A stretch of 64,000 nt of DNA from Pelagophyceae sp. CCMP2097. Its lineage: Eukaryota > Sar > Pelagophyceae. The notes under the pieces were generated by a model. The model was not told where the DNA came from. It did not search any database and saw nothing but the letters and a program-made list of their open reading frames with translations. A program made the position numbers and the translations under genes. The stretch spans positions 1 through 64,000 of the forward strand of contig MU657206.1 in NCBI GenBank assembly GCA_026770575.1, given 5' to 3'. Below, piece after piece: positions 1-64,000 of this stretch. Numbering within the stretch: position 1 is the stretch's first letter; the number at the start of each line of letters is the position of its first letter.

Positions 1-111
1 GCCCTACCAAACACACTTTGTGTGTGCGGGTAGAGTTTAGAACAACTCCGTGTTATGATCGTTGGACTGTGTTTGTGAAACAAGAACGGTCAGAACAAAG
101 TACGTGGGTTG

Positions 112-298
112 GAATTCCACCCCCAATTAGAATCGGCTTTCCCGGAAATCCCCCAATTAGAATCAACCTTTTTCTGAACATATTCTGCTCTATCGGAGCA
201 ACGGGATTCCCCTTTTCTGAACATATTATATTTCCAAGCTCCCTGATTGGTCAGAAACGATTCAAATTGGGGATTATTCTAATCGGGGGTGGAACTTC
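112..298. repeat. short foldback (MITE-like) element
   Basis: The ends are inverted copies of about 20 nt: a TCCACCCCCAATTAGAAT arm near 117-134 and its imperfect complement near 274-292. The 187-bp body has no plausible gene. A second partial copy of the arm (CCCCAATTAGAATC) lies at about 151-164. The structure resembles a non-autonomous inverted-repeat element. No target-site duplication could be assigned. Confidence 0.55.
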
Positions 299-348
299 CT
301 ATTATAGGAATCCTATAGGAGCATGTCTGACAGTGACGGTGACTCTTT

Positions 349-478
349 AGGTTCCTATACACCCAGTCTCCAGCGGACCAGAGCACTGGGGCGCGAAATC
401 CCTTTTGCTCTTTCTATCAACACGATATGGGGTGCCGTGGGTATATAGGAGTCACGACATGCTCCTATATACCCACGC
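349..478. repeat. dispersed repeat, relative of the 3.5-3.7 kb tandem units
   Basis: This stretch contains CCCAGTCTCCAGCGGACC and downstream sequence that recurs at about 3541-3615 and 3652-3720. All three copies carry the same order of blocks: a tatataccc-like start, the CCAGCGGACCAGAGCA core, then CCTTTTG and an ACACGATGGGGTGCC-like block. The copy here ends in an inverted GGTATATAGGAG / CTCCTATATACC hairpin at about 438-472. Confidence 0.55.
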
Positions 479-479
479 T

Positions 480-860
480 CTAGATCTATAGCTCCGATTT
501 CGAGAGACAGAGAGAAGACCTCGCATTTGGGGTTTATCGAGCACCCATCATGGTAGCCGGGCTAAAGTGCACCCAACTTGGATAGCCGGGTGCGCACCGC
601 GAAGCCGGACTATCCGATACCAAGCCCCATTGAATTGCGCGAGGCGCTTGCCGACTATACCTATCGAAACTAGAGTGGACCCTGTCGGCAAACGACCAGC
701 ACAATTCGATGGGACTTGGTATTGGATAGTCCGGCTTCGCGGTGCGCACCCGGCTATCCAAGATGGGTGCATTTTAGCCCGCTGTTGGCCGCGCTACGAG
801 CGATAAACCCCAAATGCGAGGTCTCCTCTCTGTCTCTCGAAATCGGTGCTAAGATCTACT
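480..860. repeat. long imperfect foldback element
   Basis: The left arm (about 483-640) and right arm (about 690-858) are reverse complements over most of their length. The shared blocks include AGATCT near the tips, the CGATTTCGAGAGACAGAG block, CCTCGCATTTGGGGTTTATCG and GGATAGCCGGGTGCGCACC. The centre is near 665. Short reading frames across it are by-products of the palindrome. A non-autonomous foldback or MITE element is the simplest explanation. Confidence 0.7.
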
Positions 861-889
861 TCGAACAACTAATGGGAATATCCTGATAC

Positions 890-1702
890 CTAGAGTAAAG
901 GTCAATTTAAGAACCTGGTCAATTTAAGAACTGACGAAAAAAATCGACAAAAGACGTTCAGTATCTCAATAAGGCATTTATAAGTCCAAATTAAAATCCA
1001 TTAAATCCCTTATTGGGATATTATCCCGCTCCAGGGGCCCGGTTCTTAATCTGACCGGCGTTTTTTAAAAGAACCGATGGTCGGTCCGGACTCTGCCAGC
1101 AGTTCCCACTTTATTTCCAAAAGTCCAAAACCAAAAAAGCATCGGCCAAAAGCAAAACCAAAAGCAAAAGCAAAAACCCAATATCCAAAATCAAAGATGT
1201 CAAAATCTCAATAAGGCAGATATTTAAAGATTTAATAAAATCCAATAATTTTTGAGGACCCGAAGGGTCCTTGCCGTTTAATCAACGTCAGTTTACGGCA
1301 AGGGCCCTTCGGGTCCTTTGATTGAAGGATTAGAGTAAAGGTCAATTTAAGAACCGGCTAAGCGAAAAAAAAACAGCAGCCCGGCGACGCCGTTGTTTGC
1401 GGTTTTGACGCTGCCAGGGGACGCGTCTGGGTCCCCTCCACCCACCCCCAAATCATCGCGTCCGCGGAGGACCTCTGTGAGAAATTTAGCATAGGCAGAG
1501 TCCGGACCGACCATCGGTTCTTAAAAAAACAACCGGTCAGATTAAGAACCGGGCCCCTGGAGCCGGATAATATCCCAATAAGGGATTTAATGGATTTTAA
1601 CTGGGCCTTTTAAATTCCTTATTGAGATATTGAACGTCGTTTGTCGATTTTTTCGTCGGTTCTTAAATTGATCAGGTTCTTAAATTGACCTTTACTCTAC
1701 CA
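890..1702. repeat. inverted-repeat element with ~200-bp arms
   Basis: The terminal motif TAGAGTAAAGGTCAATTTAA at 892-912 recurs inverted at about 1680-1700. The arms stay complementary for about 200 bp inward (left 892-1095, right 1497-1700), including GGGCCCGGTTCTTAATCTGACCGG-like and GGTCGGTCCGGACTCTGCC-like blocks. Between the arms lie AT-rich, AAAAGC-rich sequence and a hairpin at about 1255-1318 (GGACCCGAAGGGTCC type). The element interlocks with the next one: the same terminal motif occurs at 1329 and, inverted, at 3033. Confidence 0.7.
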
Positions 1703-2105
1703 GGGGCAATTTTGTCTGTCCGTCCTTCTGTCCTTCTGTCTGTCCTTCTGTCCTTCTGTCCCCGGGTAAATCCGTGAGGTTCAACCTTTGGGAAGAAAAG
1801 GGCAGCAACTCGGCCGATTCAGCGATTGGTGGTTGATGCGATTGCTAAAATTGGGAGTGGAGATCGAGCATGAGCCTCATTGGAATAATCATAGAAGAAG
1901 TTTTTGGTAACAGGTTCGAATCTGGTCGGCCGCAAAAAAAAGGAAATAAGAAATAGCTCAATAAGAAATAATAATAAAATAATAAAGATAAGGAGGATTT
2001 GAAGGTTCAGCGATTAGTTAAATAACTTTAATTATTTACGTGGGCATTGCAATGGGATTTGGCTGTATCCTTCGGGTCCTCCGTGTGCCTCCGGCGCGCT
2101 CTTGT
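1703..2105 (+). repeat. SINE-like dispersed repeat, copy 1
   Basis: The order is: a pyrimidine-rich GTCCTTCT/GTCTGTCC microsatellite (1715-1765), a CTCGGCCGA block, a region ending GGTTCGAATCTGGTCGGCC (about 1911-1931), an A-rich stretch, then a GGGTCCTCCGTGTGCCTCCG tail. The same blocks in the same order occur at 10735-11060. GGTTCGAATC resembles the B box of a tRNA-type pol III promoter, which suggests a tRNA-derived SINE. A complete tRNA cloverleaf could not be folded. Confidence 0.5.
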
Positions 2106-2414
2106 AATATTTTAAGATATATGTAAAAAAATAAAAATGATTTGATTAAATCTTAAATGTCCGCCTTATTGAGATTTTGATACGCCTTTGGTTTATGATA
2201 CATTGTATTGAATTTTTGCTTTTGCTTTTGCTTTTGCTTTTGGTCGATGCTTTTGCTTTTGCACTGGGCTAAAGTTTCTGCCTTTAAGGAATCCGTTAAG
2301 CTTCGGGTGCTCAATAAAATGAATTTATTTATGGATCGACAGCCTCGGCTAGGGAGCTTTCCGGCTTTTTTTGTTTTTTGTGCTTCTGCCGCTTTTTGCG
2401 CGACATGGACCGCT

Positions 2415-2491
2415 CCGATGCTCGCCCTGAGAGGCTTTAATAGCCAGGATGAGGGTGGTCTCGGTTTATCGCCTCTCAGGGCGAGCATCGG
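2415..2491. repeat. perfect 21-bp hairpin
   Basis: CCGATGCTCGCCCTGAGAGG near 2416 is perfectly repeated in inverse orientation near 2470-2490, separated by about 34 nt. It lies inside the composite element and is not followed by a T run. Confidence 0.6.
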
Positions 2492-3030
2492 TGCCACAGA
2501 AGCCGAGCTCTGAAAGGCTTTAAAAGCGCAGACTCCCGCGGAGAGTCTCTCGCGACTCAGGGGCGCGCGCACCAAACTTTTTGCTGCGGCGCGTCGAGCC
2601 CGAGGTGGCCCATGAGCGCGCGCAGTAGCGCCTCGGCCGAGCGCCCACAGCGCCCGCCAGGCGCGCCAAAGGGAATTTCAGGGGCAAACTGCCTTTAAGG
2701 CGGGAAATCTGTCTCCCTTTAGACCAGTGTTGGACTTCCGGAAATAAAGTGGGAACTGCTGTATGCTAAATTTCTCACAGAGGTCCTCCGCGGACGCCAC
2801 GATTTGGGGGTGAGAAAACCACTTGATCCAAGAGGCAGCCGAGACTGAACATCAAGGGGCGGCTGTTGACATGAATAAAAACACCGTCTGTCACTGGCGT
2901 TTGCCGCGATTGGGGGTGGGTGGAGGGGACCCAGACGCGTCCCCTGGCAGCGTCAAAACCGCAAACAACGGCGCCGCCGGGCCGCTGATTTTTTTTCGCT
3001 TAGCCGGTTCTTAAATTGACCTTTACTCTA

Positions 3031-3842
3031 CAGCACTTTCCAGCTAAAAAGAATCATGCCAAGTAAATACCAAAGTAAGTATCTGTCAAAGTAAGTATCA
3101 AGTAAAGTATTGTCTCGCAGCGCCCGCGCGCCCCCCCGAAGTCAGGAGTGGCGCATTCGACGCGCCGCGCCGCGGGCAATACTTTGTACCAAAGGTTTAC
3201 CAACGCTGCGCGTGTGCGCCGCCCGGAGTGTGAGATACAGAAAATTTTAATGGGAAGAGAAAAAAGTATTAAATACTTTACTTAAAAGTTTCCGATATTT
3301 TTTCCCAGGCTGTTTCGCACACTCCGGGCGGCGCACACGCGCAGCGTTGGTAAACCTTTGGTACAACGTGTTGCCCGCGACACGGCGCGTCGAATGCGCC
3401 ACTCCCGACTTCGGGGGAGCGCGCGGGCGCTGCGAAACAATACTTTACTTGATACTTACTTTGGCAGATACTTACTTTGGTATTTACTTGGCATGATTCT
3501 TTTTACGTGGGTATATAGGAGCATGTCGTGACTCTTTATATACCCAGTCTCCAGCGGACCAGAGCACTGGGACGCGATATCCATTTTGATCTTCCTATCA
3601 ACACGATGGGGTGCCGTGGGAATATAGGAGCATGTCGTGACTCTTAATATACCCAGTCTCCAGCGGACCAGAGCAATGGGACGCGATATCCCTTTTGCTC
3701 TTCCCGTTGCGGTATATATACCGGGCCCCACAATCACCTCCAAGGATAATGATCCGGTGAATCCCCTTTTGCCCCCAGCGGGTCATTACGCTTCCTATCA
3801 ACACGATAGGAGATATCTCCGTTTTAGCTGGAAAGTGCTGTA
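3031..3842. repeat. nested element: outer TIR, inner foldback, tandem units
   Basis: The outer terminal repeat CAGCACTTTCCAGCTAAAA (3032-3050) is inverted at about 3822-3841. Inside is an almost perfect foldback (about 3047-3505). Its arms of about 190 bp share AAGAATCATGCCAAGTAAAT, the TACCAAAGTAAGTATC blocks and a GGTTTACCAACGCTGCGCG block, and are separated by about 75 bp of AT-rich spacer. After it come two tandem units of about 110 bp (3507-3617 and 3618-3720) related to 349-478. No coding capacity is seen. Confidence 0.7.
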
Positions 3843-4215
3843 AGCTTCCGTGCATTTCTTTTTTCATAGAACAAGTATAGGAACTCCTAAGAGACAGAGT
3901 GCACGTGCGTTATCAAGCGGAGCTAAACAGAGAGGGCTGCGCGCGGCACCGCGGCGGTCGCGAGGAATAGCGCGCCTCGGCCGCACGAGGTGCCCGGCGC
4001 CCACAGCGGTCCCGAAAAGTGCGAAAATTGACCTCGCACATTTCAAAGTTCCGCTTCGAACTCGCGGCCTACGACGCGCTCTAGACGAGCGCTCGAGCCG
4101 CGCCCTCACACAAGTTGCCGCGTCTCCGCCGCGCTTCCGAAGTCGGCGCGTTGCTCGCGTGAGCGGGGTCCGCGCGAGGCTGGATTCCATCCGCGACGCG
4201 GCGCGCAAGGGCCGC

Positions 4216-5584
4216 ATGGGTCCGCGGAACGCGCCGCTGGATGGGCTGCGTGCGCTGAGCGCCGTCGCCGTCATACACATCCACTGCCTCGCGCCCTTCT
4301 TCGTCAAGAACGCGCCGGCGTGGCAGGACCCGCGCGACGCTGCGCCCCTTGGACCGGCCGCTCGTGTGGAACCGTCCGGGACTTTTGCCGTCGTGTATGC
4401 GTCGCGTTTCTGTAGTATGCGGTCGGTGCTCGACTTTGCCACGCCGAGCTTCTTCTTCCTCTCCGGCTTCTTCTCGCCGCGCGACCCGCGGCGCGGCCTC
4501 GCGAAGAGGCTCTTAAGAATTGTCGTGCCCTATGCGAGTCCTTGCTTCCGCGACGCCCGCGAGCGCCGGCGCTCACGCGTCCCTTCTTAGGCCGTGGCGA
4601 CTTTCACGCACGAGGCTTTGACGTTTATCGCTCAGAGCGTGCGCCACGGCATTTGGTCCGAGGTGGTGCACGAGCTCGCGCTGACAAATTTACGGGAGCA
4701 TTGGCACGGCGACTGCCTCCTTCACGAAAAGCTGCCCATGTACAGGGACCTCTTTGCCTTTGGCCCGCCGGCTTCGCCGGGCAAAGCCGCGTTGGAACAC
4801 TTTGTACTCGGGACGTCTTTTGGGTTTTACTACTTTGTCGTCGTCCTGATCCAGCTCCAGCTCCTCGCGCCATTGCTGGCCAAGATCGAGACGCCGCGGG
4901 CGTGGCACGCCGTCCTGGCCGCCGCCGTCGCGGTTTCGCTGCTCTTTAGGATCGGCGGATTGATCTGGCTAGTGGGCAAGGACGACGGAGGTGCGTTTCC
5001 GAAGCCGCAGAGGTCCACGTCGAGACGCGCCCCCGGTAGGCTTCGCCATCAAGGTGACGCTGCGACTGCCGATGACGTTTGTGGGCTTCTTCGTCGCCGG
5101 ATTTTACACACGCCACTTTTTTCTCGAGACTGCAGGACGCGCGGCCGTCCAAACTCGATGCCGCGCGGCGGTCGCCTTGGGCGGTCTGGCGCTATTGGCG
5201 GTGTTCGCGAGCCGCGCTCTGGATGCGTCGGAAGAGCTGAAGCTCACCTGCAGGGAACCCTTCCTCTACGCCATGCCGACAGCGGTGGCTTTGTACGGCG
5301 CTCAAAAGGCCGACGGCGACGCGGCGCAGGGCCGCGTTTCGAAACGCCTCTGCGCTCTGCGAGACGACTTGTCGCGGTGCGCCTACGCCATGTATTTATA
5401 CCACGGCTTCTTCAACGAAGATTCGCTCGCCTCGCTCCACGTCGCGAGACTGTTCCACAAAGGCTTCTGGCCGCGCGGCCTCGAGGTCACGCTCGTCACG
5501 TTCCTATTCGTCCGCGGCATAGCAGACTGCTTGCAGTGCGTGGCCAGTTCTTGGAAGCCTCCCTCGCAAAGACGTCTGTCGTAG
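4216..5584 (+). CDS. acyltransferase-3 family membrane protein
   Basis: Three exons fit: 4216-4533, 4591-4990 and 5040-5584. The protein begins MGPRNAPLDGLRALSAVAVI, the usual start of acyltransferase-3 (PF01757) integral membrane acyltransferases, followed by a histidine-bearing first helix (IHIHCLAP). Next come a LDFATPSFFFLSGFF segment, a KRLLRIVVPY motif and several hydrophobic helices ending near LEVTLVTFLFVRGIADC. These enzymes transfer acyl groups, often acetyl, to sugars or lipids at membranes. The length (about 420 residues) is normal for the family. The first intron seems to start with GC (GCGAGT) and the second with GTGCGT. The ATG at 4216 is chosen because homology begins there. 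The open frame upstream to 3850 is arginine-rich and looks untranslated. The substrate is unknown. Confidence 0.8.
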
Positions 5585-5804
5585 GGCCGACGTCTCCGCG
5601 CGATACTTTGGCATCGCGCCGGCAGCCACCCAGCCAGACGACAAGGCGCTCTCCAACCTCTGAACGCCATTATAACCTCTCGATACAGGGTCAGCTCTCG
5701 AGAGCTCGAGACAGAGAGCGGCGGCCCCCTTCGCTAAACGAAGATTTCAGCGAGAGGACGCGCTGCCACTGGCGTGTGTGTGTCCGACGGGCGGTGGTCC
5801 GACC

Positions 5805-8800
5805 ATGGGCCCGCGGCGGGTCGTTTGGGCGCTGAGCTTCTTTGGAGCCGTCACCTGCGCAAACATATGCCACGACTGCGACGGCGAGTCGCCATGGCGG
5901 GCGCGCGCGAACGACGCCTCCGCGGCGGCGCCGCCGCCGAGGAGCAGCAGCCTCGCGACGGGGACGCGCGACACCGTGCCGTGCGCCCCCTCGCCGTCGG
6001 CCGGGCCGCGGCGACGCCTGGCGCTAGGAACGCCCAAACGTGGTCTTCCCTACGGTGGGCGAGCTACGAGCGCGGCCGGTTCCTCGTCCACGATCCCGAC
6101 GAAGCGCTCTGCCGCGTGGCGCTCGGCCCGCCGCAGGGCGGCGACGGCGAGCTGCGCGCGGCCGCGGCGGTGGCGGGGTGCGGCGGCGAGGAGCTCCTAC
6201 TGGGCGCGTCCAAGTGGGGCCTGTTCTTCCACGCGCAGCCCGGCGGCGCGACGGTCGGGCTCAGGACGCGCGAACCTTATAGCGCGTCGGCGTGCGCCAC
6301 GTTCGTCGAGGCGCCCGTCTACTTGATAAACATCCTCACGTGGCAAGTCGGCCATCTCCTCGTCGACGTCCTCGAACCGCTCTTCTACGCCATGCTCGAC
6401 CACGGTGCGACCGCGCACGTCGCGCCGCGCCAAATCCGCCTCGAAGGTGGCGGGGAAATCGACGCCGACTCGATCCTCGTCTTGGACGTCGCAAACGAAA
6501 ACGAGCGCCTCGTCCTCGAGGACAAGATCGTGCGTCTGCATCTCGTTGATGGACGCTGACGGCGTCGTAGGCTGCGACGGTGGACGCGGACACTGCCTTT
6601 TCTTTGCTTCGCCGCTTCAGCCGGCGGCCCATCGTGACGCGCGAGCGCCTCGACGCCATCTCAAACGAGGGCCGCGTCTGCTTCGCCGAGGCGCACGTCG
6701 AGGTCGACGTCACCGCGACGTACTACGCCGCCGGCCGCGAGGCACGGACGCCCGCCGCCGGGCGCGCCGCGCAGAGGCGCTACGACGCGTTCCGCGCCTT
6801 CCTCGCGGAGGCGGCGGAGGCGGCGGACGGTTCGGCGACGCTGGTCCGTCCGCCGACGCTGGTCTTCGTGAAGCGCAGCGGCACGCGCGAACTGGAGAAC
6901 TTTGACGAGCTCGCAGCCGCCGCCGCGACCGTCGCCGCAGACGCCGGCCTGGACCTCCAAGTCGCGGCGCTCGAGGAACTGCCCTTTTCGAAACAGCGCG
7001 AAATCTTCGCCAGCGCGCGCGTCCTCGTCGCGCAGTACGGTGCGCCTCCACCTCGAGACGCATCTCATTCTTAGCCGCCTCGCGGGACGTTTGACGTAGG
7101 CTCGGGCGCCCACAACGTCATCTTCACGGCGTTCCCAAACGCGACCCTCCTGCTGCTGCCCATGCCCGGCTGGTGCGATCAGGCGTGGCACTACGCGAGG
7201 CAGGCCGAGCTCTCGCGCACGCACGTCGTCGTTCTCTGCACCGACGACTCCAAGGCGGAGCGGCGGTCGCGCTGGAGCCGCCGCGCCGCGGACCAGGGCC
7301 CCTGGGCCACCAAGGTGCATCTGCGGCACGTCCTGGCCGCTCGCGAATCAGCCGGCGTAGGACGTGTCCTACGGCGTCGACGCGGCGGGCTTCGAGGCCG
7401 CGCTCCGGCGCGGCGTCGCTTTGAACGGCGTCGCGGCGGCACCGGGCGCGCCCGTCTTCGAAAAAATGGCCGGCCGCGCGTTCTTCGCACGCGCGGCGGG
7501 GGCGCACGCGGCTTCAAGCGGGTCCGTCGACGGCGCCGTCGACGGCGCCGTCGCGTACTACGACGACTGCGACGACGCGTGCCCACAGCCGCGGCACCCA
7601 CCTGGGACGGTCCTCGCGTGGACGCCCGTGGCGGCGCTGCCGACGCCGCGCGTCCACGTCTCGGACGTGCGCGTCGAGGCGTACGACGGCGAGACGGCCA
7701 AAGTCATGATCGTCGCAGAGGTCGTCGTCGGCGAGGGCGCCCTCGCGCCGAACTGGGTGCGTCGCCGGCGCGGGGCTGCAGAGGCGCCGCGCGAGAGCCT
7801 TTGACGTTTCTTGATGGAGACGAACGCTGCAGGAGCTCTGCATCGCGACGGACTTTGAGCGCACATCTGCTGCGTGCTTTCCCGACGCCGTCTTCAGCGA
7901 ATTTTCGACGCTGGACCTCGTCGTCGCCTGGGGGCAGCACGTCGACGCGCAGCTCTGGCTCGTGGCCCGCGGCGCCGACGGCGCCGCATCGGAGATTTCA
8001 GCCTCGGAGACGCACTTTTCCGTGCACGTCGACGGTGTCTACACCGGCCTCGGCCTCGTCAAGCGCCGCGCCATCGCACGTGGGGGAAAACTGGGAACAC
8101 CGAGTACAACGGCGGCACCAGAGAGGCTCTTTGCATGGGGGAGAGGCTGATGAATTTGGCTTTGCGCAGCTATTTGGACTTATGTCATCGTGGCCACTTT
8201 AGATCACGCACGACGCGGCGCCGCTCGGCGAGGCGCCGCCGTCGACGCTGGCGCCGGCGCTGGACTGGCGCGCGGCGCGCAGCTGCGAGGGCGTGCAGTT
8301 TGAAGTCTTGGTCGAAACGGGGCCGCTGCGCTTCCACGCGGACGTTTTTCGGCCCACTGCCGTCCAGGCCCAAGTCGCCGCCTTTTGCAGAGACCACGCG
8401 CTCGGCACGGAACTCTGCGCCCACCTCGCAAGGAAGACGCACCTCGAGGCCCTCCGAAGCCTCCGCGCGGCAGAGTCGCGCCGGCGTCCGAATCCTTCCA
8501 ACAAAGCGACGCCCGAGCAGCGGCCGCCGCAGGCTCGGCCTGCCCGCCGTGCAGCACGCGCCGACGGCCGCGGCACCCTTCGTCTTTTTGCATCATGAGA
8601 AGACTGCCGGGACGACGCTGCGCGACGAGCTCGTCGCGACGGCGCGGCGCGCGGGCCTCCGCTACTTTGTGCCCTGCTGGTCGTCGGCGGGTGGCATGGT
8701 CAACGAGATGTGCTACACGTAAACGTGCCGCGCCCCACGCGCGACGCATCCCCGGGGTCGCGGCCGTTTGCGACGACGTCGCGGCCGCGTAGGTTCGACG

Positions 8801-9602
8801 TGTCCAACGCGTCTGCGGTGAACGGCGGCGCGCCGTCGGACGTCGAGGTCGTCGGCGGCCACTTCCAGTGGGGCGTCTGGGACGCGCTGCCTTCGAGCAG
8901 CCAGCCGCGAATCTTCACCATGGTCCGGCACCCCGTCGAGCGCGCCATCTCCTACTACTACGAACGCATAAACCAAGGTAGATCGCTGCGCCCGCGAGCG
9001 AGCGACGCCCGCGCGAGGCGCCCCGGGGCACGTCCACCGCAGGCGGCCTCGTCGGCGTGCGCCCGCGGGCTTTGAACGACGTCCCAGCGGCCGACCTCGA
9101 GTGGATCGCGGCGAATTTCCGGGGCTCCGGCTTCTCCATGTACCGCGACGAGGGCCTCTGCGAGTCCAATTGCCGCATGATGCTCGGGCGCAACGACCAC
9201 AAGGGCCGCCGGCCAAACGAAATCGCCGCAGGCGCCGGCGCGCCGCTCGACCGCGCGTTGGCCCTCCGCCGCCTCGACGCCTGCGTCGTCGGCATGCAGG
9301 AGGCGTGGCCGCAGACCGCACAAACGCTGCAGCACTGGTTCCCCTGGCTCCGCGTGGAAGACCAGCCGCAGAGGCAAAACGTCAGTCGACCCCCGCCGCC
9401 GCCCCGCGAAACGAACGCGGCGCGCCTGCAGGTCGGCACGCGCGCGGAGACGCTCGAGACGCTGCGCCCCGACCTCCGCGCCGTTTTTGAAAAGTGCAAC
9501 GTCTGCGATCTCGAGCTCTACGAGCGCGCAAGAATCATCTTCCAGAAGCAGCTCGAGGTCCTCGACTTCCCGGCCGTGACCACCGAAGCGCCGGCGCGAT
9601 GA
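5805..9602 (+). CDS. GT61-type glycosyltransferase joined to a sulfotransferase
   Basis: The first exon (5805-5980) encodes a signal peptide or anchor, MGPRRVVWALSFFGAVTC. Exons 6028-6529, 6571-7039, 7100-7314 and 7361-7756 join in frame to a GT61/DUF563 domain. It has a WQVGHLLVDVLEPLFYAML segment, LVFVKRSGTRELENFDEL, and the nucleotide-sugar-binding region AQYGSGAHNVIF. A linker of about 220 residues (from 7833) follows. Then comes a sulfotransferase: FVFLHHEKTAGTTL (5'-phosphosulfate loop, about 8580) and RIFTMVRHPVERAISYYYER (3'-phosphate motif, about 8911), ending at 9602. A 46-58-nt intron at about 8475-8532 connects the two in frame, and no ATG precedes the sulfotransferase in its frame. 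One Golgi-lumenal bifunctional enzyme is therefore favoured over two genes. The exon end near 8060-8080 is uncertain. Confidence 0.7.
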
Positions 9603-9894
9603 GAGCCTTGCCGGGAGGATCCTCTTACTAGTGGCAATCCCCGTCGACCCTCGTGTCGAAAAAATAGGGGACAGAAATCTTAAACGTGTTTTTAAAATGC
9701 TTTTTGAGGGTCCACTGTAAAGCCCCTTTCCGGAGAGCCACCGTACCCGCGGCGTCGACGCCGCTCGCGACCGCGCGGCCGAAGCCCAATGAAATGATCC
9801 ACACGAATTGAGAAAACCCGATGATTTTGGAGAAAACCCGGTGCGATCCCCTCAAGTTTCCCTTCTCCAAACTTTGGAGGTAACTCGCCGAAAC

Positions 9895-10066
9895 ACGCTG
9901 CGACAGTCGCCGACAGTCGGCGACTGTCGCAGAGTGTCGTAGAGTGTCGCAGAGAGTCGCAGAGTGTCGCAGAGTGTCGCACCGGTACCGCAGAGTGTCG
10001 TACCGGTGCCGCAGAGTGTCGCACCGGTGCCGCAGAGTGTCGCAAAGTGTCGCACCGGTGCCGCCT
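9895..10066. repeat. tandem repeat of GTGTCGCAGA and GTGTCGCACCGGTGCCGCAGA units
   Basis: The block starts with a CGACAGTCGGCGACTGTCGC palindrome. It passes into about six 10-nt units and then about four 21-nt units that contain the palindrome CACCGGTG. In the minus strand it reads as a DTLRHR-like peptide repeat, which is most likely a by-product. Confidence 0.7.
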
Positions 10067-10734
10067 TTTGGAATTGGATTGTTTAAAAGTCCACGTAGAA
10101 TTCTAAAATAGCGCAATTGCAACTGTCTATATCCTTCTGACGACGCGCTGCCGCAATCGCAGACTCTATTGCCGTATCGCCGTTGGGCACACTATCTTGT
10201 GTGGTCGTCACAAAACCCCATTCTCGGTTCATCTCTGCGAACGAGCTCAACCTCCCCAATGTAAGGTCATGTCTCGGATCGGGTGCTCGTGCGGGCGCCT
10301 GCAAAACAGGTCGACGTCGAACTCGACCGATTCGCCCCATTTTATGCTGCGACAAAGAGGCAACGTGTGGGCTCGATGTCGTTGGAATCGGGGTTTCGGC
10401 GCGTGAGGCTTGGTCCGCAGGGTCAGGGTACCACCCCGAGGGGCATCGCCACCGAGGGACGCGCCTCCGACGTCGGGTACGATGGGCTTTTTAATGGTTT
10501 TCTTAAATCCCAGTTTTAAAAACTCCTCCTAACTCACAAGGTGTGTTTCTACGCCGTGACGCGATGATGATTAGTAACGACGCGAGTCCTCATACAGTGA
10601 GGTAGTCACGTCGCCCATCGCAGAGCCAAAGTGCCTCGTAGAGATCGGTTTTCGTTCCTGGAAAAAAGTCTCGCTGCTCACGGATGATTTGTTGGCGCCT
10701 TTTAAAACGGGATTCGAGAGGACGAAGGATTGCC

Positions 10735-11060
10735 AGGGGCAATTTGTCCGTCGTCCGTCCGTCTGTCTGTCCGTCCGTCGCCGGGTCAATCCTGAGGTTC
10801 CACCGCCGAGGGAAGGGCAACAACTCGGCCGACAAATTGGGAATGTAGGTTGAGCAGGAGCCGAGGTCTTTGGAATCATGGTAGAACAAAGAAGGTGGTA
10901 ACGGGTTCGAATCTGGTCGGCCCACAAAGTGAATCCCAGCCGTCCGTTGGACTCGAAATCGATGAGGCCGAGGCCGCGCGGGGAGTTGTCTGGATCCTTC
11001 GCTGTCGACTCTTCGCTGGGTCCTCCGCGCGTGCCTTCGGCGCGCTTTTCATTCAGTGTA
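10735..11060 (+). repeat. SINE-like dispersed repeat, copy 2
   Basis: Homologous block by block to 1703-2105: CCAGGGGCAATTTGTC, a GTCCGTCC microsatellite, GGTTCCACCGCCGAGGGAAG, CTCGGCCGAC, GGTAACGGGTTCGAATCTGG and a GGGTCCTCCGCGCGTGCC tail. Here GGCCGAC near 10828 and GTCGGCC near 10914 are perfect complements, which could form a seven-base-pair stem enclosing the GGTTCGAATC box. Confidence 0.5.
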
Positions 11061-11237
11061 GGAATTCCTAATAATATCCTGATAAAACAAAATTTAATAT
11101 CATAAATCATCCTAGAGTTAAACACACACACACAGAATATTTTGTCAAAGACTTTCGGGAATACTCGCAACTCAACGACGTGCACGCGCTCGACGCTGAG
11201 GCGACGTTACAAGATTGCTTAGACCAAACCGGTGACC

Positions 11238-14104
11238 ATGAACAAGACTGCTATGTACGAGACTGACAGCCCGGTGGCGAGCGAAAAGTCGTGGCGGCTG
11301 CGCCAGCTTCAGCCGATCACCGATGGGGAGCGCGCGATGTGTTGCGTCCGAGCCCAGAGTCGCACATCATGCACACAAACGACGGGTGAACGAGCCTGTG
11401 CCGCCTTGAGTGGCGCGCTAGGTGGGATCGACGTGCATCGTCACGGCGGTGCTCGTCGCGCTTGCGCTCTACACGAGCACCGACCTCTTCGTCTGGCAGA
11501 GCGGCGGGAACAACAACAGGGCGTCCGGCAACGCGACGATGAACCTGACGGCGTTGTTGAACTCGTCGTTCTCGTCGGGGAGCGACGATGCTGGGGTGAA
11601 CGGCAGCACTGACGGCGCGCCGTCGCTGTCTCCTGTTCCCGGGCCGACGGCGCTGCCGACCTACGCGCCGACGACGCTGCAGCCGACGTACTTCCCGACG
11701 TACGTGCCGACGCCGGGTCCGACGACTGCGGTCCCTTCGTTTGCGCCGACGGGGGACAATTGGTTCTGTTGCTTCGAGTCGTCGAGCTGCGGGACGTGCC
11801 GCAACCTGTTCACGCCCGGCGGCGGCCAGCCGTGGTGCGCCCCTCCTCCTGCGCGCATGCGCGCGAAAGCCCGGACCACGCGGGCTCCGCAGGTGCAACG
11901 CCGAGAAGCGCAACTGCGAAGGCTTCTGCGAAGGCACATGGTGCGCCGCACGGTGCACGCCGCACGAAGCCGCAGCGCCACAAGTCGCGCTAGGTGCATG
12001 GGCCCCTCTCCGGCACCGACGTCGGAGCCGGCGCCGACGGTGCGCGCCTTGCGACGCGGCGCGCGTTTCCCCTGACCGAGTCGTCGATGCGTGCGCATTA
12101 GACGGTGTACGCTCCGAGCCCTATGCCGACGACGAAGGCGCCGTTCTCCGAGCCGACGTTTTCCCCCTCTATCAGCCCGGATGCGTTTTGCTGCTTTGGG
12201 ATGGAGGCGACGTCCAAGAGCGCGTGCAACACGTGTGCCAACCAAGTCAAGCAAGACGACGACACGTGGTGCGCACTCGTTGGACCCGCGCGCCCCGGTG
12301 CGGCAGAGCGCGTCGTTTCAGGTGCTCTGGCGGTAAAGCCAACTGCGAAGAAGTCTGCGGCGGCTCGTGGTGCGTCGACTGTCGACTCGAATCCTGCGCT
12401 TTGCCTCGCGACGCGCGAGGCCGCGTGGATGCCAGGTGCGCCGGCGAGGACTCGTCGCCGACGCCGCAGGTCGGAAGGCAGCGTCCTTATCGCTTTGGGG
12501 CTGGGCGCGCGCGTGCCCTTTTGCGGCGCGCCGCGACTCTGCGCTTCCTTAGACGCCAACCGCGCCGACGCCGCGCCCGTCGTTCCGATCGACGTCCAAC
12601 CCCGTGGCGCCGCCGACTGGGCCGGCGCCGCCGACGCCGCGGCCGACGCTGCGGTCGACGCCGCCGCCGACGCCAAAAAATGCCGGCGCGCCGACGGCCA
12701 AGCCGACGCCGTTCGTCGCGGCGGCGACGCCCGCGCCGTCGGCGGCACCGACTGCGTGGACGCCCGTCAGTGCGTACGGCGCGCTCAGCGTCGTCGGCTC
12801 TGCGATCGTGAGCGCGAAGACGGGCAACGCGGTGCAGCTCCGCGGCATGGCGCTGTCGGACACGGCGCTCGACGGCAACGACGCGTTCTACGACGCGCTA
12901 GTCGTACAACGCCTCGCCAGCGACTGGGCCTGTACGAGACCTTTCGACGCCGCGGCGTCCTGCCCCGTCAAACGAACCGGCGACGCTCTGACGACGCGTC
13001 CTTCTCCGACGAGACGCTCTTGTAGGCAACGTTGTGCGCTGCACGATGAGCGTCGAGCAAACCGCAGGTGCGCGCTCGCGAGCCGAGCGACGTTTCAATA
13101 GCACGTCGACGCGTCGACTAGGCTACCTGAGCAGCGCCACGGCCAACGCCGCGCGCGTGCAACGCGTCGTCGAGGCGTGCATCGACGTCGGCCTGTCTTC
13201 AACGGAGCGGCGTCTTTGTGGTCCCTTTGCGTCGTCTTCCTTTTTGGCGTGTCACGAGCGCGCGTCCGCCAGGTACGTCGTAATCGCGTGGCAGTCGAGC
13301 AAGGCCGAGGCGTACACCGCCGAGGCGGCGGCGTTCTTCGGCGAGATGGCGGAACTGTACAAGGATCGTCCCAACGTGCTCTTTGAGGTTTACGGCAGGC
13401 CCATCGTCTCGACGTGGGCCGGGGCCATCAAACCGTGAGCTTCTCCTTTGTTCGTCGCACCGCCGGCGAGCCGCGCTTCCGCGCGTCACTGGCCCCCGCA
13501 GCTACGCCGAGACTGTCATTGACTCGATTCGCGGCGCGGGCGCGGAGAACGTCGTTCTCGTCGGGTCGCGCATCTTCTGCCAGCGCGTCGACGAGGCGGC
13601 GGCGGACCCGATTCTGCGCAGCAACGTCGCCTACACGCTGCACTTTGACGCGGCCTCGCACAAGCAGTCGCTCCGGCTCGCGGCGCAAAAGGCGAGGCGC
13701 CTGAAAAGAGGCTCCCACGCCGATTGCGCGGGCCCCGCGCCGGCGCTCGCGGGTCACCGCCGATGCGCAGGCGCTCGACGGCGGCATCGCGCTCTTTGTG
13801 ACGCAGTGGACTGCGATCCAGGCCAACGGGGGCGGCGTCGTCGATTCGGCCGAGGCGGCGCTCTGGCGCACCTTCCTCGACGCAAACGCAATCTCGCACT
13901 GCGCGTCACGGCGTCCGGCGCCGCAGCGGGGTATGGAACACGCGACCGTCGCGCGTAGGTAACTGGGCGTTTGCGGACAGTGACGACAACGCGGCCGCGC
14001 TGCGTCCGGGCACGGCGGCAGCCGGACCCTGGGCTGTCGCCGACATGACTGATTCGGGCTTGCTTGCTCGAGACGGGCTGCTCTCGTACCCCCCAAAGAC
14101 TTAA
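11238..14104 (+). CDS. membrane-anchored GH5-like protein with Cys-rich modules, probably inactive
   Basis: A short cytoplasmic N-terminus (exon 11238-11345) precedes a signal anchor, STCIVTAVLVALALYTS (exon from 11422). A Thr/Pro-rich stalk (PTYAPTTLQPTYFPTYVPTP) follows. Then come at least two Cys/Trp modules: WFCCFESSSCGTC...NCEGFCEGTWC and FCCFGMEATSKSACNTC...NCEEVCGGSWC. A second Pro-rich linker leads to a GH5 cellulase fold from about 12760 (VQLRGMAL, NVVRCTMSVEQ, YVVIAWQSS, NVLFEVYGRP, NVAYTLHFDAASH, ALFVTQW, ISHCNWAFAD, SGLLARDGLLSY). Sites where GH5 enzymes carry catalytic Glu read GRP instead of NEP and TQWT instead of TEWG, so hydrolysis is unlikely and sugar binding is more plausible. 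The introns at 13692-13770 and 13901-13958 appear to be GC-AG. The protein would face the Golgi lumen or cell exterior. Confidence 0.75.
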
Positions 14105-14469
14105 ACATGAGACCACTGCCGAGCTGGCCAGGCTTACATTCCTTCTTGCCCCCGATACCCCACCATGAGGTATGAGAGCATCATCCAAGGGTATATATAT
14201 CCCCTTGATAACGGGTTCTGTGTCTTAAAGTTGTTGTTTCTTCTACTCTGCTCTCGGCACATTTGGGGCTCTGGGGGCGGGCCCGGCTCACCCCGAGACT
14301 CGGAATTCGGAAGGGCCCGTGTTTTCAGCGATTTCCGGTGCCAAGAAGAATTCCAGCGGTCCGAGACGACCTTTCTGCGGTCGGATTTTGGGCGTTCTTT
14401 ACAGCGGTAACCCCCCTCCTCCTTCGCAAGCCCCCCCGGCGTCCTCGCAAGCGTCCGCGCGTCTCCCGC
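14105..14469. other. intergenic spacer
   Basis: No gene or clear repeat was seen beyond a TATATATA-containing short palindrome near 14189-14205. It separates two plus-strand genes, so it should hold the promoter of the downstream one, but no specific element could be assigned. Confidence 0.4.
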
Positions 14470-15252
14470 ATGTGGCGCCGCATGACATCCACCGGCGGCG
14501 CCTCGCTGAAGGACCTGGCGGCGCGGCAGGACCGGCAGGACCAGCTCAAGCAGGACCAGCTCTCGGAGCCGGCGACGCCGCGGACGCCGCGGACGCCGCG
14601 GACGCCCAAGACGCCGCGCGTCTCGCTCGGCGCGTCGCCGCCTGGCCGGCCCTCCAAGGTCCAAGTCGTGCAGGTCGTCGTCGAGTCCGCGTCGGCGGGC
14701 AAGACTGGCGCGCCCCTCGACGACGAACAGATCGAGCGGCCGTCGCTCACGCGAGCCGACCTTCTCGGCGCGCGGCCGGGCCACTTCGACCGCACGCACT
14801 CGTCCAAGGCGGGCGGCGTAAACAAAGTCGTCACCATCTTCCTCCCCGGCGAATGCGCCGCCGACGCGGCGCCCCCGCGGCGTGGCGCCCGGCCGCGCGG
14901 GTCCATCACCTGCGCGTCCGCGGCGCCGGCCCGGCGCGTCTCGCTCGACGTGGGCGTGGAGAACCGCTCGGCGCTGCAGCGGTCTTCGTCGAGCAACTCG
15001 AGCGAGGTGTACACGCCGACTGCGCAGTCAAAGTACTCGCCCGCGACGCCGCGCGAAAAGGCCCTCGAGGCCCGCCTCGAGGCCCTCGAGGCGAAGCTGG
15101 CCCGGGCCAGCGAGGCCGCCGCGGCCGCGCCCGGCGACGGAGCCGCCGAGCTCGCCGCCGCCGCAAACGCCGCCGCCGAGGCCGCCGGAGCCGCCGCCGC
15201 CGCCGCCGCCGCCGCGCTCGAGGCGCCCGCGCACCCCGCCATCGCCGCGTGA
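14470..15252 (+). CDS. Ser/Thr-Pro-rich protein with C-terminal coiled coil
   Basis: This single open frame of 260 residues starts MWRRMTSTGGASLKDLA. It has a charged QDRQDQLKQDQL helix, a run of TPR repeats (RTPRTPRTPKTPR) typical of proline-directed kinase targets, and a serine-rich middle (SSSSNSSEVYTPT). It ends in a heptad-like Ala/Glu/Leu helix (EKALEARLEALEAKLARA) that runs into poly-alanine. I do not recognise the family. The lack of stops on both strands is partly due to GC richness, but the ordered TPR repeats and coiled coil favour this frame. Confidence 0.5.
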   Translation: MWRRMTSTGGASLKDLAARQDRQDQLKQDQLSEPATPRTPRTPRTPKTPRVSLGASPPGRPSKVQVVQVVVESASAGKTGAPLDDEQIERPSLTRADLLGARPGHFDRTHSSKAGGVNKVVTIFLPGECAADAAPPRRGARPRGSITCASAAPARRVSLDVGVENRSALQRSSSSNSSEVYTPTAQSKYSPATPREKALEARLEALEAKLARASEAAAAAPGDGAAELAAAANAAAEAAGAAAAAAAAALEAPAHPAIAA

Positions 15253-15486
15253 CACGCAACGCCACAACGCCGTCGTCGGACACGTACGCCGGCGGGATTT
15301 TGACCCTTTATCATAACGCGACCCCTTTTCGGCGAGTGTTCAAGAAATCATCCGAGTCCATCGACGTCGCGACGCGACCTCGGGCGGCCGCGGGTCACCA
15401 GTGTTCTCCCTCAGCTGGCTCCTTGGCACCGGGGCCGGAGTTCCCTTTTGCCCAAGGAGCGTCCTGCGGTCCTCTCCGCAGCTCAA

Positions 15487-16548
15487 ATGGCAAAGGCGCA
15501 GAGCCTCTTTCGCGATTGGCTGGACGTGGTCCTCAGCGGGGACGCGGCCGTGAACGCGCTGCTCCTGGTCCTGAGCGGCGTCGTGCCGCTCCTATTGCCG
15601 TTACACACCCAAGACACGCCGACGGTGGCCGACGGCGGCGCGCCCTACCTCCGCGCGGGCTTCCTCGCGAGCCGGCAGCCACAGTGCGTTCGTGGCGCCG
15701 CCGCACCTTTGGCGACCGGGCGTTTCCTAGGCAGCAGATCGTGCCGACGCCGGCGCTCGGGGCGATGATCGTCGTCGTTTCGGCGGTCGTCCAGCTCGGC
15801 CTGAGCCGTGCCGACGCTGTTGAGCAGCGGCGCGCGGCCATCGCGGCAAGGCTCTTCGGCCTCGCCGCCGCCGTCTCGGTGTGCCGCGCGACGACGGAGT
15901 GCCTCAAGCTCTACGTCGGCTACTGGCGGCCGTACTTTTACGACGTCTGCACCCTCGACGCCCAGACCGGCGCTTGCGTGAGTTTGCGCTCCGAGGAGCG
16001 CGGCCTCCTCCTTCTCGGTGTGCCCCCGTCAGGACGGCCCCGACGACGACGCTCTGTCAGGACGGTGCCGACGACGACGCGTTCAAGTCTTTTCCGTCCG
16101 GCCACGCCTCTCTCTCCATGGTGGCCCTCTTTCACGCGTCTTTGTGCCTCGCCGCCGCGTGCCGCTGCGGCGCGCCGAAACGTATCGGCCGAGGCCGCTG
16201 CAGCGCCGACGTCGGCGGCATCATCCTGTCAGTCCGGCCTGGCCCGCGGCGGCCAAATCTCACGAGCCTGAGGCCACGTCAAAAACTAGGATGGCGGCCT
16301 TCGCGCCGGCGTTCCTCGCATTGTGGGTCGCGGCCACGCGCGTCCGCGAGCACGATCATCACCCCGCAGATATTGTTGGCGGCGCCTTGCTCGGCGCCTC
16401 GACGGCGGCGCTCTTCTACTACCGGTACTTTCCGTCGATTTTCCACGCGGACGCGCCCGTCGTGCTGCAGCCCTTCCGCGCCGCCGGCGACGACGACGAC
16501 CAGCGCCGCGCGCTCCGCACAAACGAAGACGAATCCGAAAGCATCTAG
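15487..16548 (+). CDS. PAP2-type lipid phosphate phosphatase
   Basis: Multi-pass membrane phosphatase of the PAP2 superfamily. The three catalytic blocks are present in order: KLYVGYWRP (KX6RP), SFPSGHAS (PSGH) and TRVREHDHHPAD (the SRX5HX3D motif, with Thr in place of Ser). Hydrophobic segments lie at VNALLLVLSGVVPLLLPL, ALGAMIVVVSAVVQLGL and AAFAPAFLALWVAA. Exons fit as 15487-15683, 15731-15978 or so, about 16063-16180, and 16290-16548, with donors GTGCGTTC, GTGAGT and GTATCG. The family dephosphorylates phosphatidate and related lipid phosphates. The C-terminus is acidic (DDDDQRRALRTNEDESESI). The start ATG at 15487 precedes a conserved-looking amphipathic helix. Confidence 0.8.
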
Positions 16549-16613
16549 ACCCGCCGCGTTGGGGCATGTTTTAAAGGGTTGCGCGCTTGCGCGCGCTCGC
16601 GGTCCATTGGCGC

Positions 16614-17997
16614 TCAGTGGCGGCGCCTGATCGGCGCCGTGGTCGAGGGCGGCGCGTCGACGCCGATGTCGGCGAGCCATCTTGCGAATTTCTCCGGCCA
16701 CGAGCAGACTTCGTCGTGCGGCGCGTACGGCCCCATCTGGCACAGGCCAAAGCCGTGGCCGCCGACGGGGTCAACCTCGAGGCGCGACGATGAGACGCCG
16801 TTTGCGAGGAGCGCCTCAAAGTAGAGGACGGAGTTTTGAAACGGCGCCGTTTCGTCGTCGGCGGCGTGCGTCAAAAACGCCGCCGGTGTCTTTTGCGTCA
16901 CGTTGAACTCGGTGCCGAGCGCATCCGCGCGCGCAGAGTTGCCGGCGGCGAGCGTCCACGGGTACGACATGAAGACAAAGTCCGGCCGCGCGGACAACGC
17001 GTCCGCGGCGTCCGTGGCGGCGTAGAGCTTGTCATCGTACGCGCTCGAGAGATGCGCGGCGAGGTGGCCACCGGCGGAGAACCCGCCGAACCCCACGGCG
17101 CCGACTTTGTTGGCAAAGTCTCTGCGCACGACGCGCACGGCTCTTTGGGCGTCCTGCAACGGCGCCCACCACACGGGCAGCCCGGCGACCGCGGGCCGTG
17201 CGGGGACGCGGTACTTCAAAACGAAGGCGTGGAAACCCAGAGCGTTGAGCCGTTTGGCCACGTCGTAGCCCTCCTTGTCCACTGCGAGTTTCGAATAACC
17301 ACCGCCCGGCGCGATGACGACGGCTGGCCGCTTTTCGTTGCCGGAAACGAGAAAGGGCGTCAGCGTCGGCACGGAGACGTTCCATACCTTGCGCGCCTTC
17401 CTCTGGCTGTTCCACACCGCTTCCTCGGCGCCGGGCCAGCCGGCCACCTCGCCCGGTGCCGACGCCGCAAAGAGCCGGACTACCGTCGCGTCGGCCGTCG
17501 CGTTGGAGGCAGCCGCGGGGCCCGTCGCGTTGGCGGGCGGGGCGCGGCCGACGAGGAAGTGCGCCAACGCCGCGGTCGAGTCGAGCGCCGCCGCGGCCGC
17601 GTCCCGCGCCAGCGACGCCAGCGCCGTCTTGGCCGCCGCCGCGTGCTCCGCGGCGGCGGCGGCCGCGGCGGCGGCCGCCGCCGCGACGTCGGCCGACACG
17701 CGCGCCGCGCGCGCCGCCGTCGCCTCGTCGCGCGCCTATTCAGGACTCGTCATGACACGCGTTTCGACAACGGCCACGACGTCTTGCGCCCCTCGGATGT
17801 CGCCCGGTGCGACAGGGACGGTTTGGGTTGGACTGGGTTGCTTTCTATAGGTAGTAACTCGAAACTGGATTGGAAACTCCGACGCAGCCGCGCACCAGGG
17901 CCTCGGCTTCCTCTATCGGAATGAACTCGACCTCCTCGATGCAGCAGGCCAGCGCGAACGCCGAAACGACGCACAGCAGCGACGACGAGACGCGCAT
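16614..17997 (-). CDS. secreted alpha/beta hydrolase, acetyl-esterase-like
   Basis: Exon 1 (17997-17878) encodes a signal peptide, MRVSSSLLCVVSAFALACC, and joins exon 2 (17735-16614) in frame. After an Ala-rich helical region the esterase/lipase fold shows an oxyanion-type APGGGYS, the nucleophile elbow GFSAGGH, an Asp in HAADDETAPF and a His in VGGHGFG, so a complete Ser-Asp-His triad is visible. The spacing resembles acetylxylan-esterase or BD-FAE-like carbohydrate esterases, which would deacetylate polysaccharides. The exact substrate is inferred. It is transcribed away from the neighbouring dipeptidase gene across about 290 bp. Confidence 0.78.
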
Positions 17998-18284
17998 TGT
18001 GGCGAGTGCGGCGGCTCTAGGGCGCGCGCAGAGCAAAGCTTGTTGCGATTAACTGATTTTCTCACTGGCGGCCAGAAAGCACAGCCAGGCACTGGCAGGA
18101 ATTTGGCAGGCTTGAGTTTCGGCGGGTTAGCAGGTTTCAGCGATCGCTCAAACACAGCGAGCGCGAGTCACCGAGACTGGCCCAGTCCCCGGGGCCTGGC
18201 TTAACCTTTCACCAAAAGAGAAAACCTGGCACCACGGCGTCGTCTTCTTCGAGGGCGTTGAGGGAGGCCACACCGGCGCACCCC
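17998..18284. promoter_or_regulatory. divergent intergenic region
   Basis: This 287-bp gap lies between the start of the minus-strand hydrolase and the plus-strand dipeptidase, so it must carry both promoters. It holds a GCCAGGCACTGGCAGGAATTTGGC region with small inverted repeats. No TATA box or named motif can be supported. Confidence 0.35.
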
Positions 18285-20114
18285 ATGGCGACGAACGGCG
18301 CCGCCGCCGCGCCGCCGCCACGCAGCCGCCCGTGCGTCGCCGTCTAACCACTGGTCGCCGTCTTTGGCGCTGGGTCATCCGGGAAGCGTCGGATGCGTTG
18401 TGGCCAGAGTTCCAGCTCGGGTTGGTCGGGGCGGCGGGCGCGCCCGGGCGTGACCAATTCGTAGGCGGACCTGGGCCCCGTGTTTGCGTACCTCGAGGCG
18501 CACGAAGAAATTTATGTGCAACGCCTGAAAGAGGCGGTGGCTATCCGCAGCGTCAGCGCGTGGGTCGACCACCGCCCGCAGATCCTCGTCATGTTGGAGT
18601 GGGCCCAAGCCTGGGCCGTGAAGCTCGGCGCCTCGGAAGCCAGGCTCGTGCACAACCCTCTGCTGGCGACGGACGCCACTTTACCGCCCATGCTGCTCGT
18701 GACGTTCGACGCCGAGTGCGCCGACGCGCACCTGGCCAGGACGGTCTGCGCCTACGGCCACCTCGACGTGCAGCCGGCGCGCTTAGAGGATGGCTGGGAC
18801 TCGGAGCCCTTTGATCTGACGAAAGTGGATGGCAAGCTTTACGGCCGAGGGGCTTCAGATGACAAAGGGCCGGCTTTAAGCTGGTTATGGGCAGTCGAGG
18901 CGCACCGCGAATTGAAGTTATCGCTGCCGGTGAAGCTCCAACTTTAGTTCGAAGGCATGGAGGAGTACGGTTCCGAAGGGTTACCCGAGTTTGTGAAGCG
19001 CGAGGCTGTGAAGGGCGGGTGGCTGACAGACGCCGACCATTTTGTAATCTCCGACAACCAGTGGCTCTCCCGCACGACGCCCTGTTTGACGTACGGCCTG
19101 CGAGGTGTGGCTTATTTCGTCGTGCAAGTGGAAGGCGGCGCGACGGATTTACATTCCGGCGTCTACGGCGGTTCCGTCCACGAGCCCCTAAACGACCTCG
19201 TCCACCTCTTGGCCACGCTGCGCGAGCCGGTGGGCAAAGGCGGCAAGATGCACCACGAGCGCATCCGCGTGGAGAGGATCTTGAACGGCAATGCGCCTGT
19301 CACTGATGAAGAACGCAAGCTCTACTCGACTTTGGATTTCGACGTCAAATCTTACAAAGTCGGCGACGTCAAGGGCCACTCGTTAGAGTCGCCGGACGCG
19401 GATTCGGTCCTCATGGCGCGGTGGCGCTGGCCCACGCTGTCTATCCACGGCGTGGAGGTGCGTTAGGGTTGGGAATCTCCAAGAGATAGGAATCTCCAAA
19501 CGCCCTTTTCAATAGAAACTCCCATCTCACTATCAGGATAGGGCGTCTTTTCCGACACCGGCGCGAAAACGGTTATCCCCGGCTGCGTCAAGGGCAAGTT
19601 CAGCATCCGCTTGGTGCCGGGCATGGAGCCGGACGCAGTGATCAAGCTCGTCAAGGCGCATTTGGAGAAAGAGTGGCGCGACACAATCGGGTCGCCTCTC
19701 AAGCTTTCAGTCGAGTGCCTCCACGGCGGCCCGGCCTGGCTCTCTCGTACCGATCACCCGAACTACGTGGTCGCCGCGAAGGCGGTGGAGCACGTTTATG
19801 GGCGACCGCCAGACTTTACGCGCGAGGGCAGTTATATTCCCGTGGCAAACTGGCTGAGTGACGCCACCCAGATGAACGTTGTCCTCCTCTACACGTCGGC
19901 CTGCGACGACGGCGCGCACGCTCAGAACGAAAAGTACAACCGCGCCAATTTAGTGAACGGCATCAAGACTCTGGCTGCCTACCTCCACGAGATTTCGGCC
20001 CTCGTCGGCCCGCGGCCGTCGCTCTGCCGCTGCGACCCGCCCACCGAGGCGGAGCTGAACATGCCCGGGGCCTTTGCGTTTGCGAAGGGGTTTAAGTGCA
20101 GGTGCGAAATATAG
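18285..20114 (+). CDS. M20 family cytosolic dipeptidase (CNDP-like) with in-frame TAG
   Basis: Exons fit as 18285-18335, 18465-19457 and 19542-20114. The product follows CNDP2/carnosinase-type metallopeptidases throughout: YGHLDVQP (metal His), DGWDSEPF, GRGASDDKG, EGMEE (general base and metal Glu), TYGLRGVAYF, DLHSGVYGGSVHEP, DDGAHAQNEKYNR. It would hydrolyse Xaa-amino-acid dipeptides with two metal ions. An in-frame TAG at 18945-18947 falls immediately before FEGMEEYGSEGL, where homologues read through without a break. No intron of acceptable length removes it in frame. The gene may be a recent pseudogene, carry an assembly error, or depend on readthrough. The Ser usual after EGMEE is Tyr. 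Confidence 0.8.
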
Positions 20115-20293
20115 CCAGCCTTTGCGACGCCCCTCGAAACCTGAATCGTGACAAGTTCCGATTCACCATGCTCGATTCGCCACATCTTGGATCAAGTGGT
20201 TTCCTTGCACTCGATTCACCACATCGATTCACCCCTCGGGGGAGTCCGGGCTGAAGTCTTCCTTTGTCCTCGCGGTTACGGATTTCCTGGGCG

Positions 20294-22431
20294 CTAACCA
20301 CCTCGCCGGTTGCGGCGGCGGTCGTCCTTGCCCGCGTCTGCGGTGGCCTTGGATTGCCGCGGCGGCGGCGGCGGCGCGTCGGCGTCCGCGGCGTGGACCT
20401 CGTAGTGCGCCGACGCGCCTTCGAACCCGGCGCGCTTCAAACCCTTTGCGTCGTCGGCGAGCGACGCGTCGTCGGCGAGCGCCGCCGCGAGCCAGTGCTC
20501 GCGCGTCCGCTCGAAGAACGCCCGCAACGCTTCCCCGGAGCGCGGCAGCGGCCCTGCCGGCGCCGCAGGCGCGCGCCGAGACTCGTCCTTCGTCTCGTCC
20601 TTCGACTCGTCCTCCTCGTCGCCAGCTTTGGTCTCGTCTTCGTCGTCGTCGTCGTCGCCGCCCCGGGTTTCGTCGTCATCGTCGTCGTCGTCTTCCTCTT
20701 CGTCGTCGTCGCCTTCGTCGTCGTCGTCGCCCTCGAGGCCCTCTTCCTCGGGCGTCGCTTCGGTCCATGTCTGCGTGTGCATCGTGCCGCGCTCGAGGCA
20801 GACCCATTTCTTCTTCCTCGGGTCAAATGACCTACGGATACGGTCCAATACGATGGGAGCGCAATACAGGAGCGGCGTGCGACTGACCAGGAGTCGTCGA
20901 GGACGACCTCGCGGTCGCCCGTCTCGAGGACGCCGCCGAGGAGGTGGAAGGCCTTGTCCCGGAACGTGAGCATGCCCCCAATGCGCGGCGGCGGCAGCAG
21001 CGGTCCCTCGGCGGGCGCGGCGAGGAGCGCGGCCGCGACGCGCGCCTCGTCCCACGCCGCCTGGGCGAGCGACGCGGCCGTCGCGTCGTCGTCGTCGTCG
21101 TCGTCGTCTTCCTCCTCCTCCTCGTCGCCGGGGGGCGCGTCGGCGTCCTTGGCGCGGCGGCGGCGGCGTTTTGGTTCGTCGTCGGCGTCGGCGCGCGGCC
21201 GCACGGCGCTCCAGCGCTTGGTCGCAAAGTCGAACTGGTACAAGTCGTCGAAAAAAACAGACGTCGTCTGCAGTCCTTCGCCGTCGACGTCGTGGACGCC
21301 GCCGAAGACGTAGACGCGGTCGCCGCGCGCGCAGCTCGAGGCGCCGACGCGCGGCGTCGGCGCGCGGCCTTTTGCGTTGCACCGCTCCCAGACGGCCAGC
21401 GCCTTTGGTGAAGGAGCCGCTTTCCCGCCCGCCACGAGGCTGCCGAGCTGGAGGAGCCAGGCGTCGGTGTGCTCGCGGCCCTTGGCCTTGATCATGTTTT
21501 CGCATTTGGCTTCCGAGTACCCGCCCCACACGATAGCCGAATCGCCGCAGACTTGCAAAACGCACCCGGACCGCGGCGGCGGCTTTACCACACCAACAGC
21601 GGTTGAAAAGGAAATCTCGGTCCACGTGTCGTTGGCGGGGGCGTAGATCCAGACGTCGTTGAACCACCGCGGCTCGCGGTCCGCGGGCTTGAAGAACCCG
21701 CCAAAGAGTAAAAGCTGCCCGCGCCAGGCGACGATTCGGTGGCCCGACCGCGCCGAGGGTCCGCGGCCCTCGCGCGCGAGTTGCTCCCAGAGATTCGTCT
21801 TTGGGTCGAAGCGCCACAAGTCGCGGTAGTGGTAGTACTGGGCGAGCGTGGCGAATTCGCCTCCAAAGACGTACAAAAGGTCGCGCCCCCCCGACGCCAG
21901 CGCCACCGCCTGGTGCGAGCACCGCGGCGATGGCGCCGACGGCGACTCGATCTTCGCCCCTACAGCAAAACGTCGGCCTCTCCGCGCAGACGGTCCGGCA
22001 GCGCTCACATTCGTCCTTGTCGACGCGCCAGCGGTAGAGGTCCTTGTAGACTGTGTTGATAGCGCCGTCGTAGCGCTCGCCGCCGAAGAGGTAGAGTTCG
22101 CTGCCGACGGCCGTTAAAGAGGCGTTGCAGCGCGGCGTGATTTCCGCCTTGGCGCAGGGCGTCACAGTCACCTCCGTGCGAGCCACGTCGCCTACGTCGC
22201 ACGGTCCGTCGTCGAGACGATCCGTCGTCGAGACGGTCCGTCCGGAAGCACTCGAGGCGGCCGCGCGGGGGACGCACGCTTGGAGGCTTCCAGGAGGAGG
22301 GCTTCGATGTCCGGCTCGTCGCCCAGCGCCTTGGTCGCATGCTTCTTCGCCACTTTATCCTGCTTCGCAGCCTTGCGCGCCGCCTGCGCCACCGCCTTCT
22401 CCGCGTCCTTCTTCTTCGCCTTCTTCACCAT
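20294..22431 (-). CDS. KLHDC4: kelch-repeat protein, KLHDC4-like
   Basis: Lys/Ala-rich start MVKKAKKKDAEKAVAQAARK, as in KLHDC4 proteins, then PDIEALLLEASKR. Kelch blades follow (LYLFGGERYDG; DLLYVFGGEFA with HYRDLWRFDPKTNLWEQL; LLLFGGFFKPADREPRWFNDVWIY; SAIVWGGYSEA; RVYVFGGVHDVDGEG). An acidic-basic insert (RRRRRAKDADAPPGDEEEEE) and a last blade (FHLLGGVLETGDREVVLDDSW) precede a spliced Asp/Glu-rich tail. The order and acidic tail match KLHDC4. Its cellular role is poorly defined, and a propeller scaffold is likely. Several short introns separate blades, one near 20835-20890. It converges with the dipeptidase gene, leaving about 180 bp that contain a short degenerate CTCGATTCACCACAT repeat. 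Confidence 0.85.
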
Positions 22432-22860
22432 ATTGCGGCTGTCGAGAACTGGCGATACCCCGAATTTACCCCGACGCGAAGTGCAAGGCTGATGCCCCGG
22501 GGGCGGCACGTCGCGCCGCTTCTCGACGGACGGCCTCTCGACTCATGCTACGACGAGGCATGCTACGATACGGTTCAACCTCGAGGCTTCGGGCTTGGTC
22601 GGTTACGCCGTCCGCGCCGACGTCGGCTTAAGCGTGGCCCTCGGCGAGCGCATTGAGCCGGGGGCGAGGCGTGTGACGCCAGCCAGTTTTGCACAGACGA
22701 TCCGTCAAGGCGCTCGCGCGCCGCCGTCGACGCTGCGCGCCGCGGGCGGGCGCCGGGAGGCCGCCGCATTCGCGCAGGGATCGCATCACGTGCGCGCCGC
22801 GCCGGTGGCGTTCGCTGCGCCGGGCGCCGGGCGGTCGAACGGACGGGTCGGAGTCGACGA

Positions 22861-23929
22861 TCACGTCGGTCCATACGCCGCTGCGAAAAGAAACGCCTCG
22901 AGGCATTCGGCCTCTTCCGCGGCTATGGCGTGCCCCTGTGCCGCGGCGCGCTTGTAAAAGCAGCGCCTCGTGGACGTCCTGCGGCACACCCTCGCCCGTT
23001 CCATAACACGAGCCGAGGTTGAAGAGCGCGCCCGCGTCGCCCTGCGCCGCGGCGAGGCGGTACCACTTGACGGCCTCGTCGTCCGACTTCGCCACGCCCC
23101 AGCCGCGGTCGTACATGTAGCCGAGGTTGGATTGGGCGGCAGGATATCCTTGCTCGGCTGCAAGTCGATACCAACGCACGGCGGTCTTGTAGTCGATCTT
23201 GACGCCGTCCCCACGCTCATAGCACAATCCCAGGTGCGCCTGAGCGGGTGCATGTCCTTGCGCAGCGGAAAGCTTATACAACTCGACCGCCCGCTTCAAG
23301 TTGTTCTTGAGACCATGGCTGCCAGAACTGTATGCGCTGCCGAGCAGCTCCTGCGCCTCGGCGTGCCCCTTGTCCACGTGCGTCTGCAGCCGGCGCACCA
23401 ACTCGGCGTCCGACTTGGAGGCTGGCGCTCGGCAGAGCGGGCAGCGTTTGTCGTATTGGTACTTGCCGGAGCATGCCGTGCAAATGCTCTTGCAGCAGCA
23501 CTCGTAGAATGTTTGTCTATCACTTTCGACTGGAAGCACGTCAAAGCAGATGGCGCAAATGCCGCGCCAGTCCAGCACGTCGTCGCTCGGCGCGCTGGCC
23601 TCTGCCTTCTTTGCCGCCCGAACAGCCGATAAGCGCGCCTTGGAGCCATCCGCCGGCGAAACGTCCTCGACGATGGCCGGCTCCTTGATCTTCAGCTTTG
23701 CTGGCATGAGCTCGTCGAGGAGCCGGTCTGAGAACTCGGCGGCGAGCTGGCTGCACTGCGCTTTTTGCCCACTCTTCCAGTCGACGAGCTGGCACGCCTT
23801 GCCGCAGTAGTGGCGCGACTTAAACTTTGTGCAGCGCTTGCCGTTCGGCGCGTCGCAGACACAACACGGCTTCGAGGTGGCCGCTGGCGGCGGCTCGTCC
23901 ATCGTGGGCGACCCTCTGCAGCTCGGCAT
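22861..23929 (-). CDS. MYND-RING-Sel1 repeat protein, copy 1 (3' frameshift)
   Basis: The N-terminus is a MYND-like zinc finger (CCVCDAPNGKRCTKFKSRHY...C) and is followed by a RING-like cluster (CAICFDVL...CCCKSICTAC...RCPLC). At least four Sel1/TPR-like repeats follow (AEAQELLGSAYSSG, APAQAHLGLCYERGDG, PAAQSNLGYMYDRGWG, GALFNLGSCYGTGEG). These suggest a protein-interaction adaptor, possibly an E3 ligase. Near 22957-22962 the frame breaks. The open frame continues as out-of-register sequence to 22628, whereas the expected repeat end, YKRAAAQGHAIAAEEAECLE, is encoded one frame over and stops at 22861. The middle is nearly identical in DNA to the paralogue at 41980-43032. Confidence 0.75.
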
Positions 23930-24102
23930 ACAGCTCAGCTGACTCGCGCGTCCTCAGACGGTCCTGCGCTCAGGCGAGCACTTCGCACGGTGCGGTACGG
24001 CCCCTGGGATTAGACGGCGGGATGGTCAAGCGGCGAGCGGATTTTCAAAGTTGTGCAACGAATCGATCGCGTCGTGCGACGCGCCCAGCAGCGGCGGCGG
24101 GC

Positions 24103-26081
24103 CTACGCACGGACGCATCCACCGAATAGACCTTCCCGTTGGTATCCGTGCCGCCTCGTACCTGGGGGCGGCGGTGGCTTCGGCGACCCGCTCAGCACGC
24201 TGCCAATCAAAGGCGGCTTCGGCGGCGGCGGCGGCGGCGGCTTGGCCCGCGCGACGGCCGACGGCGGCCGGTCGTCGCGGGTCGGCGGCCGCGGCGGCGT
24301 CGGCGGTGCGTCGCGACTCGAGGCGTGGTCGTCGACGGCGGGCATCATGGCTCCGGGGGCCGCGCAAGGTGGCGCCGCGCAGGGCGGCGCCGCGCGCTTG
24401 GGCGAGTGCGGCGCGCGGCCGAGTATAGGTTTGAACGTGCAGCCTTCGAGCTCTGCGGCGTCGCGCAGCCGCGCGGATTCGGCACGCTTGCAATTTCGCT
24501 GCAGGAGCCACGCCTCGGCGCGCGCGCCGACGTCGCCCACGTCGCCGTTGCCCGCGCGCGGCTTGGCGAGAGCGGGCGAAAACGTGCAGCCCTCGAGGTC
24601 GGCAAGGACTTGGTGGAGCGCCGTCGCTTTTTTTCGATCGCGCGCCTGCTGCGCGTCGCGGAACAGCGCCTCGTGCCTTGCTGCTTTGCCCGCAGCGTCG
24701 GGACCCTTGGACCGCGCCGCCGCGTTCGCCGCCGCCGTCCACAGCAGCGCCGCGGCCGCCTCGAGCTCGCGGTGCCGGCACGCGCTCTGCGCGGCGGCCG
24801 CGTCGAGGCGGTCGCGGGCCGAGACGCTCATTTTGGAAGCGAGCTGCTGCGACCGCCGCGTGACAAACTCGGTGCGCGCCAGCGCGTCCGCGGCGGCCTA
24901 AAGACGACGCATGCCTTCACGTGCGTCACAAGAGACTCTAAGAAAGACGCGGCAAGCATCACCTGCGCCTGGTCGGCGCGGGCTTGGGCCGCCTCGCGAC
25001 GGCGCTCGGCGTCTGCGTAGAGTTCATGAGTCCGCCGCGTGGCGAGGTGCTCCGCTGCTGCGAGGTGCTCCACGGCCGCGTGCTTCGACGTTTCGGCGAC
25101 GTCGGCGCGTGCGGCGGCGCGCCTCGCCTGGGCGTCTGCGCCGTCGGTGGACGCGGCGCGCCGCACGCCGCGCTGCGTGGCGTCCATGTGCAGTCGCGAG
25201 CCGATTTCGCCCTGCCTCGCGAGCGCGTCTGCCTTTTTCGTGATGCGCGGCGTCGTGAGCTGCTTCTCGCGCGCCGCCTTCGCAGAGCGCCGCCGCTCCA
25301 GCGCGGCAGCGGCTTCTAAAGATTGCGCCACGAGGCGGTCGGACCATGTCTCCCTGTGTGAGCCGAGACGGTCGGACCACGTTTCTTTTTGACAGCGGCC
25401 CGCGAGCGCCAGCGACGCCTTTGGCACCGTGGGCTGGAACGTCGACTCGCGCACGCCGTCGCGCGCCTCCTCGAGCTTCAAGCGCTCGCGCGTGCGCGCA
25501 CCGTCGTCGGCCGTGCGCCGCGCAAGGTCCTCGGTGTAGAGCCGCGCCACCGTGAGCTCCGCCCTCGACCGCGACGCCGAGCCGTGCCTGGCAGCCGGCC
25601 GATCACACCCCGTCGATCGCGCCGATAAAGACCCGCTCCGAGTCACGCGGGCGCGGCCGGACGGAAAGGACGACGGCTCGTACCTCGCCTGCGCGCGCTG
25701 CACCGACTCCTCTTCCGCGGCCTCGTCGGCCCGCTGCTGCGCGCGCTGCACCTTGTCGCGCTGGGCCTTGTCCTCGACGCCCTGCTCGTAGAGGCGGCCC
25801 CAGGGCCCGCGCTCGACGGCCGCCGACCGCGGGCCAAAGTCGGTCGCCACCATCGCGCGGGACCCGGACCCTCGGCGCCGATCTAGAGCCGTGGGACACG
25901 GCAGCGGCGCATATGCGGCGTCCAACGGAGCGGCGGCCACCAGTGCCGTGGGAGGCGGCTCGCGAGGCCTGAAAGCCGGCTTGGGCGAGGGTCGCGTCGT
26001 CGGATCGCACGACGGCGCCGTGCTGGGCTCGAGCTGCGGCGGTTTAGGGAGACCGCGTCCACAGCCAACGCTGCAACCCAA
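24103..26081 (-). CDS. coiled-coil protein with TFxP motifs, putative flagellar/basal-body
   Basis: Two large exons join at CAG|GTGATG (about 24966) to a TAG acceptor (about 24900), linking ADQAQ to AAADALARTEF. The protein is Arg/Ala/Glu-rich and largely helical (DKAQRDKVQRAQQRADEAAE, ERRRSAKAAREKQLTTPRIT). It repeats a short motif of the type (G)CTFxPxxxK/R: STFQPTVPK, GCTFSPALAK and GCTFKPILGR. Such motifs spaced along charged coiled coils are common in protist cytoskeletal and axonemal proteins. A duplicated KETWSDRL / RETWSDRL unit lies near 25320-25380. The C-terminus is proline-rich (AKPPPPPPPKPPLIGS). The function is inferred only. The start could be 26081 or the internal ATG near 25854. 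Confidence 0.6.
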
Positions 26082-26905
26082 CTGCCAGTGTGAGGTATCG
26101 CTACATTATTGCCCCTTCTGAAAACGCGAAGGTTAAGGAGGATTTGATTCACTACTTTACGGGCCTATTTTGCCGTCTCCGCTCGAAGAACTTGTTTCTC
26201 AACTTGAACTTGAAGGTAGCAGGGGAGTAGAAGGCGGCGCCGCGCGCGGTTTCTTTCACGCCCTCTCCCCGCGCGGGATAGGGTGCTGGGACCCTGCGAA
26301 CCCGCCCGCGACCGTCGAACTGCGGCTCTGACGGCAAACGAGCGCGAACCGCGGCGCCGCGCTCTTTTGTGCAAAACTAGATGGCGCCCGACGGGCCAAC
26401 GGCGGGCGATCCCATGGGACTTTTTAGATGCATCGCTAGAGGAGGCCGAGGCGCGTGGGCCCACCGCTTCAAACGGTCGCCGGGGGGGACCGCGGGGCGC
26501 GGGGTTCACGATTAGCCATATACGGCTAATCGTGTTTCCTTAACCGCTTCGTGTTTTGAGAAGGGGCCATTCCCAGGGGCTAAAGAGAACGCGCTGCTCG
26601 AGCGCTCTGCAGATCTGCGGCCCCGGGCCGGTTCCACTCGGTGTTTCAGGCGAAGGATCACGATCGAATTCTCGAAGCCCACCGCGACGATGCGACACAG
26701 AGCGACTGTGCACTGAGGCATCGTGGAAGAGCGGCGACTGGTTTTCATCTTTTGGAAATGGAAGCAGCGGCCACTGTCGTTCGGACCCTCCTTGAAGAGG
26801 CGACTCGGCGAGAACGCCGTCGCCATCGGCCTCTGCGCCAGTGCGGTGATGTGATAGAGGTATATAATTAGTGGCTCCGCGGCCGCGGTCCGCATTGCCT
26901 CTCGG
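26082..26905. other. intergenic, no convincing gene
   Basis: Reading frames here (for example 26512-26895 minus and 26283-26543 plus) show no family features. A near-perfect palindrome, CGATTAGCCATATACGGCTA followed by ATCG, sits at about 26509-26533. Confidence 0.5.
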
Positions 26906-27930
26906 TCAGTGGATGATCGCCCAGAGGAGGAATGAGACGCAGCAGCCGACGGTCGTGCCGAGGATGACGTTATTCCGCGTCTTCTTGTTCTGCAGCTTTA
27001 CGATTATCTCGTCGACGCTCGGCATGCTCGAGATGATGCCGCCTGCGCCGAGCGTGAGCGACGCGGCGCGGGCGCGGCGCGGGGGCGGCGACGGCGGCGA
27101 TGGGCACGAGGGCGGCAGCGGCGCCACGGACCGATTGAGAGGTGCGAGCCTTCGAGCGTCGCGCGCTGCGCCGCCAGCATCTGGCGCGCCTCGACGCCCT
27201 GCGCGATGGTGTCGGCGACGCCCCGAAGCGCGCCTCCGATGGACTTGCGCTCGCGGAGCAAAGGCTCCATGTGCTCGCTGTCGCCGCCCTCTTTGGACCG
27301 CTTCGCGCCGCCGAGGAGCGCGTCGCGGTCGCGGTCGCGCTGCAGGCGGCTCGAAACGCGCTTGTACTCGGAGTCAAAGTCGAAGAGCACCTCCCTGTAG
27401 CGCTGGAGCACGGCTGTGGTCGCCGCCGTTCCCGAACGCTCCACGTGGCCCTAGCCGCACGCGTGCGCCGCCGCCGCGTCGGACACGCCGGCGACGATCC
27501 CACACGCCGGCGACGATCCCGGGGTCGCGGCGGTCATAAGCGCACCGCCATTTGCTCCTTGCACTCGCGAAACTCGCTCAGCGAGGACCTGCGGCGCGGC
27601 GAGCGTGCGGCGAGCGTCAGCGGCGAAGCAAAGCAGGGCTCGCGGGAAACTTTGTCCCCGGGGCACGCGCGCGCCCGCCCGGCGGCGTCCCACGTCCCGT
27701 TCCTCTCAGCGTTTCTGCCGGCGCTGGCGTCGTGCTCGATCTGCGTCGTCAGCCGCTGCGCATCGCCGTGCGGCGAGTTCGTCGAACCTATCGGGCCCCG
27801 TCGCGGGGCGGTCCTTTCGCACGTGCCGACGCGGCGGCGCGCTGCTGGCGAGCTTGGAGAGCTCTGGGAGCGCGACCTCGAGCGTCGACTCGAGCTCGCG
27901 CGCCCTTCTTCGGAGTGAGTCCCAATCCAT
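26906..27930 (-). CDS. GOSR1: Golgi SNARE GOSR1/GS28 (Gos1)
   Basis: The start MDWDSLRRRARELESTLEVA matches the conserved N-terminal helix of GS28 proteins (WEDLRKQARQLE type). The central exon (about 27005-27470) has TTAVLQRYREVLFDFDSEYK and the SNARE-motif start ERKSIGGALRGVADTIAQGV. The last exon (to 26906) reads GGIISSMPSVDEIIVKLQNK and the tail anchor NVILGTTVGCCVSFLLWAII. This is a Qb-SNARE that pairs with syntaxin-5 in intra-Golgi and ER-Golgi fusion. Its membrane anchor is C-terminal, as in the family. The exon boundaries at 27480-27700 are uncertain. The next gene upstream encodes its partner. Confidence 0.82.
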
Positions 27931-28231
27931 GATACCCAGCCCGGACTCCATGAACATGCCCAGCGGCGAAAGCGAAATCGCGCCGGCGGCCGCGGCCGGG
28001 AGCGCGCGCGAGAGCACGCGAGGAGACGCCTTTTCGAGAATATTGTAACAACGATCGAATTAGAGAGTTGAACGGACCTTGCAAGAAGATTCTTATCGAG
28101 GGTGGGTTCTCGGTGCGCTTCCTCGTGGGCCTCGCACCTGGTGCTCCTCTTCGGCACATAGAGCCGACGAGTCACCGGAACGCCCCTGCAGCCAGGAGCC
28201 CACTCGGTCCAGAACACAAGTCTTTATGCCG

Positions 28232-29877
28232 TTAGAACGCGATGAAGAGAACGATGAGTACGATCATCACGCCGAAGATCTGTGCCGGGGCGCGTCACGC
28301 GTCGTTTGGCAAACCAATAGGAAACGCACCTTTATCATGATGGATCGGTTCCCTTTAAGGATCTTCTGCGCCTTTGTGATCTCCGCCTGCGGCGTCGGCA
28401 TTCGCGCGCGGCGCGGCGGTCGCGAGGCGGCGGTCGCGCGTGCGTCGACATTCCAAGGGCCGCGAGCCCGGTTCGTCGGGGACGCGGCGGACGCGCATGA
28501 CCGGCCTCGACTTCGAAGACGGCCCCCTCGACGTCGTCGTCCAGCCGCTCCACGACCTCTGCCTGCTGCGCCACGAGGGAGGAGAACCGCGAGAAGAGCT
28601 CGCCTACAAAGCCGCGTTTGGTCGCGCCGACGGGCGCCCGAGGCGCGAGTTCCGGGCGGGCGGCGGAGCGCAAGGGTGGCGCACCGAGCTTGCCGATCTC
28701 CTTTTCGATGCCGTGCGCCGAGTCGAGCCGTCGCCGCGACGTCTCCTCGAGCATCGTCTGCTGCTGCTGCTGCTGCTGCTGCATGCGCAGCCGCGGGTTG
28801 CCGGCCCCTTCGTCGTCCTCGAACGTTTGCTTCTTCCGCGCGCGGAGCCTGCGGGCAAAATCGACCCGCGGCCGCACTCGGCCGCGCGCCTCGCAGACGC
28901 ACCCCTCCTGCGGCGGCGCGAACGTCGAGATCATGGGCGCTCGGCTGCTGCCGAACGAGACAGGCGTCGGTCTAGCCCTCGCCGGATCCGCGGCCGCGTC
29001 GACGGGCGGCGGCGCGGCGGGCCTCTCCGCGGCGTTGGGCCGCGTGCGGTGCAGGTCGGGCGGCGGCGGCGGCGGCGCCTTTGACGGCGCGAAAAGCGGC
29101 GTGTCGAGCTGCAGGTTTACGGAGATGGCGGGCCCCGAGTGCGCGAAGCGGCCGCGGCGCTTCTGCTGCTGCTGCAGCAGCTTGCCGCGCGCGACGGCGC
29201 AGGCCTGCACCTGCTTGGTCATGTCGCCGAGGCGCGCCCGCAGCGTCGCCGCCTAAGCGCCACGAGTTCGGTTTCGGCCATGCGATGCGCGCAATCAACG
29301 CACGATGCGGCGGTTGTGCTCGCGGCGCTGGCCGCTGCGCGCGCCGCCGGCGTCCTCGAGCGCGGTGATTGCGGCCTCGGCCCACGTGCAGTCTTTCTCC
29401 ACGCATCTGCGCCCGATCGGCGTCGATGGGCAGACTCGGGCTCGGACGGGCCCGAGCGCTGCGTACGCACTCGATAGTTCGGTCGAAGCTCGAGGCGGCC
29501 GCGCTGCTCTTCGCGTCTTCCAAACCTCGCAGCCGATTCGTCAGCGTCGAGATCTCGCCGAACCGCGCGTCGATGGCCGTAATGCCCTCCGTATTCACCG
29601 CAGCGTCGAGCGCCGACGACGAGCCTGATACGCCGCAAGGTTCGGGCCGAGCAAAGCAAGAGGTTCGGGGCGAGCAAAGCAAGGCCCATGCGGCGACGCA
29701 AACGCACCGAGCTCGGCCAAGGGCGGAAGCGGTTCGGCGCCCTCCTTCTCGCGCTGCGCGTCGATGCGACGCCGCGCCAGCCGCGTCGCGCTCTCGAGTT
29801 CCGCCAGCCGCGAGACTCGCATCGTCTCCGTCGGCACGTGCCTCCGTGCAGCACCAGTTTCGGAGAAGGTTCTTCAT
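28232..29877 (-). CDS. STX5: syntaxin-5 / Sed5 Qa-SNARE
   Basis: The Qa-SNARE core is clear: LDSAHGIEKEIGKLG, spliced at 28692 or so to ELFSRFSSLVAQQAEVVERL, then DDDVEGAVFEVEAGH, spliced to AEITKAQKILKGNRSIMIKV. A final small exon (to 28232) encodes IFGVMIVLIVLFIAF as the tail anchor. N-terminal helices include AIDARFGEISTLTNRLRGLE and MTKQVQACAVARGKLLQQQQ followed by KRRGRF, comparable to the syntaxin-5 region before the SNARE motif. It forms the Golgi SNARE bundle with GOSR1, Bet1 and Ykt6. At least five exons are needed. The first ATG used here (29877) is tentative, and an ATG-proximal frame near 29837-29820 is an alternative. Confidence 0.8.
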
Positions 29878-30005
29878 CGGATCCGCGGAGCGGCCAAGAC
29901 GCCCGGACAGGGGTTGATCCGGGCAGGTCTACAAGGCTGATCCGTGGATGATGGCAACGCTCCACCCTGGGGGACTTCGAGGTCGGCTTCGTTGCACCCG
30001 AGGCC

Positions 30006-31586
30006 TTAGGCTATAGGGACCGCCGCCGCCGCGACAGCGAGGGGGTGGAGGTACGTGGAGGCGGAAATGCCGGCGAGGACCACGGGCGCCACGTGCGCGT
30101 TGGACCGGAAGCGCGCCGCGAGGTTTGCCGGGTCGTCGAGGTCCGCCTGAGGTGCGCTGTCGAAAGGCGACCATCGTCAAAGGGCCCATCGGCCGAAGAG
30201 GCGCACCGTATAGAGCTGCCACCCGAGCTGGGCGCCGAAGCATCCCAGCGACGCGTAGAACGGCACCGCGTGCGCTTCGCCCAGATTGAGGCCGGCGTTG
30301 TGGCCGGCTGCGGCGATTCCCAACACCGCGGCCGCCGCACAGACCTGCAGACTCAACGGTTTCAAACGACCGCGTCCCGACGGTCGGGCGCACCGCGAGG
30401 ACGGGCTTGGTCTGGTCGGCGAGGGTTAGCGCCGACGAGTGGAGGCCGAGGTGTTTGTCGTCTTGCTTGTCCTGGTGGGCGTACAGCGTGTCGTAAAAGA
30501 ACGTCCACGCCACGCACCCGGCGTACAGCGGCGCGCAGACGGCCAAATCAGCCGAGCCCGTCGCCGCGCAGTAGCCTGCCATTGCGGTCGCGCGGGAGGC
30601 CCAGGGAGGAGGCGGCCAGACAGCCACCACGGACGAACGAAGGGCGCACCGAGCATCGCCCCCCAGTTGAAGGTGGCGCCCAGAACGAGCTGCGGGTACC
30701 GCGTGAACCGCTTCGCCAGCGGGTAGAGGCCGACGAGCGGCACGGACGCGCAGCCGAGCAGAATCGATGAATGGTTGAGCTGCGTCAGCACGGCGAGCCT
30801 GCAGTCGGCGGCGTGAAACGGCCCGCACGACGGCCATCTGTCGGCAAAGTACCCGGCGGTGAGCTGCGCGCCGAGGAACAGAGTGGCCTCGGGCCAGACG
30901 GTGAGCTCCTTCGCGGCGAGCGGCCGCTCCTTGGTGCGCTCGACGCGCGCGTCAAAGTCGCGGTCCCACATCTGCGCGCGCGCTTCAAGCGCGTCGCGTG
31001 ACAAAGGGCACGCACGTCGTTGATCGTGCACCCCGCGCCGCGCATGGCCTGAAAGCGTCCGAACGTCGTCTTCGAGCGCGCGGCGGCAGAGGGCTCACAA
31101 AGGCGCCGACGGTGAACAGCGCGAGGAGGTGCAAGTCGGGCGCGGCGCCTGCTTCCGTCGATGCCGCGGCGCGGCGGCGGAGAGCGGCGCACCGGCGGGC
31201 GCGGCGAGTGCTATTGACCACGCGCCGGGCCACAGCAGGAGCAGCGTCCCCTCGGGCCCTACGACCGCGGCGTCTCCGACGCCTCGTCGCCTCGCGGGGC
31301 GGGACGCGGCGGCGCCGCGCGGTCGGCGCGCGCCTACAAACCCGCGTCGACGCCCGCGGCGCGCCGCCGAGGCCGTTACCAGCGCTGCAAAGGCGGCGAG
31401 CTTGCTCCGCGGCACGCGGGGCGGCTCGGGCGCGGCGGACCCCGTCGAGTGCCGCCGCGGGCCCCAGGGCCCGAGCGCCGCCGCGCCGCGTCCAGCCGCG
31501 CCGGCCGCGCCGGCCCGGAGGCTCGCAGGACCGCGGCGGCGCGCCGTGCGCGCCGCGACGAGGCGCCCGCCCAGGCAGCGGTGCAT
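30006..31586 (-). CDS. COQ2: 4-hydroxybenzoate polyprenyltransferase (COQ2/UbiA)
   Basis: Integral membrane prenyltransferase of ubiquinone synthesis. Blocks in order: [31 protein letters not shown], the first Asp-rich motif [49 protein letters not shown], the second Asp-rich motif [29 protein letters not shown], and a hydrophobic C-terminus ending [11 protein letters not shown]. The two Asp-rich motifs bind the Mg-polyprenyl diphosphate. The N-terminal segment is Arg/Ala-rich without acidic residues ([19 protein letters not shown]), consistent with a mitochondrial presequence. Several short introns interrupt the gene. Confidence 0.88.
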
Positions 31587-31895
31587 CCTCGATGTTTCGA
31601 CGGTGCGCGCGCGTCCTCGCCTGGCCGGCCCCGCAAGCTTAAGCGCCCGGGTTCTATTGCGCGGACAATTCCAATTCGAGCGGACATCAAGAATGGAACA
31701 CGCTCCGATCGCGAAGAGGCCGCGCGTCCACGCCGGTGCTCGCCCGCCCTTTTTGAGGGAGAGCCCGTGAGAATTTTCGTAGGAAAGGCCGGATGGGGAA
31801 GTGCACGCCCAGCCTTTTCAAGGACCCGCAAGGAACGACCCGCTGTCGCTTCGGTCTACGAACAGAGGTTGCTGCGCACGGCTTATCGACCCTCA

Positions 31896-33144
31896 TCAGC
31901 TCCAGGTGGCGCGTCTGTCTCCGGCGTGGGCCAATCTCAGCGCGGCGATGCGCTTTTGCGCCACGGCGTCGAGCCGCCGCTCGCGCGCGGCGCGTTCTTC
32001 CGACGGCGCGGCGACTGCGGGTGTGGCGACGCGGCGCTTGCTTCGCTGCACGGCGCGGAGCAGGTTTGAGCGCAGGTCGGCCGGCACGGCCACGGAGATA
32101 GGCGTATCGATGGTGTCCGTCGTCGCAAGCGCCGGCAGCGCGTCCACCGACTCGGTGTACGGCGGCCGCGCGCGCCGCGGCTTGTCGGCCTACGTTCGCC
32201 GTCGCGGCCGCCGCTCGACCGCAAACGTCGCGCCCCCTTTGGGCGCCGCGGCGGCGCACCGAGCTGAGGCGTTCTCGAAGCAGGAGCATCCTGCGCGTCG
32301 CGGGCGCGGCGGGAACCGGGTAGAGCGCGCGGAAGGTGGGCGACGTGGCCGTCGCGCGCCCCAAGAGCTGCGCCGTGCGCTGCGGCGCTATTAGGGGCCG
32401 CGCCCCGGCGGCGCGGTGGTGCGTCGATAAGAGGTGCGCGTGGTAGTCCTGCGGGTCCAGCAGGTCGCCGAGCTTGGCGTGGCACCGCTGCAGTGCGTCT
32501 TCTGCGGCGGCGCCGCCGACGGAAAACCAGGTGTACGCGCCGCAGAAGAGGCGCTCCACAGCGCACCTCAAAGCCAGGTGCACCACGGGCAGCAAATAGC
32601 CGCGCCGCGCAAAGGGCCACCGCTGCAGCGCCACGTGGAGGCCCAGGACCTCTGCGTATAAAGCCGCGCGCTCCGCCGCCGACGGCGCCCCGGCCTTGGC
32701 CGCGGCCGCGCCGGCACGGCCGCTGGCGGTTCCGGGCCCGCGGCGGAGGACGTCCCAGTACAAGAGGTGGCAGACGAGGCCGACGAAGCGGACCATGGCG
32801 TGCTCCTCGAGTCGTTCCTTCATGGCCGCGCACTCGTCGTTTGCTCCGATGAGCTTTTCGAACGCAAACGTCCGCACAAAGTCGTCCTGCGCCGCCTCAA
32901 TCTCCGCGAACCCAAACGTCGGCGCAATCGACAGCTCGGCCAGCGCCGCCGAAACCGTCTCCTACGCGGACGCTCGACGCCGTTAAGACGCGCGAGGACA
33001 TGGGGGGTTACGCACCGCCAAAATCTCGTCGTCCAGCTTCGTTACTTTTGCAGGCGGCAGCGGGGAGATGGCCGAGTGCGCGTACGCGTCCACGATCGTC
33101 ACGACGGCGCGGTTCACCGCAAGGCCGAGTCCGTCGAGCTCCAT
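31896..33144 (-). CDS. helical protein, possibly PPP1R36-like
   Basis: The start MELDGLGLAVNRAVVTIVDA is spliced (donor GTGCGTAACC, acceptor CGCGTAG) to ETVSAALAELSIAPTFGFAE. Further segments are AMVRFVGLVCHLLYWDVLRR, AALYAEVLGLHVALQRWPFA, LRCAVERLFCGAYTWFSVGG and LLDPQDYHAHLLSTHHRAAG, and a spliced C-terminus ends SKRRVATPAVAAPSEERAAR. The YAEVLGL, FCGAYTWF and SPTFRALYP segments recall the PPP1R36 family of PP1 regulatory subunits linked to cilia and sperm. This rests on memory of short motifs and is weak. A conserved cytosolic helical protein is what can safely be said. Confidence 0.5.
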
Positions 33145-33377
33145 CGATGGAGTTGGCCCGCCGGAGCTCTCTCTCGACGCGCGCGCTCGCCAAAATATGA
33201 CCTGGCCGTTGTTCACCTCGTGAGTTGTTTTCTCTCTCCTTTTCGAAGTTTCGGAAATCGTTGCGCCAGAGCTCGCGCCCGACAGCTGCGCCCGACGGTG
33301 CCCGACGGGCGGACGCCGCGGCGGGACAGCGCGAGGTTGTCGGCCATGGCGCGCGAATAGCGGCGCTCCCTCGGAAG

Positions 33378-34550
33378 ATGGCGCCCGCGTTTCCCGCGGC
33401 GCCGTCGGGCCCGAAGGGCGGCGCGGGCGCGCCGCGCTGGCGCCTCTACCACCGGCGCCGCGACGAGCCGCAGCGGAGCCCCGGCCGGCCCGACGCCAGG
33501 CCCGCCGCCGATGCGCGCGGCCTGCAGAAGCACCTCGACTTTACGCGCGCCGGTCTCGCCACGCCGCCGCCGGGCTCGCGCGGCGAGGCGCGGGGCCGCG
33601 CGCCCGCCGCGCGGCGCGCCCAGGGCGGCCTCCGCGAGCTGAGCACGAGCTCCAAGTCGCGCGGCCGCCCGCGGTTCACGCGGTCCAGCCTCTCCGGCGT
33701 CGGGAGCAGCGCGTCGAGCGTGCGTTCTTCGAGCGCGTCCTCGCTGCGGTCGGCGGGGTCGACGGCGTCGATGCGGTCCGCGCGGTCCGGCGGTCTTTCG
33801 GCGTTCCAGGCGCGCGACTTTTCCCGCAACCTGACGCGGCACCGCTCCCGCCTCCGAATCATGGCGCCGAGGATGCGCGTCGTCGCGCCGCTGCGGCCCA
33901 AGCACCTCCAGAACAACCCGCGGCGCGCGTCCGCGCTGCAAGAGCAACGCACGGCGCTGCGCCGCGAGAACAAGCTGCATCACCACAGGCTGCACCGCAT
34001 CAGCCAGCTGCCCTCGCAGCTCGCACACCGCCCGCCGCACGACGCCGGCACGCCGCGCGCCGCCAGCGAGCCGCTGCGCAACAACTCGTCGGAGGGCGCA
34101 TCGTTCCAGCGCGGCCGGAAGGCCAGCGGCCAGCTCCGGGGCGCGACGGGTTCGTCTCCGCGGCCGCCGCACATGCGCGGCGCGCCCTTCGTGACCAAAA
34201 TGTGCGCCGCGCCCTTCGTGACCACGTCGCATCCGACGGAATACTACGACATCAAGCTGCCGCGCATCAACGCGCTGCCGTCGGACGCCTTGACTGCACG
34301 GTCGCTGAGGCGCGACGCGGACTCCACGTCCGGCGCGATGCGGGGCATCTACCAAAAGGGCCACCCGACGCTCGTCGCCAAGCGGCGCCGCCTCGCAGTC
34401 GCAGTCGCGCCCCACTCGCAGTCGCAGGACGCGCGCGGCCTGCCGGACATGGAGTCCGTGGCCGCGCTCTACGCCCGAATCGCCGTCGCAAACGCAAACG
34501 CGAACGCCGGCTCCGCAGACGCGCTCCGGCCGCCCGCCGTCGAAATCTAA
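33378..34550 (+). CDS. basic, disordered protein of unknown function
   Basis: An uninterrupted 390-residue frame from ATG 33378. It is rich in Arg, Ser and Pro, with a serine cluster (SSLSGVGSSASSVRSSSASS), a possible helix (LQEQRTALRRENKLHHHRLH) and a tandem pair (RGAPFVTKM / CAAPFVTTS). The Tyr-bearing segment SHPTEYYDIKLPRI and the C-terminal LPDMESVAALYARIAVANAN suggest a real protein. No family recognised. An equally long open frame on the opposite strand is judged a GC-driven shadow. Confidence 0.5.
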   Translation: MAPAFPAAPSGPKGGAGAPRWRLYHRRRDEPQRSPGRPDARPAADARGLQKHLDFTRAGLATPPPGSRGEARGRAPAARRAQGGLRELSTSSKSRGRPRFTRSSLSGVGSSASSVRSSSASSLRSAGSTASMRSARSGGLSAFQARDFSRNLTRHRSRLRIMAPRMRVVAPLRPKHLQNNPRRASALQEQRTALRRENKLHHHRLHRISQLPSQLAHRPPHDAGTPRAASEPLRNNSSEGASFQRGRKASGQLRGATGSSPRPPHMRGAPFVTKMCAAPFVTTSHPTEYYDIKLPRINALPSDALTARSLRRDADSTSGAMRGIYQKGHPTLVAKRRRLAVAVAPHSQSQDARGLPDMESVAALYARIAVANANANAGSADALRPPAVEI

Positions 34551-34644
34551 ACGCCGCCAAAGTCGTCTTCGGACAAGGCGACGACGCCCGGAACACGGTG
34601 GGGTGCTGTTGTTTACTTCGTCGGTGTCTGGGCCCTTTGAGTTT

Positions 34645-34712
34645 TGTATGGGGTGTCAGGCGTCGGTTGCGTCTTTGGGAGCAAAGGCCGCCGTCATATC
34701 GTACATGCTCGA
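34645..34712 (-). promoter_or_regulatory. candidate SECIS element of the selenoprotein U mRNA
   Basis: It lies in the 3' UTR, with its core 56 nt after the stop codon. Minus-strand positions 34697-34655 can fold with ATGAC on the 5' side and TGAC on the 3' side, giving the tandem G.A quartet. Next is a helix of about 12 positions (GGCGGCCTTTGC against GCAACCGACGCC, three mismatches) and a 10-nt apical loop, TCCCAAAGAC, that contains the expected unpaired AAA. Helix I below the quartet is weak, and the AA lies a little further from the quartet than usual. A competing hairpin, CTTTG/CAAAG, exists. Confidence 0.5.
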
Positions 34713-34752
34713 AGAGTTGGAGACGCCGTCTGAAGTCGACGGTCGAGGCGCC

Positions 34753-35725
34753 CTAGCGACGCTCGAGCTCGTCGAGCGCCAGCTCGATGGCCTCGAGCGG
34801 CGCCGGCTCGCCCGTCGTCTCCGCGTACTCGTAGACGACGTCGCCCTGCGGCGAGACGACGAGGACGCCGCCGAGGAGGTTGCCCTCGCCGATCATGTTG
34901 CCTTCGATGCTCTTGGCCTACGCACCTCGTCGAGTCCGATGGTCGCTCCTCCAACCCGATAGCCCAATGCTCTGCACCGGACATGAACAAACGCCCACGC
35001 ACCGTCATGCGCGCGCCGATGGCCTTGATGGTTCGCCAGGCCTTGAACGGGTTGGCGAGGCTGCGGAGCAGAAGGCCCGGCGTGATGAGCTTGCGGCCGC
35101 CGAAATACGCGTAAAACGCCAGCTCCGCGTCGAGGTAGAGTTCGGCGCCGCCGAGGTAGTCGCGCTGGAAGACTTGGACGCCGAGGACGGTGTCGTCGGC
35201 CGCCTGCTTCGTCGGCGCGACCTCCTTGATGACGCCGACGAGGGGCACGTTGGAGCCGCGGATCTTCAAGAGTTCCGCGAGCCCGCGCGCCTCCTCGCGG
35301 CACAGGACTCATCCGGGCCGGCGCACGACAAAGACGACGGCGCCGCGCGGCGACCACAGCGCCGCCGCCTTGACGGCCGCGCCGACGACGGCGCCGCCGG
35401 AGACGGGCTTGAGCGCCACGTCCCCGAGCGCCGACGCAGCCAGGCGGACCTTGGGCGCAGACGAAGAAAAACGCTTCGCGACCAGGCCCAGCGCCGCGCC
35501 TAGGGTCAGCCCCTCAGAGACGGCAGTGTCGCCGCCGGCGCGGGAAACTGGGCAATGCCGGCCCTCCAATGCGCCGGATCGAGCACAGCGTCGCAAAAAG
35601 GCGAGGCGCTTCCTCACCGGCGAAAGCAGTCCGGAAGAGCATGCGTCCGAGCATGGCAAACTCGCGTCGCGACGTGACGACTCCGAGTCTCGTCCGAGTC
35701 GTCCGAAAAAAAGTCGCTCTCTCAT
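34753..35725 (-). CDS. SELENOU: selenoprotein U (PRXL2/FAM213 family), UGA-encoded Sec
   Basis: Peroxiredoxin-like thioredoxin-fold protein. The family redox motif RRPGCxxCREEA appears here as RRPG-UGA-VLCREEARGLAELL, with the UGA at 35311-35309 exactly at the first Cys, giving a UxxC site. Homology continues on both sides without a frame change: GAVVFVV before, and NVPLVGVIKE, GGAELYLDAELAFYAYFGG and NPFKAWRTIKAIGARMT after. Then an 85-nt intron (35002-34918, donor GTGCGT) leads to AKSIEGNMIGEGNLLGGVLV and the end ALDELERR at 34753. A SECIS-like hairpin follows. The N-terminus is uncertain: ATG 35725 is used because 35827 overlaps the divergent gene, and an intron ending CCCTAG near 35500 is possible. 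Confidence 0.82.
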
Positions 35726-35825
35726 ATCGCTAAACCCGCCGCCGTTGGTTTCTTTATTCTTGGCGTCGGAGCAGGCCCCCCGCGTGCGCAGGGCGCCTCC
35801 ACGTCGTCCTTCGCAGTCTCTTAGC

Positions 35826-37550
35826 ATGGCGCGGCCGCGGCACACGATGGACACGGCGGCGATGATCGAGATGTTGATGGCGCAGGAGCCCGCGGCCGGC
35901 GGCGGCGGCGACGAGGGGCACACGTGCACCGTCGACCTCGAAAAGTTCCAGAAGGTCTTCGGGGCGCAGGAGCCCGGCTCGTCGGAGCGCAAAAAGCGGC
36001 GCGAGACGGCTGACCCGTCGAAGCTCCGCGAACTCCTCGAGCAATGCGTCATCGACGACGCCGACGAAGAGGGCGCCGACCGCGAGGTGCGCGCGCGCGG
36101 GGCGGCGGCGGGGCGCCCGCTCGCCGCGGACGGCTCCCAAAGGACCGTCGACCGCGCAGGCGACGGAGGAGAACGCAGACGAGCGAGTGCCGGCTCGGAA
36201 TTCGCAGTTCCGACGGCGCATGACGTGCGACCCGCGGCTCCTCAAACAACTCGTGAGCCACGGCCGATTTGGGCGTCGTCGTCCGTCGGGGCATGCCTCG
36301 CGGTGCCGTCGGCGCGTCTCCGAGGACGGGGTCCCATGTTCGAAGCACGTTTTGAAACAGGTCCTCGACGGCGAGGCGCCGCGCGGCCTGTCGCGGCTGA
36401 GCGAGGGGTCGAGCGAGCCCTACGCGCTGCAGGAGGACTTGGACACGACGACGGACAGCGACGGCGGCCCGGCCGGCGCGCTCGTGGACGCGGCCTGCGA
36501 CGAACCACTGCCCGCAGAGGCACCGGCCGCGTCGAGCGTCGATGAGGCGGCTGCGCCTCTGGCGGGGCCAGCCGCCGAGGACCACGGCGAAGAGGACGAC
36601 GAGTTTGACGACGAAATCGACAACGACGTGGCGTACAACCGACGCGGATCGGTGCGTTTTCGCTCGCGTTTCCCAACTTCGACGCCGCCGCGTCAACTCG
36701 ACCGCAGGTGGCGTGGACGTTCGACGAGCAGCGCGCCACGCTCCAGGTCCGTCTTCCGTGAATGATGGCCGCGACTCTGGAGCGTCGTTTCCCGCGGTCC
36801 CCGGCGACGCCGGAAATTGACGCGATCCGCCCAGAGTGACGCCCTCCCCGCAGGAGCTGCGGCGCCAGCTGCGCATCGAGAAGGAGCTTGCGACGGATGC
36901 GGAGTACGAGCGCGACGAGCTGGCCAAAGAGGCCAGGGCGCTGCGGTCGGAGATGTCGGCGCGCGCGGACCTCCTCGCAGCGCTCGAGACGCAGCGCGAC
37001 GCGGCCAACGCGCGCGCCGCCGTCGCCGAGCAGCGCGCGGTGCGCGCCGACGCCGACGCAGCGCGCGCGCAGCTCCTCAAGCGCGCGTCGGACGCGGCCG
37101 CCGACGCGGGCGCGGCGGACGCGCGCCACGAGGTCGCGCTGATGCGCAGCGCCACCGCCGACGGGGGCCACCGCACGGCGCACGCCGAGGCGCTGCTGCG
37201 CGCCGCCGAGCGCCGCACCGACAGCGCCGACGAGGCCAACGCCGACCTCCGCCAGCAGGTCGCCGCCCTCGAGGCGCGCGTCAAGGCCCTCGACAAGGTC
37301 AAGATCACAAAGAGCTTTGCGCAAAAGGTCCACCAGACCGTCGAGGAGCGCGACCACCTCGCGGTGAGTGCACCCCGCCGCCGTTTCAAGGCCTTTGACG
37401 GGCCGACGTCCGCTCCCCGCAACACGAAAATCGTAGGCCGAGCTCGCGCAGATGCGCGCCAAGGAGAACAACGGCGTCTCGCCGCTCCCCTTCACGACGT
37501 CGGACCGGACCTTTACGGCCAAGGACGCGAACGAATGCCGCCAGTCTTGA
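35826..37550 (+). CDS. coiled-coil protein of unknown function
   Basis: Start MARPRHTMDTAAMIEMLMAQ, then CTVDLEKFQKVFGA and SKLRELLEQCVIDDADEEGA. After introns come MTCDPRLLKQLVSHGRFG, an acidic segment DDEFDDEIDNDVAYNRRG, and a long heptad region (PQELRRQLRIEKELATDAEY ... AEALLRAAERRTDSADEANA, DLRQQVAALEARVKALDKVK). A final exon after about 37436 reads AELAQMRAKENNGVSPLPFT ... ECRQS and stops at 37550. It starts about 100 bp from the selenoprotein U start, in divergent orientation. A structural or cytoskeletal role is likely from composition only. Confidence 0.55.
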
Positions 37551-37757
37551 AGAAGCCGCGAGGCCGCGCGCATCACACCCCTGCGCTCGGTGCCGACACT
37601 AATACGATCATCCCCTGCCCAGGGGCCCGCGAGGCCTCGAGGCGGGACGACACACTCGATGATCGCCGAAAAGTCGTGAGTTCCAGAAAAAGGCCTTTGG
37701 AGGACACTGAGCATCACTCAGCCTGAGGCTGACTGGAAATTCTAGTCCAGCGAGCGG

Positions 37758-38616
37758 ATGGCATCGTTCAACGACGAGGCGCCAGAGGTGCCGGTCGGCG
37801 AGACGGTGCGCCCCGTTTTCACGTTACCGCCGCCTCGACATTGGCGCGTCAGGATCAGGCGGCGCCGCATTCGGAAGAAAGCGCCGCGAAGAAAGAGTGC
37901 CTTGCCCGCGTCCTCGCCCGTCGGCCGGATCGGTAGCGGGATCTGAAGGTCAGGTCGAGTGGCGCGGCGAAGATTGCAAAGGCGGAGGCGCTGAAGGAGG
38001 CTGGGAATGAGCAGTTTAAGGTGAAGGCTTACGCCAAGGTTCTTCGCCCGCGTCCCTCGCCTCGACCCGGCCGCCGCCCGGAACGTCTGACGCGCGGACG
38101 CAGGCGATCACGCGCTTCTCCAAAGTGCGCGCCTACACGTGGGAGCCCACCGGCGAAGCGCAGATGTACGCCGGCACGCGGTCCGCGACGGCGGTGCGAC
38201 GCCTTTTCAGAGAGCGCCCCTCGGTCGCCGCCCCTCGAATCGTGCGTTAGGAGTACACGGACGCGGAGAAGGCGCAGCTGCGGCGTTTGGATTTGATCGC
38301 GTGCGGCAACATTGCCGCCGCGTACCTCGCGCTCGGCGAGCCCCGGAAAGCGTTGGACTATTGCAGCAAGGTCCTCGCGGCGGTGCCGGAGCCCGAGGCG
38401 CACGCGAACTGCGACCTCGTTGTCAAGGCGCTGTGCCGCGCGGCGCAGGCGCACCTGCTTCACAACGACCTCGACGCGGCCAAGGCGCTCGTCCTGCGCG
38501 CGCTCACTTTGGATGCGGCCTGCGCGCCGGCGAGGCAGGTCTACAAGCAGTTGCAGCTCGCGTACAAACAGCACACCGAGAACCAAAAGAGGACCATGAA
38601 GGCCGCGTTCGCCTAG
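37758..38616 (+). CDS. TPR-domain protein, immunophilin/co-chaperone-like
   Basis: Short exons encode MASFNDEAPEVPVGE, then KIAKAEALKEAGNEQFKVKA with YAK, AITRFSKVRAYTWEPTGEAQ, and a last exon from about 38251 (EYTDAEKAQLRRLDLIACGN ... ALGEPRKALDYCSKVLAAVP ... AQAHLLHNDLDAAKALVLRA ... ARQVYKQLQLAYKQH) ending at 38616. The three TPR units and the C-terminal helix resemble the TPR block of FKBP/AIP/CYP40-type co-chaperones that bind Hsp90 or Hsp70 EEVD tails. No peptidyl-prolyl isomerase domain is visible. Donor/acceptor pairs are GTTCTTCG...GACGCAG (about 38039-38105) and GTCCGCGA...CGTTAG (about 38181-38250). Confidence 0.65.
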
Positions 38617-39773
38617 GCCCGTGGACGGCATAACGCCAGACATCCCAAAAATCGACAAAGGTTGCCACACCAGAAGAGGAAAGCAGCCAGGGAGCGAGCC
38701 TCGCAAGGCAAGCGAAATGAACCCTTGGAAAGCAAGCTAGGAAGGCAAGCCGGAGGTCCCGTTGGTGGATCCCTGGCGACCCCAGGGCCAGCCTGCACCG
38801 AACGCGCTGGCAAGTCGACACTCGATGGGAGGAACCGCCAGGTTCCAAGTGCCAGGACGGCCGCAAAAGTGCGAGGTCGGCCGCATGCTCCAGACGATCC
38901 AAGACTCGCCCGTCCCCCCCAAACGTCTACCGCTTCGTCCACTCCTAGCTCTGCAGCCGGGTATCAATCTAAGGACAGGTTTTGAGGGGAGGTTCAAGTT
39001 TGCACGATCTTGAGACACGTTTGGGCTTGACGCACCTTTGCCATCGACATCGACCTCAACAATGCTGTCATTTCATTCGACTCTGTGCCTCTGGGGGACC
39101 CTGTTTGAGAGACATTGAGAGCCCCGAGTCGAGAGGCACACGTGTTCAAGTTGTTTGTTGGTCGCGGAGAGCTGAAAAGCCCGGGACCGTTCTCCTTCTT
39201 GGTTTGTTTTTACGGCCGCTGTTTCCGGCTCTCGGTCGTCGCGCGGCTGGGCGTTCTACCCAACCAGCTCCGCCTCTGGGCTCCGCCTCTGGGCTCAAAC
39301 AGCGGTTGTGAATATAGGGACTGATTTAAATCTTTTGAATTCCCACTCAGAACAATTTTTACTTTCGGGAGGAGCTCGAGACAAGGAGCTTGAGAGACGC
39401 TCGAGAGACGCCGCGCGCCCGTCCTCGGGGGAAGCAGGGCGCGCCCGTCTGTAGGACCGTGCTCGTCATCTCCACGCTACACCTAGGACCGTGCTCGTCA
39501 TCTCCACGCTACACCTAGGTGCGCTTACTCGGAGCGCGGCGTCCTTTGCCCTTGGAAACCGCTCGGTCTCTGTGGCTCCTTGTTTGACTCTGCTCGTCCG
39601 CGCCCTGCTCGTCCACGACACGCGTCGCGTAAGCTTCCCCCCCGTGCGACGGCACGTTTGCAACGGACCGCCGCAAGCCCCAGCGGAGTGGACCGCCGCA
39701 AGCCCCAGCGGGGTGGACCGAACGGCGGCACATTGCACATTTCAGCGTGTTCAGTACTCGCGGCGGTGGTATT
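38617..39773. other. intergenic, short tandem duplications only
   Basis: No supportable gene. Direct duplications occur: a 31-nt unit ending CTCCACGCTACACCTAGG at about 39456-39517, and a 25-27-nt GACCGCCGCAAGCCCCAGCG unit at about 39667-39720. The region separates a plus-strand gene end from a minus-strand gene end. Confidence 0.5.
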
Positions 39774-41539
39774 TCAGTCTTCAAAGTCCGAGAGGATGGG
39801 GTCGTCTGCTTCGACGGTGTTCGGCGGCGCGGTTGCGCGCGGCCCGCGGGCGCCCGGGCGGCCGAGCGCGTTTCCGCGCGATGCGAGGGCGGCGGGCCGG
39901 TCGAGGTCGATTTCGCCGCCCTGGAGTTTCACCTGCCTTCGGATGCGGTAGTGCATCGGCTCCTTCACGGGCGCAAACGTCGGCGGCGCCGGGTGGCGAT
40001 TCGTCGGCGCGGAAGCGCGCGCGGCAAGCGACGAGGCGTAGCGCTGCGGGAAGACGGCGTCGCCTCGGTCGTGGCCCGAATCTGCCGAAAACTGCCTCGC
40101 CGCAAACAGCTCCGCGCTCGAGTAAAACTCCAAAGCCTCCGCCAAATCGTCAGAGTCGGTAAAGTACCGCGCGCTGTTGAACTGCAAAAATGCCGCCGCC
40201 GCGTCGACGCACATGGCCATGCGCTCCATGACCTCTTCAGGATCAAAGTCCAGCCGGCCGCAGGGCAGCCGCTTGCAGCGCAGGAGGCGGTTGATGGCGT
40301 GCAGGTGGCCCACGGCCGCGCGGCCCTTGGCCACGTTAAGCACCGGCGCCGCCGGCCGCGCGCCCTCCGAGCCGTCGGACGACCCGGAGACGACGCCGTA
40401 ACCCGCAGAGTCGTCGGAGCACCCGCCGGCGGGCCGGAGCCTTCGCTTCATGGCGAACTCGAGGAGCGAGATTGCGCGCCGCACGTCGCCGCCGGCTTCG
40501 GTCGCGATCTGCTCCATCTGCGGCCGGCCGACGCTCGAAGCGCCCTCGGCCGCCAAAATGGCCTCGAGCAGCTTGACCGTTTTTGCTTCTGTGATGTCGT
40601 TGCACTCGATGCACTCCACAGACGCCGACTCCAAAAGGCCCGCGCAGCCCAGGGCCTTGGTCACGACGTACTTGGCCTCGGCTTTCTCGGCAATGCCCTC
40701 AGACCAGACGAGGATCGCCGGCGCCACGTCGTCGTCGCCGGCGAGCCCCTCGAGCGTCTCGCGCAAGTCGTCCTTGAAACGAATTGGGTCTGGGATTTCG
40801 TCGAGGAGGAGCACGGCCCGCCGCCGCGCCGCGACGGGTGCCGCCGGGCCCTTGAGCCAAGACTGCTGCGTCTGCGGCGTCGCCGGCGCCCTGCGCGTGT
40901 CGAGCGAGGCGAACTTGGAATTTTGGATGAACTGTTGCCACTGTGAAAGCTGTGACTCGTAAGGGGCTTGCCTGTAGTCCGACTCGGCCGAAAACGACTC
41001 GTACGCCGTCGAGCCTGCCGCGCGTGATTGACGATGAGCCTCGGCGCGTGTCCTCGCAAACGGTCGGCGCGCGCGATATCGAGACGCACCAAACGTGTCG
41101 TGCCATCGGAGGACTTCTACCGCGAGCTCGGCGCAGACGACGTCGACGATGGTAGACTTGCCAATGCCCGGCGCCCCACACAGGACGAGCAGCCTCTTCC
41201 GCGGCGAACCCGCGACGGGCGCCACCGCCGCATCGACCCACTCGCGCACGCGCTTCACCGTCGGTGCGTAGACGCAAGTCGTGAGCTCGTCCGTCGACCG
41301 CGGCGCGTACTTGTCGCCTGAGACAAAGGCGTCCGCGAGACGCGCCGCCTCGGAGCGAGGCCACGCCCCGCGAACGATGCCACGTCGCCCACGAACGAGC
41401 GAACGAACGATGCCACGTCGCCCACGATGCCTCGCTTGAAGGGTTTCCTCGTCGCCGCGACGCTGCGAAGGATACACAGAGGCCATCCCTTTGCGCGGTC
41501 GGGCCGTGCGCGCAGCCGCGCCTTTTTCTTCGGGGCCAT
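39774..41539 (-). CDS. RAD17: RAD17-like checkpoint clamp loader
   Basis: AAA+ ATPase with TDELTTCVYAPTVKRVREWV at the N-terminal side, Walker A LLVLCGAPGIGKSTIVDVVC, Walker B AVLLLDEIPDP and a sensor region GGDVRRAISLLEFAMK. The RAD17 arrangement is also visible in ELAVEVLRWHD after the P-loop, the long insert before Walker B, and the alpha-helical C-terminus (LHAINRLLRCKRLP, DDLAEALEFYSSAELFAARQ). The protein ends in the acidic DDPILSDFED. In eukaryotes RAD17 with RFC2-5 loads the 9-1-1 clamp at damaged DNA. The first exon probably begins MAPKKKARLRARPDRAKGWP (41539), and the splice into the main frame near 41400-41450 is unclear because of a 22-nt direct repeat there (GTGGGCGACGTGGCATCGTT). 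Confidence 0.78.
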
Positions 41540-41979
41540 GCGGCGCCGCCGCCGCCGCGACGCCCGCCGGCGGATCCGAGATGCGCGAGGCCGGCGACCA
41601 CCGGCGGCGCGCGCGGGCTTTTCTCGGAGGATCTCTCCAAAAACGCGCGCGGAACCTACGGTCATCGTAAGGGTGGTTTCAAATCCACCTCGAGGTCGTT
41701 GGAGTCAATGGAGAGGGGTTGCGCCATTGGCCGTCGCGCGCGACGACGTCGAGGTCGTCCCGTGAGGCATGAGGGATTTCGTTTATATTCCGGGGAGCCA
41801 GCTGGGGGTCGCAGACGAGTCGGGGATCCGCACTGCGTGACGGGACTTTACGGCCGGGGCCGCGCTGGGCGTCGGCGGCCGTCGCTTTGCCGCGGGCCTC
41901 GCCGCCGAGCGCCGTCGACCGCCGGCAGGGCGGCGCTTTGAAGGAGCGCGTGCACGCCGGCCCTCGCCGAAGAGCGCGT

Positions 41980-43032
41980 TCACGCCGGCCCTCGCCCACT
42001 GGGGGTCCACGCCGGATCTCGCATGGCACAGAGTTCGTGCACCAGCGCCTTGGCGGTGGAGTGGCCCTTGGCCAGGGCGATCTCAGCGCAGCGCAGCGCC
42101 GCGGCGTGCCCCTGAGGCACGCCGCGGCCCTCCGCGTAGCACCAGCTGAGGCAGTAGAACGCGTCCGGATAGCCCTGCGCCGCGGCGAGCTGGTACCACT
42201 TGACGGCCTCGTCGTCCGACTTCGCCACGCCCCAGCCGCGGTCGTACATGTAGCCGAGGTTGGATTGGGCGGCAGGATATCCTTGCTCGGCTGCAAGTCG
42301 ATACCAACGCACGGCGGTCTTGTAGTCGATCTTGACGCCGTCCCCACGCTCATAGCACAATCCCAGGTGCGCCTGAGCGGGTGCATGTCCTTGCGCAGCG
42401 GAAAGCTTATACAACTCGACCGCCCGCTTCAAGTTGTTCTTGAGACCATGGCTGCCAGAACTGTATGCGCTGCCGAGCAGCTCCTGCGCCTCGGCGTGCC
42501 CCTTGTCCACGTGCGTCTGCAGCCGGCGCACCAACTCGGCGTCCGACCAGTGGGCTGGCATCCGGCAGAGCGGGCAGCGCGTGTCGTGCTGCTGGCACTT
42601 CTCGGAGCAGATCATGCAAGTCGTCTGGCAGCAGCACGAGTGGAATGCCTGTGCGACAACGTCCGATGGAAGCAGGTCCAGGCAGATGGCGCAAGTGCCG
42701 CGCCAGGCCGGCGTGCCGTCTTTTACCGCGCCGGCCTCGCCCGCCTTAGCCGTCCAAACAGCCGGTAAGCGCGCCGCCGCCTTGAAACCAGCTGCCGGCG
42801 CGACGTCCGCGACGATGGCTGGCTCCTCCTTAATCTTCAGCTTCGCCGGCATGAGCTCGTCAAGGAGCCGGTCCTGGAACTCGGCGGCGAGCTGCCTGCA
42901 CTGCGCCTTGTGCCCACCCTTCCAGTCGACGAGCTGGCACGCCTTGGAGCAGTAGTGGCGCGATTTGCACTTGGTGCAGTGCTTGCCGTTCGGCGCGTCG
43001 CAGACGCAGCAGGCGACCGACGCGTCCCCCAT
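41980..43032 (-). CDS. MYND-RING-Sel1 repeat protein, copy 2 (intact)
   Basis: A single open frame of 350 residues begins MGDASVACCVCDAPNGKHCT. It has a MYND-like finger (CTKCKSRHYCSKACQLVDW), a divergent RING-like cluster (CAICLDLLPSD ... CCCQTTCMIC ... RCPLC), and five Sel1 repeats (ending DAFYCLSWCYAEGRGVPQGH and AALRCAEIALAKGHSTAKAL). Unlike the copy near 23 kb it has no frameshift, so it shows how that copy's end should read. The Sel1 region is nearly identical at DNA level to copy 1, while the finger regions differ at many residues. It is probably a cytosolic protein-interaction adaptor. Confidence 0.8.
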   Translation of the reverse strand: MGDASVACCVCDAPNGKHCTKCKSRHYCSKACQLVDWKGGHKAQCRQLAAEFQDRLLDELMPAKLKIKEEPAIVADVAPAAGFKAAARLPAVWTAKAGEAGAVKDGTPAWRGTCAICLDLLPSDVVAQAFHSCCCQTTCMICSEKCQQHDTRCPLCRMPAHWSDAELVRRLQTHVDKGHAEAQELLGSAYSSGSHGLKNNLKRAVELYKLSAAQGHAPAQAHLGLCYERGDGVKIDYKTAVRWYRLAAEQGYPAAQSNLGYMYDRGWGVAKSDDEAVKWYQLAAAQGYPDAFYCLSWCYAEGRGVPQGHAAALRCAEIALAKGHSTAKALVHELCAMRDPAWTPSGRGPA

Positions 43033-43077
43033 GCGCGCCCTTCGACGCGCGCGCGGCTCGGTCGTGGCGAAGAGAAG

Positions 43078-44260
43078 CCCACCCAGGGTGGATTTTAAGC
43101 AAGCAACCTTGCTGTCCTGAAGTCTGGCAACTTGAAGATCAAAGAGGACAGCAAGGGAATCAGTTCACAGAAAGCCACGGTTTAGCGACGACCACTATGA
43201 GAACTCCGAGACGCGTGCCAGGCCCGCCCGCGCCCGGGCGCAGGGAATCTCCCGGGCGCCCGTGAACTCGCGCACCCCCTCGCTGCACACGCGCTCGGAT
43301 TGCCAGGGGCCGCCACGCTCGCAGCATCATGCGACCCTGCCTCTTCGTCTTCGCGGCCGCAGCGCTCTGCTTCAACGCGGCCGAGGGCCTCGCCCCGCCG
43401 CCGGGGGGGCGGCGCCGGCGCCCGGCGGCGGCGGCGGCACAGGGCTGCGATCCCGCCCCGGAGGTCTCGGCCGTTTCGGCGGCGCTCGCGGCCATCTCCG
43501 AGGCGATGACCGCGCGGCCGCAGCCGCTGCAGCCACCGCCGTGGTCGGTCCTCGTAGTCGCGGCGGGCGGCGCCGTGGCATTTGCGCGCCGCCGCGTCCG
43601 ATGCCCTCGACGGGGGCTCGAGAGGGCCATCCATCCTCGCCGCAAAGACGACTTCAGGGTTCTCTCAGAGTCACACCTCGGACCCACGCGAAGCTCCGCC
43701 CTGCACCCGGGTCCTCGCCCGCCGCGCGGTCGGCGGCGCTCTTGAAGTCAAAAGCACTCGCAGTCGCGAACGGCGTCCCCGACCCCGTCCGCTGGTGCAC
43801 TAGGACTTCGAAAGGACCGGCGGAAAAGTCCGACAAATCCGTGAAGTCGGAGTGCCATGAGTCGGAGAAGTCCGGGAAGGTCGAGGCCGCCACAGTGTCG
43901 GGGGACGCACTGAATTCGGACAACACCGGCGTTGTCTTGGCTGCCGGCATCGTCGGCATCTGCATGGTCGCGTCCGCGGTCGCCGGCAGCCATATCAGCA
44001 AGGGATCCCGAGGGAGCTTAGAGAGGACTTTTTTTAGAATGGCGCGTGCCCGGGCCGCGGTGCTGCGCTCGTGATTCCGCCTGCGGAGGTAGTGCACAAC
44101 ATAAGAAGAAGGCCCCACCCAGGGTGGATCTTCAGCAAGCAAGGCAGTCATACTACGGCCCGTAGTGACCGACTCGCGCTCAGAAGATTTGAAATGGATC
44201 CGGTTTGGCCTCGAAGAGGACTTCAGTTGCTTGCTTAAAATCCACCCCAGGGGTGGGGCC
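43078..44260. repeat. three copies of a CACCCAGGGTGGATTTTAAG repeat
   Basis: Copies lie at about 43078-43110 and 44112-44142 in direct orientation, and an inverted copy at about 44225-44256 (CTTGCTTAAAATCCACCCC). Each is followed or preceded by GCAAGCAA. They bracket the small gene at 43329. Confidence 0.55.
43329..44074 (+). CDS. small secreted or membrane protein, uncertain model
   Basis: ATG 43329 opens a strong signal peptide, MRPCLFVFAAAALCFNAAEG, followed by a low-complexity Arg/Ala/Pro stretch, a helical segment (VSAVSAALAAISEAMTA) and a hydrophobic segment (WSVLVVAAGGAVAFARRR). That frame stops at 43745. A different frame further on reads KSDKSVKSECHESEKSGKVE and then a good transmembrane segment (GVVLAAGIVGICMVASAVAG), ending at 44074, and could be a later exon of the same gene. 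No family recognised. Confidence 0.4.
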
Positions 44261-45341
44261 GGCCCAAAAGGTTATGACCGTCAAACCCGAGTCAAAGGTA
44301 GGCTTCCAGGCCCGGAGGCCCGGTGCCAAGCCTCGGAGAGCGCGTCAGCAAATGAAGCGCGGCTCCTCACGGAGGTATGGTCCACCAATCACTTTGGCAC
44401 TTCGGTCGCGGTTCGTTGGGCATGCCAGTTGGGGGGCGGGGGCGTCGGCGGCTTTTTCGGGTTCATTCGGGATGTGGATGCACCGCGTCGCGGCCCAGGC
44501 ATGGCCTGGGTCCTTTCCTCCGTTTGTGCCTTTTTGCCTCCGAGCTAAAGTAGATAAGTCTGCAAGACTTACGACCGGGATGTTGTGGAAAAAAGAGGTT
44601 GAGAGCGGGTCTAGGAAGAATATGCCATCGAGGGTCCAGTGGCGCCGGCCAGAAAGCGTGGGTGCGTGAACGCAGGGGCCGCACGAATTGTCAGCACAAC
44701 AGCCACACAAAACGTGGGCCCAGAAACACACAGTGCGAAGGTCGCACCATCGTCGGCGCGGAGGCCGCACGGTCGTCGGAACGGATGCCGGACGGCCGCC
44801 GGCCGGGGTCGCACAGACTTTCGGGACGGGGGCCGCGGAAACGTCGGCTGGAAGCACACGAGCGTCGGCGCGGAGGCGGCACGGCCATCGGCACGGATGC
44901 CGCAGAACCACCGACACGGAAGCCACACGGGCGTGGGCTCGGGGGCCGCACGGGCGTCGGCAAGACATTGTGGGGGTGTCGGGCGGGGGCCGCACGAATT
45001 ATCAGCATGGGAGCCAAACAATCGTCGGCACGGAAAGAGCACGGGCGTCGGCGCGGAGAACGCACCATCGTCGGCGCGGAGGCCGCACGAGGTTCACATT
45101 TTTTTCTTTTCACTGACGTGTTCGATCTTGCCACCATACTAGGAATCCCTAGTATGGCTCCACTTCAAAGCGCTTTGGTTTAACTTGCTCGAGTCACAAA
45201 TGGTCACCACTTGTTCGTCATCTTGCCACCACATGGCTCCACTTTGGTTTAACTTGCACGAGTCACAAATGGTCACCACTTGTTCGTCATCTTGCCACCA
45301 CATGGCTCCACTTTGGTTTAACTTGCACGAGTCACAAATGG
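44075..45341. other. repeat-rich intergenic region
   Basis: This stretch holds the inverted repeat copy near 44240, unremarkable DNA to about 44650, a degenerate 24-nt satellite, and the start of the 69-bp tandem repeat. Reading frames that cross the satellite in several phases are by-products of its multiple-of-three period. Confidence 0.5.
44660..45105. repeat. degenerate ~24-nt satellite
   Basis: About eighteen variants of a unit resembling GTCGGCGCGGAGGCCGCACG with 3-5 further bases, many differing by substitutions or small indels (GTCGGCACGGATGCCGCAGA, GTCGGAACGGATGCCGGACG). The period is near 24, so long reading frames survive on both strands. Confidence 0.7.
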
Positions 45342-45356
45342 TCACCACTTGTTCGT
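45179..45356. repeat. 69-bp tandem repeat at the helicase 3' end
   Basis: Two and a half nearly identical units of 69 bp contain GAGTCACAAATGGTCACCAC, TTGTTCGTCATCTTGCCACC and ACATGGCTCCACTTTGGTTT. The unit length equals 23 codons. In one minus-strand frame it reads EQVVTICDSCKLNQSGAMWW repeated. The array begins immediately inside the helicase stop region (the helicase stop is 45342). Confidence 0.8.
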
Positions 45357-47716
45357 CCCCGTCCTCGGCGGCGCCTTTGGCGCTTGCCTCGCGTTCATCA
45401 TCGCGGACATGGAGATGGCGCCCGCCGCAGCACGCGCAGGCGGCCGGCCGGCGGCCGCCTCGGGCGCGAGGAAAGCGCCGCCCGGCGCGGCCGCGAGGGG
45501 CCCGGGCCCGGGGATCCGTGCCTCGTCGTCGGCGTGGAGCTTTCGCAGGCGCTCGTACTTTGGCGGCAGGTAGAGCTCGTGCTTGGCGCGCGTGAGGGCC
45601 ACGTGCCAGGCGTGGAGCTCTTCGTGGTGCAGCTTCGTTACAGCGGCGCCCGTGCGCTCGTCCACCAAAGCCGCAAAGTCGTCGCCGACGACGACTCGGT
45701 CGAACTCCAGCCCCTTTGCGCGGTGCGCCGTCGTGAAAGTCACCTTGTGGCGCTTCTGCGCGTTTAGCAAACTCCCCTGCAGCGCCGCATCGTCGTGGCG
45801 CCGCGACGCCGAGCGCACGTTGCGCGTCACGACGCGCAACTGTGCCTTCCACGTGAGGACGAGGTCCACGGCGGACTTGACAGACGCGTCGACGTCGTCG
45901 TCTTCACTGTCGTCCTCCAAAGCTCTTGTGAGGTCAGCGAATGTGGCCCAGCGGCCCACGACCTTGTGCGCCGTCGGGTTGCCAGAGAAGAGATCGAGGA
46001 CGGCGTCAATAATGTCGACGTACGCTGCGATGCCCGTCTCGCCGGCAAACTCGAATAGAAGAGTCGACTCTTCAAAGCCGTGCTGCGTAGCCTCGCCCGG
46101 AATCGGCGGCTTGATCTTCAAGAGGTGCGCGGCGGAGGTCAGGATGCCTTTATTTGTCCGGCAGATGAAAGCAAAAGGTGGCTGCACCTCGAGCGGCTCG
46201 TCGGGTTTCCAGGCCGAGACGATGCCCTGCGCGCCGAGGCCCTGCACGGGCTGGAACTTGAAGGCGCGGTCGTACCTTTGCTTGACGAAAAGCATGCGGT
46301 TGGCCTCGTGGGCGATCGCGGGCCCGAAGCGGAACGAGTTGCGGAGGTGGAACTCTTCGTCCGCGCGGCCAGATGTGATGGAATCACGCAAAGCGTCGGG
46401 CGAGGCGCCGCGAAACTCGTAGATGGCCTGCATGGGGTCGCCGACCATGACGACGGTGGACGGGCCTCTTTGTCGTTGCAACTCGAGCACTGCTAATTGG
46501 CAGGCGTCGAGGTCCTGGGCTTCGTCGACGAAGATCACGTGCGGCGCCCCCGCGCCGCCCCACTTTAAAACAGTCGCCGCGTCTTCGACCATGCGCAGGT
46601 GCACTACTTTTGCCATGATCGTTTGCGTCAGCGCCACCGAGGCGTCTTCGAGATCTGCCGCTTTTCGAAAGATGGTTCGCGCCCAGGGCACTAAGACGCA
46701 GTGGAGCGGCCGCCAGCCGTGCGCCGCGCAGTCGGCGGCGTCCTTGCGCTCCGTGTCTTGCGGCAGGTGCTTCCTTTCCACCTTGATGTCGGCGGCCTGG
46801 CAGAATCGCTGCACAGTGCGCCAGACTTCTTTCCCCAGCGCCCGCTGCTCCGCCACGAGCTTCGACTGCGGCAACCGCTTCGACTCGATGCGCTGCTGCG
46901 CCACGGACTCGAGGCCGCCGCAGAGCGTCGCGACGTCGTCCATGCTCTGCGGCAGCCTTGGGGGGCAGTCGAAGGCGCCTTTTGCGCGCGCGCAGCTGAG
47001 GAGCGCCGAGTGGAACGTCCGTGCGTCGACGCCGCAGTTGCTCCCCCGTAGGCTCGCAAACCGGCGCTTGGCGTCGTCGGCCGCGGCGCGGTTGAACGTC
47101 AGGTAGAGCATCTTGAGCCAGGGCGCCTCGCGCTGGTCCGGCGCGGAGAGGAGCGCGCCCGCGAGCGCCCGAAGCGCAGTCGTCTTGCCCGTGCCCGCGT
47201 GCGCCACCTACCGCGCCCGCGTGCGCCGACTGGAGGCGCCTCGGACGCCGCAAAGAGGCGGGGGCCACGCACCACGCGCACGCGCTTTCCCCGCGCGGCG
47301 GCGGCCCACGACGCGGGTTGCCACTTGGCCACGAGGTTCTGGTCGGCAGTCAACTTGTGCGTCGGCGCGTCCGTTTGCTGCAGCTTCGCCGCGGCGGCCT
47401 GGGACTCGGCGGCACAGGCGGCGTGGACCCACGCGCCGGTTTCGCAGGGCGCGATAGCCGCGTCGACCGCAATCTCCACGCCGCAAAACTGGCACGTCGA
47501 CGCGCGCCGAGCGAGGAACGCCTTCTTCGCCGGCCGCGCGTCGCCACCGGCGCCCGCGCGCGCGCGCTTGTCCACCCCGACGGCCGCGTCCATCGCGACG
47601 GCCGCGTCAATCGCGACGGCCTTCGAACGGCCGCCCGCGAGGGCGCCGAGTAAGTCGAGCCGGCCCACTTTCAATTTTCCCCTTTCCTGTGTCCGGAGAG
47701 GACTTGAAACGGCCAT
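45342..47716 (-). CDS. FBH1: SF1A DNA helicase, FBH1-like
   Basis: Two exons (47716-47273 and 47207-45342) join KRVRV to VAHAGTGKTTALRALAG with a 65-nt intron (donor GTGCGTGG, acceptor GGTAG). The N-terminus has a CxxC...H zinc-binding segment (CQFCGVEIAVD...HAAC) and the Q-motif-like LTADQNLVAKWQPASW. Helicase motifs follow: Ia MLYLTFNRAAADDAKRRF, Walker B VIFVDEAQDLD, III VVMVGDPMQAIYEFRGA, IV NSFRFGPAIAHEAN, V FTTAHRAKGLEFDRVVVGDD, VI WHVALTRAKHELYL. The HRAKGLEFD and SFRFG forms match FBH1, the UvrD-like helicase that restrains RAD51. No F-box was found. The C-terminus is Ala/Pro-rich and ends GTNKW inside the tandem repeat. Confidence 0.8.
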
Positions 47717-47863
47717 GAACTGCGGTTTGAACTCCGCGCCGCTTTCCCAGCCGGCCCCGGGGTTGGAATCCGGCCGCTGTCCAAGTGCGGCCCGTCGAGC
47801 GCCCCGCGCCTTGCGAGGGATCCCTGCGCCGCATTCGACGGAGTCCCCGTTGAGCCTATACGG

Positions 47864-50800
47864 ATGGCCGAGTCTGCGGTGTGCACGGCGGACGTGCTGG
47901 CAGCGGCGCACCGCAAACTCGGCGGCCAAGTGCCCTGCCAGGACCTCTGCGCCATCTGGGCCGCCGTCGGCGCCGAGATCGCGCAGCAGCTCCTAAAGCG
48001 GCGCGGCATCCTGCTTCGGGACCTCGGCGCGGTGGTCGTCACGGCGCGCGGCGTTTCGCTCCTCGCGGCCGCCGCCGCGCCGCGCGGCGGCACACCCGAC
48101 TGTGCGTGCATGCCCCCCCTCAGCAACGCAAGGACGCAGAGCGCAGGCGCGCGGCCCGCGACAATGCTCTGTTTTGCGGGGGTTTCAGCCGTGAGTACGC
48201 GACTGCAGAAGCGCTGCGAGACGGAGCTCGGAGGCGCCGCTGCGTTTCATAGCTAAGCGTTGCAGGCGGCCAAGGATCTCGGCGTGCGCGTGTCTCGCGA
48301 GACGGTTGCCAAGTGCGTCGCCGCCGTCGTCGGCGAGTTGCTGCGGTGCGCGGAAAGGAAGCAACGGACGTCTCTGGCGCTGCGGCCCGTGGGCCTTTTC
48401 GAAGTCGCGGGCCGCGCCGGCGCGGGCGGCGTTTCGCTAATCGTCGACGCGGCGTTCGCTGAGGGCGTCGCGCGCGCCTGGGACTCCAACCTCGCCGCCC
48501 GGCCGCGCGACTATTCGTCGCAGAGGACGGGCTTCAGGCCAGACGACCGGGAGCACGCCGCGACGTCGCGTCAGGCCGCGGCGCCGCCGAGATATGACGC
48601 TGTCGCCGGCAAACGGCAGGCGTCGCCGGCCACGCTGCGAAACGGCGCCGGCGCCGCCGCCCTCCGCGCAAAACTCGTGGCCAGGTCAGCGCCACGCCCG
48701 CGAGGACCGCCCTGTGCACGTCCAAAACGCCTTTGAAGGCACGGCGACGACGGGCTCTGCGTGCTCGCGCGCGCGCTGGTGCGGCTCGCATCTGCCCGCG
48801 TCCGCGGCCCGTCGAACTCGCGTGTCAGGCGAGCGTGCGCGGCGGGTCGGCGTCGGACGCGCTGCGCTGCGCGCTGCAGGACTGCGACGTCGGCTACGTC
48901 GCGGCCGAGATTGTGGACACACTCAAAGAGGCGGGCGGCGACTCGGCAACGGTCCGTACCGTCGAGCGCGCCGTCGCGGGCGCCGCCGCGGCATCGGCGC
49001 GCCGCCGAGACCTCATCGACGACGCCTGGCGCGAGCTCGTCCTCGATTCGGCGAGGGGCCAGGTCTGTGCGATTGCCGCAGACGCCTTTGCGACCGCCTG
49101 CCGGCGCCGCACCGTTTCTCCTGCCGCACTTCTCCTGCCGCGGTAGGTGGCGCGGTTGCACGGCGCGGCGAAAGACGGCGGTGGCGTTGAGATGGAGAGC
49201 CTCGGTTTTGGGTTTTTGAATGATCGAATCGATGCAGCCTGGCACGCGCACGTCCGCCACGGCAACTCGCCAGAGGACTATGTCGTCTTCCGGTACGCGA
49301 CCTTGCGACGAGGCGACGTTTGAGACGGCAACTCGTAGGCTGCTCTCGCACTTTGAGATGCGCGGGCGGGTGTGCGACCAACGACAGTGGCGCGCGATGC
49401 ACGCGCGCCTCTCCGCGGCGTACGCAAACGACGCCGACTTCGAAGCGACGATGCGGGCCTGTTGGAAGCTGCGCCGCACGGCGCTGAAGGGCGCCGTCGA
49501 CGAGGCGCCGCCAGCAGCTGCCGATAGGCTGCACGACGACCGGAGCGCCGTGCAGCGGCCGCAGTGCGCCACCTTCTTGTTGTGTCTGAGACGCACCTCC
49601 TCAAGACGCACCTCCGAGAGGCGCACCTCCGAGAGGCGCACCTCCGAGAGGCGCACCTCCTCGAGGCGGGGAGGCAGATGGTGCAGCCATCTCGAAGAGT
49701 CCATCCTAGGCGGCGCCAGATCCCACGGCCGACGACCGCGTGGACGTTCGACGGCGCCCCAACCGACAACGACGGCGGCCGGCAACGTCACCCCGGCGGG
49801 TAAGCACCCTGTTGTCTATGTCCTGTTGTCTATGCTATGTCGCCGACGACTCGAGGGCCGACGCGCAGGATTCGCGTCTTCGACGCGCCGCCGAGCAGCC
49901 TGCAAGATTCGCTGACGTCCTGGGCCGTGCCGGCGCCGCAACGGCGGCGGCAGCCGCCGAGTCCACTTGCGCGCGACGCGTTTGACGACGACGCCGAGAC
50001 CGTCGCCTCCGACAACACTGAAGACGTGCGGCGCGAGCGGTTCGAAGCCTTTGACGACGACGCGTCGCCCCGCGTCGACGCCTACGCCGCTCCTCGGCGA
50101 GGCGGCTTTGCGGACAACCAGCGCGGCGGTGATTCGGTTCGGGACGATTCGTCCCGGGGCGGCCGCCAGCCGCCACGCTCGCCCGCGGCGCGGCGGCCCA
50201 CCGGGCGGTCCAAGGCGGCGATGATCGTCCTCCGCAACCTCGTGTATACGCCGCCGTGCGACGCCTCCGAGCTCGCGCGGAGGCTCGGAGGCTCCTTTGT
50301 CAAGACGGACCAGGGCGACGTGCGTGCCTGCCGAGTCCGCTTGCTCCTCCGGAGCCCGGCAGCGTAGGTGATGAGCACAAGTGACTTTGCGCGGCGCCTC
50401 GCCGCCCTCGCCGAGGCGGCGTTGCCGCGCCGCGGCGTCGCGCCGGCGCGCGGCGCGCGACTGGGGGCGCGGCGCGCGGCGCGGCTGGCCGGCGCGTGCG
50501 CGGATGCGGCCGGCCACGTCGCGCTGCAAAAGGTGCACGCCGACCTTTGCGCCTCGTTCGGCCCGTCGACGCAGACGCGGACCAAGCTCTTTGCCCGTGC
50601 GGACCGGCGCCTTTTAGATGACGTTTCCTGGGTCGCTACGACGCATGTATCTGATGGTCGGATCGACTTGCCAGGACGGTGCGACGCAGGCGCATTGCCG
50701 CGCCTCGCGGACCTGCGCGCGCGGCTGCTGCGCGCGCGCGGCGGTTTGGACGCGCGGCTCGACGCGAAGGCGTTGCACCAAGCCCTTTCCGCGGCGGGCG

Positions 50801-51353
50801 TGGCCGCGACGCCGCACGACGTGCGGCGCGAGGTCGACGGCCTCGCCGGCGCGCGCAACGCGCTCCTCAGCGGCGCCGCCGAGGCCACGATATCCGCGGG
50901 GGACGTCCTCAACCTCGTCCGAGGTCCGTAGTGCCCCGCGCGGAGCCGCGTCCACCTCGTCGGTTAGGCGGGCCGATGCCGCACATGCGCCGCTCGATGC
51001 TCGTGGCGCTGCACGCGGCGCTTTCGGAACGATGCGACCGCCGGCCGCCGACGGCCGCGCAGCTCTTGGTGCAGCGCGCGCCGCAAGAGCGCGCGCTGCC
51101 GCAGCAGCGCGCGCCGCTGGCTAACGCGCCGGACCTCGGCGACGCGCGCGCGGCCGTGCCGGTCGGCGCCTTTGTCGACTTGTACGAGGACACTGCTGCC
51201 GCGTTTGTCGGCGACTACGACTTTTCGGAGCACCTCCGCGCGGCCTGGGACGTCGACGTCTGGCCAGACGAAGACGACGACAAAGACGACGAAGACGACG
51301 ACGACGGCGCCGGAGGGCGCCCGGTGTACCCGCGCTCCGTGTCACTCCTCTAA
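47864..51353 (+). CDS. CCDC81-type HU-domain protein with long helical tail
   Basis: The first exon (MAESAVCTADVLAAAHRKLG, DLCAIWAAVGAEIAQQLLKR, RGILLRDLGAVVVTA) and the next exons (GVRVSRETVAKCVAAVVGEL, LRCAERKQRTSLALRPVGLF, GGVSLIVDAAFAEGVARAW) match the two tandem HU-like domains of CCDC81 proteins, which are linked to centrosomes and cilia. Further exons carry helical blocks that look like degenerate EF-hand or calcyphosin-like units (DALRCALQDCDVGYVAAEIV, VCDQRQWRAMHARLSAAYAN, LDARLDAKALHQALSAAGVA, VGAFVDLYEDTAAAFVGDYD). The acidic end DEDDDKDDEDDDDG precedes the stop at 51353. At least nine exons are needed. A 15-nt tandem repeat (GAGGCGCACCTCCGA, about 49592-49668) sits in a probable intron. 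Splitting into two genes near 49800 cannot be excluded. Confidence 0.6.
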
Positions 51354-51598
51354 GTGCACGCTCGTGCAGCAAAGCTGATGAGCCCGAGTGAGGCAGAGGA
51401 CGGGACGCTCGCGTAAGGAGGCCCCGGAGAATTTGGCCCTGGTTTAGCGCCCTGGCACCGCCGTCGTGCATCCGGCCAGGGAACGATTGCCGCTTTGGCA
51501 AGGGCCCTCGGCAGTGAGACTGTTGTAATAGCAGAGGACCAGAGGACGTGATGTATTACAGTGAGGCCGGACGGAGTCCGAGGACCATGCCAAAGTCC

Positions 51599-52616
51599 CT
51601 AGAGTGCAACATTCCAGAGCCGCGCCGTCTTGTCGCTGCTCGACGTCACGACGCGCTTGCAGACAGGAGAGACCGCGCAGAACCAGACGATATCGGTGTG
51701 CTCCTCCAGCGTCGTCTGCAGCGCGCCCGTCTCGGCGTCCCAGACCCGCGCCGTCTCGTCATCACTCCCCGTCACGACGCGCTTGGCGTCTGGGGAGAAC
51801 GCGCAGCTCCTGATCCAGTCGGTGTGCCCCTCGAGCGTCGTCTGCAGCGTGCCCGTCTCGGCGTCCCAGAGCCGCGCCGTCTTATCGGCGCTCGCCGTCA
51901 CGATGCGCTTGCCGTCGGGAGAAAACGCGCAGCTCGTGACGCCGTCGGCGTGTGCCTCGATCGTCGTCTGCAGCGCTCCCGTCTCGGCGTTCCAGAGCCG
52001 CGCCGTCCTGTCGGTGCTCGCCGTCAAGAGGCGCTTGCCGTCGGGCGAGAACGAGCACCAGATACCGCGCCTGGTGTGCCCCTCAAACACTGCAGCGCGC
52101 CCGTTTCGGCGTCCCAGAGCCGTGCCGTAGTGTCGACGCTCGCCGTCACAACGCGCTTGCCGTCGGGCGAGAACGCGCAGCAAAGGATCGAGTTGTCCTC
52201 CTCGAGTGTCAGCTGCAGCGCGCCCGTCTCGGCGTCCCAGAGCCGCGCCATCTTGTCGTAGCTCGCCGTCGCGATGCGCTTGCCGTCGGGCGAGATGACG
52301 CAGCTCGTGACTCTATCGGCGTGCTCCTCGAGCTTCAGCAGAAGCGTGCCCGTATCCGCGTCCCAGAGCCGCGCCGTCTTGCCGTAGCTCGCCGTCACGA
52401 TGCGCTTGCCGTCGGGCGAGAACGCGAAGCGGAGCCGGTGTGCCCCTTCAGGATTGCGGTGCCCTTGAGGATTCGGTTCTTCCAGACGAGTGTGCGCACG
52501 AGGAGGTCGCTCACCTCGAGCTCCGGCGCGGCGCCGGCGGCAGGTCGCAGCTTGTCGTGGCGCGAGGCCTCGTGGTCGAGGCCATGCTTTTCCTAGGATC
52601 CTCCGCAGCTGTTTCA
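51599..52616 (-). pseudogene. WD40-repeat protein gene with frameshifts
   Basis: At least seven WD40 units of 42 residues (FSPDGKRIVTASADKTARLW, DAETGALQTTLEEHTD) are more than usually alike at DNA level. An N-terminal segment, LEVSDLLVRTLVWKNRILKG, precedes blade 1 and probably follows an intron ending ATCCTAG (about 52597). The frame breaks twice relative to the unit. Near 52430-52450 about 7 nt are missing. At 52079-52095 the unit joint lacks 4 nt (CTCAAACACTGC where sibling units have CTCGAGCGTCGTCTGC). No splice sites explain the losses. It is called a pseudogene, but sequencing errors in repeated DNA are a real alternative. Confidence 0.65.
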
Positions 52617-53204
52617 AGAGCGAATTTCATTTTTGGCGATTATCAGAAAAAGTTCGGAAAAAGTCCTCAACTACCCGGCTGCAGCACGCGCCCCACCCAA
52701 GGCAACTCGAAGGTCGCTCGTGCGATCGAGCGGGTTAACAGGCATCGCTTGGGGTTGGTCGGAAAAGTTTTAAAGGGACACGTCTCCTGGGTGAGATACG
52801 CCTCCAATTTCGACCCTTTGGCACCATAACTCGTCAGCGCGGGCGACTAAGGTGTACACGTTTAGGCCAGGATGGTAGCACTTAGCATAACGAGCATAAC
52901 TGCTGATAACGTGTACACCTTAGTCGCCCGCGCCGACGAGTTACGATCTTCGAGACGCTTCTATAAATCTATAGAAGAATTCCTACGAGAAAACCCGCTC
53001 GAGATAGGAGGAAAGGGTCTCTCCGAAACATTTTTGGCTGTGAAAGCGAATAGCATCAAGACGCGGGCATGACGGCGCGGCGGCGTCGCGTCGATTCAAA
53101 CCCTGGGAAGTTCCGGATTTCAAAAAGTGGCGAACCGACCCTTTTTCTGATTGCTAACTTCTCAAACGAAATTCGCTTTTAAGGGGCTTTGAAACAGCTG
53201 TGCC
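52604..53204. repeat. inverted repeat pair enclosing a 38-bp-arm hairpin
   Basis: The outer arms at about 52604-52655 and 53138-53203 share GAAACAGCTG, GAAATTCGCT and CTTTTTCTGAT in inverse orientation. The inner arms, 52827-52862 and 52906-52945, are nearly perfect complements (GGGCGACTAAGGTGTACACG). A 66-codon frame at 52872-53072 crosses the inner hairpin and has no recognisable family. The arrangement resembles a non-autonomous element upstream of both the WD40 gene and the ice-binding gene. Confidence 0.55.
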
Positions 53205-53375
53205 TCGGAACCATAAGGCCCTCAGGATGAGGCATGAGGTGTTTTATTTATATCCACGTAGGATAGCGGTTTTTCAGAATTTTCCCGGGATGGTCAATTG
53301 CTGGTTACATCACTCAACTCAAAAGAACAAACCCGGAAAAGATCTTTATCCCTCGAGTCGACCGCCACGCTCGCC

Positions 53376-54293
53376 ATGCCCATGCTCCAGAGCCGTTTGT
53401 TCGCGTTGGCGCTTGGCGCGCTGGGCGCGCTGGCGACGGCCATCCCGACTGTCGACCTCCGGTCTTCCGGCGATTTTGCAATTTTGGCCAAGACCGGCGT
53501 GTCGACGGTACCCGCCTCGGCAATCTATGGCCACCTCGGCCTGAGCCCGATCTCGGCCACGGCGTTCACGGGCTTCTCGTACATCGAGAAACCGACGAAG
53601 GGATTCGCCAAGTCGACGCAGGTGTGTGCGCTTATTTGTGAACCGGGGACGTTGCCCGGTGGACCGTCGCAACCCCCGGAACGCGAGGCGTCGAGCAGGA
53701 GAGGCGTGTATGCAGGTGACGGGCAGGATGTACGCCGCCGACTTTGCCTCCCCCACGCCAACCAAGCTGACCACGGCCGTCGGCGACATGCAGACGGCCT
53801 ACACAGACGCCGCCAGCCGCCCCTTATCCGGGCTCGGCGAACGCCTCAATCTCATGGGGGGGCAGATCGGCGGCGCCACGATGACACCGGGCGTGTACGC
53901 GTGGGCCACGGACGTAAAAATTCTCGCCGACATATACATCAGCGGCGGACCCAACGACGTCTTCATCCTTCAGACGACCGGCAAGGTGCGGGTTCTTTTT
54001 TTATCGGGGCCCTTCAAAAGCCCTTTTCTTAGGTCGTCGTCGCCGCGGGCGTCAAGGTCATCCTCCAGGGCGGCGCCAAGCACGAGAACATCTTCTGGCA
54101 AGTCGCCGGTAATGTGAAAGTCGGCGCCGGCGCGCACCTCGAGGGCGCCTTCCTCGTCAAGACGAACGTCGCCTTCGTCACGGGCTCGTCGCTCAACGGC
54201 CGCGTACTCGCGCAGACGGCCGTCACGCTCCAGTCGACGACCATCGACACGCGCGCGGCCCCGCTCGTCCGCCGCCTGGGCAGCAGCGAATAA
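53376..54293 (+). CDS. DUF3494 ice-binding protein (secreted)
   Basis: Three exons (53376-53621, 53716-53985, 54033-54293) give 258 residues without gaps. The signal peptide MLQSRLFALALGALGALATA is followed directly by the PF11999 pattern: VDLRSSGDFAILAKTGVSTV, ASAIYGHLGLSPISATAFTG, TGRMYAADFASPTPTKLTTA, VGDMQTAYTDAASRP, GGQIGGATMTPGVYAWATDV, ISGGPNDVFILQTTGK, KVILQGGAKHENIFWQVAGN, GAHLEGAFLVKTNVAFVTGS, LNGRVLAQTAVTLQSTTI. The A-P-T-P-T loop and beta-helix steps are typical. Such proteins bind ice and inhibit recrystallisation outside cells of polar algae, fungi and bacteria, and the family is known for horizontal spread. Here the gene has two spliceosomal introns and host-like GC content, so any transfer is old. 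The donor at 53986 is GTGCGG. Confidence 0.92.
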
Positions 54294-55520
54294 ACGCCTC
54301 GACTGAAGCGGGCCGTTATCACGCCCTTCACGCGCGGAGAACCGACGCCTCCACCTGCCTCGAACTCGCAACAACGCTGGCATCTCAATCCTTGGATGAA
54401 TTGAAATGACCAGGGTAGATTCTAAGCAAATGACCTTATTCGACTCCGGTCAGCTCGTGAGCGTCGTGACACTTTGTCCTTAGGGAGCAGCTGTCCTGGA
54501 GCCTCGTCCTTTCCAAAGGTTTGACTTCATCCCTCTTGGCTTTGTCACCCGCACCGGCGCGGCGACTCGACGGCTCCGACGCATCTCGTGGACCCGGGCC
54601 CTCGAGTCCGAGGCGCGCCGAAAGGCCGGCTGCCGCGTGTTTTTGAAGCCGCGAGGTGCCTGGAACCCGCATGCGATGAACCGGCTCTAAGGCGCGACCG
54701 CCGACGGTGTCGCCCTCACGCATCCCGCCAGTGGCAGCGCAGCAATGCCGCGGGACGCGCGCGACGTCGGACGCATCCGCCACGGAAAGGGGCTCGCCGC
54801 GGGACCGCGTGTACAGGGGCGACGCTCGGTGCGCGCCGCCGCCCTCGAGCGCGCGGCCCGCCGCGCGCGGTCCGCCGTGCGCCGCGGGCACGGATGCGGT
54901 GCGCGGAGGGCCTTCGAGAGAGTCTGCGGCGCTGCGGGGATGCGTCTGGCATGCGCACGTCCCGGGACGGCATTAGCACGTCCCGGGTGCCGCGACGTGC
55001 TCCGGCATGCGGTGCACGCCCGCAGACGGCCCGTGCGGCCGCGGCGTCGGGCGCTGCCTCGGGCGGCGCAGCCGCTGCCTCTGGCGGCGCAGCCGCTGCC
55101 TCGTATAGCGGGCCGCGGGTCGACGCAATGCGACGCACGGCGGTGCCATGATGCCGCCAAGCGAAGGATGCGCTTCAGCAGGTCGCTCAGTTCAAAGACC
55201 GCGAGCGGCGCACCGCGCTCGAAAGCGGGTCGCCGCATGACGCCTCGCGAGTCCTGGTGGACGACCACTTGCGAGCTTCGCCAAGCCCTGGGCGGCTTTG
55301 TCGAGGTCGGCGAGGTCCTGGACCTCCGCGCTCGGACTCGGTCCCGGATCCAAGGCTCGACTCGGTCACTCGGAGCGCGCGCCTGCCGATAGGTGGCACT
55401 TTTTTGTGAAAACGGGTTTTACTCGCGGCCCGTTTCAACGGATCTCCTCAGCGCCGCGGTTTCACGATCGAGGAGCTGCGACGACGGGGCGGCGACGGTT
55501 GCCCGAGTAATCCGGGCGCC
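54294..55520. other. intergenic, no convincing gene
   Basis: GC-rich with open frames on both strands but no motif. A minus-strand stretch near 55150-55270 (GVMRRPAFERGAPLAVFELS) reads somewhat like protein but could not be placed in a gene. A 21-nt GGCGCAGCCGCTGCCTC direct repeat lies at about 55062-55105. Confidence 0.4.
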
Positions 55521-57077
55521 ATGGCGGTCGTGCTCTCGCGCGCCGAGCTGGAGCGCATGCAACGGTCGGTGCAACCCGAGCAGATCACCGACTCGGAGGC
55601 GCGGCGGCGCAGGCTCAAGGAGATCTCCGACGACAAGGTGAAGCAGTGGCCGAACACGCTGCAGGCGACGCGCCTGAAGAAGGACAACTACAAGAAGGAG
55701 CGCATGGAGACTGAGGAATTGGCGCGCCGCCGGCGTCGCGGGAAACTTGTGCGGGCCGCGAAGGCCGTTCCCGCGCGATTCGTGAGCCGGTCTCAATCGC
55801 GGCTGTCGAGTCGCCTTTCCCACAATGGCATTGGTTTCGCAGCCCTTTGCGCGCCGCTTGACGCCGCCTCCCCTCGCTAGGCTCGGCAGGAGGTGGACAA
55901 GACGGAGGCGGCGCTGCAGGGCCGGCTGCGCGCTGCGGCGATTAAGCGCGCGAACGCGATAATGTACGAGACGACAGACAAGATGAAGTTTCTGCGGTCG
56001 CAGCAGGCTTACGGCGACGTCGTGCTGGAGCGCCGGGAGCAGATCGAGGAGAAGAAGCAGCGCGCGGACTGGGAGGCGGGCAAGGACGACGCGTACGCGC
56101 AGGACATGTTCCGGCAGGTGCGCGACGGCGACGCGCGCGAGAAACTCGAGGCGGCGGCGCGGTCCTCAAAGGCGCGGGCGATCGCGGCGTCGCAGTTCGA
56201 GCAGCTCGGCGAGTTCCGCGGCAACTACTTGGAGCGCCTGCGCCAGGAGAAGCGCGAGGGCGCCATGGTGAAAAGCAAGGCTATCGCGGACCAAGAGGAG
56301 GACGAGCGCGACGCAGTCGAGCGGCAGCTCAAGGCGCGCATGCAGGTCAAGGCGATGCAGCTCGCCAACGCCAACCTGAAGAAGCTGAAATTCGAGGACG
56401 CCCAAAAAGAAGAGGTCGAGGACCGCGGCCGCGCGGCGGACAAGCAGCGCAAGGAGGACCTCTCCGTTGCGCGCAAGACGCTGGAGCGCAACCGCTTCGA
56501 CTCGCGTCAGGCGACGAAGCAGCGCCTCATCGACCTTGCGACGGCGGAGCTGGAGCAGCGCACGAACACGGACGCTTTACGGCTCGAGTCGCAGGTCGAG
56601 GCTTTGCGGGCGAAGGAGGACAACGCCGAGGCGGCAAAACAAGACCGCATCGCGCGGCAGAAGCGCGCCATCGACCTCTCCCGCCAGCAGCAGCTCGAGG
56701 CCCGCGCCAAGGAGCGCGCCCTGGACGACGCGGCCACGGAGGACATGGTCTCGACCTGGCGGCGGACCAACGCGGACATCGACGCCGACGAGGAGAAGGA
56801 AGCGGACAACCAACACTTCAAGAAGCTCGCCATCCGTGACTCGCTCCTCGCCTCCGTCGAGGAGAACAAGAGGCGTAAAGCCCAGGTCGAGCACGACCGC
56901 CTCGCCTTTGACGCCGCGACGAGACGCGCCATTGTCGAGGACAACGAGCGCTTCCAAAAAATAGCTGACGAGGAAATCGACAAGGCCAAGACTGCGGGGC
57001 GGTCCACGTACATGCTCGAAAAGGCCAAGCACGCCCGCGACATTACCATGCTGCCAGCCATGGGCTCGCGAATCTAA
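55521..57077 (+). CDS. CFAP210: CFAP210/CCDC173-like axonemal coiled-coil protein
   Basis: Exon 1 (55521-55748) starts MAVVLSRAELERMQRSVQPE, with SDDKVKQWPNTLQATRLKKD. Exon 2 (55890-57077) continues EVDKTEAALQGRLRAAAIKR, YETTDKMKFLRSQQAYGDVV and LERREQIEEKKQRADWEAGK. Almost continuous charged coiled coil follows to RFQKIADEEIDKAKTAGRST and the end MLPAMGSRI. The VLSxxExxRI start, the short KxWxNT segment and the TDKMKFLRSxxxxxxVLxER segment match the trichoplein-like family of CCDC173/CFAP210, a microtubule inner protein of motile-cilium doublets. The 141-nt intron has donor GTGCGG and acceptor GGCAG. Confidence 0.68.
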
Positions 57078-57434
57078 GAAGGAGCGGCCCGCGCCCTCTT
57101 TTCTCGAGGCAGGCCCCGCCCGGGCCGGGGTCGCGGAGCCGACTTCTCCTTTGTTAAAAACTCATTGTTCCCAGCGCCGCGAGGAGCGAGCCTCGATCGC
57201 AAGGTCTTTCAAGGCACCGGTCGCTTGCGAGCTCGTCGTCCAAAGCGCCGGGAAGCCAGAGAATAAAAACGCGTCCCGACCGCAGGCTTTATCGACCCGG
57301 AGATTTAAAAGATCGGCGCGCGCATCTTCGAAGCGTCGCGCCTTGGAGGCTTCGCAGGCCCGAGGGTCGGCGCGCGAGCCCGAGGGTCGGCGCTTGTCCT
57401 CGAGGGCGCGGCGACGGGAGATCGGCCCTCGACG
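57078..57434. other. intergenic spacer
   Basis: No gene is seen. A direct repeat (CCCGAGGGTCGGCGC, about 57360 and 57380) lies just before the next start codon and presumably falls in its promoter or 5' UTR. Confidence 0.4.
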
Positions 57435-58364
57435 ATGGACGATTCTCCCGCACAAAAGATAAAGGTCAAACTCCGCGTCTTCCACGACGCCGCCGCGCGC
57501 GCAAACCTCGCGAGGCTCCGCGGCGACGCCGCCGCGGCGCCCTTCGAAAGCGGCAACGCGTTGCTCCTGCCCGTCGTCGGCGGCCGGCCGCACTCCGCGG
57601 CCTCGGACGCGGTCATGATGGCGGCGTCGCGGGCCGCGCGGACGCTGACGGGAGGCCTGCGCCGGCAGAGCCGCTCCGACTGGTCCGCGGAAGGATCGCG
57701 GCGCGGTTCGACGGGGCCGCGCAACGCGCCGCGCCGGAGCCGCGCGCCGGCGGCGGCGTTCGCCTTTGACGAAGATTTCGAGGCCGAGGCCTCTTCGGAC
57801 TTTAGCGGAGCCGCGGGGCCGCGAGACGCCGCCACCGAGGCGCGGTTGAGCGGCACCGGGCTCGACGCGGACTTCCCGCGGCCCTCGCACCGGGAAGACC
57901 GCGGTCCGTCTCGGTTCGAGTCCGCGGAGCCGCACCGCAGTGACATCACGCCCTACGGGCGGGCGCGGCGACCCGAGGCGCCGCCGCGAGTCGATGCCGG
58001 CCCACCGAGCACGGTCACGTGGCCGCCGCCCCTCGATTCGCCGCCCGCCAAGGGCCGCCTCGCGCACGCGTCACCGCAGTTCGCGGAGTCGCCGCGGTTC
58101 GTCGAGTCGCCGCCGCCAAAAAAGGCGCCTCTCCAACGCACTTCGCCTCACTTCGCCGAGTCGCCCTCGCAAGCCCCGTCGTATGCGCGTGGGGATCCGT
58201 ACGACGCCACGCCGCAGCCGATTGAGCCCTCGCAGCACGTGCAGATCGGCCTGTCGCAGCTCTCGCAGCAAAACGACTCGTTCTGGGCCGCCGCCGAGCT
58301 CGTCACGGCCGCCGCCGAGGTGGCCGTGACGCACGGCCAGGAGCCGCCGCCGGACCTCCCGTGA
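57435..58364 (+). CDS. Pro/Ser-rich protein of unknown function
   Basis: A 309-residue open frame starts MDDSPAQKIKVKLRVFHDAA. After a more ordered N-terminus (ARANLARLRGDAAAAPFESG, VVGGRPHSAASDAVMMAASR) it becomes low-complexity with short repeats of the form SPxFxESP (SPQFAESPRFVESPP, SPHFAESPSQ). It ends in a possible helix (QNDSFWAAAELVTAAAEVAV). The recurring FAESP/FVESP pieces argue for this frame. No family recognised. Confidence 0.5.
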   Translation: MDDSPAQKIKVKLRVFHDAAARANLARLRGDAAAAPFESGNALLLPVVGGRPHSAASDAVMMAASRAARTLTGGLRRQSRSDWSAEGSRRGSTGPRNAPRRSRAPAAAFAFDEDFEAEASSDFSGAAGPRDAATEARLSGTGLDADFPRPSHREDRGPSRFESAEPHRSDITPYGRARRPEAPPRVDAGPPSTVTWPPPLDSPPAKGRLAHASPQFAESPRFVESPPPKKAPLQRTSPHFAESPSQAPSYARGDPYDATPQPIEPSQHVQIGLSQLSQQNDSFWAAAELVTAAAEVAVTHGQEPPPDLP

Positions 58365-58490
58365 GCAGCGCGCGCAGGGACTCGTCTGCGTCTAGTTGGA
58401 CTCCTAATATCTAGGCCCCAAAGCAACCGCGTCGCCATCGCGCACAGCAAACGCGCGGGTGCCGGCCAGACCAGCGGTCCCGCCGTCACC

Positions 58491-59359
58491 ATGGTGCGGC
58501 AAAGTGTCAGGCCCTCGTTTGGGAAGGAGCCCCGTCGATCGGCACGCTCGCATCGACGGCGACTGGCGCAGGTACGACGGCACACGCACGTCATCCGAAA
58601 CGGCAAAATATGCGCCATCACCAACGAAGACGAGGCGGCAGCGGCGCCTCCTCCTCCGCCGCGAGCCGCACCTCCTCCACTGCAAGCTCCTCCTCCCCAG
58701 CCGCGCGCCGCGCCTCCGCTGCGAGCTCCTCTGCCGCCGCGAGCCGCACCTCCTCCGCGAGCAGCGCCTCCGCCGCGCACTGCGCCTCCTCCGCAACGCG
58801 CAGCGCCTCCTCCGCAACGCCATACTCCCGCCCAGCGTCCTCGTCCCGTCGCCGCCGCCGCGCCGCGAGGGGACGCGTCCGCTCCCGGCGGCACGCTGGC
58901 AAGCGACGCGGGCCGCGGGGGCGACGACGGCGGCGCGGCGCTGGAGCTTGCAGAAGCGCGGTACGACGCGGCTCAGGCGCGTGCCGAGCTCGCCGCCGAG
59001 CGCGGGGCGAACGCGGTCCTGCGCGGTGTCAACTCGGACCTCCTCGAATCCACGTCGGGTGCAGCGGCGCTGGCGCTGCAGCGCGACTGCGCGCGACTGC
59101 GCGTGGCGCTCCGCGCCGCCGAGGACGCTTTGGCCGAGGCGCGCGTCCGGGCGATGGACTCTCGAATCGACGCCACGGAGCGCGGCCTCTCCGAGCTCCG
59201 GTCCTGCCTCCTCGGCGCGCAGCAGCAGCAGCCGCAGCAGCAGCAGCACCACCAACAGCCGCAGCCACAGCCACAGCAGCAGCACGAGCAGCAGCCCGCC
59301 CCGCGCGCCGCGCCGGCGCGGCCGCGGCCGACGACGCCGCAGCCTTCGCTATGCCTCTC

Positions 59360-59392
<33 letters not shown>

Positions 59393-59726
59393 CTGGCCCG
59401 GGCCGCACGCGTCGCCGTCGATCTCGTCGCTGTCGGTGTCGTCGAGGACGCGTCGCCGCAGCGCCCGTCCGGCGCCGACGGCGGACCTCCTCGCAGACTT
59501 CCTCGAGCCGCCGCCGCCGCCGCCGCGCGCCGACGAGCGAATACGGCCGCCGCGCGAAAAGTCGCGGAAGCGGCGCGCGCCGGACTCCGACAACGTCGCG
59601 AAGCACGCGGCGCCGGCGCCGGCGGCGCGGTCGAAGCGGTTCTGCTCGCATCGCGCGCCGGATTACTCCTCCGCAGCGTTCGACACCCACATCCAGCGCG
59701 GCATCCGCAACGCCATGCGCGGCTGA
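58491..59726 (+). CDS. Pro/Gln-rich coiled-coil protein of unknown function
   Basis: A 411-residue frame with MVRQSVRPSFGKEPRRSARS, a long PPPPRAAPPP tract, a coiled coil (ALELAEARYDAAQARAELAA, RLRVALRAAEDALAEARVRA), a Gln/His/Pro tract (QQQQPQQQQHHQQPQPQPQ), acidic serine clusters and a basic nuclear-localisation-like stretch (REKSRKRRAPDS). The conserved-looking end DYSSAAFDTHIQRGIRNAMR resembles a short helical motif. No family recognised. Two other frames are also open here because of the repeats, so the call is moderate. Confidence 0.45.
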
Positions 59727-60098
59727 CCTCGGTGCGCGGAAGGGCCGTCGACGCCCTCGGCGCAGCGCGGACGACCGCAAGCTTGCGCTGTTCCATCATT
59801 ATTTTTTTTACGAATCTGCTGTTTCTGTCCGTTGACCTCTATAAAAAGTTCCGGGGAAAGACGGGTTTGGGTGAGGCGGTCCGTGTGTACGCGTGCTCCA
59901 AGGCCGTCGTCAAGGCGCGCTAGCCCAAGTCCCAGGTCGCGCCGATCCAGCCCAAGGCCGTCGTCAAGGCACGTTTTTCGCGCGCGCCACGGGCGTTGCG
60001 GCGCTGCGGTTTTGCCCCCTTTGGGCGGCGCCTTTGGACGCGTCTTTGGCGCAGGCGCGCGGCTACGCTGGCCTCTGAGCGGCGTCGTCGGCGCCTCC
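59727..60098. other. intergenic spacer
   Basis: A duplicated CCCAAGGCCGTCGTCAAGGC-like block occurs at about 59898-59920 and 59949-59971. No gene is supported, and the region should contain the formin promoter. Confidence 0.4.
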
Positions 60099-63000
60099 AT
60101 GGCGGGCCGCCCGCCGCAGCCGATGAAGAAGGCGGCGCCGCCGCCGCCGCAGCGGAATTTCGGGTCGTCGCTGGCGGCCAACATGCGCGCCCTGCGGAGC
60201 GGGTCCATGGGGCCGACGATCGCGGCCTTTTCCAACTTGATCACCGACCAGTCGGGTTCGTTGGCGGCGCGACACCGGCGTGAAGGCCCTCGGAATCCGC
60301 AATACGAAAACGCCGCGGCGCATCGAGAGGAAACGGACCACCCCGGAGGGGAACTGTTCTTCGAGAGCCGGCGGCCGCCGTCTGCGAGGCGGCTGGTCAC
60401 CTTTGCGCTGCAGGCGGGCGACAAGGTCTGGGTGCACGAGCGCGACGGGCACGTGCGAGGCGGCACGCTCATCTCGGCGCCGCAGCAGACTACTGGCTTT
60501 TGCGTCGTCCGCATGGACCGCGACCACGCCGCAGCGGGCGATGACGACCTCAAGTGCATCCAGGCGCGTCCCGCCTTGTCGAAGATTCGACGAGTTGCCT
60601 TTCAAACTCAACACACCTAGGTCCATCGGTCCCAGCTGCGAGCGCCGGCGTCCGGACGCGGCCTCTTCCCTGCCGTCTGCAGCGACGGCTGCCCCGTGGT
60701 CGTCGCATGCGCGCTGGCGATTGCACTCTCCTCTATCGACGCCCCCTGCTCCCTCGAGGCTGCGCCGACGGACGCTTTTGAGTTTTGCGACGTAGGACGA
60801 CTTTTGAGTCTGCCGTGACGTCGACGAGCAGCACCACGTCACCCACGCCGCGTCCCTTTTGCGGGGCCATTGCACGCTTTGTTGCATTCGCGCCGACGTT
60901 TCCGTTCCGCGGGGCCATTGCATGCTTCATTGCGTCCGCCGACGCGTTGCCTTGCAGCGCGGGCGTCGCCGTCGGGTCGCGATACCTTTTAACGTCCGTT
61001 TCCGACGTCGACGCCAAGTGCGTCGTCCTCACGCGGCCGAACCACGACGGCGCGCAGCCGGCGTCGTGCGCAAACGCCCGCCGGGGGGAGCGGCTGGTGT
61101 GGACGTCAAAAAAAGAAGCCATCGGACGTCTTGTAGGCTACCGGCTGCCCTTGGAAACGACGTCTTGTAGGCCGGTGCGTCGTCAAGCTCGAGGGCGGCT
61201 ACCGCGGCGGCGCGACGCGCGCCTGCCGCCTCGTGCACGCCGCGCAGCTGACGCGCATCGAAGACGAGCCGGCGGGCCTGACGGGTGGTTTGTTTGCGTC
61301 GTGCGGACCGTCGAGACGGAGGTCCTCGGCAAGTGACGACGAAGACTTCGAAGACGTCGTTTCCAAGGGCTCGTCGCGCGAGGAGACGAAGGCGGAGGGG
61401 TGAGGCCATGCTTGCGGCTCTGGTCGATGCTCGGGAGTCTCACATGTCGCTGCTCGCCCTCGTGCGACGTCGCGCGAATAGGCCCGCGGCGGCGGCCAAG
61501 ATCCGGTACGTCGACGAGTGGGACGCCGACTACGCGCCGTACTTCAAGATGCTCAAGGTGGGCACGCCGCCGCCGGCCGTGGCGGCGAAGATGGTGCGGG
61601 AGGGCAAGGACCCTTTGCGCGTCGAGGCGACGGCGCCGTTCGCTGCCGCCGAGCCGGCGGCGGTGCCGACGCCGCGGCGGCGCGCGACGGTGAAGACGCT
61701 GCCGCTGGAGTTCCACGCGACGGTGGCCGAAGGGTCCATCTGGGCGGACGTGCGGTCGCTGAACGGCATCGACGTCGCGAGGCACGAATTCGACGAATTA
61801 TTCGTGCAAAAGACAAAGGCGTCGTCGGCGGCGGCGCAGTCGAACGGCGCCACGTCGCCGCTGTCGTCGGCGGCGTCGGACCCGGACTTGACTCGGCGGC
61901 GGTCGAGCCTGGCGGCCAAGGCCGTGGCAAAGCCCGAGGAAAGCCGCGCAAAGGTCGTCGTCATCGCGGCCAAGCGGTCGACGAACATCGCCATCGCTTT
62001 AGCCGGCGCCAAGCTCGGCGCCATGGAGCCCCGGCTCGTGCGGTCGGCGCTGCGACGACTCAAAGCGGACGACTTTTCCGTCACGCAAATCGCCGCTTTG
62101 GAGGACGCGACGCCCTCCAAGGAGGAGCTCACCGCGCTGCGCAAGGTCGCCGCCGATTCCCGGCACCGCGCCTCGCCCGCCGCGTTTGCAGAGGCGGAGC
62201 GCTTCATGCTCCGAGTGCCGCTCCGCGTCAAGGACTACGAGAAGCGCGTCGCCGCGCTGCGCTACCGCGCCACGTTCGCCGAGCGCGCGCACGCTCTGGC
62301 CGCCGAGGCGGACGCGCTGGAAAAGGCGTGCGCCCAGGTCGTGGCGTCGCCTTTATTGAAAAAGCTCCTGACGTACGTTTTACGCCTGTCCACCGAGCTT
62401 GCCGCCGCCAAGCGCTTGGAGTTCCACCGCGCGCCGGCGCCGCCCGACGCCGCGCGCGAGGCCCAGGGCTTCCGCCTCGCGTCGCTGCTGAAATTGTCGG
62501 AGATGAAGGCGTTCGACCACCGCACGTCCGCGCTGGGCTATTTAGCTTCGCTCATGGCGAGAAATAACGACCTCGGCGTCCTCGACTTTGTCGACCAGGA
62601 GATGCCCGCCATCCACGCGGCCAAGCGCGCCTCGGCCAAAGGTGCGCCGCCGGAAGCCGTGCGGAGCCGGCCGTTCCTAGGACGTCGCCCTGTGGGCTGG
62701 CTTGCCTCTGCGACGACTTTGGCCGCGACGCTCTGAAATAGGCTGTCGCGACGAGCTGAAGCTGCTTCTCAAGGGCCGCGCGGCGCTCGACGTGATGCAC
62801 GTCGTCGCTGCGGAGAGCCGGCGGCCCGTCGCAGACGAGTCCGCCGACGCCGGCAACGGCGACGCGTCGCCTATGTCCATCGCGCTGTGGCCGCCGTCCG
62901 TGTTGGCGGCGCCGCCGGCGTGCCCCGCGGCGGCGTCGGCGCCGCCGCCGTTTTCGTCGCCGTCGTCTTCCGACGACGACGAGCTCGACGACGACGCCGC

Positions 63001-64000
63001 CTGCGCGTCGCTCGCGGCGTTCCGCGCGTCGTCGGCGCGGACGTTGGAGGATTTGGACATGTGCATCGACGACGCGGCCAAGGCGTTCGAGGATTTGCTG
63101 GCGTACTTTGGCGAGGTGGACCAGACGCCGTTCGACTTTTTCAGCATCCTTATCGACTTTGCCGCGAAAGCGGCGGAGGCGCGCGCCAAGCAGCTGCGCC
63201 TGGAGAGGCAGCAGAAGCGGGACGAGGCGAAGAACTCCTCCGTGAAGCGCATCGAGGACAAATTGAAAAAGAGGACGCAGTCCGCGCCCGACCTCTTGGC
63301 CGGCCTCGGCGGCGCTACGGCCGTCGACGCCGAGTACGCCGCACAAAATGCTCTGGCCGCCGCGCACGCCGCATCCGCGAAGCCGCCGCGGCCGCCGCGC
63401 GGCGCCGTGGCGAAAGTGCGCACGCCGCAGATGCTCGCGCTGGAAGCCATGCTCCAAAAGCGCAATTCGCCCAACGGCGCCGCCGAAGAGCCGGATGACG
63501 ACGAGCCCGCAGCGCGCGGCGACGCGTCGGAGCCGGGCGCGCCGCAGCCGAGACGAGTCGTCCGCTTCGACGATGACGACAACGACGATAGACCCGCGGC
63601 GCCCTCGCACGCCGACTTTTCAAAGCGGCCGCGGCCACCGTGCGTTTGGCGCCGAGGCAGACGCCTAGGTGCCAACGCGCGACCCGCCGCGTCTAGGATG
63701 CAGCGCGCGCGATCGACGGGAAACCCCCTCGAGGCCATGCTCCGCCGCCGGTCGTCGCCGGTGAGTCCCGTCGCGGCGGTATGCACCGGCACACCCGAAA
63801 CGCGTCGCGCTAGGTCGAGCCGAGCATCGAAGAAGGCGACGACGACGACGACGACGGCCCCGCGGCCGACGACGACGACTTCTCGACGCCGCGGCCTCCG
63901 CCGCGCGCCGCTTCGCCGTGGGCCGCCACCGTGGCGCCGGTGACGCCGGTGCGCCCGCCGGTGACGCCGGTGCGCCCGCCGCCCGCCGCAGCGCCGCGGT
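60099..64000 (+). CDS. formin (FH2 domain), 3' end beyond the window
   Basis: The start MAGRPPQPMKKAAPPPPQRN is followed by two SH3/Tudor-like segments (LQAGDKVWVHERDGHVRGGT and, after introns, ACVVKLEGGYRGGATRACRL) and an acidic linker (SDDEDFEDVVSKGSSREE). The linker is spliced (donor GTGAGG, 61409) to YAPYFKMLKVGTPPPAVAAK, a motif of the VPxxAVxxKM type seen in WASH-complex proteins. FH2 signatures follow: LPLEFHATVAEGSIWADVRS, KRSTNIAIALAGAKLGAMEP, LKADDFSVTQIAALEDATPS, QGFRLASLLKLSEMKAFDHR, then past the intron 62642-62741, FEDLLAYFGEVDQTPFDFFS. It should nucleate and elongate actin. The usual GNxMN step is replaced by STELAAAKR. The tail repeats LEAMLxxRxSP and VTPVRPP. Confidence 0.82.

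Follow-up and report, generated by a model that had tools for sequence, protein, structure and literature searches.

A probable selenocysteine codon in a SelU/PRXL2-family gene of an alga related to pelagophytes

Here we describe a SelU/PRXL2-like gene on the minus strand of a 64,000-nt stretch of DNA (the window), which forms the start of contig C43 in a 66.18-Mb assembly; genome searches were run on that assembly. The gene spans 35725..34753 in two exons, with exon 1 (35003..35725) separated from exon 2 (34753..34917) by an 85-nt GT-AG intron (34918..35002). After removal of the intron, 295 codons lead from an ATG at 35725 to a TAG at 34755..34753, and the sole internal stop among them is a single in-frame TGA at 35311..35309 ('tca' at 35309..35311 on the plus strand). 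This codon lies inside VVFVVRRPG-TGA-VLCREEA, preceded by GTG CGC CGG CCC GGA and followed by GTC CTG TGC CGC GAG GAG GCG. We propose it as a selenocysteine (Sec) at residue 139, the first position of the UxxC motif in RRPG-U-VLC-REEA; the second Cys of the motif is encoded by a TGC at 35300..35302. GC3 around the TGA is 88% in the 60 codons upstream and 94% in the 156 codons downstream. ATG 35725 is a tentative start codon: neither the Pfam match nor the homology query included residues 1 to ~100, recognisable homology beginning at about residue 100, and upstream the frame does not close before 36100 at the earliest (a second ATG lies at 36052).

The GC content of the window is mostly 60-73% in 2-kb blocks; for comparison, a GC of 70.5% is reported for Aureococcus strain CCMP1851 (PMC11237714). 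The first part of the window (1-4000) has a GC content of 46-51%, below all other 2-kb blocks (at least 59%), and no ORF of 150 aa begins before position 3850.

With C written for the TGA, the spliced product matches the AhpC-TSA_2 family PF13911 (E 8.8e-10, 39.4 bits), passing the family cut-off of 27, as well as a solved prostamide/prostaglandin F synthase structure, 9us9 (E 1.1e-12), which has Cys at the TGA site. This sequence match is the observation that bears on the thioredoxin-like fold expected of the family. Exon 2 alone reaches 22.7 bits against PF13911, under the cut-off, and exon 1 alone has no Pfam match at E 0.001; the match of the spliced product to the NCBIfam model SelL_rel_redox is weak (E 0.0025) and far below the cut-off of that model. 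A search of 5.77 billion proteins, with a query that bore C at the site and left out the N-terminal ~100 residues, returned 31 homologues at E <= 0.001 (best 3.6e-85). Given the PF13911 match and these 31 homologues, the continuity of the frame across the TGA is more than chance. The TGA site is covered in frame by 12 of the homologues, and all 12 have Cys there (RRPGCVLCRE). In an alignment of 15 rows (14 homologues plus the query), the redox motif RRPG(C/U)xxCR is present as RRPG-TGA-VLCREEA and aligns with the Cys homologues, and the VVFVVRRPG that precedes the UGA is conserved as it is in them. The best homologue with an organism name is a PRXL2 protein of Aureoumbra lagunensis at 54% identity. 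Both organisms named among the relatives, Aureoumbra and Aureococcus (the latter from a PurN-PurM comparison given below), are pelagophytes.

The remaining homologues are informative in a different way. While one (P0028) comes in from another frame, 18 of the 31 begin after the TGA site, and five of these (P0003, P0006, P0019, P0021 and P0029) start at (M)LCREE, immediately past it; a stop codon at this position in those sequences as well would produce such a pattern. Furthermore, an environmental protein, P0002, is 100% identical to the predicted product over 143 residues that cross the splice junction, which supports the 85-nt intron. P0002 begins at a TTG, the first ATG/GTG/TTG downstream of the UGA; a gene caller would be expected to place the start there if that sequence also carried the UGA, and a contig cut at its 5' end could look alike.

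Taken together, these observations bear out most of what the initial annotation of this locus had read from its letters, namely a gene spanning 34753-35725 with an 85-nt intron (GT-AG at 35002..34918, in an open frame whose junction P0002 spans), membership in the PRXL2/SelU family (PF13911, 9us9 and the homologue alignment) and a UGA at 35309..35311 in frame at the redox Cys of RRPG(C/U)xxCREEA, where the exact codon was found and Cys occupies the site in 12/12 in-frame homologues. The alignment with SelU-family proteins that it had called for places Cys homologues against both the motif and the residues before the UGA. Removal of the UGA by splicing, which it had raised against its own reading, is contradicted by P0002, an identical, spliced sequence that starts at the first possible start codon past the TGA.

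In-frame TGA codons at redox positions are not isolated to the gene in the window. PF13911 matches at four places in the genome, and in three of these (the gene of the window, L004 and L005) the redox residue is a TGA; the fourth (L006) is under the family cut-off and carries no recognisable motif. The second SelU-like gene, L005 (G000:C23:267734-268126), has a divergent UxxC motif in RHYG-TGA-VFCWERA, while the third, L004 (G000:C74:157947-158324), carries RRPG-TGA directly before an apparent intron, such that its UxxC appears to be split between exons and would be restored by a GT...AG splice. A second redox family displays the same feature: the six PF00255 matches in the genome fall in four GPx genes, and all four have TGA in the context NVAS(Q/A/E)-TGA-G, a position (NVASxUG) that we take to be the Sec site of the GPx family. 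The TGA-bearing redox genes seen in the genome number seven (three PF13911 and four GPx). Two of the GPx genes form a tandem pair (G000:C111:58327-60409, L042-L045) with TGA at the Sec site in both copies, and the first part of the 3' region is common to both.

Two components of the Sec machinery are encoded in the genome: SepSecS (PF05889, E 7e-45), whose top homologue among the best 120 of 578 matches is 57% identical, and eEFSec (PF21131 domain, E 9.8e-18). A gene for tRNA-Sec was sought in several ways. The Rfam model RF01852 had no match at E 0.001 or at E <= 10 among the 53 of 5768 candidates scored, three sequence patterns run on the genome gave no recognisable gene, and ARAGORN found none in 11 of 30 loci taken from 49 pattern matches, nor any tRNA in the 64-kb window. 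Similarly, the selenophosphate synthetase (SPS) model TIGR00476 had 0 matches in the genome. The search for Sec machinery that the initial annotation had proposed thus came out in part: SepSecS and eEFSec are present, and tRNA-Sec and SPS were not found, in searches that have blind spots. With TGA at the redox sites of seven genes, we tentatively read the missing tRNA-Sec and SPS as gaps of search or assembly.

Two by-products of these searches can be recorded here. The only PF00586 match in the genome, L046, was considered as a selenophosphate synthetase and rejected, as it is a PurN-PurM protein; among the 120 matches listed for it are the Aureococcus anophagefferens proteins P0167 and P0177, at 50% and 59% identity. 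With these values, and with the top SepSecS match at 57%, the alga is unlikely to be Aureococcus anophagefferens, though probably pelagophyte-like; a search of the assembly for chloroplast rbcL gave no match. In addition, a repeat of ~46 bases (TTCAAATCCAGATCAGGTTCGAAATGCCGCCGGTGGGGTTCGAACC and variants), found on many contigs, accounts by reading for 39 of the 49 matches of one tRNA-Sec pattern; one end of the repeat resembles a tRNA T-arm, and it is perhaps a tRNA-derived repeat.

The 3' region of the gene offers a candidate SECIS element. Our scan rule asked for a quartet [AG]TGA...GA, a closed inner hairpin, unpaired AA or CC 8-14 nt in and a lower duplex, and it matched at one ATGA only, the better match being ATGAC-GGCGGCCTTTGCTCCCAAAGACGCAACCGACGCC-TGA at 34697..34656 on the minus strand, which starts 55 nt after the TAG. 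This core comprises the ATGA quartet at 34697, a GGCG/CGCC helix, an apical loop with CCC and a 3' TGA at 34658..34656. Together with a lower helix (CTTCGAG/CTCAAAG plus TGTA/TACA), the whole element would extend over approximately 34635..34714 in MFE folds, with other cuts of the sequence folding otherwise, and it has a 4x4 internal loop and CC in place of AA. The probability of such a hairpin by chance is ~3%, as an equal or better score was obtained for 8 of 300 dinucleotide shuffles and for 40 of 1140 segments of 224 nt from the window; taken alone, the hairpin is weak. Rfam gave 0 matches on the whole window at gathering scores and, at E <= 10 over 34100-36000, eight weak matches with no SECIS or tRNA among them.

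Comparison with the other TGA-bearing genes places this element in a wider, if uneven, picture. When the scan was applied to the 224-nt 3' regions of six Sec genes, three gave a match (the gene of the window, L005 and the GPx gene L041); for L005 and L041, the score was reached by 0 of 300 shuffles each, and the element of the gene in the window is the weakest of the three. In all three, which belong to two families, CC begins 14 nt after the ATGA, and the loop TCCCAAAGA is common to the gene of the window and L005. No SECIS-like element was detected by the scan in the 224-nt 3' regions of L004, the GPx gene L040 or the upstream tandem GPx copy. Folds of L004 and of the tandem GPx contain hairpins between ATGA and GA that lie outside the scan rule and were chosen by eye, and the 3' fold of L040 is unconvincing as a SECIS. 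The distances from stop codon to ATGA are 46 nt (L040 and L005), 47 nt (L004), 49 nt (L041), 55 nt (the gene of the window) and 77 nt (tandem GPx). As a measure of background, better-scoring scan matches occur elsewhere, within the coding parts of L004 and L040 and at a distant downstream position in L042, and of 316 stretches of 800 nt from the window, 68 carry some scan match. Behind the downstream tandem GPx copy (L042), 327 nt after its stop, lies an AA-type candidate (ATGA, 11 nt, AAA), which is equalled in score by 29 of the 316 800-nt stretches of the window. Given this canonical-looking AAA candidate, the CC-type layout, if real, would not be the sole form in the genome.

CC-type elements have precedent. 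In their search, Lobanov et al. (2007) allowed either AA or CC (NTGA..AA/CC..GA) at 10-13 nt from the quartet and rejected candidates with more than two consecutive unpaired bases (PMC2375036), and CC is reported in the SECIS of mammalian SelM and SelO (PMC3316567). The elements seen here share the NTGA...CC...GA motif with the CC-type eukaryotic SECIS given in those texts (PMC2375036; PMC3316567), and differ in that CC stands at 14 nt, just outside the 10-13 nt range stated in PMC2375036. It is tempting to combine these features into a fuller picture, in which a CC(C) SECIS at 14 nt is common to one GPx and a pair of SelU-like genes, coexists with an AA-type form, and accompanies three Sec-type PF13911 paralogues, one with the divergent RHYG-U-VFCWERA; tRNA-Sec and SPS, for which the standard models had no match, might be divergent as well. 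We regard this composite as rather doubtful. Were the CC-type layout real, SECIS searches that require AA or a spacing of 10-13 nt would miss genes here.

How else might the TGA at 35311..35309 be explained? One base change in a Cys codon (TGC/TGT), through pseudogene decay or a sequencing error, would give TGA in a family whose in-frame members have Cys, and the weakness of the SECIS-like element in this gene fits such a reading. Nonetheless, the frame runs for 295 codons with neither another stop nor a frameshift and with high GC3 on both sides, P0002 provides an independent, identical protein sequence that starts just past the TGA, and TGA recurs at the equivalent residue of two paralogues as well as at the Sec position in four GPx genes, which makes decay or error very improbable. 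The UGA could instead be a real stop, yielding either a short N-terminal product or a protein that starts after the UGA and lacks the first redox residue. The 18 of 31 homologous records that begin after the site, five of them right behind it, are what this explanation would draw on; yet the VVFVVRRPG preceding the UGA is kept as in the Cys homologues, and no residue but Cys is present at the site in the 12 in-frame homologues, so that termination here is even harder to credit than decay or error.

A last explanation is a change of the code itself, with TGA a sense codon (e.g. for Cys or Trp) throughout the nuclear genome. Although in-frame TGA does occur in several genes, in those examined it sits where redox families are known to carry Sec, and the Cys within the same UxxC motif is encoded by TGC. 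Moreover, SepSecS and eEFSec are present, and the SepSecS frame itself terminates with TGA. The terminal stops of the three ordinary genes checked (TGA in SepSecS, TAA in eEFSec and TAG in PurN-PurM) indicate that TGA is apparently not a general sense codon, and we consider a reassigned code so improbable as to be negligible.

We therefore favor the reading in which UGA 35311..35309 very probably encodes selenocysteine via the usual eukaryotic SECIS route in a SelU protein. The initial annotation had put forward Sec at this codon from the motif, and the proposal now draws support from Cys in 12/12 homologues, TGA at the redox residue in three of four PF13911 places, TGA in the GPx genes alongside SepSecS and eEFSec, and the weak SECIS-like hairpin. 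In a pelagophyte-related alga, the gene would then code for a PRXL2/SelU (SELENOU) protein that contains Sec, the UGA being decoded under the direction of a SECIS ~55 nt past the TAG. Insertion of Sec would presumably proceed through eEFSec and a Sec-tRNA made by SepSecS. In the protein, Sec could pair with the Cys three residues on as a selenenylsulfide, and the UxxC so formed may serve a thiol/peroxide reductase function; a UxxC redox enzyme is what membership in the family suggests.

SelU selenoproteins are well represented among algae. SELENOU is one of the four Sec proteins with the widest distribution in algae, and 82 selenoprotein genes are predicted for A. anophagefferens (PMC7539508); Sec-bearing SelU has been described for Ostreococcus and, twice, for Thalassiosira (PMC2375036), and Aureococcus Sel U, one of the selenoproteins of that alga, is reported to be overexpressed late in virus infection (PMC5917014). 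As SelU selenoproteins are on record for Aureococcus, Thalassiosira and Ostreococcus, the gene described here adds a member to an established family, selenoprotein U, and is not new in kind. It shares with SelU/SELENOU (PRXL2A/FAM213A; PF13911) the family, the RRPG(C/U)xxCREEA motif, the Sec/Cys residue and a 3' SECIS-like element, and differs from known SelU in its species, its unmatched N-terminal ~100 residues and the CC in the apical loop of the SECIS-like element. Our searches of the open-licence literature brought up no report of this very gene, and a search for relatives of the locus in viral contigs gave eight stretches that fit the pattern and 0 relatives.

Beyond the gene itself, the CC-type SECIS layout, together with the tRNA-Sec and SPS that escaped detection, are points of some interest. 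Ordinary gene annotation would truncate this gene at the UGA; with the UGA read as Sec, one more relative of the selenium-rich Aureococcus would join the algae with SelU selenoproteins.
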